Shown here: in pieces, positions 1-64,000 of the stretch | Layout of the letters: each line of letters opens with the position of its first letter | How positions within the stretch are numbered: position 1 is the first letter of the stretch | NCBI RefSeq assembly: GCF_000443995.1 | Contig: NZ_AUMC01000009.1 | Coordinates: forward strand, 124,001 to 188,000 | Source of the DNA: Bacteriovorax sp. BAL6_X | GTDB taxonomy: Bacteria > Bdellovibrionota > Bacteriovoracia > Bacteriovoracales > Bacteriovoracaceae | DNA: 64,000 nucleotides | Direction of reading: 5' to 3' | The notes under the pieces: model-generated | Told to the model about the DNA's origin: nothing | Seen by the model: the letters and a program-made list of their open reading frames with translations, nothing else | The model's database searches: none | Position numbers and translations under genes: made by a program

Positions 1-2
1 AA

Positions 3-278
3 GATGCCGTTAAACTACAGCATAAATTAACAGAAATAACTTCATACATGGGACGCACATCCGATTACTGTGCACTACCATTTTTATTTTATAGAGCAAA
101 AATTAATAATATCGAAAATCCGACACTACCAGAAGTTGAGCATATTTTAATCGCATTAAAAAATGACTTACAAATACAATTTGAACAAATCAAAGAGGTT
201 TCAAATCTAATTAGAGAAAGTCGCAGTAGATTACGTCAAGAATCTACAAAGGAATTATTAAATGAAGCAAGATCCTAA
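3..278 (+). CDS. hypothetical protein, 5' end outside window
   Basis: An open frame runs from the window edge (first full codon at base 3) to a TAA at 276-278. An internal ATG at 48 exists, but the frame is open before it, so the gene probably starts upstream. The visible part is about 91 residues, mostly charged helix-forming residues, ending in an Arg/Glu-rich tail. I do not recognise a family. The next small ORF overlaps its last 17 nt, which fits an operon. Confidence 0.6.
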   Translation, partial: DAVKLQHKLTEITSYMGRTSDYCALPFLFYRAKINNIENPTLPEVEHILIALKNDLQIQFEQIKEVSNLIRESRSRLRQESTKELLNEARS

Positions 279-402
279 CACTTTAAAGACAGAATTCTTT
301 AAAGAACTTGAAAGAATACAAGAGAAACAAGTTAAAAGAGAAAACTTGAGTGAAGATGATATGTCATTTTTATATCTATGCTCTGTTTTAGAAGAGGAAT
401 AG
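262..402 (+). CDS. small hypothetical protein (46 aa)
   Basis: ATG at 262, TAG at 400-402. An AAAGGA Shine-Dalgarno sequence lies about 8 nt before the ATG, and the stop is followed after 9 nt by the next gene, whose own site (AGGAG) begins on the stop codon. The product is acidic and helical with no signal peptide or membrane segment. Overlap with the upstream frame and good ribosome-site spacing suggest a real translated gene. Function unknown. Confidence 0.5.
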   Translation: MKQDPNTLKTEFFKELERIQEKQVKRENLSEDDMSFLYLCSVLEEE

Positions 403-411
403 GAGAAATCT

Positions 412-2085
412 ATGAACGCCTTAAAAAATGAAGCGGATACAAAAAAGACTATAGCCATCATTCAAACAACTCGAATTGGAGATCTTCTACAAACATCACA
501 TGCAGTGAAGCTGCTTAGAGAAAATCATCCCGACTATAAAATTATCTTAATTGCGCGTAAAAAATTCGCTACACCGATTATGTTCTTACTAGAAAAAGTC
601 TTTGATGAAGTTATTTCTATTGAGCATAAATCAGCAATGGTAGGCGTTGATAATGTCAGAGAGGCGCTTACAAACCTAAAAAAGCAGCTCAAACAAATAA
701 ACGATCAAAACATTGAGGTTTCGATTAATCTCGCATTTTCAAAGTCTGCAACCTATCTTCATTCATTAATAGACTCAAAAAATAAAGTCGGTCCTCATTT
801 TAATGAACTACATGAAAGAGTGATTACGGATAGATGGTCGCAATATCTTTACTCCACAGTTATGAGAGGAGACCTAAACCCATATAACTTAGTCGATCTA
901 TTTTCTTCAATCATCGGTACGACAAAGAAACTTACTCACTTAAGTAACAAAGAGTTTTCCAATAAAAAGAAAACCAATTTATTAATTCATCCATTTGCCT
1001 CAAACGAAAGAAAAATGTGGAAAGCAAATCGCTGGGTTGAGGTTATATATCAAACGCTTAAAAAAGATGATCAAGTTAAAATTTATATTTGTGGTGCCAA
1101 CCAAGACCAAAAATCAACAGATGAAATATTAAATTCAGAGCTTATTAAACCGTATAAAGAAAGAGTTGAAGCTTGGATTGGTCTCGATTTAAAAGAGCTA
1201 TATACTAAAGTAGACAACTCATTTCTATTTGTTGGCCATGACTCAATGATTGGAAACCTATTAAGCTTCAAAAACATTAAGACTCTAACAATTTCTCTTG
1301 GTACGGTTAGACCACATGAAACAACTCCCTATGCATTAGACAACTATAATCTAGCACCAAAAACAGAGTGTGCGCCATGCTTTCCTAAGGATGAATGTAA
1401 GGAGTACAAATGTCATAACGATGTACCTTACAACATCACACATCAATGTATTGGTCAGTTATTAAAGAAAAATAGAATCGATATCGAAGAACTCAACAAC
1501 TCGTGTTCTTCCCTCTCACTTAGCAGGGTAAAACTATATCAATCAGACATGCTTGATAATGGTGATTTAATCATTAACGAATTATTACACAAGGAACAAG
1601 ATGCAAAAGAAGTTATGCGAAATTTCTATCACATTGCGTGGACTAGCATTTTTACTGAAGTTAACACTAGCATGGATATCCCTTCTTTTAATCTTCAAAC
1701 TAAAGCACAATTGAGTACACATATTAAGGGAATTGAGACTCTATATGAGCTTTCGGAGTTCGGGAAAAAATACTCAAGATATATTATTGAAGAAATTAGT
1801 AAGAATACTCCTAGTTTGGAAGAAATTAAAAAATTCTCGGCAAAGCTGGATGAAATTGATCGTTTAAGTGATCTTGTAGCGACTTCTTATCCTCTGCTAT
1901 CTCCTGTAATTGATTTTGCAAAAGTTGCAAAGAACAATCTACAAGGAAGCAATCTTGTGAACTTATCAGAAGCTGCATTCTACACATATAATGAGATCTC
2001 TCTTATGTGTAGTGTTCTTTACGAATTCTTCGAAAAATGCTCACTCATTAACAAGGCCAAGCAAGAGGCAAGGGAAAATATATGA
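412..2085 (+). CDS. GT9-family glycosyltransferase with C-terminal helical extension
   Basis: Residues 1-350 resemble glycosyltransferase family 9 (ADP-heptose:LPS heptosyltransferase-like). The N-terminal strand with RIGDLLQT (21-28) is the typical family start, and GHDSMIGNLLSF (275-286) corresponds to the donor-site loop, although the usual Gly-Pro-Asp-Thr-Gly core is altered. Four cysteines at 320-334 (CxxC, then two more) are seen in many GT9 proteins. Residues 360-557 are an added helical region with no family I recognise, making the protein about 200 residues longer than usual heptosyltransferases. AGGAG precedes the ATG. It overlaps the next gene by 4 nt. The acceptor could be LPS core or a protein; it cannot be told from sequence. 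Confidence 0.75.
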   Translation: MNALKNEADTKKTIAIIQTTRIGDLLQTSHAVKLLRENHPDYKIILIARKKFATPIMFLLEKVFDEVISIEHKSAMVGVDNVREALTNLKKQLKQINDQNIEVSINLAFSKSATYLHSLIDSKNKVGPHFNELHERVITDRWSQYLYSTVMRGDLNPYNLVDLFSSIIGTTKKLTHLSNKEFSNKKKTNLLIHPFASNERKMWKANRWVEVIYQTLKKDDQVKIYICGANQDQKSTDEILNSELIKPYKERVEAWIGLDLKELYTKVDNSFLFVGHDSMIGNLLSFKNIKTLTISLGTVRPHETTPYALDNYNLAPKTECAPCFPKDECKEYKCHNDVPYNITHQCIGQLLKKNRIDIEELNNSCSSLSLSRVKLYQSDMLDNGDLIINELLHKEQDAKEVMRNFYHIAWTSIFTEVNTSMDIPSFNLQTKAQLSTHIKGIETLYELSEFGKKYSRYIIEEISKNTPSLEEIKKFSAKLDEIDRLSDLVATSYPLLSPVIDFAKVAKNNLQGSNLVNLSEAAFYTYNEISLMCSVLYEFFEKCSLINKAKQEARENI

Positions 2086-2702
2086 TCACATTAGAACTAG
2101 GAAACGATAGCTTTTCTTTGGATGGAAATTCAATTTCCCTTAGACAGGCCATAACAGCAATTGAAACAGATGGTATTTCAGCAAATGAGTCAATTACAGG
2201 AGTACTCATTGAAGGTAAGTCATTTCCAATTAATGAAGTTGGTGAGCTGCTAGACTACACACTAGAAGAGTTGGGGTATCCTAGTCTTCAAATCAAAAAC
2301 TCATATGAATTAGCATTTGAAGCACTAGAAGATTGTAATCGATATATCGACGAGTTAATTGATAAGATCTTAATAACGACTGATGAATTCAATAAAGGCA
2401 ATATTGATCAGGCAAATCTCTTCTTTGCTGATCTAATAGAGTTACTTGATCTTTATGTTCACTTAATCACAAGAATTCATGCGACTGCAAGAAAAGCTAA
2501 TAAGGATTACTTTACAAATAAAGAAGTTATTAAGAACCTTGAAATCCATCTCTTTTCAGTCATTAAAGCACTAATACCAGCTCGTGAAAACAATGATATT
2601 GTGATGCTTTCCGACTTGCTAGAGTATGAACTAATAGATAACCTTAAACAGTGGAAAATAAAAGCAATACCACTCATTCAAGAGTCAAAAATAAATTTTT
2701 AA
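2082..2702 (+). CDS. hypothetical protein, helical C-terminus
   Basis: ATG overlaps the stop of the glycosyltransferase gene (ATGA), with AAGGGAA upstream, so translation is probably coupled. The first 70 residues look like a small alpha/beta domain; the rest is acidic amphipathic helix. No signal peptide, membrane segment or catalytic motif is visible. It may be a regulatory or structural partner of the glycosyltransferase or of the downstream two-component pair. No family recognised. Confidence 0.7.
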   Translation: MITLELGNDSFSLDGNSISLRQAITAIETDGISANESITGVLIEGKSFPINEVGELLDYTLEELGYPSLQIKNSYELAFEALEDCNRYIDELIDKILITTDEFNKGNIDQANLFFADLIELLDLYVHLITRIHATARKANKDYFTNKEVIKNLEIHLFSVIKALIPARENNDIVMLSDLLEYELIDNLKQWKIKAIPLIQESKINF

Positions 2703-2725
2703 ATATCTATACTGATAAGGCTGTC

Positions 2726-4156
2726 TTGGAAAATAAGTTTCAAGACAGCACTTTTATAACGACTTCAAAAAAAAACTCACAATTACAAATAAAAAAAATC
2801 AACAACTCCGAGATTGAGCTCAAGGTTAATAGTAAGAAATTCGTTCTATTGAATTCACAAGATTTCGTACTCGACAAACTCCGCGATTCCATTGAGCTTC
2901 TTTCAAAAGTCGAAAAAGAGTACCAATTTAAAAAGAAGGATAATATTCGTTCATTTCTAAAATACTTAACGACTTCGGAAGGTTTAAACGGATTTAGCTC
3001 GGCACAGATTTTGATTCATCAAAAAGGCACAACCAATATATATTCAATCACATACAAGAATGATGAATACTATGAAGCCTATCAAGAACCAACATTCTTC
3101 AACACACTCTTTGCCAAGGTAAGAAAGAGTAAAAACAAATCATTTGATCAAAAAGAATTATTAAATAAAGATATTCAACTTGATGGGCACTTCTTGGCGA
3201 AAGAACTTTCTTTTCGTGATTACAACCTAATTATACTTTTATCACGTAATGATCTATTTCCTATTGCTGATATAGATCGATCTATATTTAATGATCTAAT
3301 TACCAAATCTATTCCCAAATTATTTAATATTATTACAATTGAGAGTAGCAGGCATTCTAAACTAGAAAGTGATCGAATTTTAAAAAACTTCCCTATCGAC
3401 TCATTCATTATTGAAGAAGACAATGTTCTAATTAATCAAATTGCAATTGAAGACCATCAACAAGACACAAGTTCTCTACATCATGAGAGAATTTTGTTAA
3501 TGGGAGAATTGTTAAACACTCTTAGACACGAACTTAGTAATCCTCTATTTGGTATTGATCTGTCACATAATTTACTTATTGATCAGACCAATGATTTAGA
3601 TATTAAAGATACACTCTCTCATATTTCAAATAGCGTGAAACGATCACAGGCAATCATTCAAGAGTTTTCAAATCTGTATAAAGATGATGAAGAGTTCACT
3701 TCAATTTCGTTAAAGAATTTAATTTCAGAAACTATTATTTTAACTAAATCCGAGTCTCGCTCTCATAAAGTAAACTTCCGAATGGAAAATGATATTGAAA
3801 TAATGTCTAATGGAACACTCTTAAGCCAAGTTATATTCAATTTACTTATCAACAGTTCCCAAGCACTGAGTGAGAATAAAGTAGAGAACTCAAAGATAGA
3901 CATTCTCATTAGCGAGTCATCTCAAAATATCCTTATCGATATAATAGATAACGGGCCAGGAGTACCAGACAACCTAAAGAGTAATATCTTTAAACCGTTC
4001 TTTACAACAAAAGAGACAGGAACGGGTCTAGGGTTGGCAATTTGCAAAAATCTAACAAAGAAAATCAATAGTGATATCTCACTAGTTTCCAACAACAACG
4101 GTGCGCACTTTCAAATAAGCATCCCCAAGGTACACAATGAAAATCCTAGTCGTTGA
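2726..4156 (+). CDS. sensor histidine kinase, soluble
   Basis: The C-terminal half is a HisKA plus HATPase_c kinase. The H-box RHELSNP places the phospho-accepting His about 210 residues before the C-terminus. The N-box (NLLINSSQALSE), G1 (DNGPGVP), F-box (FKPFFTTK) and G2 (TGTGLGLA) follow in order. The N-terminal ~250 residues have no membrane segment and look like a degenerate sensory region. The start is uncertain: a TTG at 2726 has AAGG five bases before it, whereas an in-frame GTG at 2651 lacks a ribosome site and overlaps the upstream gene by 52 nt. The stop overlaps the response regulator start by 20 nt, so the two are almost certainly partners. Confidence 0.88.
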   Translation: MENKFQDSTFITTSKKNSQLQIKKINNSEIELKVNSKKFVLLNSQDFVLDKLRDSIELLSKVEKEYQFKKKDNIRSFLKYLTTSEGLNGFSSAQILIHQKGTTNIYSITYKNDEYYEAYQEPTFFNTLFAKVRKSKNKSFDQKELLNKDIQLDGHFLAKELSFRDYNLIILLSRNDLFPIADIDRSIFNDLITKSIPKLFNIITIESSRHSKLESDRILKNFPIDSFIIEEDNVLINQIAIEDHQQDTSSLHHERILLMGELLNTLRHELSNPLFGIDLSHNLLIDQTNDLDIKDTLSHISNSVKRSQAIIQEFSNLYKDDEEFTSISLKNLISETIILTKSESRSHKVNFRMENDIEIMSNGTLLSQVIFNLLINSSQALSENKVENSKIDILISESSQNILIDIIDNGPGVPDNLKSNIFKPFFTTKETGTGLGLAICKNLTKKINSDISLVSNNNGAHFQISIPKVHNENPSR

Positions 4157-4499
4157 AGATGAGCTACTAATTCAAAAAACTATTGTTACATTACTAAGGC
4201 GAAAAGGCGTAGAAGTAATGTCTACAGCAAGTGGTAAAGAAGCAATCGAACTTATTAAATCTAATAATTATAACCGAATTATTTGCGATTTAATGCTTCA
4301 AGATATTACTGGTTTTGATATAATAGAAGAATCCAAAACAAAGTATAATGAAGATGAAATATCAAATATATTCTACATAATAACAGCTTATAGCTCTGAA
4401 CAAATTGTAGAACGTGCTTCATTATATGGATGCAAAGTAATTCAAAAACCTTTTGATGATATCAATAACTTTATAAATGAAGTTACAGTAGAGGAATAA
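4137..4499 (+). CDS. CheY-like single-domain response regulator
   Basis: A 120-residue receiver domain without an output domain. Acidic pocket residues Glu7/Asp8, phospho-acceptor Asp51 (in CDLML), Thr83 and the Lys104-Pro105 switch are all present. It overlaps the 3' end of the histidine kinase gene and is followed without a gap by the NAD kinase ATG. It probably acts by protein-protein interaction, for example as an allosteric regulator or phospho-relay intermediate; the target is not evident. Confidence 0.9.
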   Translation: MKILVVEDELLIQKTIVTLLRRKGVEVMSTASGKEAIELIKSNNYNRIICDLMLQDITGFDIIEESKTKYNEDEISNIFYIITAYSSEQIVERASLYGCKVIQKPFDDINNFINEVTVEE

Positions 4500-5396
4500 A
4501 TGGCGTTAGCAAACAAAGTAGCAATTATCTTAAAGCCTAAAGTGGTCTCAGAGTTTACAACCGTCCTACCAAATCTAACAAATTGGCTTAAGAGAAGAAA
4601 AGTTGATGTATTCTTTGAAAAATCACAAGAGGCAAGAATCTTAAAAATTTTTAAGAATTGTAAATCTGAAGATTTTAACTTCATAAGTAGAGATAAAATT
4701 ACTGATAAGTGTAAAATTCTCATTACTCTTGGTGGCGATGGTACTCTTATAGGCGCAGCAAGAACTAAAGATATAAAAAAGTTAAATATCTTTGGAATTA
4801 ACATGGGAAATCTGGGGTTTATTGCTGAATTTGCTAAACATGATTTTTACGATGGCCTAGAGATGGCCCTTAAAGGAAAACTCAAAACTCGTAAAGTTCA
4901 GATGTATCAAGCCGAGATCACAAGACCAGGACAAAAGAAAATTAAGCTTAACTTTTTAAACGATGCCGTGATTACAAAATCAGGTATTTCACGAATGTTT
5001 AATCTCGAACTCGAAGCAAATGGCGAGAGCATTTATAACTTGGCCGGTGATGGCCTCATCGTCAGTACACCAATTGGTTCCACTGCTTACTCTTTAGCAG
5101 CAAATGGACCAATCTTACATCCTAGTGTAAGGGGAGTTGTCCTCACACCAATTTGTCCACATGCTCTTACTCATAGGCCAATGGTACTACCTGATAATGA
5201 AACCTTAAGTATTATAATTCCACGTGGTCAAGACGATATCTACTTAACAATTGATGGACAAAAAGAATTCAAACTTGAACCAAAAGATGAAATTCAAATA
5301 AAGAAGTCTAGAAGTAGTCATGTAAACTTCTACATTAATGAAGAAAGAAATTATTTTAGAACGTTAAAAGAAAAATTCAAATACGGACGTCGTTAA
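4500..5396 (+). CDS. nadK: NAD kinase (ATP-NAD kinase)
   Basis: Phosphorylates NAD to NADP in the cytoplasm. The GGDGT motif at 78-82, the GINMGNLGFIAE segment after it, the conserved Asn-Asp pair at 154-155 and the glycine-rich block GDGLIVSTPIGSTAYSLA (183-200) are the diagnostic NAD-kinase features. Length 298 is normal. The ATG directly follows the response regulator stop, so it belongs to the same transcript. The 3' end lies only 2 nt from the convergent phosphatase gene. Confidence 0.95.
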   Translation: MALANKVAIILKPKVVSEFTTVLPNLTNWLKRRKVDVFFEKSQEARILKIFKNCKSEDFNFISRDKITDKCKILITLGGDGTLIGAARTKDIKKLNIFGINMGNLGFIAEFAKHDFYDGLEMALKGKLKTRKVQMYQAEITRPGQKKIKLNFLNDAVITKSGISRMFNLELEANGESIYNLAGDGLIVSTPIGSTAYSLAANGPILHPSVRGVVLTPICPHALTHRPMVLPDNETLSIIIPRGQDDIYLTIDGQKEFKLEPKDEIQIKKSRSSHVNFYINEERNYFRTLKEKFKYGRR

Positions 5397-5398
5397 TT

Positions 5399-6121
5399 TT
5401 AACCTAGTACTTTAAATTGATATTTTTCATTAATCATCAAATATTTATTTGAAGAAGGAACATAGCCACAATTATAATATGAAAATGTTTCAGTTATAAA
5501 CTCATCTTGATAGTGACTGTGTCCACATATTATAACATCAACATTGTATTCATTTGAGGCAATCTGAGCACTCTTTCGAAATTTATCTCGTATACTTCCA
5601 TTGAGTTGAGTCTGTCCGTACCTTTTCTCATTACGTTGTCTACTTTTATGAGATAGATAATCACCTATTGCTTTCACAATTTTATAATTAAAAACATACT
5701 TAGAAATCAAGGCCAATGGATAACTTCTAATAAATGCACGCCAAACCTGGTAACTAAAATTTTCTATTTCAATTTCATCACCATGACAAAAGAGAACCTT
5801 TTGATTATTAATTATTTCAACGAAGGGTTTAGTCTTTACAATAATCCCATTATCAGTAAGTAAATCTTCAATGTGAAAGTCATGATTACCTTGGACATAA
5901 TAAATTGGTATACCAAGAGAAGTGATTTCCTTTACTCTATTAAAGAACCAATCATATTGCTTTTCGTATTCCTGGTAGCTTCCAACCATTAAATCAAAGA
6001 TATCTCCTAGAAAATAAATACGATCATTTTCATTAAAATTTATAGATAGAAATTTTTTAAGATATTCAGAATTTTTTTGATCCCATTTCACGTGGACATC
6101 AGATATCACAAAGCTGCTCAT
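5399..6121 (-). CDS. lpxH: UDP-2,3-diacylglucosamine diphosphatase-like metallophosphoesterase
   Basis: Calcineurin-like phosphoesterase with the full metal-binding series: DVH near the N-terminus, GDIFD, GNHD, the HGDE segment and GHSH near the C-terminus. Size (240 aa) and spacing fit LpxH, which cleaves UDP-2,3-diacylglucosamine to lipid X in lipid A synthesis at the inner membrane face. The ATG at 6121 starts just before the first strand; an upstream in-frame GTG at 6145 adds eight residues but looks less likely. LpxH versus a related LpxH-like paralogue cannot be separated by eye. Confidence 0.75.
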   Translation of the reverse strand: MSSFVISDVHVKWDQKNSEYLKKFLSINFNENDRIYFLGDIFDLMVGSYQEYEKQYDWFFNRVKEITSLGIPIYYVQGNHDFHIEDLLTDNGIIVKTKPFVEIINNQKVLFCHGDEIEIENFSYQVWRAFIRSYPLALISKYVFNYKIVKAIGDYLSHKSRQRNEKRYGQTQLNGSIRDKFRKSAQIASNEYNVDVIICGHSHYQDEFITETFSYYNCGYVPSSNKYLMINEKYQFKVLG

Positions 6122-6151
6122 AAAAATATCATATCGGAATAGCACAGATAA

Positions 6152-6823
6152 TCAAAGAAGATCTTTCATTAGTTTGTCACAACCATTTTGTAACTTCTTA
6201 ACATGTTTACGAAAATCTGGATTATTCTCAATTGCTACTGCGATACGAAAGGCACCATATGGAAATCTAGATATTTGATAAGGTTTTATTTTCTTCTTAT
6301 TAACGACATTTCCTTTTACATGAATTTTTTCATTTCCAAAAACAACTTCAAAATTTAGAGTTTGATTCTTTCCACTAAAGATCTGCTCATATTGAGAAGC
6401 CCCTAAGACAAATGAAACTCCGCCTTCGCTTATATCAAAAATCTCATACTTAATATTTTGAAAACAACTATAGAGTGGGATGAGTGGCTCGAAACGCTCA
6501 TATTCTCTTCTCTCTAATCGCTTTTCTTTAATTGGATATGAAATTTCAAGACTATTACCATGTGAAGCATTTAGCTCGCTGATAAAGATCAACTGCAAAT
6601 CGGGAATATAAAATTTCAGCAGACCTGGTCCTCGTACGAAGTGTGCTAAGCTATCTCTAAGGCCATCTTCAATCGATAAAAAGATCTGTTTAGAAAAGGC
6701 ATTGAGGCTTTTAATTTTAACTGGAAGCCTAACAATATTATGACTAATAACATCCCAAATTATGACTTCACTGCCTTCTTTGATGGACTCGATAATATCT
6801 TGTTCAAACTTCTTTGTATTCAT
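6152..6823 (-). CDS. YcgR-like PilZ-domain protein (c-di-GMP effector)
   Basis: A 223-residue two-part protein: an N-terminal beta-rich YcgR-like region and a C-terminal PilZ domain. The c-di-GMP-binding RxxxR motif (Arg106/Arg110) and DxSxxG (Asp130, Ser132, Gly135) are intact. AGGAATTGAGAG precedes the ATG. It sits just past the terminator of the flagellin transcript, so a flagellar-brake role similar to YcgR is plausible, though this is inference from context. Confidence 0.82.
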   Translation of the reverse strand: MNTKKFEQDIIESIKEGSEVIIWDVISHNIVRLPVKIKSLNAFSKQIFLSIEDGLRDSLAHFVRGPGLLKFYIPDLQLIFISELNASHGNSLEISYPIKEKRLERREYERFEPLIPLYSCFQNIKYEIFDISEGGVSFVLGASQYEQIFSGKNQTLNFEVVFGNEKIHVKGNVVNKKKIKPYQISRFPYGAFRIAVAIENNPDFRKHVKKLQNGCDKLMKDLL

Positions 6824-6856
6824 TTAGCTCTCAATTCCTATATCACTTCTTCCGTC

Positions 6857-6893
6857 AAAAAATACGGTCTCGCTTCTCTCCTGCGCGAGACCG
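6857..6893 (-). terminator. rho-independent terminator after flagellin gene
   Basis: A 9-bp GC-rich stem (CGGTCTCGC with GCGAGACCG, 6865-6893) is followed on the minus strand by TATTTTTT (complement of 6857-6864). It lies about 45 nt past the flagellin stop and should end that transcript before the PilZ gene. The loop contains an AGGAG sequence. Confidence 0.85.
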
Positions 6894-6938
6894 CTTTAAT
6901 TATTTAAGAAAGGAGTGGAGGGATGTCCCCCATTTTTA

Positions 6939-7769
6939 TTAACCTACTAATCTAAGTGCAGATGAATTAATATTATTAGCTTGCGCTAAAGATGCAATTC
7001 CTGCTTGCTTAGCAATATTAGAAGAAGCAAGTTGCGATGACTCATAGGCCACATCTGCATCTTCAATTACCGATCTAGAAGCATCTAGATTCGTTGCCTG
7101 AATCTCTAAATTGTTTACAGAAGACTGTAGTCTTGACTGAACAGCACCGAGATTCGCTCTTTGCTCTGATAAGCTCGTAATAGCTTCATCGACATTTTCC
7201 ATCGATGATCTAGCATCATCTTTGGATGCGACACTTAAGCCAGAGATATTGAGAGCTGATGCTGTAGCGTTCGTCTGAGATGGATCATATTGAATCTGTC
7301 CATTCTCACCTGCAAAAGTACCTACCTGAATATCCATTTCTGAACCCGACCCATTAAGTAATGATAGGGAACCAAATTTTGTAGACTCTGCAATACGATC
7401 TACCTCTTTAACTAATTGTTGATATTCTTTATCTAGAAAGCCACGTTCAGTATCACCAATCGTATCAGACGCAGCTTGTACTGATAGCTCTCTTAACCTT
7501 ACTAAAATATTACTTGTTTCATTCATGGCCCCTTCCGCGGTCTGAACCATCGAAATACCATCATTTGCGTTTCGAGATGCCTGACGTAAGCCCTTTACCT
7601 GAGCTTCCATATTCTTAGCGATCGCTAAACCGGCAGCATCGTCAGCAGACTTATTAATCCTCTTACCACTCGATAATTTCTGCAGGGCCTCTCCAGAGGC
7701 TTTTCCTGTCTGTTTAATGTTTTTCTGCACCATTTGTGCAGCTGTATTAGTTGCAATACGTAAACCCAT
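6939..7769 (-). CDS. fliC: flagellin
   Basis: A 276-residue flagellin made almost entirely of the conserved N- and C-terminal D0/D1 helices with only a short central region. The N-terminus begins with the conserved MGLRIATNTAA pattern and contains LSSGKRINKSADDAAGLAIA; the C-terminus has the QANxxxxxALRL-type end. It polymerises into the extracellular filament. AAGGAG lies just before the ATG, within a GGA-rich leader. It is about half identical by eye to the other flagellin gene in this window. Confidence 0.96.
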   Translation of the reverse strand: MGLRIATNTAAQMVQKNIKQTGKASGEALQKLSSGKRINKSADDAAGLAIAKNMEAQVKGLRQASRNANDGISMVQTAEGAMNETSNILVRLRELSVQAASDTIGDTERGFLDKEYQQLVKEVDRIAESTKFGSLSLLNGSGSEMDIQVGTFAGENGQIQYDPSQTNATASALNISGLSVASKDDARSSMENVDEAITSLSEQRANLGAVQSRLQSSVNNLEIQATNLDASRSVIEDADVAYESSQLASSNIAKQAGIASLAQANNINSSALRLVG

Positions 7770-7775
7770 TTTTTT

Positions 7776-7864
7776 CTCCTTTCCTCACGTCCTACTAAAT
7801 ATAGCTTTCAGACAAAATTAGTGTTCACAAATACCTGTTCGTTACACTCGGTTAAATACTTTAG
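7776..7864 (-). promoter_or_regulatory. flagellin leader with CCGAG element and GGA motifs
   Basis: A 19-nt element at 7846-7864 (minus strand CTAAAG, 7 nt, CCGAGT) matches 14 of 19 positions of one at 9151-9169 upstream of the other flagellin gene. A second CCGAG copy lies 25 nt further upstream (7872-7876). The leader close to the ATG holds TAGTAGGACGT and GAGGAAAGGAG, a cluster of GGA triplets overlapping the ribosome site. I read this as a flagellar promoter or activator site plus a possible CsrA target. Confidence 0.4.
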
Positions 7865-8027
7865 TGGATACCTCGGATAATTTAAAAAAAGTAGAAAATA
7901 TCCTATAAACTCAAGTAGTTACAGATCAAGATATCAATAATAATTACTTAAAACTTGGATAATAATCGACAGTATTTTTTGTCACTAATAAATGATTAGG
8001 ATCATATTTTGAAATAGGTATTATGAA

Positions 8028-8033
8028 TATAAT
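8028..8033 (+). promoter_or_regulatory. predicted -10 box of candidate small RNA
   Basis: A perfect TATAAT on the plus strand, 7-10 nt before the predicted start of a terminator-ended small transcript. The -35 region is weak (T-rich, no clear TTGACA at 17 bp), so an activator may be needed. Confidence 0.4.
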
Positions 8034-8037
8034 TAGG

Positions 8038-8114
8038 ACTGAGCGATCCTCTCTCCTGAGTTTCTGCTCTTTCAAGATTCTAGTGGGCCACGTGAAAGCG
8101 TGGTCTATTTTTTT
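8038..8114 (+). ncRNA. candidate small RNA between the two flagellin genes
   Basis: About 75 nt on the plus strand, opposite in direction to both flanking flagellin genes. It is bounded by a TATAAT box at 8028-8033 and a good terminator at 8086-8114. No ORF fits the interval. The 5' half contains the pyrimidine-rich stretch CCTCTCTCCT and two CTGAG repeats, so it could pair with Shine-Dalgarno sequences. No known RNA family recognised; it does not match a GEMM c-di-GMP riboswitch. The call rests on promoter plus terminator only. Confidence 0.45.
8086..8114 (+). terminator. plus-strand rho-independent terminator
   Basis: Stem GGCCACG / CGTGGTC (7 bp with one G-T pair), loop TGAAAG, then TATTTTTTT on the plus strand. 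No plus-strand gene lies upstream for over 2 kb, which is why I propose a small RNA. Confidence 0.7.
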
Positions 8115-8133
8115 ACTTCAATATTCTTACCAT

Positions 8134-8167
8134 AGAAAATAATAAGGGCCTTCTAAAGAAGGCCCTT
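8134..8167 (-). terminator. rho-independent terminator after upstream flagellin gene
   Basis: A 10-bp perfect stem (AAGGGCCTTC / GAAGGCCCTT, 8144-8167) with loop TTTA on the minus strand, followed by ATTATTTTC. It lies 35 nt past the stop of the 8202-9035 flagellin gene, so the two flagellins are probably separate transcripts. Confidence 0.85.
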
Positions 8168-8201
8168 ACTTTTAGATGTTGCTTTCGATTTAGATTTTTA
8201 C

Positions 8202-9035
8202 TTAACCGATCAGTCTTAGTGCAGATTGGCTCGAAGCGTTTGCTTGCGAAAGAACAGAAGTTGCAGAACTAGTAAGGATATTCGCCTTAGCTAAGTTTGC
8301 AGACTCTGCTGCTACATCAGTATCTCTAATACGTGAATTAGCGGCACTCATATTCTCATTAGAGATTTCTAGGTTATTAATTGTAGACTGTAGTCTATTT
8401 TGTAATGCCCCTAGTTCCGCGCGTCCACCTGATACAGATGTCATTGCCTTATCGATAGCTTCAAGGTTAGATTGAGCGTCACCTTTTGTTGCAACAGAAA
8501 GACCTCCAATTCCTAGATCTTCTGTTTTAACTGATACTGCTGATGGCTTGAATGCAATTCTGTCATTTGTCTCATCATTATTAAGACCAATTTGGAATTC
8601 CTTATCTTCACCTTCACCGTTAATTAGTGTCGTTCCGTTAAACTGTACTGACTCTGCAATTCTATCAACTTCTTTTGTTAGTTGTTGGAATTCTTTATCA
8701 GTAAATTCACGTTCAGTATCACCAATTGTATCCGATGCAGACTGTACTGAAAGTTCTCTTAAACGAACTAAAATATTTGATACTTCGTTCATTCCACCTT
8801 CAGCGATCTGAATCATTGAGATACCATCACCCGCGTTTCTTGCAGCTTGTTGAGTACCTCTAATATTCGCTCTTAACTTTTCAGATATCGCAAGTCCTGC
8901 AGCATCGTCACTGGCCTTATTAATTCTTGAACCTGATGAAAGTTTGTTTAAAGATTCATCTTGTGTTCTCTTAACTTGTCCTAAACTTCTTTGTGCTGCA
9001 ATTGACTGTGTGTTCGTGTTAATTCTTAATCCCAT
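8202..9035 (-). CDS. fliC: flagellin
   Basis: A 277-residue flagellin with conserved N-terminal (MGLRINTNTQS, LSSGSRINKASDDAAGLAIS) and C-terminal (SQANASSQSALRLIG) polymerisation domains and a minimal central region. It is a diverged tandem copy of the gene at 6939-7769. GAGGAG lies 8 nt before the ATG. Its long leader (about 115 nt after the CCGAG element) has GGA-loop features described separately. Different leaders and separate terminators suggest different expression of the two filament proteins. Confidence 0.96.
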   Translation of the reverse strand: MGLRINTNTQSIAAQRSLGQVKRTQDESLNKLSSGSRINKASDDAAGLAISEKLRANIRGTQQAARNAGDGISMIQIAEGGMNEVSNILVRLRELSVQSASDTIGDTEREFTDKEFQQLTKEVDRIAESVQFNGTTLINGEGEDKEFQIGLNNDETNDRIAFKPSAVSVKTEDLGIGGLSVATKGDAQSNLEAIDKAMTSVSGGRAELGALQNRLQSTINNLEISNENMSAANSRIRDTDVAAESANLAKANILTSSATSVLSQANASSQSALRLIG

Positions 9036-9042
9036 TACTATT

Positions 9043-9169
9043 CTCCTCGAATAAGCAACCTCCTTGTGTAATTAACGCTGAAACTCCTTGTCTCAACAAA
9101 TAAAATCCCAAAACAACCAGACCCATCTGGCTGCAATACCCATAACGGTTACTCGGAAATATTCTTGAG
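9043..9169 (-). promoter_or_regulatory. flagellin leader: CCGAG element and CsrA-like GGA hairpin
   Basis: Reading on the minus strand: element CTCAAG-N7-CCGAGT at 9151-9169 (shared with the other flagellin gene), hairpin CCAGA/TCTGG near 9117-9130, hairpin TGAGAC-AAGGA-GTTTCA at 9079-9095 with GGA in its loop, a second ACAAGGAGG at 9059-9067, then the GAGGAG ribosome site at 9043-9048. GGA in a hairpin loop plus further GGA near the ribosome site is the known CsrA-binding arrangement, as in the hag leader of Bacillus. No csrA gene is in this window. Confidence 0.45.
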
Positions 9170-9251
9170 AAAAAAGTGGAAGATATTTTACTTTTTTTTA
9201 AGATAACCAATCATTCAAATCAAGCATATACTCGACCATTTCAGTCGGTGA

Positions 9252-9500
9252 TTAAAAATTTCTTTCAACAGGAAAGCGATTTTTTAATGAAATATTAATA
9301 AATACAAATTCAGTGTTGGCAACATAATGTTTACTACGAAGTTTCGTAGAATCGATATTTGCATCATTAAATTTTATTAGAACAGGATAGCCGAACTTTA
9401 ATGTGGCCTTAATTGTTTTTAAGATATGAGCTAATGCCAATTCGGTATCAGAAATATCATTCGAAATAATCGCGATTTCATTTAGAAAATGAATATACAC
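9252..9500 (-). CDS. small hypothetical protein (82 aa)
   Basis: ATG at 9500 immediately follows the rfaE2 stop, so it looks co-transcribed and translationally coupled. The 82 residues predict a compact alpha/beta fold with no membrane segment, signal peptide or metal motif. Family not recognised. It is the last gene of the prmA-rsmE-rfaE2 operon. Confidence 0.55.
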   Translation of the reverse strand: MYIHFLNEIAIISNDISDTELALAHILKTIKATLKFGYPVLIKFNDANIDSTKLRSKHYVANTEFVFINISLKNRFPVERNF

Positions 9501-9959
9501 TTAAGAGCGGCCTTGGATCTTTTCAATTAGATTAGTCGTTGAGTAGCCATCTTCAAAATTCAAGCTTAAAACTTGTCCACCATTAGCTGTAACAATATCG
9601 TGACCAACAATTTGATCAATTGCCCAATCTCCACCTTTAACAAGGACGCTTGGTAGAACAGCACTTATCAGATCATAGGGTGTATCTTCATCAAAAAGAA
9701 AAACCTTATCTACAGACTTTAAGTTTTCAAGCATAAACAGACGATCGCCTTCTGAATTTACAGGACGATCTTCACCTTTTAAGCGCTTAACACTACTATC
9801 TGAATTGAGTCCAATAATGAGAATATCACCAAGTTTCTTCGCTTCATTTAAATACATTAAATGACCACGATGAAGAATATCAAAGCAACCATTAGTGAAG
9901 ACAATTCTCTTCTCACTAAAGTGACTCTCTACAAATTCCTTGGCCTGTTGATATTTCAT
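9501..9959 (-). CDS. rfaE2: D-glycero-beta-D-manno-heptose 1-phosphate adenylyltransferase
   Basis: A cytidylyltransferase-fold protein of 152 aa equal to the C-terminal half of E. coli HldE. The nucleotide-binding FTNGCFDILHRGH (with the HxGH motif), GLNSDSSVKRLKG and the KGGDW segment are all in place. It makes ADP-heptose for LPS inner core from heptose 1-phosphate. It stands alone without the kinase half, so RfaE1 must be elsewhere. The ATG overlaps the stop of the RDD gene (TAATG). Confidence 0.93.
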   Translation of the reverse strand: MKYQQAKEFVESHFSEKRIVFTNGCFDILHRGHLMYLNEAKKLGDILIIGLNSDSSVKRLKGEDRPVNSEGDRLFMLENLKSVDKVFLFDEDTPYDLISAVLPSVLVKGGDWAIDQIVGHDIVTANGGQVLSLNFEDGYSTTNLIEKIQGRS

Positions 9960-10672
9960 TACTTACTCTTTTTTAAGCTATTTCCGAAGAACTTCTTATC
10001 TAACCCCAATATATATGGAAGCCCTAGAAGCGGGATTGATATAAACTCAAAAAGAGTTCTTTCAATAATCGTATTGAATGCTGCTTCATTTGATAGCTTT
10101 GGCTTAAGTCCACAAATATATTGTCCTAATGTAGGTCTATAGACAGATGTAATACGATAAATAATATGGATTAGTACAAATAGTGCAATTAGAAATCTAT
10201 AGTTTGAGTTTAGAAGCGTAATTTCAATAAATGACTCTATTGGAAGTCCACTTACTAAAAACATTGCGGCCAAAGTAACAGCAAAAATAACAAGAGACAC
10301 ACTCATATCAATTACGTAAGAAGTAAATCTTCTTGTAATAGAAACATCTTGTGACTTATTCTTTATTTCAATTTCACGGTTTACTTTAGGAATTTCAGAC
10401 TCTGTACCTTTACGATAAAAAGCTTCAAGTTCAGAAGGAACACTCATCTCTTTTTCGCGACCAAGAACTTTATTGAAGTTATTTACATGTGATTGTGATG
10501 GAGTAACTTCAACACGTGCACTTTTTAAAACTTCTTTACTGGCCTTTCCATGATGGAAACCAAGACCTTCATTAATAGGTTTAAAAGGAATATCTTCAAT
10601 TCCAAAGTCATCAAAGTCTTCTAAGTCATTTAAGCGAATTGGTTTCTTACTATTTTGTGATTCTAAATTCAT
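9959..10672 (-). CDS. RDD-family membrane protein
   Basis: The N-terminal ~115 residues are hydrophilic and cytoplasmic. Then come about three membrane segments of an RDD domain: RRFTSYVIDMSVSL carries the Arg and Asp pattern after which the family is named, and the downstream YRPTLGQYICGLK is the typical second conserved block. Function of the family is poorly defined; some members act in ion exchange. It sits between rsmE and rfaE2 in a compact operon. Confidence 0.75.
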   Translation of the reverse strand: MNLESQNSKKPIRLNDLEDFDDFGIEDIPFKPINEGLGFHHGKASKEVLKSARVEVTPSQSHVNNFNKVLGREKEMSVPSELEAFYRKGTESEIPKVNREIEIKNKSQDVSITRRFTSYVIDMSVSLVIFAVTLAAMFLVSGLPIESFIEITLLNSNYRFLIALFVLIHIIYRITSVYRPTLGQYICGLKPKLSNEAAFNTIIERTLFEFISIPLLGLPYILGLDKKFFGNSLKKSK

Positions 10673-10706
10673 CCCTGGGCCCTCTTATAATAGGATGACA
10701 CATTTT

Positions 10707-11429
10707 TTATTTAACATCAAATTTTCCAAGTACATAGCCTACGATAGTTAGGACTGCACTTTCTGTTTTAAGAATAGGTGTTGCAAGTTTAAGTCCCATA
10801 ACATTATTCTCTTTTAACATTAACTCTTCTTCACGACTAGAAAGTCCACCTTCTGGTCCAATGATAATTAAAATACGTTTATCTTTTATACTGTCAATAC
10901 TTTCAATATCCATACCATTTGAACGAGATAACGTCGTTAAAAAAATATAATCGTATTGATGAAAGATTTCGAATAAAGCATCAAGACTTGCTGTCTCGTG
11001 ATGTACAACAGGAAAGTAAGGATTATTTGATTGAATAAGCGAGCTTTCAATAACCGAATTCACTCGATCAAGATTCTTTATTGACCAATTTGAGTAGTCC
11101 GCTTGAAAAGGATAAATTTCTGAGATACCGACTTGTGTTGCGTTCTTAAGAGAGCTTTCAAAAGCTTCTCTTTTAGGAAGCCCTATTGCTAAATCGATAT
11201 GTGTGAACTTCTCAATCTTCTCAAATGCTAATACCTTTAGTGAAACTTCACGCTTCGTGCAGTTAATCACTTCACTTGTATAGCGTCCACCTTTTCCATC
11301 TAAAAGTAGTACCTCATCACCCTTTTTAACCCGTACGGACTTAATTAAGTGATGGCTACGATCATCAGAAAAGCTAAGTATTCCATCGATTGATGGAGAG
11401 AGATCATCTCGAATATAAATAGCGCGCAT
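10707..11429 (-). CDS. rsmE: 16S rRNA (uracil1498-N3)-methyltransferase
   Basis: SPOUT-class methyltransferase of 240 aa. The N-terminal PUA-like part (HHLIKSVRVKKGDEV) and the C-terminal trefoil-knot SAM site (IIGPEGGLSSREEE and LGxxILxxETA-like LATPILKTESAVL) are diagnostic. It methylates U1498 in the decoding region of the small subunit. GGAG at the end of prmA serves as its ribosome site, and only 3 nt separate the genes. The prmA-rsmE pairing is common in bacteria. Confidence 0.93.
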   Translation of the reverse strand: MRAIYIRDDLSPSIDGILSFSDDRSHHLIKSVRVKKGDEVLLLDGKGGRYTSEVINCTKREVSLKVLAFEKIEKFTHIDLAIGLPKREAFESSLKNATQVGISEIYPFQADYSNWSIKNLDRVNSVIESSLIQSNNPYFPVVHHETASLDALFEIFHQYDYIFLTTLSRSNGMDIESIDSIKDKRILIIIGPEGGLSSREEELMLKENNVMGLKLATPILKTESAVLTIVGYVLGKFDVK

Positions 11430-11432
11430 GAA

Positions 11433-12407
11433 TTACTCCTTTCTTAGAAGAATTGCAGACCAATCACCTTTAGATAATACATCGATTTTCTTTAAAGATT
11501 TATATTCTTCAATAACTGCATCAACTTGTTCATTTAGAATACCGGAAAGGATGATATGGCCCCCATCAGCCAGTGAGTCTAAAAGTACTTCTTTTTCAGA
11601 TACAAGAACATGCATAAGAATATTAGCAAAAACAAGTTTATATTTGTCATCTAGATTGAACCGTTTTCTTGCAATAAGACGATGACCATTTAGACGGTCT
11701 TCATTCAAATTCAACTTAAGGTTTTCGTGACAATTATCAAGAGCAGCAGGATCAATATCGACAAAGTCGACTAACATATCACTTTTCTTAATAGCACCTA
11801 TTCCTAAAATACCTGAACCACAACCAAAGTCTAAACAAAGGTCTTTCTCTTTAAAAGAGTCCTTTACCGACATAAAGTGCTTTAGACACAAGTATGTTGT
11901 TTCGTGTTCTCCTGTGCCAAAGCCCATTCCTGGAATGATATAAATATTATTATTATTTTTTTTATAATCTTCTTCTTTGAACCACTCCGGAATAACACTT
12001 AGTTCAGGAGTTACCTCAATTGGAGCATAGTGCTTTTTCCATACTTCATTCCAGTCTGAATACTCCTCATCTTTAACTTCAATTGTTAAGTCCATCCCAT
12101 CAATTGCTTTCGCAAATTCATGGGCCCTATTAATATCTCCCTGAAAAAAGAAATAATTAAACTTCTTAACATCTTGATCATCTGAGATATCAACGACTTC
12201 ATCAATTACTGATTCAGGGACATCTCCACCAGAATATGCTCTCTCACCAAGAATCTCATCAACACGCTCTTCTTCCATTGAGAACTCTTCAATTCCATCA
12301 ACTTCAAATTCATTAAGAGCGATCTTATTCACCTCTTCACATTGTGAGCTACTTTGAAATTCAATCGTTACAATTTTAAAGATTTCAGTTTTTACAGACA
12401 TTCTCAA
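11433..12407 (-). CDS. prmA: ribosomal protein L11 methyltransferase
   Basis: Class I SAM-dependent methyltransferase; LDFGCGSGILGIGA is the SAM-binding loop, and PGMGFGTGEHETT is the PrmA-specific block before it. The N-terminal ~130 residues form the acidic L11-recognition region. It trimethylates L11. Length 324 is slightly above the E. coli enzyme. Its start overlaps the 3' end of the solute-binding protein gene by 23 nt. Confidence 0.93.
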   Translation of the reverse strand: MRMSVKTEIFKIVTIEFQSSSQCEEVNKIALNEFEVDGIEEFSMEEERVDEILGERAYSGGDVPESVIDEVVDISDDQDVKKFNYFFFQGDINRAHEFAKAIDGMDLTIEVKDEEYSDWNEVWKKHYAPIEVTPELSVIPEWFKEEDYKKNNNNIYIIPGMGFGTGEHETTYLCLKHFMSVKDSFKEKDLCLDFGCGSGILGIGAIKKSDMLVDFVDIDPAALDNCHENLKLNLNEDRLNGHRLIARKRFNLDDKYKLVFANILMHVLVSEKEVLLDSLADGGHIILSGILNEQVDAVIEEYKSLKKIDVLSKGDWSAILLRKE

Positions 12408-13905
12408 TTTCCTTTAAGACTAGAAAATTTCCATTAGGATAAATTTCTTTAAGCTTTATACACTTACTCATCACCCAAATGACATTTGGATGCCATAAGC
12501 TAATATATGGGTATTGTTCGTTTACTACTTGATTGGCCTTCTTATATAGAGCGACTTCTTTTTTCTTATTGATAGTCTGTTCGGCCTTCTTAATTAAATT
12601 ATCAAAATCCTTATTATCAAAAAAGACACGATTTGCACCTTTTGGGGCCATATTTTCAGAGTAAAATGCGAATTTAAGCATATCCTGACCTGTAAATCCT
12701 ACCCAGCGCCCTAAATAAAGATCGTATTCTCCTCTTTTAATGCCTCTAAGGAAAGTTCCCCATTCTTGAGGTACGACATTTACGACTAGGCCAAATTTCT
12801 CAAACTCATTCTTAATAATTGTCACTAATTCTTGTTGAAACTTATTACTACTCGTCTTCCAAGTCAGAGAAAAAGTCTTGCCATTATTATCATACCAAAC
12901 ACCATTTTTTCTCTCAAAACCTGCTTTATTAAAAAGCTCAAAGGCCTTTTTCGGATTGAAGTCATCCACAGGTGTATCGATATAAAAATTCTTAAATGAT
13001 TCTGCAAAGAGTCCATTTGAAGCAACAGCATTATCTTTAAACTTATACTTAATAATTTTAGTTCTTGGGATAAGGTGACTTAATGCCTTTCGCACATTTT
13101 TATTTTGGAGAAGCTCTTTTTTCTGATTAAGTCCAATATAATTATAGTCTGTCCCTAGAACCTTCTGAACATTTACATCACTATTCTTTTCTAAGTAATT
13201 TACTTTTCGAGGAGAAATATTGGCGACAGATAAATCGATCTCACCTTTAATCAGCTTTAATGAAAGAGTTGTCTCATCTTTTACGACAACAAAGTTCAGA
13301 TCGTAGTGATCTGCTTTTAACGATTTTAAGTCAATTTGCAAAGGTGCAATCTTTGCAATCTTATAGTCACCCGCGCCGATGATATCTGACATTTCAACTT
13401 TCTCAAGTTTTTCATAATTAGGAATTTGGATAATTTTAAATAATACTAAATTTGGTAAGTGATCAAGTCCAAAGCCCTTATAGATTAATTCAAAAGTAAG
13501 CTCATCGATAATTTTAACCTCTTTAATATTTCCAAAGGCAAAACGGAATATCGATTTAATTTTCTCTGTTTCTGTAAAATAAAAATGAGACTTTTCCACA
13601 TCTTTCGACGTCAAAGTTGCACCATTTGAAAATTTAAGATTTGATTTTAGTTTGAATCGAATCTTATATGAATCTACTGTACGATATTCTTTGAATGATT
13701 CACACAATTGGCAAATCGGCTGCATATTACTATCAAAATCAATAAGTGAAGCGTTAACAAGGCGATTGATATTTTGTGAATTTGCATCAGTTGAAAAAAA
13801 AGGACTCAAGCTATTTGGAGATGACGAAATTGCGATATTAAGGCTTGCGCCATAACCCATTGAAGATAGGAAAATAAATAGTAAAAAAGATAAAAATCTA
13901 AACAT
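12385..13905 (-). CDS. peptide/oligopeptide ABC transporter solute-binding protein (SBP family 5)
   Basis: A signal peptide (residues 1-19, ending GYGA) precedes a DppA/OppA-type binding protein. ISSSPNSLSPFFSTDANSQ and the C-terminal YDLYLGRWVGF and YPYISLWHPN segments are typical of family 5. Length 506 is normal. It acts in the periplasm by binding peptides or similar ligands. No permease or ATPase gene is nearby; instead the gene leads into prmA, so it must serve a transporter encoded elsewhere or act as a sensor. Confidence 0.82.
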   Translation of the reverse strand: MFRFLSFLLFIFLSSMGYGASLNIAISSSPNSLSPFFSTDANSQNINRLVNASLIDFDSNMQPICQLCESFKEYRTVDSYKIRFKLKSNLKFSNGATLTSKDVEKSHFYFTETEKIKSIFRFAFGNIKEVKIIDELTFELIYKGFGLDHLPNLVLFKIIQIPNYEKLEKVEMSDIIGAGDYKIAKIAPLQIDLKSLKADHYDLNFVVVKDETTLSLKLIKGEIDLSVANISPRKVNYLEKNSDVNVQKVLGTDYNYIGLNQKKELLQNKNVRKALSHLIPRTKIIKYKFKDNAVASNGLFAESFKNFYIDTPVDDFNPKKAFELFNKAGFERKNGVWYDNNGKTFSLTWKTSSNKFQQELVTIIKNEFEKFGLVVNVVPQEWGTFLRGIKRGEYDLYLGRWVGFTGQDMLKFAFYSENMAPKGANRVFFDNKDFDNLIKKAEQTINKKKEVALYKKANQVVNEQYPYISLWHPNVIWVMSKCIKLKEIYPNGNFLVLKEIENVCKN

Positions 13906-13938
13906 CGAATATCCCTGACGAATGACACAAATGTAATT

Positions 13939-13944
13939 ATTATA
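13939..13944 (-). promoter_or_regulatory. possible -10 box for the solute-binding protein operon
   Basis: TATAAT on the minus strand about 34 nt before the start codon in the divergent intergenic region with udk. No convincing -35 box 17 bp upstream, so confidence is modest. Confidence 0.35.
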
Positions 13945-14019
13945 AGATTATCACCTCTTTTATTTGATGTGAACTCAATCTATGTTAAGTTACTGAAAAC
14001 ATTAAAACAAAGGTCATCT

Positions 14020-14670
14020 ATGAAGCTAATTGGAATCACTGGTGGTTCAGGTTCAGGAAAAACTACTTTTGCTTCAAAAGTAATTTCAAAACTACCAAAA
14101 GACAAAGTGTCTGTCTTATCAATGGACTCTTACTATCTACCAGAGCAACCAAAAGAGCATTATACAAAATCAGGACGACCAAATTATGACCATCCGAAAG
14201 CATTTGACTGGGCACTCCTTCAGGAACATATCACGGCACTAAAAAATGATGAATCAATTGAAGTTCCAAACTACGACTTTAAAACTAGTAGTCGTACAAC
14301 TTCAACAACAACTTTAAATCCAACTCCAGTAGTTCTTTTTGAAGGTATTTTTACTCTCTTTGATCAGGAGATCAGAGAGAAACTAGATATTCGCTGCTTT
14401 CTTCATGTCGAAGCAGATATTCGTTTTACTCGTAGACTTAATCGGGATGTAGCTGAAAGAGGAAGAAGTTTAGAAAGTGTTATCAATCAATACTATGACA
14501 GTGTACGGCCAATGTATGAAAAATTCCTAGCACCACAGAGACAGTATGCTGACTTTATTGTTGGTGAAGAGACTGATGTTGCATCTGAGATTTTAGCAGC
14601 TAGGCTTTCGCAGTTCATTGATCATAATAAGGAATTCGAACTACTACTAAACACAACGAAAGGATCTTAA
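14020..14670 (+). CDS. udk: uridine kinase
   Basis: Phosphorylates uridine and cytidine in pyrimidine salvage. The P-loop GGSGSGKTT starts at residue 8, followed by SMDSYY, the NYDHPKAFDW block and VLFEGIF, all typical of the family. I chose ATG 14020, which has AAAGG about 9 nt upstream; an in-frame ATG at 13969 would add 17 poorly conserved residues. The stop overlaps the RNase J start (TAATG). Confidence 0.93.
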   Translation: MKLIGITGGSGSGKTTFASKVISKLPKDKVSVLSMDSYYLPEQPKEHYTKSGRPNYDHPKAFDWALLQEHITALKNDESIEVPNYDFKTSSRTTSTTTLNPTPVVLFEGIFTLFDQEIREKLDIRCFLHVEADIRFTRRLNRDVAERGRSLESVINQYYDSVRPMYEKFLAPQRQYADFIVGEETDVASEILAARLSQFIDHNKEFELLLNTTKGS

Positions 14671-16277
14671 TGTCTAGTTTAAATATTTCACCTCTTGGTG
14701 GTGTTGGACAAATCGGATCTAATGCGACTCTAGTTTCTTATAAGAATACCAATATTATTATCGACAGTGGAATTCTATTCCCCTACGAAGACTGCTTTGA
14801 TATCAATTATCTTATTCCTGATTTAAAGAATATAGATATTGACATTAATGCTCTCATTATTACTCACGGACACGAAGATCATATTGGTGCAATTTCACAT
14901 TATATTGAGAGGTTTCCTGAGGCAGACGTCTTTGCCCCAACGTTTGCAAAAGAGCTTATAGAAGACAAATTGTCGTACTTAGATCTTTCAAAAAAAATCA
15001 ACAAGCTTGAAAGTAAACTTGTTATAAATGAAATAGAAATTGACTCGATTCATGTTAACCATTCAATTCCAAACACAAAGGGAATCCATCTTGGAATCAA
15101 AGAAATTGACACTGGTATTCTCTTTATATCGGACTTTAAGTGTGACTTTAACTCTGAATTTGAAGAACCTATTGAATTAGAGAAGATAAATTTATTATCA
15201 AAGAACTACAGTAAGCGACTTGCGATGCTAGATTCAACAAATATCGTAAGCAACAACGAAAGAACGACTTCAGAATCCGAACTTAAAAAGGATCTATACA
15301 CTTTTATATCAGAAGCAAAAGGACGAGTCTTTATCACATGCTTTGCTTCTAATATTCATCGTCTACAATCAATATTCAATATCGCAAAAGAGCTTAAATT
15401 AAAAGTAGTTCCGTATGGCCGCTCTTTACTAAAATACACACAAATTGCTAGAGATTGTGAAATCTTTAATGATCATGGCATTGTTCGTGAAGTTGAAAGC
15501 GTAAATGACTTAAAAAAGAAACATATTATTCTATGTTCAGGAAGTCAGGGTGAATTTAGAGGAACAGTAAAGAGAATTACAAGTACTAGTGATAAGTATT
15601 ATAAGTTAAATGAAACAGATACTTTTATCTTTAGTTCAAAAGCAATTCCTGGAAATGAAAAGAAACTAGCACTTTTATACAACGAAATTACAGAGAAAGG
15701 TTGTGAGGTAATCACTCACTATAATGGTTTAATTCATGCTTCAGGACATCCAGGAAAAGCTGACCTTAAAGATGTTTATGATAGCTATCAACCTACAATA
15801 GCTGTTCCTATTCACGGAGAAACTTATTTTATAAGAAAACACTGTGAATATATCAAATCAATTCTACCAACGGCTGAAGTTATCGAAATTAAAAATCACG
15901 ACAACATCTCAATATCTTTAAATGGTAAAATTAAAATTAATCACTCACAAGAAATCCCTCCGATTCTCATTCATGGAAATCGTATTGTGATCCAAAGAGA
16001 GAAGATCTCAGAAAGACGAAAAATGGCAACGCTAGGTACAGTCTTCGTTTCTATATCGAAGAATAGTATTGCTCGCTCCCAGCAAAGAGTTCACATAACG
16101 ACCATGGGAATTCCATATGAAGAAGAGCAAATTAGTCAACTACAAGAAATTTGCTTTGATTACTTCAATGAAAAGGGAACTATTGATCAACGAAGTGAAC
16201 GTATTCGAGTAGCGGTTAGAAGATATTTTCAAAATATCCTTGGATATAGGCCTCTGGCCATTGTTCATATTTGCTAA
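14670..16277 (+). CDS. rnj: ribonuclease J (metallo-beta-lactamase/beta-CASP)
   Basis: A 535-residue RNase J. Zinc motif HGHEDH at 66-71, upstream PLGGVGQIGSN start, then a beta-CASP domain containing ITCFASNIHR and the ICSG-like ILCSGSQGE; later HASGHPGK and the PIHGETYF motifs complete the active site, and a C-terminal domain follows. It is a 5'-3' exo- and endonuclease in mRNA turnover and rRNA maturation. The ATG overlaps the udk stop. Presence in a Gram-negative is known outside gamma-proteobacteria. Confidence 0.92.
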   Translation: MSSLNISPLGGVGQIGSNATLVSYKNTNIIIDSGILFPYEDCFDINYLIPDLKNIDIDINALIITHGHEDHIGAISHYIERFPEADVFAPTFAKELIEDKLSYLDLSKKINKLESKLVINEIEIDSIHVNHSIPNTKGIHLGIKEIDTGILFISDFKCDFNSEFEEPIELEKINLLSKNYSKRLAMLDSTNIVSNNERTTSESELKKDLYTFISEAKGRVFITCFASNIHRLQSIFNIAKELKLKVVPYGRSLLKYTQIARDCEIFNDHGIVREVESVNDLKKKHIILCSGSQGEFRGTVKRITSTSDKYYKLNETDTFIFSSKAIPGNEKKLALLYNEITEKGCEVITHYNGLIHASGHPGKADLKDVYDSYQPTIAVPIHGETYFIRKHCEYIKSILPTAEVIEIKNHDNISISLNGKIKINHSQEIPPILIHGNRIVIQREKISERRKMATLGTVFVSISKNSIARSQQRVHITTMGIPYEEEQISQLQEICFDYFNEKGTIDQRSERIRVAVRRYFQNILGYRPLAIVHIC

Positions 16278-16295
16278 CTCCATTAAACTAATTAC

Positions 16296-16811
16296 ATGGA
16301 CAACTCGGTTATCATCATTGCATTACTTGTAATCATTGCGATTGCGCTTTTTCTACTTATAGGCGTCTTTGCATTTATCGCATTTCGAAAAGAGATTCAA
16401 AAAGAAGAAACTCAAGACGGAAAACTCACGGATAAGATAAACAGCTTACTAGAAAAGAATAAGCCACAAGAAAAAATTCTTGGGTTATGTAGTATTTGTG
16501 AAAAAGAACTCGTTGAAAATGATTACTTTAATGTCGACTCTCTTCATCTTTGTCGCGATCACTTCAATCTGTATTCGAGACATGAATGGGTAGCAATTAC
16601 GAACGAGAGAACAACTAGTGATACACCTGAAAAAGGTGTCTATATTTATAATTTTAAAAAAGAGACTTGGGATAATGATAAAATTCCAACCTTTATTCTA
16701 TGTGAGTACAAAATTGATGTGGAAAGTGACTTGATCGAAACCTATGTTCAATTACATGTGCAAAAAGAAATAGAAGATGAAATGAGACAAAGACTTAAAA
16801 TACAAAAATAA
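16296..16811 (+). CDS. single-pass membrane protein with Cys motif, function unknown
   Basis: One membrane helix near the N-terminus (about residues 4-30) followed by a cytoplasmic region. LCSICEKEL near residue 65 and LHLCRDHF near 90 place Cys, Cys, Cys and His in an arrangement suggesting a small zinc-binding module. The remainder predicts beta structure and a helical tail. Family not recognised. It lies 18 nt after RNase J and 11 nt before the next gene, on the same strand. Confidence 0.65.
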   Translation: MDNSVIIIALLVIIAIALFLLIGVFAFIAFRKEIQKEETQDGKLTDKINSLLEKNKPQEKILGLCSICEKELVENDYFNVDSLHLCRDHFNLYSRHEWVAITNERTTSDTPEKGVYIYNFKKETWDNDKIPTFILCEYKIDVESDLIETYVQLHVQKEIEDEMRQRLKIQK

Positions 16812-16822
16812 GGGAGAGCGTA

Positions 16823-17209
16823 GTGAACGATCTAGAAATCCTAAAAGGCCAAATCAATCAAATCATGGAAACAAATAAGCCAAATGTTGTATTCGATTCT
16901 AAGCACGATCGATTAATAAGAGATTGTGAAAAAGACTTAACTTCAGCTGGCTTAAAACAAAAAGTATCTTATACGATTGATGCACTTATGCCTGAAAAAA
17001 GAGATTCAAAATTTGGAGGCGGGCAATTTAGTCGCTGGCAGTATGAATTAAGTTGGCAGGATTGGGAAGGAAACTTCAGACTTGTCCTAAGAAATATTCC
17101 ACATAATAATTCAAAACTTCTCATTAAGCTGCCAGAAGATTTTAAGATTGATACGGCAGAACTATTAGAACCTTTTAAATCAAATATTCTTAAAACAATT
17201 TCTTTATAA
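16823..17209 (+). CDS. hypothetical protein (128 aa)
   Basis: GTG start with AGGGAGAG about 7 nt upstream. A soluble protein with a Trp-rich middle (WQYELSWQDWEGNFRL) predicted as beta strands flanked by helices. No signal peptide or catalytic motif. It is the last gene of the udk-RNase J group, and a strong terminator follows 20 nt later. Function unknown. Confidence 0.65.
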   Translation: MNDLEILKGQINQIMETNKPNVVFDSKHDRLIRDCEKDLTSAGLKQKVSYTIDALMPEKRDSKFGGGQFSRWQYELSWQDWEGNFRLVLRNIPHNNSKLLIKLPEDFKIDTAELLEPFKSNILKTISL

Positions 17210-17229
17210 TTTTATATATTTTAAAAAAG

Positions 17230-17257
17230 AAAGGGCCCTATTGAGGGCCCTTTTTTT
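17230..17257. terminator. bidirectional terminator between udk operon and ftsZ
   Basis: A 10-bp perfect stem (AAAGGGCCCT / AGGGCCCTTT, 17230-17253) with loop ATTG. A T-run follows on the plus strand and an A-run precedes it (T-run on the minus strand), so it can end both the plus-strand operon and the dcw transcript after ftsZ. Confidence 0.9.
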
Positions 17258-17289
17258 GATGTTTCCATCAATATACTTTGGGGGGAATC

Positions 17290-18819
17290 CTATCGCTCTA
17301 CTTGGCGAAAAGTTTCATTTCCAGAAGTTTGTGGAGTCTCCTCTTTTCTTAAATAAGAAGGAGTATCAAGTTCATCTTCATCAAAGTTGATAAAACCAAG
17401 TTTTTCAGCAATTGATTTAGGACGATCAGATTTTTCAGCAGCAGAATTATTACCTGTTAACACTTTCTCATTTGCCCATGGATCAACTTCAGATTTAGAT
17501 GCTTCGTATTGAGATGCAGCCTCTCTGATTGAATCAGTTAAGCTAGGTCTTTGAGAAGTCTCTGAGTTATCACCATCAAATGAGTGAGATCTTGCTGATT
17601 CTTGAGCTTGTTGCTCACGTTGTGCTTCCACTTGAATTTCTCTCATCGCATCTACTTGTGGGTTCGATTGAATAGGAGCTTCATGATAAGCAGCTTGTTG
17701 TACAGTTGGTTGTACTACTGGTTGTTCAAAAACTGGCTTTTCTTCAACTACAGGAGTAGCTGGTGTCGCTGGTGCCACATATACTGGTTTAGCTTCTTGA
17801 ACAACAGGTCTTCTAACCTCTTGTTGTGGAGCCACATTAACAGTTGCTTCACGTCCACCAAGTCCAGTTGCAATAACAGTAACCTTGATATTATCTTCAA
17901 GTTCATCATCAACAACTGATCCAAAGATTACTTCAGCATCTTCATCAGCTGCTTCCATAATTAGAGTCGCTGCTTCATTGACTTCATGCATAGTCATAGA
18001 AGAACCACCAGTGATATTAATGATGATACCTGTTGCACCATCAATTGAGATATCCTCAAGTAGTGGTGAAGAGATTGCTTCATTAGCGGCCTTAATTGCT
18101 CTATCTGGCCCTGAACAAAGACCTGTACCCATTAGAGCTAGACCTTTATTAGACATAACTGTTGAAACGTCAGCAAAGTCAGCATTGATATGACCAGTCG
18201 TATTGATTAGGTCAGAAATACCTCTAACAGCATTTAATAAAACTTCGTCAGCTTTCATGAAAGTTTCAACAAGAGAAAGGCTTTCACCAGCTAATTGAAG
18301 AAGTCTCTGGTTTGGAATTGTGATTAGTGAATCAACATTTTCCTCAAGAGTTTGAATACCTGTTGATGCCTGTCTCATTCTCTTCTTACCTTCGAAGATA
18401 AATGGTTTAGTCACAACACCTACAGTTAGTGCACCTAATTCACGTGCAAGTTTTGCAAGTACAGGAGCTGCACCAGTTCCTGTTCCACCGCCCATACCGG
18501 CAGTAATAAATACCATGTCAGATCCTTCAAGAACCTGGCTAAGCATTTCATACTCATCTAGAGCTGCTTTACGACCAACTTCAGGGTTTGCCCCAGCTCC
18601 AAGACCTTTTGTTAACTCAACACCAAGTTGTACTTTAGTTGGTGCAAGGTTAACTGCAAGTGCTTGTGAGTCAGTGTTAGCAACAATATATTCAACACCA
18701 GTTAGACCGGCCTTAATCATTGTGTTTACGGCATTACACCCACCGCCACCAACACCAACAACGCGAATTTTCGCGCCTTCAGTTAATTTTAATTCGTTGT
18801 TGTCAGAAATTTCGAACAT
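17290..18819 (-). CDS. ftsZ: cell division protein FtsZ
   Basis: Tubulin-like GTPase forming the division ring. GVGGGGCNAVNTM at the N-terminus and the tubulin signature GGGTGTGAAP are intact. Residues about 320-470 are a Pro/Gln/Val-rich linker. The conserved C-terminal peptide for FtsA binding appears as DTPSYLRK but is followed by 18 further residues, whereas it usually ends the protein. AAGGGGGAAC precedes the ATG. It is the last gene of the dcw cluster, 14 nt after ftsA. Confidence 0.97.
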   Translation of the reverse strand: MFEISDNNELKLTEGAKIRVVGVGGGGCNAVNTMIKAGLTGVEYIVANTDSQALAVNLAPTKVQLGVELTKGLGAGANPEVGRKAALDEYEMLSQVLEGSDMVFITAGMGGGTGTGAAPVLAKLARELGALTVGVVTKPFIFEGKKRMRQASTGIQTLEENVDSLITIPNQRLLQLAGESLSLVETFMKADEVLLNAVRGISDLINTTGHINADFADVSTVMSNKGLALMGTGLCSGPDRAIKAANEAISSPLLEDISIDGATGIIINITGGSSMTMHEVNEAATLIMEAADEDAEVIFGSVVDDELEDNIKVTVIATGLGGREATVNVAPQQEVRRPVVQEAKPVYVAPATPATPVVEEKPVFEQPVVQPTVQQAAYHEAPIQSNPQVDAMREIQVEAQREQQAQESARSHSFDGDNSETSQRPSLTDSIREAASQYEASKSEVDPWANEKVLTGNNSAAEKSDRPKSIAEKLGFINFDEDELDTPSYLRKEETPQTSGNETFRQVER

Positions 18820-18833
18820 AAGTTCCCCCTTAT

Positions 18834-20087
18834 TTAAAAAATTTCTCTAAATACTGATTTAATAGACCCTGATAATTTACTTACAATATCTATTTGATTA
18901 ATATCTTCTTCCTCTTCTACGTCTACTTCCTTACCTTTTGAAGCTTCAAGTAGAAGACCTAAAACTGTAGAAAACTTTGGGTTTTGCATAATATTTGTCA
19001 TGCCACCAAAAGCGATTGGAAAACCAATTTTAAGTGGACGCTCTAAAAGGTACTCACCAATATCTGGCATTCCTTTAATCATTGCACCACCACCAGTTAG
19101 GACTACGCCACCACTGATGTCATCTCCTAGGTTCTTTTCTCTAATTATATTTTTTATAAGATCAAATAGTTCTTCAGCTCTTGCTCCAAGTACATTTGCA
19201 ACTGTATTTAGTTGTACTTCTCTTGGCTTAGTTCCAGAGATACCTTGTACTGTTATATGTGCTGATTGATTAACCTGTTCAGGTAGAACAGAACCATGGT
19301 TAATTTTAATTCTTTCTGCTTCTGCATGTGGGATCTTAAGTGCTACAGCAAGATCATTTGTGAAATGGTTTCCTCCGACAGGAATAACTTGTGTATGAAC
19401 AAGGGCCCCATCTTTCCAAAGAGCAAGATCAGTTGTCCCACCACCAATATCAACAAGTAGAGTTCCCATTTCTTTTTCTTCAGGAGAAAGAACAGATTCA
19501 GAAGATGCAATTGGTTGAAGTGTAACATTCTCTACTTTTATCCCAGTATGCTCCACACATTTAACGAGATTTTGAATTAGTGAGATTGAACCTGTAACAA
19601 TATGTACGTGGGCCTCAAGTCGAGTTCCACACATACCAATTGGATTTTTGATTCCAGTTGTATTATCAACCTTATACTCTTGTGCAATAACGTGAATGAT
19701 TTCACGATCACTTGGCATAACAACTGCTTTAGCAGCTTCAAGTACGCGATCAACATCATCTTGTGAAATTTCATTACCTTTTACAGCAACAACACCTGAG
19801 CTATTAAAGCTATAAATATGGCTACCAGCAATTCCAATAGTTGCACTATGGATATCAACTCCGGCCATTAGTCTCGCTTCTTCTAAAGAATTATGAATTG
19901 AACGGACCGTTTTATCGATATTTACAACACTACCCTTCTTTAAACCATGACTTGGATGAGTACCAATACCAATGATTTCAAGCTCGGCTTTACCAGTGTT
20001 TTGATTAGAAATATTTTGGATACCTACGATTGTGCAGACTTTAGTTGTACCAACGTCTAAACCGACAACGATGTTTTTTTCTTTCAT
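18834..20087 (-). CDS. ftsA: cell division protein FtsA
   Basis: Actin-fold ATPase tethering FtsZ to the membrane. VVGLDVGTTKVCTIVG (phosphate 1), LLVDIGGGTTDLA (phosphate 2) and VVLTGGGAMIKG (adenosine) are clear. The C-terminal KLSGSIKSVFREIF is the amphipathic membrane-targeting helix. AAAGGA precedes the ATG. The 93-nt leader has two small hairpins, one with perfect 6-bp arms (ACAGAA/TTCTGT, near 20115-20129), which might modulate or add an internal promoter; that is speculation. Confidence 0.96.
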   Translation of the reverse strand: MKEKNIVVGLDVGTTKVCTIVGIQNISNQNTGKAELEIIGIGTHPSHGLKKGSVVNIDKTVRSIHNSLEEARLMAGVDIHSATIGIAGSHIYSFNSSGVVAVKGNEISQDDVDRVLEAAKAVVMPSDREIIHVIAQEYKVDNTTGIKNPIGMCGTRLEAHVHIVTGSISLIQNLVKCVEHTGIKVENVTLQPIASSESVLSPEEKEMGTLLVDIGGGTTDLALWKDGALVHTQVIPVGGNHFTNDLAVALKIPHAEAERIKINHGSVLPEQVNQSAHITVQGISGTKPREVQLNTVANVLGARAEELFDLIKNIIREKNLGDDISGGVVLTGGGAMIKGMPDIGEYLLERPLKIGFPIAFGGMTNIMQNPKFSTVLGLLLEASKGKEVDVEEEEDINQIDIVSKLSGSIKSVFREIF

Positions 20088-20180
20088 TGAGAATCCTTTC
20101 TCTAGTTTTTTCTTACAGAATCATTCTGTTAATAAAGAAATCTAACGGCAATTTTTACCGCATATAATGAAATTTTAGAA

Positions 20181-20918
20181 TTAGTCGTTGAACTTGACAA
20201 CAACTTTTTTGGAATTTGTAATATTTATCACAGATGGAATTTTCTTTTTCTTGTTCATATAACCAATGATTTGAGTCAACTTTTCAACCTTAAGTGGCCA
20301 TTCATCTTTGCCCATAAAGACACTTGAAGGCTTCCCTTTAATAGAAAGAATCATTGTTAACTCTTTATCATCGCTAATAATAACTTCAGAAATTAACTTT
20401 CTAAATACAAGATCAAGATCTGCGATAATACGTGTGATGTTTTTTTGAACATTCTTATCCATTTCCCCAACAGGGATTGCAAGATAAGGAAGAGAGTAAT
20501 TTAATTTCTTTTCTGTTCTTAAAAGAATTTCATATGTTGGATCAAATAATTGACCATTATCAACAAGTATTGCTTCGTAAGATTCCATTCCATTTTCTTT
20601 GTAGATTTGTACTTTCATTAATGGAGATGGACATTCATAGATAAAGTTAAGCATTCCTTCCATCGGATTATACTTAATCGTATAGTCTGACAGAAAGTGT
20701 TTTTCTTTTAATTTATCTGCTGCAACTAGATTCTTCATACTTCTTAAAGAACGGTTTCTTTCGAAGTCTTTTACTAACTTAAGAGTTAGTGTTCCAGCAG
20801 CACGTGAAGGACATTTACCAAAAGCCGTCTTATATTTGATCTTCTCATTTGGCTGTGAAACTGCTGATGCAGAAGCACTCAAAAGAAGAAGTGAAATAAT
20901 TGAAATAGCTTTTTTCAT
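20181..20918 (-). CDS. FtsQ-like divisome protein, divergent
   Basis: Located between murB and ftsA, the usual ftsQ position. The region DYTIKYNPMEGMLNFIYECPSP fits the end of a POTRA domain, ILVDNGQLFD matches the FtsQ LVDxxGxxF pattern, and the C-terminal VINITNSKKVVVKF resembles the FtsQ closing strand. Oddly the N-terminus reads as a cleavable signal peptide (LLLLSASASAVS) rather than an uncleaved anchor with a cytoplasmic tail. Two cysteines (in GKCPS and YECPS) could form a disulphide. The assignment rests on position and weak motifs. Confidence 0.6.
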   Translation of the reverse strand: MKKAISIISLLLLSASASAVSQPNEKIKYKTAFGKCPSRAAGTLTLKLVKDFERNRSLRSMKNLVAADKLKEKHFLSDYTIKYNPMEGMLNFIYECPSPLMKVQIYKENGMESYEAILVDNGQLFDPTYEILLRTEKKLNYSLPYLAIPVGEMDKNVQKNITRIIADLDLVFRKLISEVIISDDKELTMILSIKGKPSSVFMGKDEWPLKVEKLTQIIGYMNKKKKIPSVINITNSKKVVVKFND

Positions 20919-21826
20919 TAAATGTCTATCCTGACTTCAGGCTCAAACTTTAAACCATAGTTTAGATAAAGTTCATCCTGTACAATTTTTATAAGTGCTT
21001 TAACATCGCTGGCCGTCGCTTTATCGAAATTCTCCATGAAATTTCCATGAAGATTACTCACTCGAACGTCACCAACTTGTAAACCTTTCAAATTAAGTAT
21101 ATCAATAAATTGTCCTGCAGTGCAAGTTCGCTTATCTCCTACGATATTTTTAAAGACACTTCCACAAGTTTTTTCCTTTAATGGTTGTGACTTATTTCTC
21201 ATAAGAAGGTAGTTACGTATTTTCTCACCAAGGTTTACGTCTTGTCCTTTTGAGACAAGCTCGACTTGATAAATTATATCCCCAGTCTTTAAAAAATTAT
21301 TTTGGCGATATGAAAAACTATCATTAGTTGCTTCATGAAGATACTCGTTACCTTCCTTATCGATATACCAAACTCTATTTATAATTTCACTAATCCAACC
21401 AAGACCTGTTCCTGCATTCATAAAAACGGCACCACCTAAGGTTGCAGGAATTCCAGTTATTACTTCCCAGCGCATATTCCCAAACTTAGAAGCATGAGAA
21501 GTTAAACTTGAAAGCTTCACAGAAGCAGGAAGAATATAGCTTTCATTATACTGATCTAAGATACGGCGATCATAATTAAAGTCCAGATTAATTATTGGAT
21601 GTTCAATTTTTTCATTTAAGAGTTGATTAGCACCTAAGCCTAACACCATGTAGTTAATATTATTTTTAGTAAGTGTTCTTACAACGGCCTTAAGACCATT
21701 AAGGTCTTTTACAGTAATAAAGTCACCCTTAGACTGAAGTCGCATTGTTGAATATTTTGATAAATCCTTATCAATTTCGATTTCAATATTTGGAATATCA
21801 GCTAATAAATCTTTAATTTTATTCAT
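20918..21826 (-). CDS. murB: UDP-N-acetylenolpyruvoylglucosamine reductase
   Basis: FAD-dependent enzyme making UDP-MurNAc. MVLGLGANQL (FAD site), the ITGIPATLGGAVFMNAG block, the YRQNNF motif and KTCGSVFKN are all characteristic; the Ser in GSVFKN is the proton donor. Length 302 fits the short type II MurB. The ATG overlaps the murC stop by 8 nt. Confidence 0.95.
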   Translation of the reverse strand: MNKIKDLLADIPNIEIEIDKDLSKYSTMRLQSKGDFITVKDLNGLKAVVRTLTKNNINYMVLGLGANQLLNEKIEHPIINLDFNYDRRILDQYNESYILPASVKLSSLTSHASKFGNMRWEVITGIPATLGGAVFMNAGTGLGWISEIINRVWYIDKEGNEYLHEATNDSFSYRQNNFLKTGDIIYQVELVSKGQDVNLGEKIRNYLLMRNKSQPLKEKTCGSVFKNIVGDKRTCTAGQFIDILNLKGLQVGDVRVSNLHGNFMENFDKATASDVKALIKIVQDELYLNYGLKFEPEVRIDI

Positions 21827-23195
21827 TTCGATCGTTATCTAAAACCCATTCTCTAATGACTCGACCAATTGAGCCAGCACCCAATGTCATAATTGTTGAA
21901 TTCTTATTAGACTTAATAATTGTATCTAAATCTTTAAGTTCAATTGTTTTAGCAAGCCCTGGATGAAGTTTATTAATATCTTCGACAAGTCTATCTGATG
22001 TAATTCCTGGAATAGGGACTTCACTAGCTGGGTAAATTGGACACATATATAACTCATCAACGTCGTTGAAACAGTGTAGAAATTCATTCCAACAATCTTT
22101 TGTTCGAGAGAAACGATGTGGCTCAAAAATAGCAATCTTCTTATGCTCTCTAATTTCTTTTAATGTGTTTAGAGTTTTAGCTATCTCAGTTGGATGATGG
22201 CCATAATCATCAAGAATCTCTACATCTTCGTTCTTATACAGTAATTGAAAACGACGACCAACATTTTCAAAGCTTCTAATTGAACTTCTAATCATATCTA
22301 CAGGAACACCCATTTTATGAGCGATAGAGATTGCTCCAAGTGCATTTTGTACATTGTGCTTACCTGGAAGATTAATTATAAAGCGACCTAAGTTTTCAGG
22401 ACCAACGATTAAGTCAAACTCTGAACATAGATCAGACATTTTAATATCGACAGCTTGATAATCTGCTGGCTTTTCAATTCCAAAAGTAACAATTGGTTTT
22501 TTTATATGTGGAACAAGACTCATAAGTCTTTCATCATCTGCATTAAGTGAAGAGATCCCGTAGAAGGGAACTTTGTTAATAAACTCTTCAAAACTATCCA
22601 TAAGAACATCTTCACTACCGTAGTGATCCATATGATCGAGGTCAATATTTGTTACAACAGACATAATTGGATTTAACATAAGAAAAGAACCATCAGACTC
22701 ATCTGCTTCTGCAACAAGGTACTCACCAGCTCCAACCTTTGCGTGTCCCGCGAGATTAGAAACAATACCACCAATAATATAAGTTGGTTCGTAATTACTA
22801 GCTTGTAAGATTGTCGCAAGAAAGCTTGTTGTTGTCGTCTTACCATGAGTTCCCGCAATTGCGATTCCTCTTTTAAGTCTCATGAGCTCCGCCAACATTT
22901 CCGCTCTTCTCATAATAGGAATTTGCTTTTCACGGGCCATCTGCATTTCAGGATTAGATTCATTTACAGCAGATGAATAAACAACCACTGTCGTGTTATC
23001 AATTATATTTTCACGCTTATGTCCAATGAAAACATTAGCACCTAATTCTCTTAAACGAGCAACATTGGCAGACTCACTAATATCTGAACCCGTTACTTTA
23101 TACCCAAGGCTCAGTAGAATTTCAGCGATACCGCTCATCCCAATTCCACCAATACCAATAAAATGCACGCTAATATTTTGAATATTAATATTCAT
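21819..23195 (-). CDS. murC: UDP-N-acetylmuramate--L-alanine ligase
   Basis: First amino-acid-adding Mur ligase. HFIGIGGIGMSGIAEIL is the UDP-binding N-terminal signature, AGTHGKTTTTSF the ATP P-loop, NIDLDHMDHY the metal/catalytic block, and DDYGHHPTEI the C-terminal motif. AAGGAAC precedes the ATG. Normal length of 458. It follows ftsW by 51 nt; the usual intervening murG is missing. Confidence 0.96.
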   Translation of the reverse strand: MNINIQNISVHFIGIGGIGMSGIAEILLSLGYKVTGSDISESANVARLRELGANVFIGHKRENIIDNTTVVVYSSAVNESNPEMQMAREKQIPIMRRAEMLAELMRLKRGIAIAGTHGKTTTTSFLATILQASNYEPTYIIGGIVSNLAGHAKVGAGEYLVAEADESDGSFLMLNPIMSVVTNIDLDHMDHYGSEDVLMDSFEEFINKVPFYGISSLNADDERLMSLVPHIKKPIVTFGIEKPADYQAVDIKMSDLCSEFDLIVGPENLGRFIINLPGKHNVQNALGAISIAHKMGVPVDMIRSSIRSFENVGRRFQLLYKNEDVEILDDYGHHPTEIAKTLNTLKEIREHKKIAIFEPHRFSRTKDCWNEFLHCFNDVDELYMCPIYPASEVPIPGITSDRLVEDINKLHPGLAKTIELKDLDTIIKSNKNSTIMTLGAGSIGRVIREWVLDNDRNE

Positions 23196-23246
23196 ACTTG
23201 TTCCTTTTCACAAGATTACTTCTTCTAAATTTAGCGCATATATTGG

Positions 23247-24377
23247 CTATTGTTGAGAAAAAAACGGTTTATTGCCTGACATCGCTTGTTGACGTGACAC
23301 ACAAGAGAAGATTACACCGATAGCAATTAAATTACTCATAAGTGATGATCCACCATAGCTAACGAATGGAAGGTTAAGTCCCTTTGTTGGAAGTAATCCA
23401 AGAACAACCCCCATATTTAAACAAGCTTGAACACCAATAATGAAAATAATGGACATGACCATTTTTTTAGCTATATCGTCTTTTAAAGAAAGAGCTAACC
23501 TAAATCCAGTATGAGTGAATGCAACAAAGAGAACAACAAATGCGAGAACTCCTAGAAAGCCAAACTCTTCACCAATAACCGAAAAGATAAAATCATTATG
23601 GGCCTCAGGCAGAAAGAATAACTTTTCTAAACTATTACCAATTCCCTTTCCAAAGAAGCCACCATTAGCAAAACCAATCCAAGACTGGATAACTTGGAAA
23701 CCGCTTCCTCTTGGATTTGCCCAAGGATCTAAAAAGGCCATTAACCTTTTTACACGGTAAGGTTGAGCAACAAGTATAAGTGATGAAAGAATTGTTCCAA
23801 CGACTCCCATGATGTAGAAATATTTACGACTGAAATTCGAAATAAAACATGTAAAGCCCATACCTAAGGCACAAATAAAGAATGTTCCAAAGTCAGGTTG
23901 TAAGAGTAATAGCAAGAGAACTAATCCAATATTGGCCGCATATTTTAAACGATTTTTAAGGTTTAACTTTTCATAATTTTCAAAAAAGAAAAGCGACATC
24001 ATAAGTATCGTATACTTTGCAAGTTCACCCGGTTGTAATGAACCAAATCCTAAGTTAATCCAACGATTGGCACCTTTAGCAACAACACCTAATCCAGGTA
24101 TAAATGTAAGGACTAATAGGAAGGCAACTATAAGATTCAAGTGGAATGAAAACTTTATCCAGAACTGATACTTAGTCTTTGCCACAACATAGGCCATCCC
24201 CACCCCCATTAGGGCAAAGAGAATTTGTCTTGAGAAGAAGTGAAGGCTTGTTCCGTAAACTTCTTTTGAGAACATATAGGATGAAGAATAAACCATGACG
24301 ATACCAACACCAACAATAATTGATGTGATAATTAAAAATAGTTTTCCAAAACGATCCGTGTTTTCAATAGAGTTCAT
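23247..24377 (-). CDS. ftsW: SEDS-family glycosyltransferase FtsW
   Basis: Ten-helix SEDS protein that polymerises lipid II at the septum with the FtsI transpeptidase. VYSSSYMFSKEVYG, GANRWINLG, QPGELAKY, QPDFGT, and the late NMGVVLGLLPTKGLNLPFVSYGGSS motif are canonical. Length 376 is normal. No obvious ribosome site precedes the ATG. Confidence 0.94.
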   Translation of the reverse strand: MNSIENTDRFGKLFLIITSIIVGVGIVMVYSSSYMFSKEVYGTSLHFFSRQILFALMGVGMAYVVAKTKYQFWIKFSFHLNLIVAFLLVLTFIPGLGVVAKGANRWINLGFGSLQPGELAKYTILMMSLFFFENYEKLNLKNRLKYAANIGLVLLLLLLQPDFGTFFICALGMGFTCFISNFSRKYFYIMGVVGTILSSLILVAQPYRVKRLMAFLDPWANPRGSGFQVIQSWIGFANGGFFGKGIGNSLEKLFFLPEAHNDFIFSVIGEEFGFLGVLAFVVLFVAFTHTGFRLALSLKDDIAKKMVMSIIFIIGVQACLNMGVVLGLLPTKGLNLPFVSYGGSSLMSNLIAIGVIFSCVSRQQAMSGNKPFFSQQ

Positions 24378-24439
24378 ATATTAATCATATATGAAGATTG
24401 TATTCGATGCATTAGAAATATAGGAAACTACGCGTCAGG

Positions 24440-24907
24440 CTATTTGATATACATTTGCGCGAAATGCCTAATTGGGTCAATCCCTCTTTCATCAAAACAT
24501 GTGTAGGCATTGAAGGGATCAAGCCCTTCTTTTTGAATTATATTTAAAACACAATTCTTCTCTTTTTCATTTTGCACCAAGGCCGCAACTGTCACATGAA
24601 AGATATTCACACGACTGTGATAGTACTTGGCCACTTCATGAATGCTTGCCAAGGTTTCAGCACTTCTAACATAAGTACATGCATTAAACTCTACAAGAGA
24701 GATCGCTCTTCGATTGTCCAAGACTTCAGTTAAACATTGAAACTGATACTTAGATGTAATTTGCGTGCATTGTTTTTTAAAACGAAATTGATTGTATTTT
24801 GAAAGCCTCTTGTCCACGAGGTTTTGACAGACTTTCACATAATCTTGATCAGCTTTAATTTGAGTAGAAAAAATAGAAACAAAAATAAAAAATAACAGAA
24901 CCTTCAT
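24440..24907 (-). CDS. secreted Cys-containing protein, function unknown
   Basis: A signal peptide (about 1-19, ending IKA) precedes a 136-residue mature protein with seven cysteines, so periplasmic disulphides are likely. No known family. It sits between murD and ftsW inside the dcw cluster, immediately after a terminator, and is therefore the first gene of the downstream dcw transcript. A role in envelope growth is suggested only by that position. Confidence 0.65.
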   Translation of the reverse strand: MKVLLFFIFVSIFSTQIKADQDYVKVCQNLVDKRLSKYNQFRFKKQCTQITSKYQFQCLTEVLDNRRAISLVEFNACTYVRSAETLASIHEVAKYYHSRVNIFHVTVAALVQNEKEKNCVLNIIQKEGLDPFNAYTCFDERGIDPIRHFAQMYIK

Positions 24908-24947
24908 GACGAGATCATATGACTTAAAACCTGTTCTGTATTAGGCA

Positions 24948-24976
24948 TAAAAAAAATGCCCCTATGAAAGGGGCAT
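24948..24976 (-). terminator. rho-independent terminator after murD
   Basis: An 8-bp perfect stem (ATGCCCCT / AGGGGCAT, 24956-24976) with a 5-nt loop, followed on the minus strand by eight T residues. It divides the dcw cluster into rsmH-to-murD and orphan-ftsW-to-ftsZ transcripts. Confidence 0.88.
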
Positions 24977-24984
24977 CTCAGTAA

Positions 24985-26367
24985 TTATAGTTGGTAAACT
25001 AGTTTTTTGAAGTAATTCCCTCTTTCCTCGTAATCCCTAAAGAAGTCCGTAGCAGGGTTACCTGGTGAAAGAATAATCGTGTCACCAGTTCTCGACTTTT
25101 GATAAGCAAAGAGAACAGACTCTTCAAACGATCCAACAATGAAAGTTTGTGGATGCTCCCCAAGTGCGCGGTTCATTCTTTCTTTTGCTTCACCAACAAG
25201 AACGATGATTCTTGTTGTTTGAATTAGCTCATCAGTAAATGCTTCATACTCAAGATCTTCGATATCTTTCCCACCAGCAATTAAGATAACCGGAGTTTTA
25301 AACGCCTTAGTTGTCTCAACAAGTGTTCTCATATCTGTTGCTTTTGAGTCGTTATAGAAAGAAACACCATTCTTTTCCATTAAGAATTCAATTCTGTGTG
25401 GGATTCCAGGGAATTTCGTTACACATGTTTGAATTGCTTCATCAGAAAGATCTAGTGCCTTACATGCAGTAATTGCAGCAAGTAAGTTTTCACGGTTATT
25501 TTGACCAATGATTCTCATCTTCTTAACAACAAACTCTGAGTGATAATTGATATTTGAATGGATACGACGATCGTGGAAGTGTGTTCCTTGAATCTCTTCC
25601 ATTACACCAAGTTTAACGAATGATCTTCTTGAGTACCAATAAGTCTGGCAATTTGCATTTCTAAAGAAGCTATTATTTGCAAGCTTGTCGAAATTAACAA
25701 TTAAAGTGTCATCAGGAGATAGAGTCTTGATGATACTTAACTTTGTTTCCATGTACTCACCCATTGACGTGAATTGTCCTTGTGGGTAAGTGTCTGCGAT
25801 ATCTGTAAAGACAACCATCTTAGGATGGAAGTCAGTTAGACGTCTCATTTGAACTGCTGAAACCTCGACAACAACGTAGTCAATTTCATCTTTATTTGGC
25901 AGCATTGAGTATTCGATAAATGGGCTTTCGCTTGTTCCACCAACAAATACATTCTTTCCATCTTGTCTTAGAGTAAATCCAATCATGTGTGCTACAGTTG
26001 TGCGACCGTGAGATCCACAAACAGCAATGATTGGCTTACGACATAGCTTATTTCCAAGAGCGAATTCAGAGTAAACTTCTTTCCCCTCTCTTCTTGCTAA
26101 TTCTAGTTGAGGCATATTTGGATCAACAGAACCTGAATACACAACAACATCTGCGTTGATAAAGTCGTCATCTAAGTGTTCACCAAAAGTCATTTCAACT
26201 GCAGGTTTAATCTTACGTAGTTTCTTTACAGCTTTATTAAGATCAAAAATCGGTTTGATATCTGTTACACGAATATTACAGTCAAGACGATTAAAGAAAT
26301 TTATGAGTCTGAAACCAGTTTTTCCAATACCAACGATTAGGATATTCTTGTTTCTAAATCTCTCCAT
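24985..26367 (-). CDS. murD: UDP-N-acetylmuramoylalanine--D-glutamate ligase, atypical P-loop
   Basis: Second Mur ligase, adding D-Glu. The C-terminal domain is standard: HRIEFL, FYNDSKATD and ILSPGNPATDFFRDYEERG. The central domain is not: the P-loop reads GSHGRTT, with Arg122 (codon CGC at 26002-26004) in place of the Walker lysine, and the usual NVTEDHMDRY catalytic block is replaced by DIADTYPQGQF, losing the Asp-His pair. The carbamylated-lysine position (YMETKLSII, Lys209) is kept. Position between mraY and the second half of dcw supports MurD. It may work with altered chemistry or not at all. Confidence 0.85.
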   Translation of the reverse strand: MERFRNKNILIVGIGKTGFRLINFFNRLDCNIRVTDIKPIFDLNKAVKKLRKIKPAVEMTFGEHLDDDFINADVVVYSGSVDPNMPQLELARREGKEVYSEFALGNKLCRKPIIAVCGSHGRTTVAHMIGFTLRQDGKNVFVGGTSESPFIEYSMLPNKDEIDYVVVEVSAVQMRRLTDFHPKMVVFTDIADTYPQGQFTSMGEYMETKLSIIKTLSPDDTLIVNFDKLANNSFFRNANCQTYWYSRRSFVKLGVMEEIQGTHFHDRRIHSNINYHSEFVVKKMRIIGQNNRENLLAAITACKALDLSDEAIQTCVTKFPGIPHRIEFLMEKNGVSFYNDSKATDMRTLVETTKAFKTPVILIAGGKDIEDLEYEAFTDELIQTTRIIVLVGEAKERMNRALGEHPQTFIVGSFEESVLFAYQKSRTGDTIILSPGNPATDFFRDYEERGNYFKKLVYQL

Positions 26368-26370
26368 TCT

Positions 26371-27447
26371 CTACCTCATTTTTAATGTTGCGATCGCTAG
26401 AATCGCTAAAAATATACTTATAATCCAAAATCTAACAATTACTTTAGGCTCGGCCCATCCCAATAGCTCAAAGTGGTGATGTATCGGGGCCATCTTAAAT
26501 ATTCTCTTCTTACGAGTTTTGTAAGAAGCAACTTGTAAGATCACCGATACGGCCTCAGCAACAAAAACACCACCAATAATAACGAAAAGTAATTCACTTC
26601 TTGTTAGTACGGCCATTGTTCCTAGTGTACCACCTAAGGCAAGGGACCCCACGTCACCCATAAAAATCTGAGCTGGGTATGTGTTATACCACAAAAATCC
26701 AACGCCTGCACCGACGATTGCAGCACCAATGACAGCTAATTCTCCAACATTTTCAACGTATGGCACAAAAAGGTATGACGCAATCTCTCTGTGACCAGTT
26801 GCATAAGCAATAAATCCAAGAGTTGCAGCAGATGTAATAATTGGACCAATTGCTAATCCATCTAATCCATCTGTTAAATTAACAGCATTACTAGAACCAA
26901 CGATAACGATAGCTCCGAAAATTACAAAGAAGCTCATCAGGTTAAAAACTGGCCCTTTAACAAATGGAACAAATAGTTGGGTGTCAATAACATTGAAATG
27001 TACCATAGCAAAGACAGCAATTAGGGCGGTTGCAAACTGCCACACAAGTTTACCTTTGGCCGAAACACCTTTTGTATTTCCTTTAGAAATCTTTGCATAG
27101 TCGTCGATAAAGCCGAGCACAAAATAGGATGCAGTTACACCACAGGTTATAAGAACTGGAACTGAATTAAAATTTCCAGTTATTAACAGTGTTAATAAGA
27201 TTGTCCCCAAAATAAAGACACCACCCATTGTAGGTGTACCTGCTTTTTTTAAATGAGACTCTGGGCCATCATCACGTATAACTTGGCCAAACTGCTTACG
27301 CTGCATGAATCCAATAAAATACTTACCCCAAATAATTGAGATAACTGTTGCAAGCAAGAAGGCCACAACTGTTCTAAATGTGATGTATTTAAAAATGTTA
27401 AAAGCAAAGAATTCATCCCTTAGGGGATAGAGGAAATGATACAGCAT
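26371..27447 (-). CDS. mraY: phospho-N-acetylmuramoyl-pentapeptide-transferase
   Basis: Ten-helix membrane enzyme making lipid I. The family blocks are present: KKAGTPTMGG, FIDDYAKI, NAVNLTDGLDGLA, the GDVGSLALGG metal region and the APIHHHFELLGW motif. The N-terminal MLYHFLYPL is typical. AGGTGAT precedes the ATG. Normal length of 358. Confidence 0.97.
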   Translation of the reverse strand: MLYHFLYPLRDEFFAFNIFKYITFRTVVAFLLATVISIIWGKYFIGFMQRKQFGQVIRDDGPESHLKKAGTPTMGGVFILGTILLTLLITGNFNSVPVLITCGVTASYFVLGFIDDYAKISKGNTKGVSAKGKLVWQFATALIAVFAMVHFNVIDTQLFVPFVKGPVFNLMSFFVIFGAIVIVGSSNAVNLTDGLDGLAIGPIITSAATLGFIAYATGHREIASYLFVPYVENVGELAVIGAAIVGAGVGFLWYNTYPAQIFMGDVGSLALGGTLGTMAVLTRSELLFVIIGGVFVAEAVSVILQVASYKTRKKRIFKMAPIHHHFELLGWAEPKVIVRFWIISIFLAILAIATLKMR

Positions 27448-27472
27448 GTAATCACCTAGTTTTTAAATTATA

Positions 27473-28783
27473 TTACATAGTTATATCTATTAGCCTCTCT
27501 AGTTGTAAAGAACGAGAAGCTTTTAAAAAAATATAATCATACGAATTTAATACTGTAGGCCAATTTGAGATAAAATCTTCAAGATTTATATAAGTTTCGG
27601 ACGCACCGCCAAATTTATTTTGGTAAAAATTAGCAAATCGGCCAATGAAAATTGAGTTTTTAATACCTAGATCATTTAATAACTCGGCAATGCTCTCGTG
27701 ATGCTCTTGGGTCTTATCGCCTAATTCATTCATATCACCAATTATGAAGATAACATTTTTAGTATCTGGAACTTGCTTGGCAAACTCTCTGATTGCAAGC
27801 CTCATTGAAGTTGGGTTTGCATTGTAGGCATCTAAATATATTTTTGAATGATCAACATTAATCCACTGGGCCCTTTTATTTTCAGGAAGCCTTAGTTTTT
27901 TTAACTCGTGAAATAAACTCAGTGAAAAAATATTTTCTAAAACAAAACATGAAGATTGTACATTCCAGCGATTATAAGACTCTTTAATAAACTCACTTTC
28001 AAATTCGTAAACATTATCCTTACTTACAGGTACAACTTTTTCTGTAACATCTAAAGTTGCTAGTTTCTCATCTTCTAAATTTAAAAAGAATTTTTTACCA
28101 TGGTCGTTAATCCAACGATAAAGCGCAGACTTTTCTGTCAGAACACCATTAAGATCAATTAGAAATTCAGTATGGGCATGACCAATATTTGTAATATAAC
28201 CGTAGTCAGGTTGTGCAATTTTACAAAGTACTTCAATCTCGCCAAAGTGATTAGTTCCCATTTCAACAATGGCAAACTTATGTTCATCTTTAATAGAAAA
28301 TATAGTTAGAGGGACACCAATATGATTATTTAAATTACCTTGTGTACATATAACTGCATCGTGAAGAAATGATTTTGCTAACGAGTAAAGTAGCTCTTTC
28401 GTAGTCGTCTTCCCATTAGAACCAGTAAGTCCAAAAACGAAACCACCATGATTCTTCCACTCAACAATTCGAAACTTAGCTGCTTCTTGTAAGAAAGAAA
28501 GGCTATCTTCAACTAAAAAGAAACATATCTCTTTATACTTTTCATAAAGTTCTTTTATCTCTTCTTCTCTTTCTTTAGAGTGAGTTAAGACAATTGCTTT
28601 TGCGCCGTTCTTTATCGCATCTTCAATAAAATTATAAGCATCAAAACGCTCGCCTTTTAGAGCAATAAATGTGTTCTTATCTTCAGGCATACGAGAGTCT
28701 GTTGATAATAAAATATCAATATCTCTATCATTACCAATATTTTTAATAAGACCTGAAACTTTATTTAAATCAGAAATTAACAT
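27473..28783 (-). CDS. murF: UDP-N-acetylmuramoyl-tripeptide--D-alanyl-D-alanine ligase
   Basis: Adds D-Ala-D-Ala. STDSRMP at the N-terminus, P-loop GLTGSNGKTTTKEL, EMGTNHFGEI, TNIGHAHTEF and DAYNANPTSM are the MurF hallmarks. AGGGGAAT precedes the ATG, which overlaps the murE stop by 7 nt. Length 436. Confidence 0.95.
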   Translation of the reverse strand: MLISDLNKVSGLIKNIGNDRDIDILLSTDSRMPEDKNTFIALKGERFDAYNFIEDAIKNGAKAIVLTHSKEREEEIKELYEKYKEICFFLVEDSLSFLQEAAKFRIVEWKNHGGFVFGLTGSNGKTTTKELLYSLAKSFLHDAVICTQGNLNNHIGVPLTIFSIKDEHKFAIVEMGTNHFGEIEVLCKIAQPDYGYITNIGHAHTEFLIDLNGVLTEKSALYRWINDHGKKFFLNLEDEKLATLDVTEKVVPVSKDNVYEFESEFIKESYNRWNVQSSCFVLENIFSLSLFHELKKLRLPENKRAQWINVDHSKIYLDAYNANPTSMRLAIREFAKQVPDTKNVIFIIGDMNELGDKTQEHHESIAELLNDLGIKNSIFIGRFANFYQNKFGGASETYINLEDFISNWPTVLNSYDYIFLKASRSLQLERLIDITM

Positions 28784-30093
28784 AATTCCCCTAATGCACT
28801 CTTTACTTCTTCAATATCACTAAAATGATATTTCACACCTTTAATATCTTGATATTCTTCATGTCCTTTTCCAGCAATAATTACTGCGGTAGGACGTTCA
28901 TATTCTTTTACATAAGTATGTATGGCCTCTTTGCGATCAACAATAATATCTACGACTTCTTTATTACCTTTAAGAATATCTTTAATAATCTCATTCGGAT
29001 CTTCATTTCTTGGATTGTCACTTGTTACAACAACCTTATCACTGAACTCCAATGCAGCTGAAAGCATTTTTGGACGCTTTGTACGATCACGATCCCCACC
29101 ACAGCCAAAGATTGTAACAATGTCATATGATCCAAAATGTTTCTTAGTTTCACGACAAATATTTACAATAGCATCAGGAGTATGAGCATAATCCACTATG
29201 AATACACTATCGCCCTTTCTAAAAAGATTAAATCTTCCCTTAGGTAAAGATAGTTTTATTTTTCTATTTAATTTTAAGCTAGAGGCTTTATCACAAAGAG
29301 CGAATGCTAACTCTAAATTATCGACATTGTAGCTGAGGTTAAACTCCTCACCATAAATATTTTCAACACAAGAAGCTAAGTTAAATTTAAGCTTAGACTT
29401 GAATTCATTTTCTTGAGTACGAGGTATGAAAAAATTTGAATCACTATAATTTGCAAGTTTTGCTTTAGCATTAAAATAGGACTCCATCGTTCCATGATAA
29501 TCGAGATGGTCTTGAGTAAAGTTTGTCCAGCCAATTGAATCAAACTTCATCTTCTTAACTCTCTCCTGCTCCAGCGCATGAGAACTTACTTCTAAACAGA
29601 AGTAATTAATATCCTTAAGCTTAAAAATGATTCTTCTTAAATCAATAAAAGATGGCGTCGTCGCAGATAGACTTTCCAGCACTTCATCTTCACCTTTAAT
29701 GACACCAACGGTTCCTATACTACATGCACTTAAGCCGTTAGCATTAAGAATAAGCTGACAAAGGTGAGCAACAGAAGACTTTCCGTTAGTACCTGTTATT
29801 CCAATTAACTTTACTTCACGATTAATTGGATACAGCTCCTCAACCAACTCTTCTTGTAATTTATAAAAATCACACTCGTCAACAACGAGTGTATCAACAT
29901 CTGCAACTTCTCGATTCGTAATGACTAGTCCGGCACGACCTTTTTGATAACGTTGGCGAAATAGTTCAACAGCTTTCTCGTTATCATGTATTCGATAAAA
30001 AGCGATATCACACGGCTTTGCTTGATCTAAGTTTGTCGTAAGGTCAGTAAGACCTTCCAAAAGAATATTGTACTTATTAATTAAATCATTCAT
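28777..30093 (-). CDS. murE: UDP-MurNAc-L-Ala-D-Glu:meso-diaminopimelate ligase
   Basis: Third Mur ligase. P-loop GITGTNGKSSVAHL, the FTQDHLDYHGTM block and VDYAHTPDAI are canonical. The substrate-selecting motif reads DNPR (in TSDNPRNEDP), the signature of meso-diaminopimelate rather than lysine addition, so the peptidoglycan is of the Gram-negative DAP type. The ATG overlaps the ftsI-type gene by 8 nt. Confidence 0.95.
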   Translation of the reverse strand: MNDLINKYNILLEGLTDLTTNLDQAKPCDIAFYRIHDNEKAVELFRQRYQKGRAGLVITNREVADVDTLVVDECDFYKLQEELVEELYPINREVKLIGITGTNGKSSVAHLCQLILNANGLSACSIGTVGVIKGEDEVLESLSATTPSFIDLRRIIFKLKDINYFCLEVSSHALEQERVKKMKFDSIGWTNFTQDHLDYHGTMESYFNAKAKLANYSDSNFFIPRTQENEFKSKLKFNLASCVENIYGEEFNLSYNVDNLELAFALCDKASSLKLNRKIKLSLPKGRFNLFRKGDSVFIVDYAHTPDAIVNICRETKKHFGSYDIVTIFGCGGDRDRTKRPKMLSAALEFSDKVVVTSDNPRNEDPNEIIKDILKGNKEVVDIIVDRKEAIHTYVKEYERPTAVIIAGKGHEEYQDIKGVKYHFSDIEEVKSALGELC

Positions 30094-32008
30094 ATGTAGG
30101 TGGGGCGTACTTTAGTTTTACAACGACATCGCCATCGCGAGAACTACCAGCTTCAGGAGTTTGCTCCAGAACAACCCCCACACCAATATGACTTAGATCG
30201 ATTTCTAACTTTTGAGCAAGGGCCATTGCTGACTTCTTATCAAGTCCAACAAAGTTAGGAACAGAACCCCTACCAGTGTAGCGTTTTGCAGACTGAACAC
30301 GTTTTACAGAATCAAAGGCCATATCATTTTTATAAGTCTCATTTTCGGCAAGACCTTCAAACTCTTTGTTCTTATAGAGAAGATATTCTGTCACTTTTCT
30401 AAAAACAGGCCCGGCGACCGAATTTCCGTAATATGACTTACCTCGTGCTGGTTTATCAACATATGAGTAAACGACAAATTTCTTTTTAACTCCAACCGGA
30501 AAGCCTAGGAAGCCAGGAATATAACCCGTATAGCGTCCATTATTATCAGCTCTTTGAGCAGTTGAAGTTTTTGCAGCGATCTTAAAGTAAGGAATTTTTC
30601 CTTTTCTTGCTGTACCACGATCAACTGTATTTACCATCATCTTAGTAATTGATTTAGCAACATCTACTGGGATAACTCTTTTTGATTTTACTTTCTTAGG
30701 ATCATCAACTTTTAAGATAGTTGGCTTTACATAAACACCATCATTCGAGATTGCAGCAAAAGCAGCCAGCATTTGAATCCCTGTTGTTGCAACACCTTGA
30801 CCAAAGCTAATATTACTTAAAGAAAGTGGAGATACGTTTTTATCATCAGTAAAAATTCCACGAGATTCGGCCGGAAGTTCAATTCCCGTTTTTTCACCAA
30901 TTTTAAAATCATTTAGTGTCTTCTTAAGTTTTGGAAAAGTTAAATCAAATGCAATTTTCGTTGTTCCAATATTTGAAGAGTACATAAGGATCTCTTCAAC
31001 AGATAACCACTCAAACTTTTTTCTCGATTCAGCTTCCTTAATAATATGATCTTCAACCTTAAGGCGGCCTTGTTCACAATAATAATTAGTATCAGGTCGT
31101 ACAACTTTATTTTCTAGGGCCGAAGCAAGTGTTAAAACCTTAAGAGTTGATCCTGGTTCAAATGGGTCACTAATAAAAGCAAGCTTACGATCACTTCCCT
31201 TCGAATCACTAACATCATTTGGATCGAATGTAGGATAATTGGCCATAGCAATAATTTCACCGGTCTCAGCATCCATGACACCGACACCGCCACGTTTTGC
31301 ATCAACTTTTTCAACAGCTTCTTTAATCGCCTTTTCAGCTACTGCTTGAACTTCCTTATCTATAGAAAGGTAAACATCGTTTGCTCTTTCTGTTGGAATA
31401 TTTTGACTAACGTATCTTACAGGACGACCTTTATTGTCTTTAAAGTATTTAATAATTTGAGGCTCACCTCTGAGTTCTTTATCAAAGCGATGCTCAATTC
31501 CTGCCAGTCCATTATTATCGAGTCCAACAAAGCCTAAAGTTTGTGCAGCAAGCTCGTGATTTGGATAAATACGCTTTGGAATTTCTTCAATATAAATCCC
31601 CTTAAGCTTTTTAATCTGTGTAACTTGTTCTTCTGTCAGCTTTGACTTTCTTGTAATCCAAGTAAATCGATTTCTCTCAAGAGCCTTCTTTGCGATACCA
31701 TCAAGCTCCATCTCAGGAAGAATTACCTTAAGTTTTTCATAAACTTTCTTATCTGAGATATTCTTTGGAATAGTAAAGATTGAGTAGGTTCTAATATTAA
31801 TTGCGAGAGGGTTTCCATTGCGATCATAAATATGACCACGTCTCGGAAAGACTTTTCTTTCTCTAAAAAATTGTTTTTTTGATTGTGATAATAAGTGTCC
31901 ACGATCAACAACTTGAATACGAAATGCTTTTACGAGTATTGCAACAAAAGCAATTGTAAAAATTGCGTATATAACTTTTAATCTGTTTTTTAAATTATTA
32001 TCACTCAC
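30086..32008 (-). CDS. ftsI: division transpeptidase (class B PBP) with one PASTA domain
   Basis: Septal peptidoglycan transpeptidase. GTG start, one N-terminal anchor (about 11-30), PBP dimerisation domain with RRGHIYDRNG, then the penicillin-binding domain: SxxK at Ser287-Lys290 (EPGSTLK), SxN at Ser344-Asn346, and KTS at 480-482 where KTG or KSG is expected. A single PASTA domain (about 580-637) ends the protein, as in SpoVD/PBP2x-like members. Length 640. It overlaps murE and lies 5 nt after the ftsL-like gene. Confidence 0.93.
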   Translation of the reverse strand: MSDNNLKNRLKVIYAIFTIAFVAILVKAFRIQVVDRGHLLSQSKKQFFRERKVFPRRGHIYDRNGNPLAINIRTYSIFTIPKNISDKKVYEKLKVILPEMELDGIAKKALERNRFTWITRKSKLTEEQVTQIKKLKGIYIEEIPKRIYPNHELAAQTLGFVGLDNNGLAGIEHRFDKELRGEPQIIKYFKDNKGRPVRYVSQNIPTERANDVYLSIDKEVQAVAEKAIKEAVEKVDAKRGGVGVMDAETGEIIAMANYPTFDPNDVSDSKGSDRKLAFISDPFEPGSTLKVLTLASALENKVVRPDTNYYCEQGRLKVEDHIIKEAESRKKFEWLSVEEILMYSSNIGTTKIAFDLTFPKLKKTLNDFKIGEKTGIELPAESRGIFTDDKNVSPLSLSNISFGQGVATTGIQMLAAFAAISNDGVYVKPTILKVDDPKKVKSKRVIPVDVAKSITKMMVNTVDRGTARKGKIPYFKIAAKTSTAQRADNNGRYTGYIPGFLGFPVGVKKKFVVYSYVDKPARGKSYYGNSVAGPVFRKVTEYLLYKNKEFEGLAENETYKNDMAFDSVKRVQSAKRYTGRGSVPNFVGLDKKSAMALAQKLEIDLSHIGVGVVLEQTPEAGSSRDGDVVVKLKYAPPTYE

Positions 32009-32013
32009 TACAC

Positions 32014-32346
32014 TTACTTCTTAGCTGGAACAACAATGATTTGATGTTGCTTCGGCTGTGCTAAGTTATAATTACGGGCCATCTTTCTCAAATTAGATAC
32101 AGATAGAAGTCTAGCTTTTTTAGCTTTTAACTCTTTTCCCTCAACTTTAATTCTCTCTACTTCTTTTTTTACAGTTGCGATCTCATAATTAAGCTCAATC
32201 CCTTTCATTCTAAAAAGTACGAATAAAACTGTAATCACAACTAAACTAAGAACAATTGGTAAACCTTGTGAACTAAGAACAACTCCCTTGATCTTATTTC
32301 CAATACCTTCCTTCTTAGATTTTGTTCGACTCATCCTTGAGGCCAT
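32014..32346 (-). CDS. ftsL: FtsL-like cell division protein
   Basis: A 110-residue bitopic protein: basic cytoplasmic tail (about 1-28), one membrane helix (about 29-49) and a periplasmic coiled coil rich in Glu/Lys/Val ending in MARNYNLAQPKQHQII, which matches the FtsL family close. TAGGAG precedes the ATG. Position between rsmH and ftsI is the standard ftsL location. Expected to scaffold FtsW/FtsI. Confidence 0.85.
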   Translation of the reverse strand: MASRMSRTKSKKEGIGNKIKGVVLSSQGLPIVLSLVVITVLFVLFRMKGIELNYEIATVKKEVERIKVEGKELKAKKARLLSVSNLRKMARNYNLAQPKQHQIIVVPAKK

Positions 32347-32363
32347 TTAACAATCTCCTATTG

Positions 32364-33371
32364 TTATAAATTTTCAATCTTTGAAAACTTCTCATATTTA
32401 TTTTTCGACTTCTTGCTTGCAACACGCTTAAGCACTCTAAGTTTTGCGCTTCTTGAGCGAGAGTTTTCAGCAATCTCGTCATCACTTGGAATAATTGGCT
32501 TTTTTACTTCATTTTCAAAAAGCATCTCACCAAGTCCATTTTTTTCATAATCTTTAAAAAGCTTCTTCACAATTCTATCTTCTAAAGAATGAAAACTTAT
32601 AATTAATATTCTACCACCAATCTTTAATAATGGTAGCACCTGATTAATTACGTCAGTTATTACATCCAACTCGCGATTAACTTCTATACGCAGTGCTTGA
32701 AAGCATTTTGTCGCCGGATGAATTCGACCAAATTGTAATTTTTTTGGATAGCAATCTTTAATTAAATCGGCCAATTGAAATGTTGTATTAATCGAACCAT
32801 TCTTATCTCGCTCAAGAACTATGCGCTCAGCAATTCTCCACGCATACTTTTCTTCGCCGTAATCTCTAAATAGGTTGGCCAGATCTTGCGCTGAATAACG
32901 ATTGATAATATCTTTGGCCGTTTGAATATTGTCATTATCGTAGTCCATACGCATATCAAGCGGAGCGTCAACACGAAATGAAAACCCACGAGAACCTTCA
33001 TCAAAATGATGAGAAGAAACTCCTAGATCAAGAAGAACACCATTTAGCCCGCCGTTTGCTTCGACAAGATCAGCATGATTATCCATGACAATATTTTTAA
33101 AGTGGCAAAAGTTGGAGTCGTGTAGGAAGAGTCTATCTTCAACTCCATTCTTCTTAATCAATTCACGACCGTTCTTTAAAGCATCAGGATCTTGGTCAAA
33201 AGATATAAGCTTGGCCTTATGCTCCCTTTTAACAATCGCCAAAGAGTGGCCGCCGGCCCCAAATGTACAGTCAGCAAAAAGCAACTGATCATGTTCTTCT
33301 TTGTCTAAATAAAGATAGTCGAGACATTCTTTCTTTAAGACGGAATAGTGCTCTTTATATTCTTCAACCAT
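32364..33371 (-). CDS. rsmH: 16S rRNA (cytosine1402-N4)-methyltransferase
   Basis: First gene of the dcw cluster here. HYSVLKKECLDYL, DCTFGAGGHS (SAM loop), LDLGVSSHHFDEGSRGFSF, RRxxPATK-like GRIHPATKCFQALRIEVN and ISFHSLEDRIVK are family signatures. It modifies C1402 in the ribosomal P site. The usual upstream mraZ is absent; the next gene upstream is divergent. Confidence 0.96.
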   Translation of the reverse strand: MVEEYKEHYSVLKKECLDYLYLDKEEHDQLLFADCTFGAGGHSLAIVKREHKAKLISFDQDPDALKNGRELIKKNGVEDRLFLHDSNFCHFKNIVMDNHADLVEANGGLNGVLLDLGVSSHHFDEGSRGFSFRVDAPLDMRMDYDNDNIQTAKDIINRYSAQDLANLFRDYGEEKYAWRIAERIVLERDKNGSINTTFQLADLIKDCYPKKLQFGRIHPATKCFQALRIEVNRELDVITDVINQVLPLLKIGGRILIISFHSLEDRIVKKLFKDYEKNGLGEMLFENEVKKPIIPSDDEIAENSRSRSAKLRVLKRVASKKSKNKYEKFSKIENL

Positions 33372-33514
33372 TAAATAACCTTATTTTATAAGTAGTTAGC
33401 AGTTATAAAATTCATGAAAAAAGTGAACAAACTTTTAAAATCTTTCATTCATTTGACTTGTATACACTACCAATGCCAAAATTTTACATCTAGCGCAAGG
33501 AATTTAAAAGTACT

Positions 33515-34741
33515 ATGAGAGATACTGATTTAATTTTAAATAAATATATTGAATCAAAAGTTTTAGATTTTAAGAATCGTGTTAATGCTTATAGCGCGAG
33601 AAAGAATTATTCTAAATCTTTTTTAAACTCTGCTAAAGAATTAACAAAGTCTGATATAGTTGAAAGATTCAATTTAGTTAAGAATAATCTCTCTCCAAAT
33701 GATGCCGTTAAACTGATGCGAAACCTTGTCACATCTAGTGCATGGATCAGCTTTTCTTCAGCTCGCTATATACATTCACTTACAAATTTTAAAAGCTTCG
33801 ACAATAAATTTGACTTTGATAAAGTTAATTATAGGTTCTTCAATGACCTCAAATCTCGCAAACCAATTGATCTATCAGATGAAGAAATATTTAAAATCAT
33901 TTATAACGAAGTTGAATATGCTAAGTACCATCCAAATTATATTTCAAATTTAGAAGAACCAAAAACAGACATTACTATTGTCTTAATTCCAGGTGTTTTT
34001 AATGAGTTGTTTTCAACACCTTCCTTTGAACGCGCATGCCAACACCTTAAAACAAAATTTAATATTAAATATTACACACCGGAAGTTAATGGTTTTGATA
34101 ATTGCTTAAAGAATGCAAAGTCACTGCGTAAACAAATTTCAAAATATGTAAGTGATAACCCTAATGAAAAGCTATGGTTGATCGCCTTTTCTAAGGGAGG
34201 TCTAGACTCGCTCCACTACCTAGTTGATTATAGTGAAGAGCAAGATGCTATTGTAGGTCTTTCAACAATAGCCTCACCAATTCTAGGCTCTAATTCGTTT
34301 AATAAGAAATTTATCAAAACGCTAAATCTCATACATAATTTTTCAGACTCAAAGCTTTATCAATTAATTGATGGCAAAAAGGATATCTTAGCAAAAGAAA
34401 TGCAGAAGTCACTTTCTTCTACTTTTCGTAGGCCATGGCTGAGAAATAACCACCAAAAGCTTAATCAAAATATTTTCTATACCTCGATTGGCTTCTCAGC
34501 AAAATGGTATGAAAGTCACCTTTGGATGATTCTCATGAAGATGTTTATAAGAAGTAAAAAAGATAATGACGGAGTTGTTGATACAGAAAGCTCATTATTT
34601 CCATACTATTTTGAAAGAGGTATCAAACTTGGTATTTTAGATGGTCATCACCTTATTGGAAGAAGATCTTCTTTCTACTGCCAAGAGGCTTTAATTGAGG
34701 CCCATATTCACTTTCTAAAGTATAAAGGGCTACTCTTTTAA
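33515..34741 (+). CDS. alpha/beta-hydrolase-like protein
   Basis: Residues about 150-400 fit an alpha/beta hydrolase: IVLIPGVFNELFSTPSFE (oxyanion strand), LIAFSKGGLDSLHYL (nucleophile elbow with Ser in FSKGG), a later DGVVDTESS acid region and DGHHLIG carrying the likely His. The N-terminal 150 residues are helical with no recognised domain. No signal peptide. AAGGAA precedes the ATG. Its 3' end overlaps the convergent mglA gene by 12 nt. Substrate unknown; a lipase/esterase-like role is inference. Confidence 0.65.
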   Translation: MRDTDLILNKYIESKVLDFKNRVNAYSARKNYSKSFLNSAKELTKSDIVERFNLVKNNLSPNDAVKLMRNLVTSSAWISFSSARYIHSLTNFKSFDNKFDFDKVNYRFFNDLKSRKPIDLSDEEIFKIIYNEVEYAKYHPNYISNLEEPKTDITIVLIPGVFNELFSTPSFERACQHLKTKFNIKYYTPEVNGFDNCLKNAKSLRKQISKYVSDNPNEKLWLIAFSKGGLDSLHYLVDYSEEQDAIVGLSTIASPILGSNSFNKKFIKTLNLIHNFSDSKLYQLIDGKKDILAKEMQKSLSSTFRRPWLRNNHQKLNQNIFYTSIGFSAKWYESHLWMILMKMFIRSKKDNDGVVDTESSLFPYYFERGIKLGILDGHHLIGRRSSFYCQEALIEAHIHFLKYKGLLF

Positions 34742-35323
34742 GCCGCCCTTTAAATTCATCAATACTAATTTTGACATTGTTTTAAGAGTTTCAAAAACTC
34801 CAATACCTTTAACAGCTACAGCATCAAAGGCCGGCCTTTCATCTGCATTGAGTGTTTGATTCATGTCCTCAACAGGCGTAACATTTGGAAGATCTCTTTT
34901 ATTCCACTGGAACACAATTGGAATCTGATCAATATCATAACCTTGCTCAGTAAGGTTTGCTTCAAGACTTTTAAGTGATTCAATATTGGCTTCCATTCTC
35001 TCAAGCTGAGAGTCGGCGACAAAGATCACACCATCAACCCCACGTAGAATTAGCTTGCGTGATGACTCATAAAAGACTTGTCCTGGAACTGTATATAAGT
35101 GAAAGCGAGTTTTAAAACCTCTTATTTCACCTAGATCAAGCGGTAAGAAATCAAAGAAAATTGTTCTTTCATTTTCTGAGTCAAGAGAAACCATCTCTCC
35201 TTTACTACCACCAGCAGTTTTCTGATAAATATATTGAATATTCGTTGTCTTACCACCAAGTCCTGGCCCGTAATAAACGATCTTACAATTAATTTCCTTC
35301 GTATTATAATTTACAAAAGACAT
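34730..35323 (-). CDS. mglA: MglA-type small Ras-like GTPase
   Basis: A 197-residue GTPase. P-loop GPGLGGKTTN, the TVPGQVFYESSRKLILRGVDG switch region, VADSQ and NKRDLP (guanine specificity) are intact and typical of MglA, the bacterial polarity switch. In Myxococcus it sets leading-pole identity, and in Bdellovibrio an MglA contributes to prey invasion. The gene lies 10 nt after a roadblock-domain gene, likely its partner. Confidence 0.92.
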   Translation of the reverse strand: MSFVNYNTKEINCKIVYYGPGLGGKTTNIQYIYQKTAGGSKGEMVSLDSENERTIFFDFLPLDLGEIRGFKTRFHLYTVPGQVFYESSRKLILRGVDGVIFVADSQLERMEANIESLKSLEANLTEQGYDIDQIPIVFQWNKRDLPNVTPVEDMNQTLNADERPAFDAVAVKGIGVFETLKTMSKLVLMNLKGGLKE

Positions 35324-35333
35324 GTGGCCCCCG

Positions 35334-35825
35334 TTATCCTAAAACGCCTGCAAAGAGGTCATCGACTTCGTTATCACTTATATCATCGAATAGAAAAACT
35401 TCATTTGGATCACTATCCCCTGATATATGTGCTTCAATAAATTCTGGAAGCTTTGATTCAATACTTCTAATTCTTGCTTTTAACTTTGCCGGATTATCCA
35501 CATCAAAATAAATAAGACTTAGATAGATATCATCAAAGAGACCTGAGAGCTTTGTAATATAAATCCCTTTTGAAGAAGTTGCGTAATTGAATCTAAATTC
35601 GTCTTGCGTTTCTTCAGGGATAAATTGTGAAAGAACTGAACTTGCCTGCCAAACACCTGCAATAAGAGCACCAGCAGTATCACTATCGAAATCAGTTTCA
35701 ACACTTTTAAACGAATATAGTGGAATACCATCCTGACGACAAACAATTAAGCCACTATTTACTAGAGAATCTAGTCCACTATACTCTCTAAAAAACTCTT
35801 GAATAACGACTTCGATGTTATCCAT
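35334..35825 (-). CDS. roadblock/LC7-like protein, probable MglA partner
   Basis: The pattern LDSLVNSGLIVCRQDGIPLYSF followed by AGALIAGVWQASSVLSQF and a later FNYATSSKGIYITKL strand pair fits a roadblock/LC7 fold, the fold of the MglA GAP MglB. The remaining ~50 residues form an acidic tail ending DDLFAGVLG. It directly precedes mglA on the same transcript, so a GAP or adaptor role for MglA is likely, but the sequence is too diverged to call it MglB. Confidence 0.7.
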   Translation of the reverse strand: MDNIEVVIQEFFREYSGLDSLVNSGLIVCRQDGIPLYSFKSVETDFDSDTAGALIAGVWQASSVLSQFIPEETQDEFRFNYATSSKGIYITKLSGLFDDIYLSLIYFDVDNPAKLKARIRSIESKLPEFIEAHISGDSDPNEVFLFDDISDNEVDDLFAGVLG

Positions 35826-35834
35826 AAACCTTCC

Positions 35835-36428
35835 TTACATTTTGGTTTTATTTTCTAATGCCTTAGATATAGTCATTGTATCTAAGTAGTCGAGATTCCC
35901 ACCCATAGGAATCCCAAAGCCAATTCTATCAACATTAACATCATCTGAAAGAACCGATTTAATATAACTACAAGTTGCATCACCCTCAACAGATGGACCA
36001 ATAGCTAAAATTACAGATTTGATACCGAGAACATCAACACGCTTCTTAAGCTTATCAATGTTTAACTCCGATGGACCAACACCTAAAAGAGGATTTAGTA
36101 CTCCTCCTAGAACATGATACAGCCCTCTGTATTGGCCACTTCTCTCAATGGCCATGTAATCAGTTATCGATTCAACAATACAAATCTCAGTTGATTCTTT
36201 ACGATGGATATCGCTACAAACAGCACAGATATCTTCATCTGCAAAGACACCACATTGATTACATTTTTTTAACTCTGCTAATTCATTTAGTGCAACAGCA
36301 AAGTCTCCTAATTCTTCCTTAGTCCACTTTGCTAAGCTAAGAACGTGTCTTAAAGCACTCTTTTCTCCAATGCCTGGCACTTTAGAAAATGAATCAACAA
36401 GGTTATTAATTCTTTCAGGTAGTTTCAT
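35835..36428 (-). CDS. recR: recombination mediator RecR
   Basis: Works with RecF/RecO to load RecA at gaps. The helix-hairpin-helix region VPGIGEKSALRHVL, the zinc finger CNQCGVFADEDICAVC, and a TOPRIM domain beginning CIVESITDYMAIE followed by YHVLGGVLNPL are standard. Length 197. It belongs to the widespread dnaX-ybaB-recR operon. Confidence 0.96.
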   Translation of the reverse strand: MKLPERINNLVDSFSKVPGIGEKSALRHVLSLAKWTKEELGDFAVALNELAELKKCNQCGVFADEDICAVCSDIHRKESTEICIVESITDYMAIERSGQYRGLYHVLGGVLNPLLGVGPSELNIDKLKKRVDVLGIKSVILAIGPSVEGDATCSYIKSVLSDDVNVDRIGFGIPMGGNLDYLDTMTISKALENKTKM

Positions 36429-36440
36429 TAAGTTTTAGCC

Positions 36441-36755
36441 TTAGAAAAGTCCTGGAATATTTAGTCCACCAGTAACTTTGCTCATCGCATTTGAAACCAT
36501 ATCTTGAGATTCTTTAATTGCCTGGTTAACTGCAGTTAAAACAAGATCTTCAAGAGTTTCAACATCATTTGGATCTACTGCTTCAGGATCAATCGTGATA
36601 GCTTGAATCTCTTGCTTACCAGTGATTTTAATTTTGATAGCACCACCACCTGAAGAAACCTCTAGTTCACGCTTTTCAAGCTCTTTTTGAAGTGTACTAA
36701 TTTTTTGCTGCATTTGCTGTGCCTGTTTCATTAGGCCTTGCATTCCCTTTGCCAT
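36441..36755 (-). CDS. ybaB: YbaB/EbfC-family nucleoid-associated protein
   Basis: A 104-residue DNA-binding protein starting MAKGMQGLMKQAQQMQQ, followed by the beta core VSSGGGAIKIKITGKQEIQAI and helix LVLTAVNQAI. GGAG lies 7 nt before ATG 36755; an upstream in-frame TTG would add four residues and overlap that site, so I prefer the ATG. Sits between dnaX and recR. Confidence 0.95.
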   Translation of the reverse strand: MAKGMQGLMKQAQQMQQKISTLQKELEKRELEVSSGGGAIKIKITGKQEIQAITIDPEAVDPNDVETLEDLVLTAVNQAIKESQDMVSNAMSKVTGGLNIPGLF

Positions 36756-36769
36756 TTTATTCTCCAATT

Positions 36770-38551
36770 TTATTCATCTTCATTTAAGATTATTTTATCA
36801 ATTTTAGAGTTAAATATTGAACTGGCCAACTGAAGCATTTCATCACCTTCAATTTCCTTTCTTTGATTTTGTTTTTCAATATTTTCATTCTCTATATTAA
36901 TTTCAAATTTTGATTTAAAGTCTGTTTCTTCAGCTTTCTTTTTTTCGACTAGCTCAATTGATAAATCAATCTCTTGCACTTGAAAATATTTTCTAAGATG
37001 CTCTCTAACCTTTTCAAGCGTTTCCTGATTATTCATATGATCAAAGAAAACTTTTGCACCAGTAGGGTAACCGATAAGTAGGGATACCTTGTCTAACTGA
37101 ACAACTAATTCACCAATTAAATTCCCCTGCTCCATATTCGCACCCATTACAGGTGAAGTCTTTGCTAGAAATTGAAGAAAGCCGTCCCAAGACTTAGGGC
37201 CTTCAATAACAACTTCGTCCTCAATGGATTTAGTATCATCTACTTCTGGTTCTTGTGTCTCTTCACTAGATTCTTTTTGTGGTTCTATAGGATCATCAAA
37301 AATAATTTTATGAGGCTTCGGGGCTTCTTCTGTTAAAGCTTCCTCAACTTCAGTCTCAGGTGTGGGGCTAGATTGTGGTTGAACTTCTTCAGTAGCTACT
37401 TCTTCAGTCACGGCCACAACTTGGGCCTTAGGCTTTCCCGTGCTATCCTCCACTTGAGTGTCTGCAATTATCTGATGTCTTAATGCAACCTTTCTCATAG
37501 CAAGAAGTGTTGCATCTGTTGGAATAATTGATTCAAGCGTCCACGAAAAGTCTTTAGCAAGTGTTTCATATACCCAGTAAAGTTCTGCCCGTGATATACG
37601 ATCAAATATATCTCCGTCTACTTTTGAAAGGACTCTCGACTTATCATTAAAATCTTTTGCAATTACAATTGAAAATAGATTTTCAAGTAAAGACTTTACG
37701 ATATTTTGTAGAGAGATATTTTGTGAAATTAGAGCATTAAATGTATTAGTCAGCTCCTCAATATTTTCTGAAAGAGTAGAATCAATTAATGTTTTAATTG
37801 AACTTAGCTTTGCGATCCCAAGGGCCTGAGCAAAGATATCCTCTGTAATTTCTTGACCAAACGAAAAGCTTAAAACTTGATCAAATAAAGAAAGTGTATC
37901 CCTAAATGAACCATTACCTAGCTTCGCTAGTGTTTCAATTAACTCTGAATTAGCAAAAACAATATTTTCAAGCTGCGCAATATGAATAATATGAGACTTA
38001 AGCTCTTCAACTGTTGCATTTACAAAGTCGAAACGCTGACATCTTGAAAGAACTGTTCCAAGAAGCTTTTCTGGCTCAGTTGTCGCCATTAAGAATACGG
38101 CATGTTCCGGTGGCTCCTCTAAAGTTTTTAGAAGGGCATTGAAGGCACTATTTGATAACATGTGAACTTCATCAATAATATAAACTTTATACTTTCCACT
38201 AGATGGAAGATAAGAAATATTACTAATCAGCTCTCTTACATCATCAACACTATTATTAGATGCACCATCGATTTCAACGACATTCATTGAAGCCGCAGAA
38301 TCAAAGTCCTGACACGCACTACATTCACCACATGGGTTCTGGTTCTCATCACGAGTTTCACATCTTAGGGCTTTTGCAAAAATTCTGGCTATCGTTGTTT
38401 TACCAATTCCACGCGTACCAGAAAAGATATAGGCATGACCTAGTCGATCTTCTCTTAGCGAATTAACTATTGTTTTAACGATATGTTCTTGCCCAACAAA
38501 ATCTTGAAATTTTGCAGGACGATATTTTCTGGCCAAGACCTGATATGACAT
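36770..38551 (-). CDS. dnaX: DNA polymerase III subunits gamma and tau
   Basis: Clamp-loader ATPase. Walker A GTRGIGKTTIARI, a zinc module with four Cys (in CETRDENQNPCGECSAC), Walker B IDEVHMLS and sensor LSRCQRF are present in the first 180 residues. Residues about 380-455 are an acidic Glu/Pro/Thr-rich linker, followed by a tau-type C-terminal domain. Length 593. It lies about 70 nt downstream of the SRP RNA gene. Confidence 0.95.
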   Translation of the reverse strand: MSYQVLARKYRPAKFQDFVGQEHIVKTIVNSLREDRLGHAYIFSGTRGIGKTTIARIFAKALRCETRDENQNPCGECSACQDFDSAASMNVVEIDGASNNSVDDVRELISNISYLPSSGKYKVYIIDEVHMLSNSAFNALLKTLEEPPEHAVFLMATTEPEKLLGTVLSRCQRFDFVNATVEELKSHIIHIAQLENIVFANSELIETLAKLGNGSFRDTLSLFDQVLSFSFGQEITEDIFAQALGIAKLSSIKTLIDSTLSENIEELTNTFNALISQNISLQNIVKSLLENLFSIVIAKDFNDKSRVLSKVDGDIFDRISRAELYWVYETLAKDFSWTLESIIPTDATLLAMRKVALRHQIIADTQVEDSTGKPKAQVVAVTEEVATEEVQPQSSPTPETEVEEALTEEAPKPHKIIFDDPIEPQKESSEETQEPEVDDTKSIEDEVVIEGPKSWDGFLQFLAKTSPVMGANMEQGNLIGELVVQLDKVSLLIGYPTGAKVFFDHMNNQETLEKVREHLRKYFQVQEIDLSIELVEKKKAEETDFKSKFEINIENENIEKQNQRKEIEGDEMLQLASSIFNSKIDKIILNEDE

Positions 38552-38622
38552 TAAGCACCATCACTTTATATGATTTAAAAATTTTACTTGTTAACTATAG
38601 GAAAAATTATAGGTATTGGAAA

Positions 38623-38718
38623 GGGGCAGCCGATACAAACACAATGCAACAAAAGTTACCGTTGCTTCGTTCCCGACCTGGCGGAGTTAGCCCCGCTGCA
38701 TTTGTCTGACCGGCTACC
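38623..38718 (-). ncRNA. ffs: signal recognition particle RNA (4.5S, small type)
   Basis: On the minus strand the ends GGTAGCCG and CGGCTGCC pair, and the apical part contains CCAGGTCGGGAACGAAGCAA, the universally conserved SRP helix 8 with the GGAA-type tetraloop region and the symmetric A/C-rich internal loop. About 96 nt, lacking the Alu domain, as in proteobacteria. Position just upstream of dnaX is common. A sigma70-type promoter precedes it. Confidence 0.93.
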
Positions 38719-38726
38719 GAACATGA

Positions 38727-38755
38727 ATATAATATTTATCTTAGCATGATGTCAA
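38727..38755 (-). promoter_or_regulatory. sigma70-type promoter of SRP RNA gene
   Basis: Minus strand TTGACA (complement of 38750-38755), exactly 17 bp spacer, TTATAT (complement of 38727-38732), then 8 nt to the first G of the RNA. Confidence 0.8.
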
Positions 38756-38761
38756 TGAAAG

Positions 38762-40030
38762 CTAGTATTTAATGATAATCGTCTCACCTTTGAGACTCAC
38801 TGAGTCGGAATTAATGAATTTCATCACAAATTTCAAAACGAATTTTGTTGCTGTCATACCTGCTACTCTTGCTCGGTTAACTTTAATTCTCACCTCACGT
38901 TGCTCTGGATGAACATCGAGTTTTCCAGCGGCCTTAAATTTAAAAGTGAAAAGAGATTTTAGCTTGGCCGTCATATTAAAGTGGCCATCAGCAACAGTAA
39001 TCTTTAGATCCCTAATACGATTTTTAGCAGAATCTTTCTTATCTTCACTTATCTTTTGAATACTAAAGTCAGATCTTCTAAGACATCCTTCATAAATTGA
39101 AACAGCATCCACTTCCTTATCAGATGGATCTATTTTTACACAACGTGCCTCTATCTTAGTGAAAGTAAATTCACCATTTTTAGTTTGGGCCTCTAGTTGA
39201 TTAGCGATTAGTCCAAGGTGCTCCTTTTCAAAATAAAGCTGTCCATCAAAAACATTAAATGGCATCCCCTCTCTAAGTAGCTTAATCTCCTTTCCAGCAA
39301 TTTGTGACTCTTCTAAACAACCTGCGAAGATCATATCAAGATTAAAAGTTGTTAAATTGGGATCTTTATAACAATCAATATTAATATTTTTAAAATTGAT
39401 TGAACTATTTAAAAGGTTACCAGAAGCGCTCTGCGCATCGATGACTATTGAATCTTCTTCAAATGCAACTTCCTTTCCGCGAATATTTACATTAGATTGG
39501 CTAGCACCACTTTGAGTAATTTCCACGATTGCAAATTCCTTACCTTCAAGTGGCTTAATGTGCATATCTTTTAAACAGATTTCATCTAAGTTAAATGTAA
39601 ACTCATCACTTTGACATTTAATATCAACATCTTTGATATCAAAAAGAAATTGCTCAGCACCAACACTTAGCTGTGGGCCACTTGCAAAAAAGCCAGTTTC
39701 TGAAAATTCGATTTTAGCTTCTTTCGCATAAATCATATTGAGTAAATCAATCTCAGTAAATTGTGGAAGATGAGTCGTAAGGTTTAAATTATCTTTTTGA
39801 AAATTAATACGATTATTAAATAAGTAAGTGTTAACAAGAAAAAGCTCACCATTCTCAGTTAAATCAAACTCAACAGCGTCGTATTTTATATACACATCTC
39901 TAGCGTGAGCAACACCACCAAGAAAGTCACTTCCCAGCGCTCTATTTAAGTTGATGGAGTCAACTTCAAAAAACATAGAATTGGCGATACATGATAATGC
40001 AAATAGTGCCGTAAAGATAAATTTAAACAT
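38762..40030 (-). CDS. secreted/periplasmic protein of unknown function
   Basis: Signal peptide (about 1-17, MFKFIFTALFALSCIANS) and a 400-residue beta-rich mature part. Repeating strands such as DVYIKYDAVEFDL, DVDIKCQSDEF and INIDCYKDPN, with several conserved-looking cysteines, suggest an elongated beta structure. The last ~80 residues (KITVADGHFNMTAKLKSLFTF onward, shortened here) resemble lipid-binding AsmA/DUF2993-type folds by feel only. No catalytic motif. It ends just before the SRP promoter and starts 45 nt after tadA. Confidence 0.6.
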   Translation of the reverse strand: MFKFIFTALFALSCIANSMFFEVDSINLNRALGSDFLGGVAHARDVYIKYDAVEFDLTENGELFLVNTYLFNNRINFQKDNLNLTTHLPQFTEIDLLNMIYAKEAKIEFSETGFFASGPQLSVGAEQFLFDIKDVDIKCQSDEFTFNLDEICLKDMHIKPLEGKEFAIVEITQSGASQSNVNIRGKEVAFEEDSIVIDAQSASGNLLNSSINFKNINIDCYKDPNLTTFNLDMIFAGCLEESQIAGKEIKLLREGMPFNVFDGQLYFEKEHLGLIANQLEAQTKNGEFTFTKIEARCVKIDPSDKEVDAVSIYEGCLRRSDFSIQKISEDKKDSAKNRIRDLKITVADGHFNMTAKLKSLFTFKFKAAGKLDVHPEQREVRIKVNRARVAGMTATKFVLKFVMKFINSDSVSLKGETIIIKY

Positions 40031-40075
40031 ATATTTATGTTCGATAAATATCGCCAGAATGTAAACACTAGAGCT

Positions 40076-40558
40076 TTAACTTTGACGTTTTCGATAAGTT
40101 TTTCGACGTAATTTGAAGAAATCTGATAATACTTTCGAGCATTTAAAGTGTTCAACGCCACCAATAATAGAAAATTTATGATTAAAGCGTTTATCTTTTT
40201 GAAAGCTGTAACCGAGAGAGACAGAGCCGGCCTTTTGATCATAAGCCCCAAAAACAACATTTTTGAAACGTGCCTGTAAAATTGCATATAAACACATAGG
40301 ACAAGGCTCAAGCGTTATATAGATTGTACAATTAAGAAGTCGCCAATCACCAAGTTTTTCACTAGCTTCTCTAATGGCGAGAATTTCTGCATGGGCCGTT
40401 GTGTCTTTTTGATATTCTTTTAAATTATGAGCACGAGCTATCACATTATCATTTTCATCTACAATGATTGCCCCAACAGGAACCTCTCCCGCCTTAAAAG
40501 CGAGTTCCGCTTCTTTAAGCGCTAAGTTCATATTCCAAATGTGTGATTTAATACTCAT
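40076..40558 (-). CDS. tadA: tRNA-specific adenosine deaminase
   Basis: Zinc-dependent deaminase converting A34 to inosine in tRNA-Arg(ACG). The catalytic HAE and zinc-binding PCPMC motifs are intact, with the VPVGAIIV strand before them. Length 160. The substrate tRNA-Arg(ACG) gene is in this window at 45672-45748. Overlaps the upstream PilZ membrane protein gene by 4 nt. Confidence 0.94.
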   Translation of the reverse strand: MSIKSHIWNMNLALKEAELAFKAGEVPVGAIIVDENDNVIARAHNLKEYQKDTTAHAEILAIREASEKLGDWRLLNCTIYITLEPCPMCLYAILQARFKNVVFGAYDQKAGSVSLGYSFQKDKRFNHKFSIIGGVEHFKCSKVLSDFFKLRRKTYRKRQS

Positions 40559-41283
40559 GATTTAAATTTTTTATCTTTTTTGGCCTTACGCTCAAAATTC
40601 CAATATTTTTCTAACTCACCATAACGACGACGAGAAGTTTCATCTGCGTTATGAAACCTTACACCATATGTAAAAGGTCGTCCTATCGAGTGTTGTCTTT
40701 TAGATACCACCTCAACGCTCAAGCGTCCATCAATGCTTGCAGTTAGCGGTTCAATTTCTAGCTTTTGGCCAATCTTTAAATCGTCGAACAATGTTAGGCC
40801 TCCAGCTTTTCGGCGTAGATCAACGAGCCTTCCCTCCACTCCATCAAGACCTTCCGAGTAAACACATGTCTTTAAATCATTACGATATCTAAAGTCATAC
40901 TCCCACCAACTTATGACAGGATAAAAAACAGGTGTATATAAAGAAAAACAAAGAACTCCAAGCAGCATCAAAGACATTGTATAGAGAAAAAATAATGAGA
41001 AATCATTGTAATAATATAGGGATCTCAAGATATAAAAAATGATAAAGAGACCAACAACAACACTTAAAGTCCAAAAAGAATAGTGTACATTTTTTTGCAT
41101 TCGATAATAGAGTCGATAAAGAATTACGGAAAAGATAATTCCAAAGAGCGCAATAAAGTTAAATTGGAATTTAAAGAACTCATAACCCTTGGCCAAGAAG
41201 AACAAAAACATATGGAGAGAAAACAATGCCTGAACTTTATTGAAGTCACTCTTAATTGATAGTTTACTGATACTGATTAACAT
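40555..41283 (-). CDS. membrane protein with C-terminal PilZ-like domain
   Basis: About four membrane helices in residues 15-130, then a cytoplasmic beta domain. RYRNDL, GRLVDLRRKAGGLTL and KIGQKLEIEPL follow the PilZ layout (R-motif, DxSxxG-type turn, strand), but Ser is replaced by Arg and an extra residue is present, so c-di-GMP binding is doubtful. Terminal basic tail. Overlaps tadA. Function unknown. Confidence 0.6.
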   Translation of the reverse strand: MLISISKLSIKSDFNKVQALFSLHMFLFFLAKGYEFFKFQFNFIALFGIIFSVILYRLYYRMQKNVHYSFWTLSVVVGLFIIFYILRSLYYYNDFSLFFLYTMSLMLLGVLCFSLYTPVFYPVISWWEYDFRYRNDLKTCVYSEGLDGVEGRLVDLRRKAGGLTLFDDLKIGQKLEIEPLTASIDGRLSVEVVSKRQHSIGRPFTYGVRFHNADETSRRRYGELEKYWNFERKAKKDKKFKS

Positions 41284-41306
41284 TATTCTATTTTATCAAA
41301 ATAGGA

Positions 41307-42770
41307 TTATTTGATAATTAGTGGAACTATTTGCTTAGCACCATCATCACGATTAAATTTATACTTTTTATTATCTATTAATAACTCATACTCACCAGGT
41401 TCAAGGTTAACCGGATAAAGGTGGATATGGTCATAAATACCATACCAAGAACGTAGGTCAGCTAATTCTGATTCTTGAATTGCTCGGTTACCAGCAGCGT
41501 AAGCTGCACTTGCGGAGAGATATGCTATAAGGTTCCCATTATTATAGAGACTACGGTAAGTCTGGTAGGCCGAAGTTAAAAGGGCAATATGCTTGGCCGC
41601 AAGCCTTGCCCCTACTTTTGCTTCTAAAAGTGCCACATCATTTTTTAAAGAACTACTTAAGACTTCAGAAGTATTGGTCATAAGCACAGAAGAACCGCTT
41701 TCTTGTTCCTCACCGTTAGCATTTTTGATTATAATCTTTTTAGGAGTTGAGACAGTCGTTGAATCGATTTTTGGTAACTCAAAATAAATCTTTGGTTCTG
41801 CCCCTCTAGTGAGAGCGAGCATATTTAGAGAGAAAGTTACAAAGTCATCCATTCCCTCGTCATTTGAAATATAAACTCCCACTGGAAGGCCCAATGGGAA
41901 ATCATAAACTTTAGCAGTCTTCTTAATGACGTGACCATTTAAAATAATGATATAAGTATTAAATGATTTTCTACTATTAAAGAAGTCGTATGTGCTCTTA
42001 TAAGTCTCTGTTTTTGTTATATACTTTGAAAGCTCACTCTGACTCATTAAGTGTAGCTTCTTATAATCCTCTTGATATTTTTTATGTGATGAATTGTAGC
42101 TAGGATATAATCCCATCTGCTGAATAAGATCTCTCTTTCCTATTTTCTTGAAATTATTTACGATCGATCGGTCTTTGGCCCTACCATAGGTATCATGAAC
42201 AACAACTCCCATCAGATCAATAAAGGTTGATCCCTTATAGATTGCACGTCCTCTATTTTGTTCCTTAAAGTTTTCGATATAGGCACTCCAATCTCTTAGA
42301 GTTGATACCATTGCCTGTTGATGAAATCTCCTTTTCTTATCTGAAGTAACTTCTTTACTCTTCATATAATGAGCTAGAATTTCATAAAAACGAATATTGG
42401 CCTGTTCGAATTGATTTGGGTAATAGATGTCAGTAGCCTCTCCAATAAAAAGAGACTCTACTTTATTTGTAATACTAATTTTGTATAATTCATTTGCAAT
42501 CTCTTTAGCATTATTAAGGTACAAAAGAGCATTGTCATAATCTTTTAAATTAAAATAAGCAATACCGAGCTCAGCTTGCTTTAGGAAGCGATCTTCCTCT
42601 CGCTTATAGACTTCACCTTTGTTAATTTTTTCAACAACACTTTTGTAATCGTTACTTTTATATAAAGATGAAATGAGATCCCCTTCATCCCTTACCTTTC
42701 TTGCTGCACATGAGACAAGAACAATAAGGAATGAAAGAGTTAAAATCTTTTTTAAATTAGTAATATTCAA
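41307..42770 (-). CDS. COG3014-like lipoprotein with TPR-like repeats
   Basis: Lipobox LVSC near residue 21 marks an outer- or inner-membrane lipoprotein. ELGIAYFNLKDYDNALLYLNNA is a TPR-type repeat, and further helical repeats follow; the C-terminal third is beta-rich with YPVNLEPGEYELLI. The layout matches COG3014-type proteins that co-occur with LpoB and LPP20-like lipoproteins, which are exactly its upstream neighbours here. Likely part of an envelope assembly; the precise role is unknown. Confidence 0.65.
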   Translation of the reverse strand: MNITNLKKILTLSFLIVLVSCAARKVRDEGDLISSLYKSNDYKSVVEKINKGEVYKREEDRFLKQAELGIAYFNLKDYDNALLYLNNAKEIANELYKISITNKVESLFIGEATDIYYPNQFEQANIRFYEILAHYMKSKEVTSDKKRRFHQQAMVSTLRDWSAYIENFKEQNRGRAIYKGSTFIDLMGVVVHDTYGRAKDRSIVNNFKKIGKRDLIQQMGLYPSYNSSHKKYQEDYKKLHLMSQSELSKYITKTETYKSTYDFFNSRKSFNTYIIILNGHVIKKTAKVYDFPLGLPVGVYISNDEGMDDFVTFSLNMLALTRGAEPKIYFELPKIDSTTVSTPKKIIIKNANGEEQESGSSVLMTNTSEVLSSSLKNDVALLEAKVGARLAAKHIALLTSAYQTYRSLYNNGNLIAYLSASAAYAAGNRAIQESELADLRSWYGIYDHIHLYPVNLEPGEYELLIDNKKYKFNRDDGAKQIVPLIIK

Positions 42771-42774
42771 CTAA

Positions 42775-43380
42775 TTACCAACCTACTTTCGATTTTTCAG
42801 AGTACTTATTTACACGTGTTCTCGTTCTCATAACTTCGATACCTCTAGAAATGTCAGTCATACGAATATTCATCGTGTATTCTTTTAATGTTTTCCCACT
42901 TCTTGAACGTGGTTGCATTCTTACATTACCAAAGATCATAATATCAGCACCGGCAGCATTTCCAATTTTCTTTGCTTCGGCAGGACTAACCATTCCATCA
43001 TTTTGATATTGAATTTCTTTTAATAAGGCCTCACGAGCAGAAGCATCAATTAAGATATATTCTCCAGACTCACTTAATTGAGTTAAAAACTCATCAGAAA
43101 TATCATCTGACGGGAAATATGGTTCGGCCGTTTGATTACTAAATTCAGCAACAAATACTTTAGGACGCCTTCCTAATTTAAGTAGGTAATTTTTAAATCC
43201 TTTATGTTGTTTCATTTTTTGAATCACTGTTTCAACTGAATTTTCAGTATCACGTGTAACCCATGCATCAGTAATCTCTAATGACTTCTCATCTGATGTA
43301 TCTCCCGAAACACGCTCAGCTTGAAATCCCCCACATGAAATTAAAGTAAAAAGCAGTGTAAGAGTTAAAATCTTTTTCAT
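42775..43380 (-). CDS. LpoB-like lipoprotein (penicillin-binding protein activator family)
   Basis: Lipobox LISC near residue 16. After a short linker, KVFVAEFSNQTAEPYFPSDD, FLTQLSESGEYILID, ADIMIFGNVRMQ and the closing ISRGIEVMRTRT fit the LpoB fold, whose E. coli member stimulates PBP1b from the outer membrane. 201 residues. Neighbours are LPP20-like and COG3014-like lipoproteins, a combination found in several lineages. Confidence 0.75.
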   Translation of the reverse strand: MKKILTLTLLFTLISCGGFQAERVSGDTSDEKSLEITDAWVTRDTENSVETVIQKMKQHKGFKNYLLKLGRRPKVFVAEFSNQTAEPYFPSDDISDEFLTQLSESGEYILIDASAREALLKEIQYQNDGMVSPAEAKKIGNAAGADIMIFGNVRMQPRSRSGKTLKEYTMNIRMTDISRGIEVMRTRTRVNKYSEKSKVGW

Positions 43381-43390
43381 ATATCCTCCA

Positions 43391-44236
43391 TTAAATTTTT
43401 AAATCAACAAAAATATCAGGTAAGTCATCCATCAACTCATTAACGACTTCTTCAATGATGGCCTTTTCAGAGCGACCTGTTTGTGTATATCTTTTTGTTA
43501 TATTTAATTTTTTCTTATTGAAGTTAATCTCCAATGTTTTTTTTACAAAACCATCAACTTTTAAAAATTCATCGATCAAAGCGATAGCTATATTCAAGCG
43601 TTCATCACTATTACCAGAGAATACATTGTTCTTATTAAGCTCACTTATTAACAGCTTATCAACAATGTTAAACTTAGGTTGTGAATAAACGTGCAAGGTA
43701 ATTTCTTTTTTAGGACGTGATTCATACTTTTTAACTTTAGACTTATAATTATCGGCTAAAGTCATCATATATAGCTCTAATTTTTTAATCACACTATTAT
43801 TGGCCCTAATTTTAGAGAGAACTAGATTATAACCAGTCTTATATAAATCTTCGTTATCTTTTTTAAGTCCAGAAATATCACTTTTTAATTTAGTAACAAA
43901 TTTTTTAGTATTAAGTCCCATTAAAACGCAATAGTATGATTCCTCATCAACAAATGATTCAATCATTTCAACGCCAAATAAGTTTTCCGAAACTTCTTCA
44001 CTGACAAAATCAGAATACTCACCTTCATCTAATTTTCCGTTCGAGCTTTCAATAGATACGAACTTCGCTTTTACTTTTACCTGAAAGCTTTTGGCTATCT
44101 CGACTCGAGCGTCTTCACTTGCCTCTTTTTCACTTAGACTACATGTCTTTGCACATAGGTAGTCCTTAGGACACGACTTTATTTGTCCAAATGAATAAAG
44201 ACTTAAAATTGAAATCAGAAGGATCTTAGTCTTCAA
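43391..44236 (-). CDS. secreted protein with LPP20-like N-terminal part
   Basis: Signal peptide (about 1-20, ending IKS). Mature residues about 30-110 (EKEASEDARVEIAKSFQVKVKAKF style helix-strand, then YYCVLMGLNTKKF) resemble the LPP20 fold. A second domain of about 150 residues follows, with no recognised family. It lies between LpoB-like and LPP20-like genes, overlapping the latter by 11 nt. Confidence 0.6.
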   Translation of the reverse strand: MKTKILLISILSLYSFGQIKSCPKDYLCAKTCSLSEKEASEDARVEIAKSFQVKVKAKFVSIESSNGKLDEGEYSDFVSEEVSENLFGVEMIESFVDEESYYCVLMGLNTKKFVTKLKSDISGLKKDNEDLYKTGYNLVLSKIRANNSVIKKLELYMMTLADNYKSKVKKYESRPKKEITLHVYSQPKFNIVDKLLISELNKNNVFSGNSDERLNIAIALIDEFLKVDGFVKKTLEINFNKKKLNITKRYTQTGRSEKAIIEEVVNELMDDLPDIFVDLKI

Positions 44237-44804
44237 ATTTTTGTCTCAACTCTTCTTTGTGTGAATCATTAGCAACAGCAATTGCTTTTTCTTGTGCATA
44301 TCGAATTGCTCTTTGTAGAGTATCTTCTTTAATACCAACTAAGGAATAGCAAGTATAGTACGGGTCACCAATAAGCTTTTCATCTTTCATTTTTTGTCTT
44401 TTTTCCCAATACTGCTCTTTTACACGAACCCCAGAAACTTTTGTTCTTATTGACTGAGTAAGAGTCTCAGAAAATGTTTTAATTTCTTGTGAATCCTCAT
44501 CAAGATTCGTGACTTCTGTATAATCATTAGCAATCTCTTGTGAAATTTCAGAAGCAATAACTGCAGTTGATCTGGCGGTAGCAGACTTTACACAAAGTCT
44601 TCTATTTCTATTTTCTGATTGCGATAAGAAGTAGTGATAATCTTTATCACCTTTATAATTATCAACACTCTCTAACCAGTCTGGTTCAATTTTATTTGAA
44701 GCATTTAGAATTTTATAATCGATTTCAAACTCTCTTGCTTTCTTTCCAGAAGCACAAGAAATCATCGCAATTGATATTAGAAAAAATGAGAAAAACTTTG
44801 TCAT
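44226..44804 (-). CDS. LPP20-family lipoprotein
   Basis: Lipobox MISC near residue 17. The mature part PDWLESV, then a helix with KSATARSTAVIASEISQEI and a YYTCYSLVGIKEDTLQRAI strand-helix end are typical of LPP20 lipoproteins. AGGAG is 5 nt before the ATG, and a TTGACT box about 50 nt upstream may start the four-gene lipoprotein transcript. Confidence 0.72.
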   Translation of the reverse strand: MTKFFSFFLISIAMISCASGKKAREFEIDYKILNASNKIEPDWLESVDNYKGDKDYHYFLSQSENRNRRLCVKSATARSTAVIASEISQEIANDYTEVTNLDEDSQEIKTFSETLTQSIRTKVSGVRVKEQYWEKRQKMKDEKLIGDPYYTCYSLVGIKEDTLQRAIRYAQEKAIAVANDSHKEELRQKFED

Positions 44805-44885
44805 GATATCTCCTAAAAAATAACCTCAGTGGACTTTTTCAAGTCAACTAATTTTACTTTACGGTGAGATATAATCAATGAAAAA

Positions 44886-45641
44886 TTATTTTAATAATTC
44901 CTTAACGGCAATATGGCTTAGCAAGAAGCCTACTGTTCCTGTCATGTATGTTGCGGTACCCAGCCCTCCATCACAATCTAACTTAAGTGCTTTTGAAGTA
45001 TTATCAATATCGCACTTTTTAATCTTCTTTGATGGCTCTGGAGAATAGACGCATTGAACCTTCGCCTTAGAACGGCCAAGAGGGTAAAGGTGTTTCTTTT
45101 TAAGCTCTTGCCTTACTTTTCGATAAAGCATGTCTTGCTTTGTCTTAGAAAGCTCAGCAACTGTAATCATTGTTGGATCTACTTTTCCACCAATTGCCCC
45201 AGAACTTACAATTTTAACATCGCGCTTATAGCACTCATTAATTAAAACCGCCTTCTCACGAGGTGCATCAATCGTATCGATAATAATAGACGGGCGCTCA
45301 GCAAATATCTTGGCCATACTCTTTTCATTAAAAAAACAATAATGACATATAACTTCACAATCAGGATTAATCATAGCGATTCTATCCTTTAGGGCATCGG
45401 CCTTCATCTTTCCATAATTCCCATCGTGGGCATGTAGTTGACGATTTGTATTTGAAACACAAATATCGTCGAGATCGACCAAAGTAATTTTATTAACTCC
45501 AAGGCGCGCAATAGATTCAACGCACCAAGTCCCAACTCCACCAAGACCGATAATCATAAAATGTGAGTCTTTTATAAAAGAAAAAGCCTCAGCTCCAAGA
45601 AGGGCCGCTATTCCATTAAATCTTTGTTCGTGATTTGACAT
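44886..45641 (-). CDS. tcdA: tRNA threonylcarbamoyladenosine dehydratase
   Basis: ThiF/E1-like ATP-dependent enzyme cyclising t6A37 in tRNAs. IIGLGGVGTWCVESIARLG is the nucleotide-binding loop; NTNRQLHAHDGNYGKMKAD and SSGAIGGKVDPT match TcdA rather than MoeB/ThiF. C-terminal TATYMTGTVGFLLSH completes the fold. 251 residues. Next to a tRNA gene. Confidence 0.9.
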   Translation of the reverse strand: MSNHEQRFNGIAALLGAEAFSFIKDSHFMIIGLGGVGTWCVESIARLGVNKITLVDLDDICVSNTNRQLHAHDGNYGKMKADALKDRIAMINPDCEVICHYCFFNEKSMAKIFAERPSIIIDTIDAPREKAVLINECYKRDVKIVSSGAIGGKVDPTMITVAELSKTKQDMLYRKVRQELKKKHLYPLGRSKAKVQCVYSPEPSKKIKKCDIDNTSKALKLDCDGGLGTATYMTGTVGFLLSHIAVKELLK

Positions 45642-45671
45642 AGGCTTGTAAAAACAGGTGCTTGAGAAACA

Positions 45672-45748
45672 TGGCGCACTCGGCAGGAGTCGAACCTGCG
45701 ACCTTCTGATCCGTAGTCAGACACTCTATCCAGCTGAGCTACGAGTGC
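45672..45748 (-). tRNA. tRNA-Arg (anticodon ACG)
   Basis: 77 nt with CCA encoded. Acceptor GCACTCG / CGAGTGC, discriminator G, D-arm GCTCAGCTGGATAGAGT, anticodon loop CTACGGA and T-arm GCAGGTTCGACTCCTGC. A34 should be converted to inosine by TadA (40076-40558). Confidence 0.97.
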
Positions 45749-45762
45749 GCATGTAGGAGTTA

Positions 45763-45792
45763 TTTATAGCCCCTAACTACTCATATTGTCAA
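45763..45792 (-). promoter_or_regulatory. sigma70-type promoter of tRNA-Arg
   Basis: Minus strand TTGACA (complement of 45787-45792), 18 bp spacer, TATAAA (complement of 45763-45768), 14 nt before the mature tRNA 5' end. Confidence 0.78.
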
Positions 45793-45882
45793 TGCGTTCT
45801 TGCATTCAAGGAAATATTTGTCAGAGGGCCTTAAAAAATTGGACAATAGGCTCAATTTATTAATTTTTTACCAGTCAAATAC

Positions 45883-46758
45883 ATGAACAAGATTTTTCTT
45901 ATATTTCTTACTCTACCCCTGCTAACTCTTGCTAGTGAAAGCAGTGAGATACAAAAATCCCTTGAACAAAGAATCAAAGAAGACAATCATTCAAATAGTA
46001 CTTCCTCTTTAGTTACTGCACATAGGCCAAATTACATTTTGCCAATTACTTATATGCACGATCCAAATGAGGAGCCCTACCCATCAGATGATGAGTTAAA
46101 GAATATCGAAACAAAATTTCAACTTAGCTTCAAATTCACAGTATTGTCACATGTCTTTGGATCGAAAACAGATTTAAATTTTGCCTATACTCAAAAGTCA
46201 TTATGGCAGCTTTACAATAAGAAAAATTCGGCAGCATTTAGAGATACTAATTATGAGCCGGAGTTATTTATCTCTTTAGAGCCGTTTAATGAAGACTGGC
46301 GAATTTTTAAAAACTACTACCACTTCGGTTTTGTTCATCAATCGAATGGTAAAGATTTACCATTATCTCGAAGCTGGAACAGAATCTTTGCAACAACCTT
46401 TTTTGAATGGCAAAAAACTCTATTCATGCTCAAGGTCTGGTATCGTATAAAAGAAGAAGCTAAAGATGGACCGACTGATTATACAGGTGATGACAATCCC
46501 GATATTACTGACTATCTTGGATACTTTGAACTAACAGGAATTCATAAAATTAATGGCCATACTCTTTCTTGGATGCTTAGAAATAATTTAAAGAAAGATA
46601 ACAAGGGTGCACTCGAAGTTAACTGGTCTTTCCCTTTACCGGAAACACGTTTAAAGGGTTACTTTCAAGTCTTTACTGGTTATGGTGAAACGATGATTGA
46701 TTACAATTATAATATGACCCGAGTTGGGCTCGGGGTCGCATTTACAGATTGGTTATAA
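45883..46758 (+). CDS. pldA: outer membrane phospholipase A (OMPLA)
   Basis: Signal peptide (about 1-16) and a 12-strand barrel protein. FVHQSNGK holds the catalytic His and Ser (HxS), and SRSWNR the conserved Arg/Asn region of PF02253. Length 291 matches E. coli PldA. Hydrolyses phospholipid acyl chains at the outer membrane; in a predator it might also act on prey lipid, which is inference. Its stop overlaps the following barrel gene (TAATG). Confidence 0.9.
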   Translation: MNKIFLIFLTLPLLTLASESSEIQKSLEQRIKEDNHSNSTSSLVTAHRPNYILPITYMHDPNEEPYPSDDELKNIETKFQLSFKFTVLSHVFGSKTDLNFAYTQKSLWQLYNKKNSAAFRDTNYEPELFISLEPFNEDWRIFKNYYHFGFVHQSNGKDLPLSRSWNRIFATTFFEWQKTLFMLKVWYRIKEEAKDGPTDYTGDDNPDITDYLGYFELTGIHKINGHTLSWMLRNNLKKDNKGALEVNWSFPLPETRLKGYFQVFTGYGETMIDYNYNMTRVGLGVAFTDWL

Positions 46759-48041
46759 TGAAAAAAATTTTAACAACTATTTTTATCTCTACATTTACTT
46801 TTGCGAGTAACTACAGTCCAGAATATTGGGGTATTGGGTTTGGTTATCGTAATGCATCGATACCATTTCAAGTAAAAGATAAAAAAGTTTCTGACATTAT
46901 CCCACTCTTCTATTATAAGCGTGGAGATTTTCAACTCGATGGCCTATCTGCTCACTTCACTTTTTATAGACCTATTAAAAAGTTAAATATCAACCTTATG
47001 TCAAAGTACCGCTTTTTTGATATTCCAAAAGATACTCAAAATACAGTTCGAGGAGCTGGCTTTGATTATGGTTTAGAAGCACAGTATATTCACTCAACAA
47101 TGTGGAGAACCAGGGCCCAGATCCTCACAGACCATTCAACAAGAACATACTTCACAGTAAATACTGAAGCAGATCTTGTTTGGAAGAAAGTTTTCTTTCG
47201 CCCATATGCCTATGCAACAATTAGAACTGCTCAGTTTAATAATAAGTACTATGGTTTAGATGTATCAAATCCTGGTCCAGGCTATGAAATTGGTACCGGT
47301 GTTAAGGCCGCTATAAAAGTGTATAAAGATTTTAATATCCTTACTCATATAAAAGTAAGCGCCCTTGATAATGAAACGGCCCATACTTCTACTATTCGTA
47401 ACCAAGTAAACACAGAAACATTTTTAGGAATCGGCTTCATTGATCCGAACCTGGCCCAAAAGAATGGATATGAAATTTCTAAACGTACAAAACTTAAGTC
47501 GAAAGCTTTTATAAGAACAGCCTATGCAATGGCGACTCCGTCAAATCTAAGCGATATCCTTGCTTTTCATACTGCAACAGATAAATATAACAACGATATG
47601 GTTTCCTTTGCATATGGAATCCCAATGGCCGATAAACTTCTAGGTGCAAATATTCCAGTTTATTTGCTACCCCAATATGTTGGACATCTTAAAAGTGCGG
47701 TTCAGGAAAGAAGTAATGAGTTTGCACTAGCTGTTAAAATATTCATTCCGTTTCACTGGCCTACAAAGTGGAGGCTTGGCCTTGCAGAAGGAATTTCTTA
47801 TGCCGACCAAATCACCTATATAGAAGAGTTTGATATTTCCGGAAAGGGCTATCGTAGCAGTAAGTTTATGAATTACTTAGACTTCTCTATCGATTTTAGC
47901 TTGGAAAAAGCAGGTTTAAAGTACACATGGCTTGGACTTATGATTCATCATCGCTCAGCTATTTTTGAATCATCATCCATGTTTGGCCGAATCAAAGGTG
48001 GAAGTAACTATATTGGAGCCTATATTCAACAGGATCTATAG
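46758..48041 (+). CDS. MipA/OmpV-like outer membrane beta-barrel protein
   Basis: ATG 46758 overlaps the pldA stop. Signal peptide about 1-16 (ending TFAS). YWGIGFGYRNASIPF and IIPLFYYKRGDFQLDGL follow the start of MipA/OmpV proteins, and alternating strands with aromatic girdles continue to the end. At 427 residues it is clearly longer than typical MipA (about 250). A C-terminal hydrophobic strand is present for BAM recognition. Role unknown; coupling with pldA suggests joint outer membrane function. Confidence 0.65.
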   Translation: MKKILTTIFISTFTFASNYSPEYWGIGFGYRNASIPFQVKDKKVSDIIPLFYYKRGDFQLDGLSAHFTFYRPIKKLNINLMSKYRFFDIPKDTQNTVRGAGFDYGLEAQYIHSTMWRTRAQILTDHSTRTYFTVNTEADLVWKKVFFRPYAYATIRTAQFNNKYYGLDVSNPGPGYEIGTGVKAAIKVYKDFNILTHIKVSALDNETAHTSTIRNQVNTETFLGIGFIDPNLAQKNGYEISKRTKLKSKAFIRTAYAMATPSNLSDILAFHTATDKYNNDMVSFAYGIPMADKLLGANIPVYLLPQYVGHLKSAVQERSNEFALAVKIFIPFHWPTKWRLGLAEGISYADQITYIEEFDISGKGYRSSKFMNYLDFSIDFSLEKAGLKYTWLGLMIHHRSAIFESSSMFGRIKGGSNYIGAYIQQDL

Positions 48042-48156
48042 AACCACTAAAAAGTTCAATAAAATGATTTTAAAAACCCAATAATTTCAATAATATCTAT
48101 CGTTCAGATTACTTGAATCATGATATTTGTCATTAAAATTTCGCTCTAGTAGGAAC

Positions 48157-48178
48157 GCATTCATCCGATAATGAATGC
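48157..48178 (+). promoter_or_regulatory. hairpin between ribosome site and start codon of MCP gene
   Basis: A perfect 8-bp inverted repeat (GCATTCAT / ATGAATGC) with loop CCGATA ends directly before the ATG at 48179; the only Shine-Dalgarno match (AGGAAC, 48151-48156) lies directly before the hairpin. Folding would bring the site close to the start codon or block it. Confidence 0.5.
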
Positions 48179-49675
48179 ATGAAAAATTTAAGCTATATAA
48201 TTACTCCATTATTTTTATCGACCTCTATCACAGGGCTTTGCATCTACTACAATCACATGAGTTTCACGCAAGGACTTTCTTTCTTTAGTGCACTCATTCC
48301 TTTTGCATTTTTTGCTGTAAAGGAAAGAAGAAAACATCGAGTTAATCTTCAATCTTTTGTACAAAAACTAGATTATCTACAGCGGAATATAGTTGGAACA
48401 AACGCTCAATTCTTTGAATCGTGTGAGCAACTTGATGAAAGTACAGATGAACAAGCAAGTGCTGTTATTCAAACAAGTGCCACTAGTGATGAAATTAGTG
48501 CAATGATTACTAAAACGACAGGATCGATTAATTCATTCGAAACAAACATTAAAGAGATCAACAATCTAATAAGTAGAAGTGATCACTCTTTAGCAAAATT
48601 AGAAAAAAATATTCAATCAAGCTTAACAACAAGTCGTGATATTACTGAGTCATTAAATGATATTGTTCTTAACCTTAATGGTTTCTTATCTACTTTTACG
48701 GATGTTGAATCTAAAGCTATGCTCATTAATGATATTGTCTTTCAAACGAAACTGCTTTCTTTCAACGCTTCAGTAGAAGCTGCTCGTGCAGGTGAACACG
48801 GGAAAGGCTTCTCAGTTGTCGCTGAAGAAATTGGTAAACTTGCATCAACAAGTGGGGAAAGTGCTGAGGCGATTAATGCAACTTTAAATGAAGCACAATT
48901 AAAACTAAATTCTCTTATTACTAATATTCAAGAAAATAGTAAGGACCTAAATGAAAGGCTCGATCAAACTGCTGAGTCATGTGACAACACTCTTCAAGAA
49001 TTCAGACATAGCTTTAATCAAACTAATGATGAGACTGTCAAAATGAATGAACAAATTCACGAGGTCACTATTGCAGCAAAAGAGCAAGAGAACGGTGTAA
49101 TTGAACTACGTGATGCGATTCATGCTATTAATAACTCTACACAAAGAAGTGCACTTGTTGTCTCACAGACGCTAAATTTAGCTAATACAATAAACCTATA
49201 TCTTGGTGAACTTTCTGGATCAATCGATCATACAAAAATGTCACAAAATATTAAAATCAATACAAATATTGAATTAATCCCATGGGAAGATAAGTACAAT
49301 ATTGGTATTTCAAAAGTAGATAATGAACACCAAGAATTACTGCGTAAAATCAACGGATTAATTAATTCTATGAATATGAATCAGGGAATGAAAGAGGCAT
49401 TTCAATCTCTTAAAGAATATACTGTTTTCCATTTCGACGAAGAAGAAGAGTATATGCAAAGTATTAATTATCCTTCATACGAATCACATAAAAGAGTTCA
49501 CGAGAAGCTTTTATCTGCAGTAGCACGCTTTGAGAAACAACTACATAACGGCACTTTAGAAAAAGATAAACTAGCGAGCTTCTTAAAGAACTGGTTATTT
49601 ACGCATATTATGGGAATTGATACTAAGTATGCAGATCATGCCAAAAAGCAGCGAACAAGAAAGTTCGCTGCCTAA
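48179..49675 (+). CDS. methyl-accepting chemotaxis protein fused to bacteriohemerythrin
   Basis: Two membrane helices at about 3-25 and 30-47 with almost no periplasmic loop, then the signalling coiled coil with its hairpin tip ([21 protein letters not shown] region, 195-215). Residues about 366-490 are a hemerythrin domain: His384 (DNEHQ), His418/Glu422 (HFDEE), His437/His441 and His476 with Asp481 are the diiron ligands. So O2 or NO is probably sensed in the cytoplasm for aerotaxis, as in DcrH-like receptors. Usual order of sensor and signalling parts is reversed relative to periplasmic-sensing MCPs. Confidence 0.9.
49643..49671 (-). terminator. terminator of hydrolase gene, embedded in MCP coding end
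   Basis: A 9-bp perfect stem (GCAGCGAAC / GTTCGCTGC, 49648-49671) followed on the minus strand by five T residues (complement of 49643-49647). It lies within the last codons of the convergent MCP gene. Confidence 0.75.
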
Positions 49676-49681
49676 TTAGAT

Positions 49682-50662
49682 TTAAAACTCAGGATAAAAG
49701 ACTTTAGCAAATCTAGAGTAATTCTCAAATTGAGGCATATGCCCTAAACCATCTAATTCAATTAGCTTAAGTTTAGGGTTTTCCTTTTTTAAGTCCTTAC
49801 CTAAATTTTGATATTGACCTAATTTTCTTTTAACACCTTTTTTCTTCCAACCACGGCCAGGACCTGTGCGATCACGCGTACCTAAAATTAAAACAGTTTT
49901 GGCCTTAATCTTTGGAAACTTTACGACAATATTATCATTAAAGATTGGGCCATATGTTAAGGCCGCATTCCAAGCAACATCATCATAATTAGGGCCATTT
50001 AGCCAGCCTTTAAAGGGCGTTAGAAGTTCTTCATAAGACTCGGCCCAAGCACCATCATAATAGTTTTTCTTTTGATAATTTCTGGCACCATCAACAGTTT
50101 TATTCTTTTCAATATTATAAAAAAAGTCTGGATCTTTATATTCTGCATAATCCAAATATGCTTCCAGGCCAATAGGATTAACCAAAACGACTTTTTTGAT
50201 ATCACGATACATGGCCCCCATATTAACAGCGAGCATTCCTCCCATCGAGTGACCAACGACAGTATACTTTTTTACACCAATAGACTTTAAGAGGTCATGA
50301 GTATTCTTAGCGAGCTGTGGGAAGCTGTAACTATAATTTTTAGGCTTTGAACTTTTACCAAAGCCAATTTGATCAGGAATGATAACTCGATAGCCTTTTT
50401 TTACGAGATCATTTGCTACTTTCTCCCAGTAAAATCCTGCAAAATTTTTACCGTGAAGTAGAACGGCCACTTTATGTTTTGATTTACCAATATCCATATA
50501 ACGCATTTTTAACTTCTGCCTTTGAGAAGCGAGCTCATATGTTTTTACCGGAAAGGGATATTTAAACTGAGATAATTCGGCATCGAAACTTAGTTTATTT
50601 TCAGTGTTAGAAGCACAAGAAGCTAGAAATAGCGCTAAAAATAGCGTCAAGATAATTTTCAT
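49682..50662 (-). CDS. alpha/beta-hydrolase lipoprotein
   Basis: ATG 50662 has AAAGGATG upstream and starts a lipoprotein signal (LFLASC lipobox near residue 16). The hydrolase has HGKNFAGFYWE (oxyanion), GHSMGGMLAVN (nucleophile Ser), a late GTRDRTGPG acid region and GLGHMPQFE (catalytic His). Similar to periplasmic or surface esterase/haloalkane-dehalogenase-like proteins. Substrate unknown. The longer frame upstream of this ATG adds unlikely residues. Confidence 0.82.
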   Translation of the reverse strand: MKIILTLFLALFLASCASNTENKLSFDAELSQFKYPFPVKTYELASQRQKLKMRYMDIGKSKHKVAVLLHGKNFAGFYWEKVANDLVKKGYRVIIPDQIGFGKSSKPKNYSYSFPQLAKNTHDLLKSIGVKKYTVVGHSMGGMLAVNMGAMYRDIKKVVLVNPIGLEAYLDYAEYKDPDFFYNIEKNKTVDGARNYQKKNYYDGAWAESYEELLTPFKGWLNGPNYDDVAWNAALTYGPIFNDNIVVKFPKIKAKTVLILGTRDRTGPGRGWKKKGVKRKLGQYQNLGKDLKKENPKLKLIELDGLGHMPQFENYSRFAKVFYPEF

Positions 50663-50761
50663 TTTACATCCTTTGTTAGCATGTAAAATTTTAAAAACGA
50701 CTAGCGCGGATGTAAACCCATCTGACAAAGAGTTAACAAATCAAATGTTTAAGTCGGATAC

Positions 50762-51325
50762 TTAGATACGAATTCCAAAACCTAATGACGATTGATATTC
50801 GTGCTCATCATCAGTAAAAATAACATTCATACCGGCATTTAACGTAAATACATTCATTAAATTAATAGCAAGTCCTGTACCTGCATATGGATTTACGTAT
50901 GTGGCGGGTTCAATTGTTGTTGTCACACCTGCTTGAGTTCTTTCATACTTACTATCACGTGCGTGCGCTCCGGCCCTTAAATACCAATTAAGAGCTCGTC
51001 CAATATTAAATGAACTTCTTAGCCCAAGCATGTAATTCGTTGAATTATCACTGATATCAACTCCTGTATCAAAGGACTCATCTTCTTTCGCCTGTGTTAC
51101 CTCTGCTTCAAGTGATAAGTACTTTGGGCCATAGTTTGCTCTTAGGCCGTAAAAGAGACGACTAGACGTATGAGGAGTTGGAAGAATCTTTTGTACACGC
51201 TCATACCCTACTACAGGCTCAATTTCCAAATTACCGCTCTTAAAGCCACCAAAGCTTCGACCTTGAGCAAAAGTTGAAAGAGAAATAATAATTGTAAGTA
51301 CAGCTAGTAGTAGTTGAGTTTTCAT
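50762..51325 (-). CDS. small outer membrane beta-barrel protein
   Basis: Signal peptide about 1-20 (ending TFAQ) and an eight-strand-type barrel with strands such as SRLFYGLRANYG, YLSLEAEVTQ, NWYLRAGAHA and a C-terminal SSLGFGIRI. 187 residues, fits the OmpA/OmpX-size opacity-like class. No enzymatic motif. Function unknown. Confidence 0.7.
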   Translation of the reverse strand: MKTQLLLAVLTIIISLSTFAQGRSFGGFKSGNLEIEPVVGYERVQKILPTPHTSSRLFYGLRANYGPKYLSLEAEVTQAKEDESFDTGVDISDNSTNYMLGLRSSFNIGRALNWYLRAGAHARDSKYERTQAGVTTTIEPATYVNPYAGTGLAINLMNVFTLNAGMNVIFTDDEHEYQSSLGFGIRI

Positions 51326-51398
51326 AAATCTATTATTGCATGTCTATAGGGGCAATGTATTTGAGAGGTAAATTTGGCCTAAGGTAAAATTTAGGTAC

Positions 51399-51423
51399 AA
51401 AAAAAGACCGCTTTTGCGATCTT
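51399..51423 (-). terminator. rho-independent terminator downstream of tRNA-Ser genes
   Basis: Minus strand stem AAGATCGC / GCGGTCTT (8 bp, one G-T) with loop AAAA, then seven T residues. Lies between the tRNA region and the small barrel gene. Confidence 0.75.
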
Positions 51424-51446
51424 ACATTTAATTGGGGATTTTAAAA

Positions 51447-51498
51447 TGGCGGAGACTGACCTGCGGCACGTGCGTTAGCACAGTGACGTTGAGTCTGC
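51447..51498 (-). pseudogene. possible tRNA-Ser remnant
   Basis: On the minus strand GCAGACT at the 5' side pairs (one mismatch) with AGTCTCC, followed by G and CCA, as at a tRNA 3' end. CCGCAGG resembles a T-arm half, and GTGCTAACGCAC resembles a serine (GCT) anticodon hairpin. The 13-nt sequence AAAATGGCGGAGA at its end repeats at 51587-51599 at the intact tRNA-Ser(GCT). Only 52 nt long, so at best a decayed copy. Confidence 0.3.
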
Positions 51499-51512
51499 TT
51501 AATATGCATAAG

Positions 51513-51542
51513 AAAAAAACAAGCGTAAGCGCCAGTTTTTTT
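51513..51542. terminator. bidirectional terminator-like hairpin after tRNA-Ser(GCT)
   Basis: AAAAAAAC (51513-51520) and GTTTTTTT (51535-51542) pair and enclose a short GCG/CGC stem; T-runs leave on either strand. It lies about 50 nt past the tRNA-Ser(GCT) 3' end. Confidence 0.55.
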
Positions 51543-51590
51543 GTGATCAGTTTGATGTTGGATTTAATAATAGAATTATTTGATTCAAAA

Positions 51591-51678
51591 TGGCGGAGAA
51601 GGCGAGATTTGAACTCGCGGTACCCGGAGGTACGACACCTTAGCAAGGTGCTGGATTCGGCCACTCTCCCACTTCTCC
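51591..51678 (-). tRNA. tRNA-Ser (anticodon GCT)
   Basis: 88 nt, CCA encoded. Acceptor GGAGAAG / CTTCTCC, discriminator G, anticodon loop TTGCTAA, long variable arm (GTCGTACCTCCGGGTACC) as required for serine tRNAs, T-arm GCGAGTTCAAATCTCGC. Reads AGC/AGU codons. Confidence 0.97.
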
Positions 51679-51692
51679 ACTAAGAAAAAAAG

Positions 51693-51778
51693 TGGCGGAG
51701 GACACAGGATTCGAACCTGCGGAGCTCGCGCTCAACGGTTTTCAAAACCGCCGCTTTCGACCACTCAGCCAATCCTCC
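51693..51778 (-). tRNA. tRNA-Ser (anticodon TGA)
   Basis: 86 nt, CCA encoded. Acceptor GGAGGAT / GTCCTCC, discriminator G, anticodon loop TTTGAAA, long variable arm around GAGCGCGAGCTC, T-arm GCAGGTTCGAATCCTGT. First gene of a two-tRNA transcript; 14 nt separate it from tRNA-Ser(GCT). Confidence 0.97.
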
Positions 51779-51841
51779 GCAAAATACAAATATTTTGCAT
51801 TCGTGAGATATATTATTAAGATTCTTACACACATTTGTCAA
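51779..51841 (-). promoter_or_regulatory. tRNA-Ser promoter overlapping end of TPR gene, with leader hairpin
   Basis: Minus strand TTGACA (complement of 51836-51841), 17 bp spacer, TAATAA (complement of 51813-51818). The -35 box overlaps the stop codon of the TPR gene. Between -10 and the tRNA a perfect 7-bp hairpin (GCAAAAT / ATTTTGC, 51779-51798) abuts the tRNA 5' end and may mark the processing site. Confidence 0.7.
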
Positions 51842-54800
51842 CGCTTTAATGCATTTATTAATGCAAGAATATTTTGACGGTCTCTAGCAGCTGGGCTGAG
51901 CGTCAAATATCTTTGAAATTTATCGATTGCAAGGTTAGGTTGACCAAGTTCTTTATACAGAAAACCCATCATCTTATTTAAGTCTGGATCATTCGGATTA
52001 AGCCTGTTAGCGCGCTGAAAGAACTGTAGAGAGGGTACAAACTCTCTTGTTTGAAATGTTAATTTACCCATTGAGAAAATAGCATCAAAATAGTTTTTAT
52101 TAATCTGAATTGCCTTAGATAAATTCTTTTTGGCCTCTTGGACTTTTTTGCCTATTAAATAAATTTCCCCTAACATATAGTAACCAAATTCTGAATTTGG
52201 ATGTTTTTCAATTTCAACAAGTGCTGCTTTTTCAGCATCTCTGAACTTTCTTTGACTAAAGAGAATCTTAGAACGGTAATAATTAATCCTAGGGTAAGTA
52301 GGTAATCTCTTTTCTAAAATGTCTAAATGCTGACTAGCGAGGCCGTAGTTATTCATATGAATATAAGTTATGATTAACTTTTCTCTAACTAGAAGGTTTC
52401 CTGGCTCATATACAAGAAGCTTAATCGCATTCTCGATCAACTCTTTATAATTTCTTTCGATCTCAGATACTTCAACTAAGTAAGAGTATAGAGCACCGTC
52501 TTTTTTATTCAGACGATCGAGAACTTCTTTCATCTCACGATAAGCTTCATAATTCTGATCACGATAGTAGAAGACTGCGATTTGTCCATAAAGCTTTGGA
52601 TTATCTCTATGTTCTAAGAGCTCTTGACGAAGATATCCAATAGCAGTTGTAACACCATCTGTTTCGTATAAGACCTTACTATTTAGAATTTTATAATCAA
52701 TATTAGATGGATTTAATCCCATCGCTTCATTTAAGAATATCTTTGTTTGTTTAAATTTTTTATTTTTGAAGGCGATCTTGGCCATTTCAAATTGAGCGAT
52801 ATCACTAAGAGGATTTACTCTTGCAGCGGCCTTAAACTTATCAAAGGCCATCTTATCATTTGCAATTAAGTTATAATAAAGTCCTAAGAGCATATGAAAT
52901 TCAAAAGTCTCTCTAAACTTCTCACTTGTCGATAAAGCTGATAGTAATCGTTTCGCTTCGTCTTTTTTATAGGACATAATATTTGCTTTAATAAGCGCAT
53001 AATTAATTCGAGGATTAACTGGATGTAATGCTCTTAACTTAGTTAGAGTTGTTATCGCAAAATCAAAATAACCTCTTTTGACTTGTAGCTCTGCTAAGTA
53101 AAGTTTTGCATCAATACTTGTCTCATCCAATGAAACTGCTCTTAAGGCCAATTCAAATGCCCTGTCCCAGTTTAAAAGTGCGACTTCGTCTTTTGATTGT
53201 CTTATGAGAACTTTTATTTTACTTGTTGAGATAACCTTTTGAGTAAGATCACTTCCAGCAACATCAAGAGTTGCAAGAGTATCTCTTAAAGATTCATCAT
53301 CATAAATCTTAAGTGATTGTTGGAATAGCTTTGTTGCACCTTGAATGTCTTTATTATAGGCCTTAACAAAGCCCATGAACTTTAGACCTTGAGCAAAGTT
53401 ATATGGTGACCCACCACCATATTTTGCAATTAAGATTGAGGCTATCTTATTTAGTTCCCCCATTTTCTCTAACTCTAAGAGGAGATCCCCATATATAATT
53501 AAAAACCTGTAATCACTTTGAAACTTTTCCTTATTCTCAGTAATAAGTTTAAGGGCATCAGTACTATTTTCATTTAAGAGTAGATAGTTAACCATTGCAT
53601 CAATCGATTCAACAGTTCTTAGCTTAGCTTGAAATAGCTTGTCATAAACAATCTTGGCCTTATCAAGCTCACCAGCTTTTAAGAGATAGTTCAAGTATAT
53701 TGAAAACATCTTAATAGAGGGTTTATTCGATTTTAAATAATTATACCTTTCAATAGTGAATATCGCTGTTTCATATTTTTGAAAATAGGCATAAAACTGA
53801 GCAGCCCCGATAACGACATCAATATCTGACAAAAGCTTTGAATCTTCAATTCTTATCAGTTTTGAGAGAACTTGACCTGCTTCAAATTTATTTTGTGTAT
53901 CAATTAGTAAATCACTATAAGCGTGGATCAATTTGCTAATAGCAGGATTTCCTGAGAATTTGTAACGAAGCGAGAGATTAAACTTATTTGCCGCACTAAT
54001 ACGATTTACAAAACCTTCTTGTTTAAACAAGGCCATACCTTCTTTATAGGCCAATTGCGCTTTTTGCGGCTGTGCAACTTCAGTTGCAACAGGGAATGAT
54101 ATTTTTGGAACAACAACTGTTTGAATATCTTTCTTCTCTTCAGGCAATAGAAAAATTATCGTCACGACAAGAAATAACACAACAACTAAGTTTCTTTTCT
54201 TATTATTAGTAACTTCCTTTTTTTCGACATGCTTTTGAACAACTTTTTTCTTAGGTTTCTTTTTAAGCCTACGCTCTTCTTGCATAATCTGAAGTTCAAT
54301 ATCACTATAGTCTTCAGTCTTTGTTGGAAGCTCTTCTTTCTTTAACTCTGCGAGATTGAACATCTGGGTAGCTGCATCGGAGTCAACAACTTCTTCAGGC
54401 TCAGGTTCAGGCATTTTATCTTTCCCCTCCTCCTCATCACTACCATCAGAATCTTCACCATCGCTATCAAGATCAAATTCATCTCTAAAATTATTTACAA
54501 CGACAGTTTTGGCAACATCCTCGTCTTCTTCTTTATCTATACTTTTCTTTTTTAAACTAGAGACATTAACAAGAACTGTTTTATCAATTGGAGGTGGTCC
54601 TTCTTCCCCAATCTCATCCTTTGCTTCGTCTTCTAATTCCTTCTTGGCCTTAAATTTCTCTTCAATTTCTTGATAATCAATATCGAATTCTTTGTCTTTA
54701 GAAAATTTAAACTCATTAAAGGCAGTTTTATCTTCACCTATCAAAGTATGATGCTTTTGCTCACTATCTGTTTGAGCATATTTTACTTCTTTTTGTGTTT

Positions 54801-55008
54801 CTTCTTTAACCGACACTGGCTCTTCAATTTTAGAAAAGAGTTCGCTTAGTTCTGGAATTGCGTTTACAGGGGCCCAATCCCCTGTTGGAAACTTTTGAAA
54901 TAGACATGAGTCATCGATTGCATCTTTATGACCCAACTCAATTAATTCTGAAAATACAAAAGGGCCCAAAACCTTATTTGATTTGGTTTTGACACGAAAC
55001 TTTATCAT
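51838..55008 (-). CDS. GYF-like domain, membrane anchor and TPR protein (1056 aa)
   Basis: Residues 1-60 resemble a GYF_2/DUF4339 module (VLGPFVFSELIELG then GDWAPVNAIPEL). Residues 61-270 are acidic and disordered, with four copies of a KT-hydrophobic-N motif (93-99, 142-148, 167-172, and a variant at 213-218). One membrane helix at about 273-289 follows, then about 750 residues of TPR repeats outside the cytoplasm, e.g. NPDLNKMMGFLYKELGQPN near the end. No enzyme motif. It looks like a cytoplasm-to-periplasm scaffold. It follows the complex I-like cassette by 37 nt on the same strand. Confidence 0.7.
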   Translation of the reverse strand: MIKFRVKTKSNKVLGPFVFSELIELGHKDAIDDSCLFQKFPTGDWAPVNAIPELSELFSKIEEPVSVKEETQKEVKYAQTDSEQKHHTLIGEDKTAFNEFKFSKDKEFDIDYQEIEEKFKAKKELEDEAKDEIGEEGPPPIDKTVLVNVSSLKKKSIDKEEDEDVAKTVVVNNFRDEFDLDSDGEDSDGSDEEEGKDKMPEPEPEEVVDSDAATQMFNLAELKKEELPTKTEDYSDIELQIMQEERRLKKKPKKKVVQKHVEKKEVTNNKKRNLVVVLFLVVTIIFLLPEEKKDIQTVVVPKISFPVATEVAQPQKAQLAYKEGMALFKQEGFVNRISAANKFNLSLRYKFSGNPAISKLIHAYSDLLIDTQNKFEAGQVLSKLIRIEDSKLLSDIDVVIGAAQFYAYFQKYETAIFTIERYNYLKSNKPSIKMFSIYLNYLLKAGELDKAKIVYDKLFQAKLRTVESIDAMVNYLLLNENSTDALKLITENKEKFQSDYRFLIIYGDLLLELEKMGELNKIASILIAKYGGGSPYNFAQGLKFMGFVKAYNKDIQGATKLFQQSLKIYDDESLRDTLATLDVAGSDLTQKVISTSKIKVLIRQSKDEVALLNWDRAFELALRAVSLDETSIDAKLYLAELQVKRGYFDFAITTLTKLRALHPVNPRINYALIKANIMSYKKDEAKRLLSALSTSEKFRETFEFHMLLGLYYNLIANDKMAFDKFKAAARVNPLSDIAQFEMAKIAFKNKKFKQTKIFLNEAMGLNPSNIDYKILNSKVLYETDGVTTAIGYLRQELLEHRDNPKLYGQIAVFYYRDQNYEAYREMKEVLDRLNKKDGALYSYLVEVSEIERNYKELIENAIKLLVYEPGNLLVREKLIITYIHMNNYGLASQHLDILEKRLPTYPRINYYRSKILFSQRKFRDAEKAALVEIEKHPNSEFGYYMLGEIYLIGKKVQEAKKNLSKAIQINKNYFDAIFSMGKLTFQTREFVPSLQFFQRANRLNPNDPDLNKMMGFLYKELGQPNLAIDKFQRYLTLSPAARDRQNILALINALKR

Positions 55009-55045
55009 GTCTTCATTATCCTAAGTATTTGAATTTAAATCAAAT

Positions 55046-56029
55046 CTAGGCAGTGCGTGGATTATTTTTCACAATACCAAATATATTCTGTCTGTATGCT
55101 AGTGAAATAATCAAGAATATCGTCGAAAGTAATTGTAAATTCGTTAAATAATCCATGTGTAAATAAACGATATGTCCTATTAAGAATAAATAGGCCACGT
55201 GTATAATCCCCATGAGTTTAGATACAAGTGGAGAATAATCAACTTTAATAGCAAATATTAACAAGTATATGACTAAGAACAACTGATAAAAACTATCAAT
55301 ACCAAAAGTTGGAAGATAGATAACTGCACTAAATAAACAAATCGACATCAGTTGAATGGCCTGATAACGGGTATCGACTTTTATAAACGAAAATATCACC
55401 TGTACGCATAAGAATAATAGGTAAAAATAAGGGCTTAACTCTATATTCAAACTAATAAATCTTTCTAAAACAGATAAGCAGAATATATATTGCAGGATTG
55501 AAAGATATGGACGCTTTTTTTCTTTAGGCATTAATAAAGTTGTCGTAACAACAATTAGAATTTCATAGAAAAAGTTACCTAACTCAACACCTTGGAATTC
55601 TTTAACAAAGAAGTAAACTACTGTAATGATAATCCATGCGAGAATATAAAATAAACTATGATCACTCTTTTTATCCGTGTCAAAAAAACAAAGGGCACCA
55701 AGAAGAAGAACAATATCAGTAACACCAGTAAAGTTCCATATATTAAAAAGTGAAAACCATAAGAGTGTAAATCCTTTGAACAAAGATCTTAAGTCACCCT
55801 TACTATTGAAAAAGAAAAATGAAAAAGTTACTGCTGTTACAGCAAAATAACTTCTCTCAGTTGAAGAGAAAACAAAATCCTTAAACAGAAAATAAAACAC
55901 ACCTAAAAAAATCATTGAAAGAATAGATGTACGTTGTTTTTCATTAACCCCTGAATACTTCTCTAAAATAGAGTTTAAAAAATATGTGACAGGATAAAAT
56001 AATAATAGTGAATAAAAACTAGCTTGCAT
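55046..56029 (-). CDS. polytopic membrane protein, possible diverged NuoN-like subunit
   Basis: About 10 membrane helices in 327 residues and almost no soluble part. By itself not recognisable. It occupies the NuoN position as last gene of a seven-gene cassette in the order A-H-J-K-L-M-N. No conserved antiporter Lys or Glu can be placed with confidence. The ATG overlaps the upstream stop by 11 nt. Confidence 0.5.
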   Translation of the reverse strand: MQASFYSLLLFYPVTYFLNSILEKYSGVNEKQRTSILSMIFLGVFYFLFKDFVFSSTERSYFAVTAVTFSFFFFNSKGDLRSLFKGFTLLWFSLFNIWNFTGVTDIVLLLGALCFFDTDKKSDHSLFYILAWIIITVVYFFVKEFQGVELGNFFYEILIVVTTTLLMPKEKKRPYLSILQYIFCLSVLERFISLNIELSPYFYLLFLCVQVIFSFIKVDTRYQAIQLMSICLFSAVIYLPTFGIDSFYQLFLVIYLLIFAIKVDYSPLVSKLMGIIHVAYLFLIGHIVYLHMDYLTNLQLLSTIFLIISLAYRQNIFGIVKNNPRTA

Positions 56030-56858
56030 GGTTTAACTCCACACTCTTGTTACAAAAGTCGACAAATACAGTAAGTAGAACCATTAAAGGTATCAGTTTT
56101 GCTAGGCCCGAAACAAATGAAATAGATAGAATTATCGTCATCATTGAAATATTAGCTGTCATAATAAATTGCATACGTTCTTTAGAACCTTTAATGAACT
56201 CAGACAAACCAAGCAAACTAAGTGCCGTAAGTAAAACTGGTAACGTTTGAACTTGAGTAAGTAGCAATAGAGATAGAGCAAGAATATTAATCGAATTAGT
56301 AACTCTTAGTCTAAAATGAAGTCCAATTAACAGAAGTACAATAAATGGAACAATGAATATTGATGTACTTGAAACATAATCTACATAATTAATAAGTGTT
56401 AAATATTTCAAAATCATAAGAGATAGTAAGACACTATCTTCTTTAGAAAAGAAAATAAATAATAATGAAGAAATCACTAGAGCGTAGAAAAGATAGTAAA
56501 ATTGATCCTTAAAAATTAATAGACCTATTAAATTTACAAATAAGTAAGCTAGAAACTTGAAATTATGTAATTTAGCAATTGAAAGTAGAGACATCGTCCC
56601 TAGTAAGAAAGTTGCCATATTAGAAGCACCAAATATTACGAAAGCAAGGGGTGCCATTAATATTAAGCTTAACGAATCAGACTTTCTTAAAAGGTATAAA
56701 CTAAATAAGGCACCCACCACCGGTAAGAAACCAAACTCTACTCCCAAAGTGAGACCTGAGAATCCTGTTGAATAAAGTATGCCACTGAGTACGAAACATA
56801 AAATTGCTGAAATAAATATAGAAGCTATAAGTATAATATATTCTTTAGTGAAGCTCAT
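56019..56858 (-). CDS. polytopic membrane protein, possible diverged antiporter-like (NuoM/N) subunit
   Basis: About 9 helices in 279 residues (NuoM is about 500). One segment, GSKERMQFIMTANISMMTI, lines up by eye with the KRMLAFSSISHAG block of antiporter-type subunits, including the Lys-x-Arg-Met start, but the Ser-His core is lost. ATGA overlap with the upstream gene. NuoM position in the cassette. Confidence 0.5.
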   Translation of the reverse strand: MSFTKEYIILIASIFISAILCFVLSGILYSTGFSGLTLGVEFGFLPVVGALFSLYLLRKSDSLSLILMAPLAFVIFGASNMATFLLGTMSLLSIAKLHNFKFLAYLFVNLIGLLIFKDQFYYLFYALVISSLLFIFFSKEDSVLLSLMILKYLTLINYVDYVSSTSIFIVPFIVLLLIGLHFRLRVTNSINILALSLLLLTQVQTLPVLLTALSLLGLSEFIKGSKERMQFIMTANISMMTIILSISFVSGLAKLIPLMVLLTVFVDFCNKSVELNHAS

Positions 56859-58141
56859 TTCATTACCACCTGGATAATAAGCACGAGAAAGTACGATGCC
56901 ATAAGAATCATACTTAATGCACGAACACTACGATAAGACAGAGCAAATGCACCAATATGTGAGTGAGTCATGGTAACCTGAGAACCTACCTTATCTTTTG
57001 ACGAAAAAATTTCATCAATGAATGTAAATCGCTTCGTATTACCTAAATTAATTCTCGTCCCAATCATTGTTGTAAGCTGAGGAAATTTAACTGCAAGGCC
57101 AAATACTAGAAAATTTAAAGTAACATAAGAAGCTGTTGCATAATAAATAGGTTCACGGTCAATATCACCAACTAGGCTTTGGAAAAATATTAACCCAAAA
57201 GAAATTAGACTTATTGTTATTAAACTATATAGAAATTCAAACCATTGAAGCGCTTCACGGTTTCTTTGAGTTGATTCTGTATTTAGAAGAAATACGATCA
57301 TTGCAACAAAGAATGTTAAGACGAGAATAGTTGAATTTCCAATTGTAAAGGCCAATGTAAATAGTCCGATTAACCAGATCTGATCAAATAACTCATATGA
57401 AAAGTACTTTTTTAGTACTTGTGTCTCTTGTAACAGTATATTTTTTGTAGAGATAAATGACTTACCTACATAGTAGAAAACGATAATCGACATCAATAAT
57501 GTTTCTAAGTTCAATAAGACAGCAATAATTGAAGTTAATAAGAAAACCGCTTTAAAGATACTATTCTTACTCATTATAGTTAAAAATATTAGAATTGATA
57601 AAGTAATAAGAAATACATTAAGAGTCATTGAGATATGTTGGATATTCGATAATAACAAAAATGAAATAATTACACCGTCTGTAATGGCAAAGTCATCATC
57701 ATTAGAATGTAAAAAACTCAAAAATAGATATACAGAAAACAGGTATTTAAATGAAGCAGACTTATCAACTAAAGTAAGAAAACAAATTATCGCTATTTTT
57801 AAAATTGCTAAGGATCTAAACTTAAAGTCTGCCTGAGAGAAGTTAAAAAAACTACATGTACTAAAACCTATGATCTTTAAGTTAATGTCGATAGGTAGTA
57901 GTAGAATACCAAATGGTAAAACTTCATAAACCTTTCGTTTGCTTTGATCAATAATCAAGTAAGAGAACACAAAAGGTATAATGGTGTTAAAAAAATCAAA
58001 TTCGACACCAGAAAAGTAATAAATAAAATTTAAGATTATAGGAAATATACTAATAGTAGTCTTAGAGTAATTATTCAAACGACTACTAAAATGAAGGCCA
58101 ATGAGACTAAGGATGAATAATGAGATATTTATATAGATCAT
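56855..58141 (-). CDS. polytopic membrane protein, possible diverged NuoL-like subunit
   Basis: About 13 helices in 428 residues, the largest protein of the cassette, in the NuoL position. A hydrophilic stretch near residues 360-395 precedes a last helix, reminiscent of the NuoL C-terminal part, but the usual PFHxWLP-type motifs are absent. Overlaps both neighbours by 4 nt. Confidence 0.5.
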   Translation of the reverse strand: MIYINISLFILSLIGLHFSSRLNNYSKTTISIFPIILNFIYYFSGVEFDFFNTIIPFVFSYLIIDQSKRKVYEVLPFGILLLPIDINLKIIGFSTCSFFNFSQADFKFRSLAILKIAIICFLTLVDKSASFKYLFSVYLFLSFLHSNDDDFAITDGVIISFLLLSNIQHISMTLNVFLITLSILIFLTIMSKNSIFKAVFLLTSIIAVLLNLETLLMSIIVFYYVGKSFISTKNILLQETQVLKKYFSYELFDQIWLIGLFTLAFTIGNSTILVLTFFVAMIVFLLNTESTQRNREALQWFEFLYSLITISLISFGLIFFQSLVGDIDREPIYYATASYVTLNFLVFGLAVKFPQLTTMIGTRINLGNTKRFTFIDEIFSSKDKVGSQVTMTHSHIGAFALSYRSVRALSMILMASYFLVLIIQVVMK

Positions 58142-58398
58142 TTCAGGCCCTGCCTTACTTTAAACTCTTTAAAAATAGCATTAATTATAAGAAAGATCGG
58201 AGCTGAATAAATAAAAATCATGACTCCATCACCTAAGCTGATTGATTCTTGGACTCTTAGATCAATTAGTAAAAGAAAGATTACTATGACTGTAAAAAGG
58301 GAAAAAAGCTTCTTTGTAAATCGCTTAGTAAAAAGGTAAACGCCAATATTTATAATAAACAGAGTTGATAATAATGTAAAAGGATCGATATTATGCAT
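58138..58398 (-). CDS. small membrane protein, NuoK-like topology
   Basis: Three helices in 86 residues, as in NuoK (about 100). YLFTKRFTKKLFSLF follows the NuoK pattern of a basic turn before helix 2, and the third helix ends in a basic tail. The helix-2 glutamate of NuoK is missing. ATG 58398 has GGAG 7 nt upstream; an ATG four codons earlier is possible. Confidence 0.5.
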   Translation of the reverse strand: MHNIDPFTLLSTLFIINIGVYLFTKRFTKKLFSLFTVIVIFLLLIDLRVQESISLGDGVMIFIYSAPIFLIINAIFKEFKVRQGLK

Positions 58399-58837
58399 TC
58401 TTATCTCCATCTAAATTTACAATTGATAAAAATGCTATAAATACAAGCAATACACTAAATTTTAATAAGATTGTCCAATCAACATGTGTATCAACATTAA
58501 AATTATTAATTGAACCAATTAATCCACCACTACTCTTAAGATGATAGATATTAACAGAGAATACACCCAGTACTATTGTTGTAAATAGAAAATACGGTAA
58601 ATACTCAAAACGCTTAAATCTTACCTCAGACGTTGGAAAACAATATTCAACTACACTTAGAACGAGAATAAACAAAGATAAGAAAATAAATAAGAAATAT
58701 AACAATATAGTAGAAGAAATACCTAAAAAATTTAAAAGAAGCAGCGTTAGAGATACAGGATATAGAATCATCGTGTATCTCTTTTTTGAGAAAGCGGCCA
58801 ATAAGAAGAATATGATGATTAAGATATTAAAATACAT
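58391..58837 (-). CDS. membrane protein, NuoJ-like topology
   Basis: Five helices in 148 residues as in NuoJ, with a longer hydrophilic loop before the last helix (WTILLKFSVLLVFIAFLSIV), which resembles the NuoJ closing segment (aromatic, Phe, then a hydrophobic run). AAAGGT precedes the ATG, which overlaps the upstream gene by 11 nt. Sequence similarity itself is weak. Confidence 0.5.
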   Translation of the reverse strand: MYFNILIIIFFLLAAFSKKRYTMILYPVSLTLLLLNFLGISSTILLYFLFIFLSLFILVLSVVEYCFPTSEVRFKRFEYLPYFLFTTIVLGVFSVNIYHLKSSGGLIGSINNFNVDTHVDWTILLKFSVLLVFIAFLSIVNLDGDKNA

Positions 58838-59651
58838 TGAATACCTTTGTAATACATAAAATCATTATGACTACTAAGCTAAAGACTGCTCTACTACGAG
58901 CACTACTTAGTATAGTCGAATAGTCTTTGAGTGGTTGAAATTTAAGATAAGTATTACTTAAGATAATTAAAACCGATTGATAAAATAAAACAAAGAGAGA
59001 TACGACAAAATAATAAAGAGCAACCGATTCAAACTTACTTTTAAAAAGCAATGACCAATCGGTATTAGTAAAAGTTAAATTAATAAAAAAGAGAGCAATA
59101 AAGCTCTGATATAAAAGTCTTACGTAGGAACATTGAATACTAAGATATTTCTTATCTGAATATATAGAACCTGCCTTTATAACTTCAATCTCAGTTGTAT
59201 AAAAAAGAGCTAACACCGGTAGGCCAAAAAGTAACTTAATAAGAAAACTGTTTGTTTGAATTAATGAATAAATTATTAAAAAAGTACTCAAGACTATAAG
59301 CTGACAAATAATTATTTGCGTCTTTTCGATGATTTCTGAACGTATCAATGAGAGTCTAAATCTAAAAATACCAACAAAAATTGTGACAGCAACCATAAGA
59401 ACATAGAATGGTAAGATATAGCTAATTTCGTTTGTCAGTATAAAAAACGCAGATATTGTCTGTCCGAAGATGGCCAAGAACAAGATGACGATAAAAGAAT
59501 TAAAACATAAAGCATCTACACTCGCAATATCGTGTGAAGCTGCTAAATATTTCCTCAAACTCAAAGTCGGTAAGATTTCTTTCGAGTTAAGAAGAGAACC
59601 CATTAATTGAATAACGATTAGCCAGAGTGGCAAAGCAATAATTAGTTCCAA
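58827..59651 (-). CDS. membrane protein, diverged NuoH/HyfC-like
   Basis: Eight helices in 274 residues, as in NuoH (8 helices, about 330). The loop between helices 5 and 6 reads EIEVIKAGSIYSDKKYLSI, matching the NuoH/HyfC pattern E-x-E-L-x-x-G-x-x-x-E-Y-S-G-x-x-x-A-L at several positions, including the Glu pair and Tyr-Ser. The N-terminal ERK/RxGP block of NuoH is absent. TTG start with AGAGGA six bases upstream. This is the best-supported member of the cassette. Confidence 0.6.
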   Translation of the reverse strand: MELIIALPLWLIVIQLMGSLLNSKEILPTLSLRKYLAASHDIASVDALCFNSFIVILFLAIFGQTISAFFILTNEISYILPFYVLMVAVTIFVGIFRFRLSLIRSEIIEKTQIIICQLIVLSTFLIIYSLIQTNSFLIKLLFGLPVLALFYTTEIEVIKAGSIYSDKKYLSIQCSYVRLLYQSFIALFFINLTFTNTDWSLLFKSKFESVALYYFVVSLFVLFYQSVLIILSNTYLKFQPLKDYSTILSSARSRAVFSLVVIMILCITKVFNVF

Positions 59652-59677
59652 GAACTATCCTCTTTAATTTTAGATAA

Positions 59678-59977
59678 TTACAAAATAAGTAGTATTAAAA
59701 TTGTAGCAAGACCAATCAATATTGAATACGCTTCTTTATAAAAATCTAGTGTTTGTGCACCAAGAATAACAACTGTAATCATGGCAATAACTTGAAAAAC
59801 AACAAGAAGCTTAAATGTCATCTTTAATGAAACTAAGTTTGATTTGGCCAGATGTGATTCACGATTCAATTTCTTGAAAGGAGCTTGGGCCATTTTAGGT
59901 TTGAAAAACAAGGGGTAGCCTAAGACTACCCCAAGAATAATAAAAAAAGTTAAGGATGTTAGTAGTACTAATTCCAT
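59678..59977 (-). CDS. small membrane protein, NuoA-like topology
   Basis: Three helices in 99 residues with a hydrophilic loop after helix 1 (FFKPKMAQAPFKKLNRE), matching NuoA layout (P-rich basic loop, a Glu, then helix 2 starting near FKLLVVF). The NuoA YECG and FDVE motifs are not conserved. ATG one base after the nuoN stop, so co-transcription with nuoN is near certain. Confidence 0.5.
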   Translation of the reverse strand: MELVLLTSLTFFIILGVVLGYPLFFKPKMAQAPFKKLNRESHLAKSNLVSLKMTFKLLVVFQVIAMITVVILGAQTLDFYKEAYSILIGLATILILLIL

Positions 59978-59978
59978 A

Positions 59979-61454
59979 CTACTTAATTAGGAGCAAGGCC
60001 CCGTTAGCAAGAGCGATAAGCTTTTGCCAGAAAATACCAAGAAGTACAACTGGAAGCGTATAAGCACCAATTACTAATTGGTTGATAAATCCGAAACCAC
60101 CGATTTGCTCATCAGATTCTGCATCTTTAAGAATCATTACACGAACAACTTTCATGTAGTAGTAAAGAGAGATTACAGAGTTAAGAGCAGTAATAACCGC
60201 TAGTACATAGAATTTCTTATCAATAATAGCAGCAAGAATGTTGAACTTAGCTACAAATCCCGATAATGGAGGAAGACCAGCTAGAGAAAACATTGTAATC
60301 GCCATAGCAATGGCCATAACTGGATGCTTCTTAATAAGACCAGAGAAACGATCGATATGATCATTACCATAGTGATCTTGAATAAATGATGCAACATAAA
60401 ATGCTACAAGCGTCATAAATAAGTAAGTTACAGAATAGAAAAGTATTGCAGTCCATCCTGATTTACCAAGTACAATCGCACCAAGCATCATTACACCAGC
60501 GTGTGAAATTGAAGAAAAAGCAAGCATTCTCTTAATTGAGCGCTGACCGATAGCTGATACGTTACCAACTGTCATCGTAAGAGCTGCTACGATACTTAGA
60601 AGAACTAACCAAGAGTCTTTTAGAACTCCTACATCTCCACCAAAGAATACCTGAGTAAGACGAGCAAAAGCTACGATCCCTGCAAACTTAGGAACTAATG
60701 AGAAGAATGCTGTAACTGGCAGAGGTGAACCTTCGTAAACATCTGGAGACCACATGTGGAAAGGTACACAAGAAATCTTATAACCAATCCCTACAAAGAA
60801 AAGTAAGAACGAAGGAATAAGAATTGCCGTTTGTTCAGTAGATAGAGTTGATAGCATTGGCATTAGTTCAGAGAAGTTGATTGTCCCTAGAACACCAAAA
60901 ATATGACTCATACCAAATAACATCATACCAGCAGTTACACCACCGTATAGTACATACTTAAGCCCGGCTTCAGTCGAACGTTCGTCGTTCTTTTTAAGAG
61001 CGGCCATTGCGTATGATAGTAGTGAAAGAGTTTCGATCCCTAAATAGAATAGGAGCATATTATTTGCAGAAGCCAGAAGCATCCCACCAACTAAAACACC
61101 CATTGCTAGAATTGTGTATTCAGCTTTTGTACCTTCATAAAGATCCTTAGAGATCTTAGAAAGGTAAATAACACCAGCTGTACTAAGGATCATTACGATC
61201 TTTGCAAAACCTGAGAAGTGATCAATAACTAAAGACTTAGTAAAAATATGTGTCGGCTCAATACCAAGACCTTTAACCTGGTAGATAAGCGCACATAGTA
61301 GTCCAAGCATTGAACCCCAGTAAAACATGTTTTTTGAGCTACCTTTTTCATCATTTCCGTAAGTAGCTTCGATGAGGATTAAGGCTCCCATCGTGAAGCA
61401 TACTAAAAGCTCCGGAATATAATGTGAGATACTCGCTAAATAATTTAAAGCCAT
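59979..61454 (-). CDS. nuoN: NADH-quinone oxidoreductase subunit N
   Basis: Fourteen-helix antiporter-type proton-pumping subunit of complex I. LLFYLGIETLSLLSYAMAA (with the helix-5 Glu), YKISCVPFHMWSPDVYEGSP and KRMLAFSSISHAGVMMLG are canonical. About 491 residues. AGGTGA precedes ATG 61454; a GTG directly before it is less likely. Lies 18 nt after nuoM. Confidence 0.96.
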   Translation of the reverse strand: MALNYLASISHYIPELLVCFTMGALILIEATYGNDEKGSSKNMFYWGSMLGLLCALIYQVKGLGIEPTHIFTKSLVIDHFSGFAKIVMILSTAGVIYLSKISKDLYEGTKAEYTILAMGVLVGGMLLASANNMLLFYLGIETLSLLSYAMAALKKNDERSTEAGLKYVLYGGVTAGMMLFGMSHIFGVLGTINFSELMPMLSTLSTEQTAILIPSFLLFFVGIGYKISCVPFHMWSPDVYEGSPLPVTAFFSLVPKFAGIVAFARLTQVFFGGDVGVLKDSWLVLLSIVAALTMTVGNVSAIGQRSIKRMLAFSSISHAGVMMLGAIVLGKSGWTAILFYSVTYLFMTLVAFYVASFIQDHYGNDHIDRFSGLIKKHPVMAIAMAITMFSLAGLPPLSGFVAKFNILAAIIDKKFYVLAVITALNSVISLYYYMKVVRVMILKDAESDEQIGGFGFINQLVIGAYTLPVVLLGIFWQKLIALANGALLLIK

Positions 61455-61472
61455 CACTTCACCTATTGACTA

Positions 61473-63005
61473 TTAAAAAGTCGCTAATAATGAAACTAGT
61501 TTACCTACAGAAGCCTTCATCATATCTAGTAATGGAGATGGCCAAATACCAAATAGGATTACTGCAACACATAGTGGAACCATGTAAAAGATTTCTCTAG
61601 CATTCATATCTGTATAAGATTTATTTTCTTCAATAACTTCACCAAAGAACATTCTCTTGAACATCCATAGTAGGTAAGCAGCACCAAGAAGAAGACCAAC
61701 AACTGCAAGAACAGTGATTGTTGTAAATCTATTGTAGATCCCTAGGAAAATTAGAGCTTCAGAGATGAAACCTGAAAGTCCTGGAAGACCCATTGATGCG
61801 AACATCGCGATGATGAAAACAATTGAGAACTTTGGTAGTTGTGTATAAAGACCACCAAAACCTTTTGTACCATCTGGTCTAACGATCCATCTGTGGTGTG
61901 ATCTTTCATAAAGAATACCAATAAGAAGGAACATCATAGCTGTTGAAGTACCGTGGTTGAACATCTGAAGAACAGCACCGTTCATACCTTGTACTGTCAT
62001 TGCAGCAAGACCTAGCATTACGAATCCCATGTGTGAAACTGAAGAGTATGCAACAAGTTTCTTAACATCTGTTTGTGCCATGGCACAGAATGCTCCGTAA
62101 ATAACGTTAATTAAACCTAGCCATGCAATTGCATCTGCAAAGTAAACAGAAGCTGATGGGAAGATTGGGAATGCAATTCTTAAGAAACCATAAGTACCCA
62201 TCTTAAGTAGTACACCGGCAAGGATAACTGAGATCGCTGTTGGTGCCTGAACGTGTGCGTGTGGTAGCCACGTATGGAATGGGAAAACTGGAACTTTGAT
62301 CGCGAAACCAATGAAAAGTGCTACAAAGAATACTTTTGCAAATGGAAGGGCCATACCAAAGATATTTACAGTTTCGTTTACAAATTTACCGCCTGAAAGC
62401 GCTAGAATATTGAATGAATCAACACCTTGACCTGTTACGAAGTATAGAGCAACCATACCAACAAGCATTAGGATTGAACCAAAGAATGTATATAAGAAGA
62501 ATTTAACAGCTGCGTACTCTCTATTCTCACCACCCCAAATTCCAATTAGGAAGAACATTGGGATCAGCATTACTTCCCAGTAAACATAAAATAGGAAGAA
62601 ATCCATTGATAAGAATACACCGTAAACAGTTGATTGAAGCATTAGTAGTAATGCAAAGTAACCCTTAACTTGCTTTTTAACTGTCCATGAAGAAAGGATA
62701 CAGATCGCAAAAAGAAGCGAAGTTAAAAGAACCATTGGTAATGAAATACCATCAATTCCTAGGTGATAAAAAATGTTAAACTGCGAAATCCAAGAATGTT
62801 TAATTGTAAACATCTCTTGCATACCTGGCACAGTATTGTCGAATTTCATGTATAGACAACCTGATAAAACAAGTGTGATCACAGTATTAATCAAAGACCA
62901 TACTCTAATTGCCGTCTCTTTCGTCTTAGGTAATAAAAGTACCCCAAGAACACCGATCATAGGCATCCACAGAATCCAACTTAATAGATTAGAATGTGCG
63001 TTCAC
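61473..63005 (-). CDS. nuoM: NADH-quinone oxidoreductase subunit M
   Basis: Antiporter-like subunit of complex I, 510 residues, fourteen helices. FYVYWEVMLIPMF (helix-5 Glu), VPVFPFHTWLPHAHVQAP and DVKKLVAYSSVSHMGFVMLG are intact. GTG start with AAGGAG five bases upstream. 18 nt after nuoL. Confidence 0.97.
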   Translation of the reverse strand: MNAHSNLLSWILWMPMIGVLGVLLLPKTKETAIRVWSLINTVITLVLSGCLYMKFDNTVPGMQEMFTIKHSWISQFNIFYHLGIDGISLPMVLLTSLLFAICILSSWTVKKQVKGYFALLLMLQSTVYGVFLSMDFFLFYVYWEVMLIPMFFLIGIWGGENREYAAVKFFLYTFFGSILMLVGMVALYFVTGQGVDSFNILALSGGKFVNETVNIFGMALPFAKVFFVALFIGFAIKVPVFPFHTWLPHAHVQAPTAISVILAGVLLKMGTYGFLRIAFPIFPSASVYFADAIAWLGLINVIYGAFCAMAQTDVKKLVAYSSVSHMGFVMLGLAAMTVQGMNGAVLQMFNHGTSTAMMFLLIGILYERSHHRWIVRPDGTKGFGGLYTQLPKFSIVFIIAMFASMGLPGLSGFISEALIFLGIYNRFTTITVLAVVGLLLGAAYLLWMFKRMFFGEVIEENKSYTDMNAREIFYMVPLCVAVILFGIWPSPLLDMMKASVGKLVSLLATF

Positions 63006-63023
63006 TGTAACTCCTTAATTCTC

Positions 63024-64000
63024 TTATAAAGCTAAAATATAACCAAATAGTACTAAAATAATCATTGCGATGTAGAACTGGATCTTTCCGTTTTGGATCG
63101 TTCTTAAGATAACGTTAAATAAACGTACACTTGCTCCAGTACCATCTACCATCATTGTGTCGACAAATAAGTTATCGAACCACGCTGAAACTCTCATTAC
63201 AAAACGTGTAACTGTTGCCCAACCATCAACTGCGTATCTGTCATAGAATCCCATGTCAAACTTAGCTAATAAGTTGTTAAATGGAAGAAGTCCCTTCTTG
63301 ATGAAACCACCAATATAAAGATCATCCATAAAGTATTTGTTTTGTAGTGTTCTATAGTAACGGTTAAATGTATTAACCCAGAACCCAGGATTCCATTTAC
63401 CCCATAGGTACATCATCATCGCGATAAATACACCAGAGAAAGCAATCACAATCGACATACCAGCACCAATATAGTGAACCTGGTGAATGTGGTGTGCTTC
63501 TTCTTCAGAAAGTCCGTAAGTCGAATCGTACTTAGAAGTTGTAAATGTACCTTTTTCACGTACATCAATTGATCCAAGTTGTTCACGCTTATAGTTTTCG
63601 AACTGACCCTTCTTAGGCTTTTGAATTAAAGTCTGGAACCACTCATACTTACCATTTGCCTTGTCTGCAACTTTAACAAAACCTTGTCCTGTTAGAGAAC
63701 CAGAGAACCAAACACCTAGAGTAAATACAGCTAGAATGAGTAGAGGTACGTTTCTGTTCCAAGTAAGCTTTTCTTCATGACAGTGATCGTAAACTTCCTT
63801 ATCTCTAGGCTTCCCGTGGAAAGCAAGGAACATCATACGACACATGTAGAAAGCTGTTAGTAGAGCACCCATGAAACCAAGAACTGCCGGAGCAACCATT
63901 ACTGGTGAGTGAAGTGCTTCAATTAATGCATCTCCTAGGATTCTATCTTTCGAAACGAAACCAGAGAAGAACGGGATTCCTGCGATTGCAAGAGTACAAC
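63024..64000 (-). CDS. nuoL: NADH-quinone oxidoreductase subunit L, 5' end outside window
   Basis: C-terminal ~325 residues. The frame is open to the window end with GIPFFSGFVSKDRIL, the conserved block of NuoL, upstream of an internal ATG at 63899. The later part has the NuoL lateral helix region and a final membrane segment. With nuoM and nuoN it forms the normal end of the nuo operon. Confidence 0.95.
   Translation of the reverse strand, partial: CTLAIAGIPFFSGFVSKDRILGDALIEALHSPVMVAPAVLGFMGALLTAFYMCRMMFLAFHGKPRDKEVYDHCHEEKLTWNRNVPLLILAVFTLGVWFSGSLTGQGFVKVADKANGKYEWFQTLIQKPKKGQFENYKREQLGSIDVREKGTFTTSKYDSTYGLSEEEAHHIHQVHYIGAGMSIVIAFSGVFIAMMMYLWGKWNPGFWVNTFNRYYRTLQNKYFMDDLYIGGFIKKGLLPFNNLLAKFDMGFYDRYAVDGWATVTRFVMRVSAWFDNLFVDTMMVDGTGASVRLFNVILRTIQNGKIQFYIAMIILVLFGYILAL

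Follow-up and report, generated by a model that had tools for sequence, protein, structure and literature searches.

What are the seven membrane genes that follow directly on the genuine nuoL-M-N genes in this DNA, and what could they still do? The window analysed here is the whole stretch of 64,000 nucleotides (G000:C9:124001-188000), G000 being the 3.23-Mb window genome. The block comprises seven minus-strand membrane ORFs at 55046-59977, encoding in transcription order proteins of 99, 274, 148, 90, 428, 279 and 327 aa (Table 1). Adjacent ORFs overlap by 4-20 nt or lie at most 26 nt apart, the first begins 1 nt past nuoN, and all 1645 codons stand in open frames. The packing and coordinates are exactly as given in the preliminary description, which had proposed that the block is a second, degenerate NuoA-H-J-K-L-M-N membrane arm. 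Canonical nuoA, H, J and K are present just upstream, beyond the window edge, and together with nuoL-M-N make up a full genuine seven-gene arm. Searched alone against Pfam, the seven window proteins give no significant match. The second complex I to which we assign the block is labelled CI-prime, and its membrane subunits A'-N'.

Table 1. Features of the block, its neighbours and the unlinked lipoprotein gene; coordinates are window positions unless a locus is named
Feature	Coordinates	Strand	Basis
A' (degenerate NuoA position, 99 aa, 3 TM)	59678..59977	-	ORF; position of intact NuoA in G018 (Oxidored_q4 E 1.4e-27); synteny in 50 genomes
H' (degenerate NuoH position, 274 aa, TTG start)	58827..59651	-	Profile match to intermediates 92% (97% with sister genomes); G018 intact (NADHdh E 4.4e-105)
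J' (degenerate NuoJ position, 148 aa, 5 TM)	58391..58837	-	Position and topology; G018 intact NuoJ (Oxidored_q3 E 7.1e-29)
K' (degenerate NuoK position, 90 aa, 3 TM)	58138..58410	-	Position and topology; G018 intact NuoK (Oxidored_q2 E 1.9e-26)
L' (degenerate, shortened NuoL position, 428 aa)	56855..58141	-	Position; G018 counterpart 675 aa, NuoL E 4e-88
M' (degenerate, shortened NuoM position, 279 aa)	56019..56858	-	Position; G018 counterpart 493 aa, NuoM E 3e-98, Proton_antipo_M E 1.9e-73
N' (degenerate, shortened NuoN position, 327 aa)	55046..56029	-	Position; G018 counterpart 460 aa, Proton_antipo_M E 7.6e-38
Canonical nuoN (492 aa), final gene of the genuine arm, next to the block on its upstream side	59979..61457	-	Proton_antipo_M E 6.1e-71
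Canonical nuoM (510 aa), genuine arm	61473..63005	-	Proton_antipo_M E 1.3e-69
Membrane TPR protein (1056 aa), GYF-like N-terminus, conserved downstream boundary of the block	51838..55008	-	TPR Pfam matches; synteny
Window-genome Cys-rich lipoprotein	L195:9026-10492 (G000:C6)		HMM E 2e-132

The seven-gene block recurs, in identical order, in 50 genomes of Bacteriovoracaceae (49 tabulated plus G017). The relatives were located via nuoN and the downstream region was then read, since these proteins change too rapidly to be picked up by ordinary searches: H' used directly as a protein query returned no relative, not even one of the same genus. Assignment of the group to Bacteriovoracaceae rests on named records, four of which belong to the family. 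In 38 of the 50 genomes the seven ORFs lie between nuoN and the TPR gene with canonical nuo present, while the other 12 are without the canonical arm. The ORFs of the relatives repeat the size pattern small-large-medium-small followed by three larger, and the predicted helix counts of 3, 8, 5 and 3, obtained by a simple hydropathy scan, likewise hold up, recurring as approximately 3/8/5/3 and then three larger proteins in the 50 genomes, so that block and helix pattern together are not due to chance. In almost every member of the family the gene for the TPR protein (one TM helix) comes after nuoN or mfd, and this includes G022, which is without either arm; the protein is thus not specific to the degenerate arm.

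The identity of the block is read from relatives whose copies of the seven genes are unmistakably NuoA, H, J, K, L, M and N. The G018 counterparts (121, 349, 172, 98, 675, 493 and 460 aa) match canonical A, H, J, K, L, M and N one-to-one by BLAST (E 1e-7 to 3e-98), the six tested against Pfam fall as expected into Oxidored_q4, NADHdh, Oxidored_q3, Oxidored_q2 and Proton_antipo_M, and the usual pump residues and the NuoH Glu loop are seen on reading the sequence. The clade with an intact arm consists of G018, G099, G105 and G108, and intermediates exist that are slightly worn (G038) or more worn (G051, G083, G094, G058, G040 and G055), documenting a gradual erosion. Profiles of the intermediates match the intact profiles at 93-100% for A', H', J', K', L' and N', with M' reaching only 11%. 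The window-genus H' profile in turn matches the intermediate H' profiles over 149 columns, and over 252 columns once sister genomes are included (Table 1), with less than 1% for any other position. When the pooled degenerate set was compared with canonical profiles and the intermediates were left out, only A' (51%) and H' (84%) were linked. Iterative HMMs that started from the intact proteins recovered 19 of 30 H' sequences with no wrong-position match, the window H' not being among those recovered.

The central claim of a second degenerate arm is therefore established, through the intact relatives, the intermediates and the H' profile link, and for the seven window genes themselves this identity appears very nearly certain. 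The comparison of individual profiles with complex I subunits bears it out in part: H' joins NuoH-like relatives without cross-match, but the window-genus profiles of the other six give no significant match, and these genes are assigned from position, topology and size order. The size order agrees with NuoA/H/J/K/L/M/N in 20 of 21 pairs, and 7 of the 5040 permutations do equally well. A chance resemblance of an unrelated membrane operon to complex I would fit the lack of Pfam matches to the window proteins, the six profiles without a significant match and an uninformative AlphaFold model of the window H' (three-row alignment, mean pLDDT 44); the intermediates, however, join the window forms to intact Nuo subunits position by position, and with the H' link added the probability of such a coincidence is close to nil. 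Two sequence signatures to which the preliminary description had pointed are themselves coincidences: neither the Glu-rich loop of the eight-helix protein, likened to NuoH, nor the KERM block, likened to the antiporter KRML motif, is conserved even within the genus, and the genuine NuoH Glu loop is missing from all of 17 aligned second-arm sequences except those of G038 and G018. An identity as an Mrp antiporter was rejected, since the order and sizes are those of NuoA-H-J-K-L-M-N and not of MrpA-G with MrpE/F/G, and the intact relatives match the NuoA and NuoH families.

The second arm is not a recent copy of the one beside it. In a NuoH tree every second-arm NuoH lies on one side of a branch with SH-aLRT 100, and the family's canonical NuoH stands separately, beside a Deltaproteobacteria sequence; the branches are long and finer placement within this tree is unsafe. 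The separate clades identify the second arm as a different complex I lineage standing in tandem with the canonical one, and speak against the canonical arm having been duplicated in tandem recently, a possibility that was rejected.

The canonical complex I of the window genome consists of nuoBCDI, at G000:C10:803-806 kb (L155:8229-11030), and nuoAHJKLMN. A search of the whole of G000 for NuoF gave no Complex1_51K match, and its electron donor is thus not the usual NADH module. The genome also carries a separate Mrp-type Na+/H+ antiporter operon (L007:10270-15509, G000:C10), recognised from its sequences and Proton_antipo_M matches.

Every peripheral subunit (B-G, I) had been described as absent. 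This is correct for the block itself, but a second peripheral locus, found by following NuoD counts, holds a lipoprotein-linked worn NuoCD' at an unlinked position in G000 and further subunits in relatives. The unlinked operon of G018 encodes a lipoprotein (485 aa), B', a fused CD' (577 aa), E', F', G' and I'; the canonical complex of this genome, like that of the window genome, has B, C, D and I only. Most relatives have the operon in the form lipoprotein-B'-CD'-I', with E'F'G' missing. Worn E'F'G' are retained in G010 (L162; F' E 6e-32) and worn F'G' in G062 (L161), the order of erosion differing between lineages. At G000:C6 the lipoprotein gene and a very worn CD' (505 aa, HMM E 1.9e-27) lie 16 nt apart and the next gene follows after 74 nt; no B' or I' was found at this locus, where the two gaps leave no room for them.

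The residues of the peripheral subunits, as read from alignments, have been lost unevenly. The four Cys of B' are kept in G007, G010, G012, G041, G001 and G003 and lost in G015, G074 and G061; the eight Cys of I' are kept in G007, G015, G074 and G061, with about one cluster kept in G001 and G003. The retention of these Fe-S Cys in many lineages suggests a redox function of some kind in them. Of 14 aligned CD' sequences, those of G018 and G038 alone have both the His and the Tyr of the quinone site. The lipoprotein (~500 aa) is the best conserved member of the set, with a lipobox identified by inspection and about ten invariant Cys; Pfam gives nothing for it but a faint inorganic pyrophosphatase-like match (E 0.01-0.02). 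It is almost wholly limited to Bacteriovoracaceae. A shorter, weak relative of 364 aa occurs in another family of the phylum (G117, L255) with no adjoining complex I genes. In G079 (L253) a further complete-looking NADH-type nuo operon lies directly upstream of lipoprotein-CD'-I'. In some genomes I' is followed by a membrane protein whose His motifs look like those of a fatty-acid desaturase; it was considered unrelated.

Retention of the second arm is independent of the canonical arm. The order mfd-seven genes-TPR, with the canonical arm missing, is found in G061, G014, G016, G077 (where the piece examined begins at the seven genes), G073, G019, G101, G054, G040, G055, G021 and G076, and most of these genomes have no copy of canonical NuoH or NuoN. 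Mapped on a tree of the TPR protein, the state of the canonical arm changes at least 4 times and wearing of the second arm at least 7 times, the root of this tree being uncertain and wearing being a cut-off on a continuous score. On the evidence of these 12 genomes, the seven genes are not a pseudogene block, nor do they serve as an accessory of complex I. One option offered in the preliminary description was an accessory assembly docked to complex I. The position of the block directly downstream of nuoN, with which it is probably co-transcribed in most genomes, would suit such a role, but the clean absence of the canonical arm from the 12 genomes contradicts it as a general rule and CI-prime owns a separate CD', B' and I', which makes docking a very improbable explanation.

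The frames themselves are under selection. Between genomes with intact arms the second arm changes at a rate similar to nuoN (dN 0.07-0.23 versus 0.12-0.19), and between worn pairs its proteins change about 5-8 times as fast as nuoN, leaving ~20-40% protein identity between species of the same genus. The dN/dS values are rough, with dS saturated in many pairs; they are ~0.10-0.29 for the closest worn pairs where dS could be estimated, and mostly 0.2-0.6, with two values of 0.7-0.8, for more distant ones. Neutral change over the 1645 codons would introduce about 245 stops per substitution per site, that is, hundreds of stops per genome, and the frames are open; selection thus maintains the frames, though not most of their residues. 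On the same count a pseudogene block was rejected. The rapid change could also reflect slow decay, and a dispensable relic with no function left would explain the very high divergence, the residues and subunits missing from many lineages and the complete loss in G050. Against this stand the seven open and ordered frames in 50 genomes, kept despite saturated synonymous divergence, and the persistence of the block after loss of the canonical arm, and we therefore judge a functionless relic improbable, if less so than docking.

We propose that CI-prime is a second, lineage-specific complex I that has been worn down to a non-redox membrane complex with a lipoprotein, a proposal to which we give an even chance. 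The block would form the membrane arm, and the peripheral arm would come from the unlinked operon lipoprotein-NuoB'-NuoCD'-(NuoE'F'G')-NuoI'. The G018 clade still has an intact arm, G018 itself also having the full NADH-input set; in most of the family E'F'G' have been lost and the quinone-site, Fe-S and antiporter residues have eroded, while gene order, topology and open frames persist. The window genome is an extreme, with the lipoprotein, a worn NuoCD' and seven shortened membrane proteins, NuoB' and NuoI' being missing from the locus and NuoF from the whole genome. The worn proteins may still assemble as a membrane complex with a non-redox job. Its likeliest task would be to act as a periplasmic-face scaffold for the Cys-rich lipoprotein, CD' serving as the cytoplasmic foot. 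Such a complex I-derived, non-redox membrane platform for the lipoprotein is the leading candidate for the function, at slightly under even chances.

The distribution of the parts speaks on both sides of this platform. Unlinked partners vanish together: G022 has lost the arm, B', CD' and I', keeping the lipoprotein (its genus-mate G077 retains the arm), and G050, in a genus without the lipoprotein, is itself also without the arm and CD'. The co-occurrence of arm and lipoprotein is imperfect, the lipoprotein being present with no arm at the usual place in G065, G079, G092, G106 and G022, and an intact arm occurring in G108 with no lipoprotein detected; some genomes are incomplete, and single absences are weak. 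An alternative is that CI-prime still converts energy, as a stripped electron wire from NuoI' to NuoB' or as an ion channel, coupled to the membrane and using a donor or acceptor that is new. Homology leaves little doubt that the intact clade pumps, and the B' and I' Cys retained in the genomes listed above would serve such a wire. In contrast, E'F'G' are missing or worn nearly everywhere, the CD' quinone-site pair and the NuoH Glu loop each survive, among the aligned sequences, only in G018 and G038, and B' and I' are missing from the G000 locus. With E'F'G' lost, the quinone site gone in most members and B' and I' missing in the window genome at that locus, redox work is disfavoured in this genome, whose second set is apparently no longer capable of known complex I chemistry, and continued energy conversion is unlikely, though the least so of the alternatives to the lipoprotein platform. 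More generally, and more tentatively than for the platform itself, a whole complex I may have been turned repeatedly and in parallel into an Fe-S-free, non-redox complex with a new periplasmic-side function, able to outlive a working complex I.

Complex I is usually viewed as either retained whole or lost, and here living relatives preserve every stage between a complete enzyme and a remnant that can no longer be recognised, a gene set being kept as open frames while its known catalytic parts vanish, even where the canonical arm is gone. The series offers a natural dissection of which complex I parts serve roles beyond electron transfer and pumping, and allows a set of membrane genes that had defied annotation to be named, in a bacterial family with known predators among its members. 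A literature search found no paper describing a degenerate second complex I arm.

Among known systems, CI-prime shares with bacterial complex I (NDH-1, NuoA-N) the A-H-J-K-L-M-N order and homologous B, C, D and I, with E, F and G in G018, and its intact members keep the pump residues. It differs from NDH-1 in that most members are without the NADH module, have eroded quinone, Fe-S and pump residues and shortened antiporters, and in its added Cys-rich lipoprotein, its split loci and a NuoH clade apart from that of the family's canonical complex I. EFG-less complexes of the cyanobacterial and chloroplast NDH-1 type have no NuoE, F or G and require a separate donor, and retain N2, N6a/b, the quinone site and the antiporters. 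The canonical complex I of G000 is of this kind too, whereas its second set has no recognised Fe-S subunit, B' and I' having been looked for at the CD' locus. Energy-converting hydrogenase-related (Ehr) complexes, relatives of the hydrogenases, are complex I-like subunit sets without catalytic metal ligands. CI-prime resembles them in this loss of ligands, but has a full NuoAHJKLMN set and intact ancestors within the same family. Mrp antiporters and the DabA/DabB inorganic-carbon complexes use complex I membrane proteins without a redox arm and consist only of antiporter-like and small subunits, whereas CI-prime keeps homologues of NuoA, NuoH and NuoCD. Complex I with an extra NuoM likewise gains membrane-arm subunits, the additional pump lengthening one working complex, whereas in CI-prime the addition is a whole second arm, degenerate and independent.
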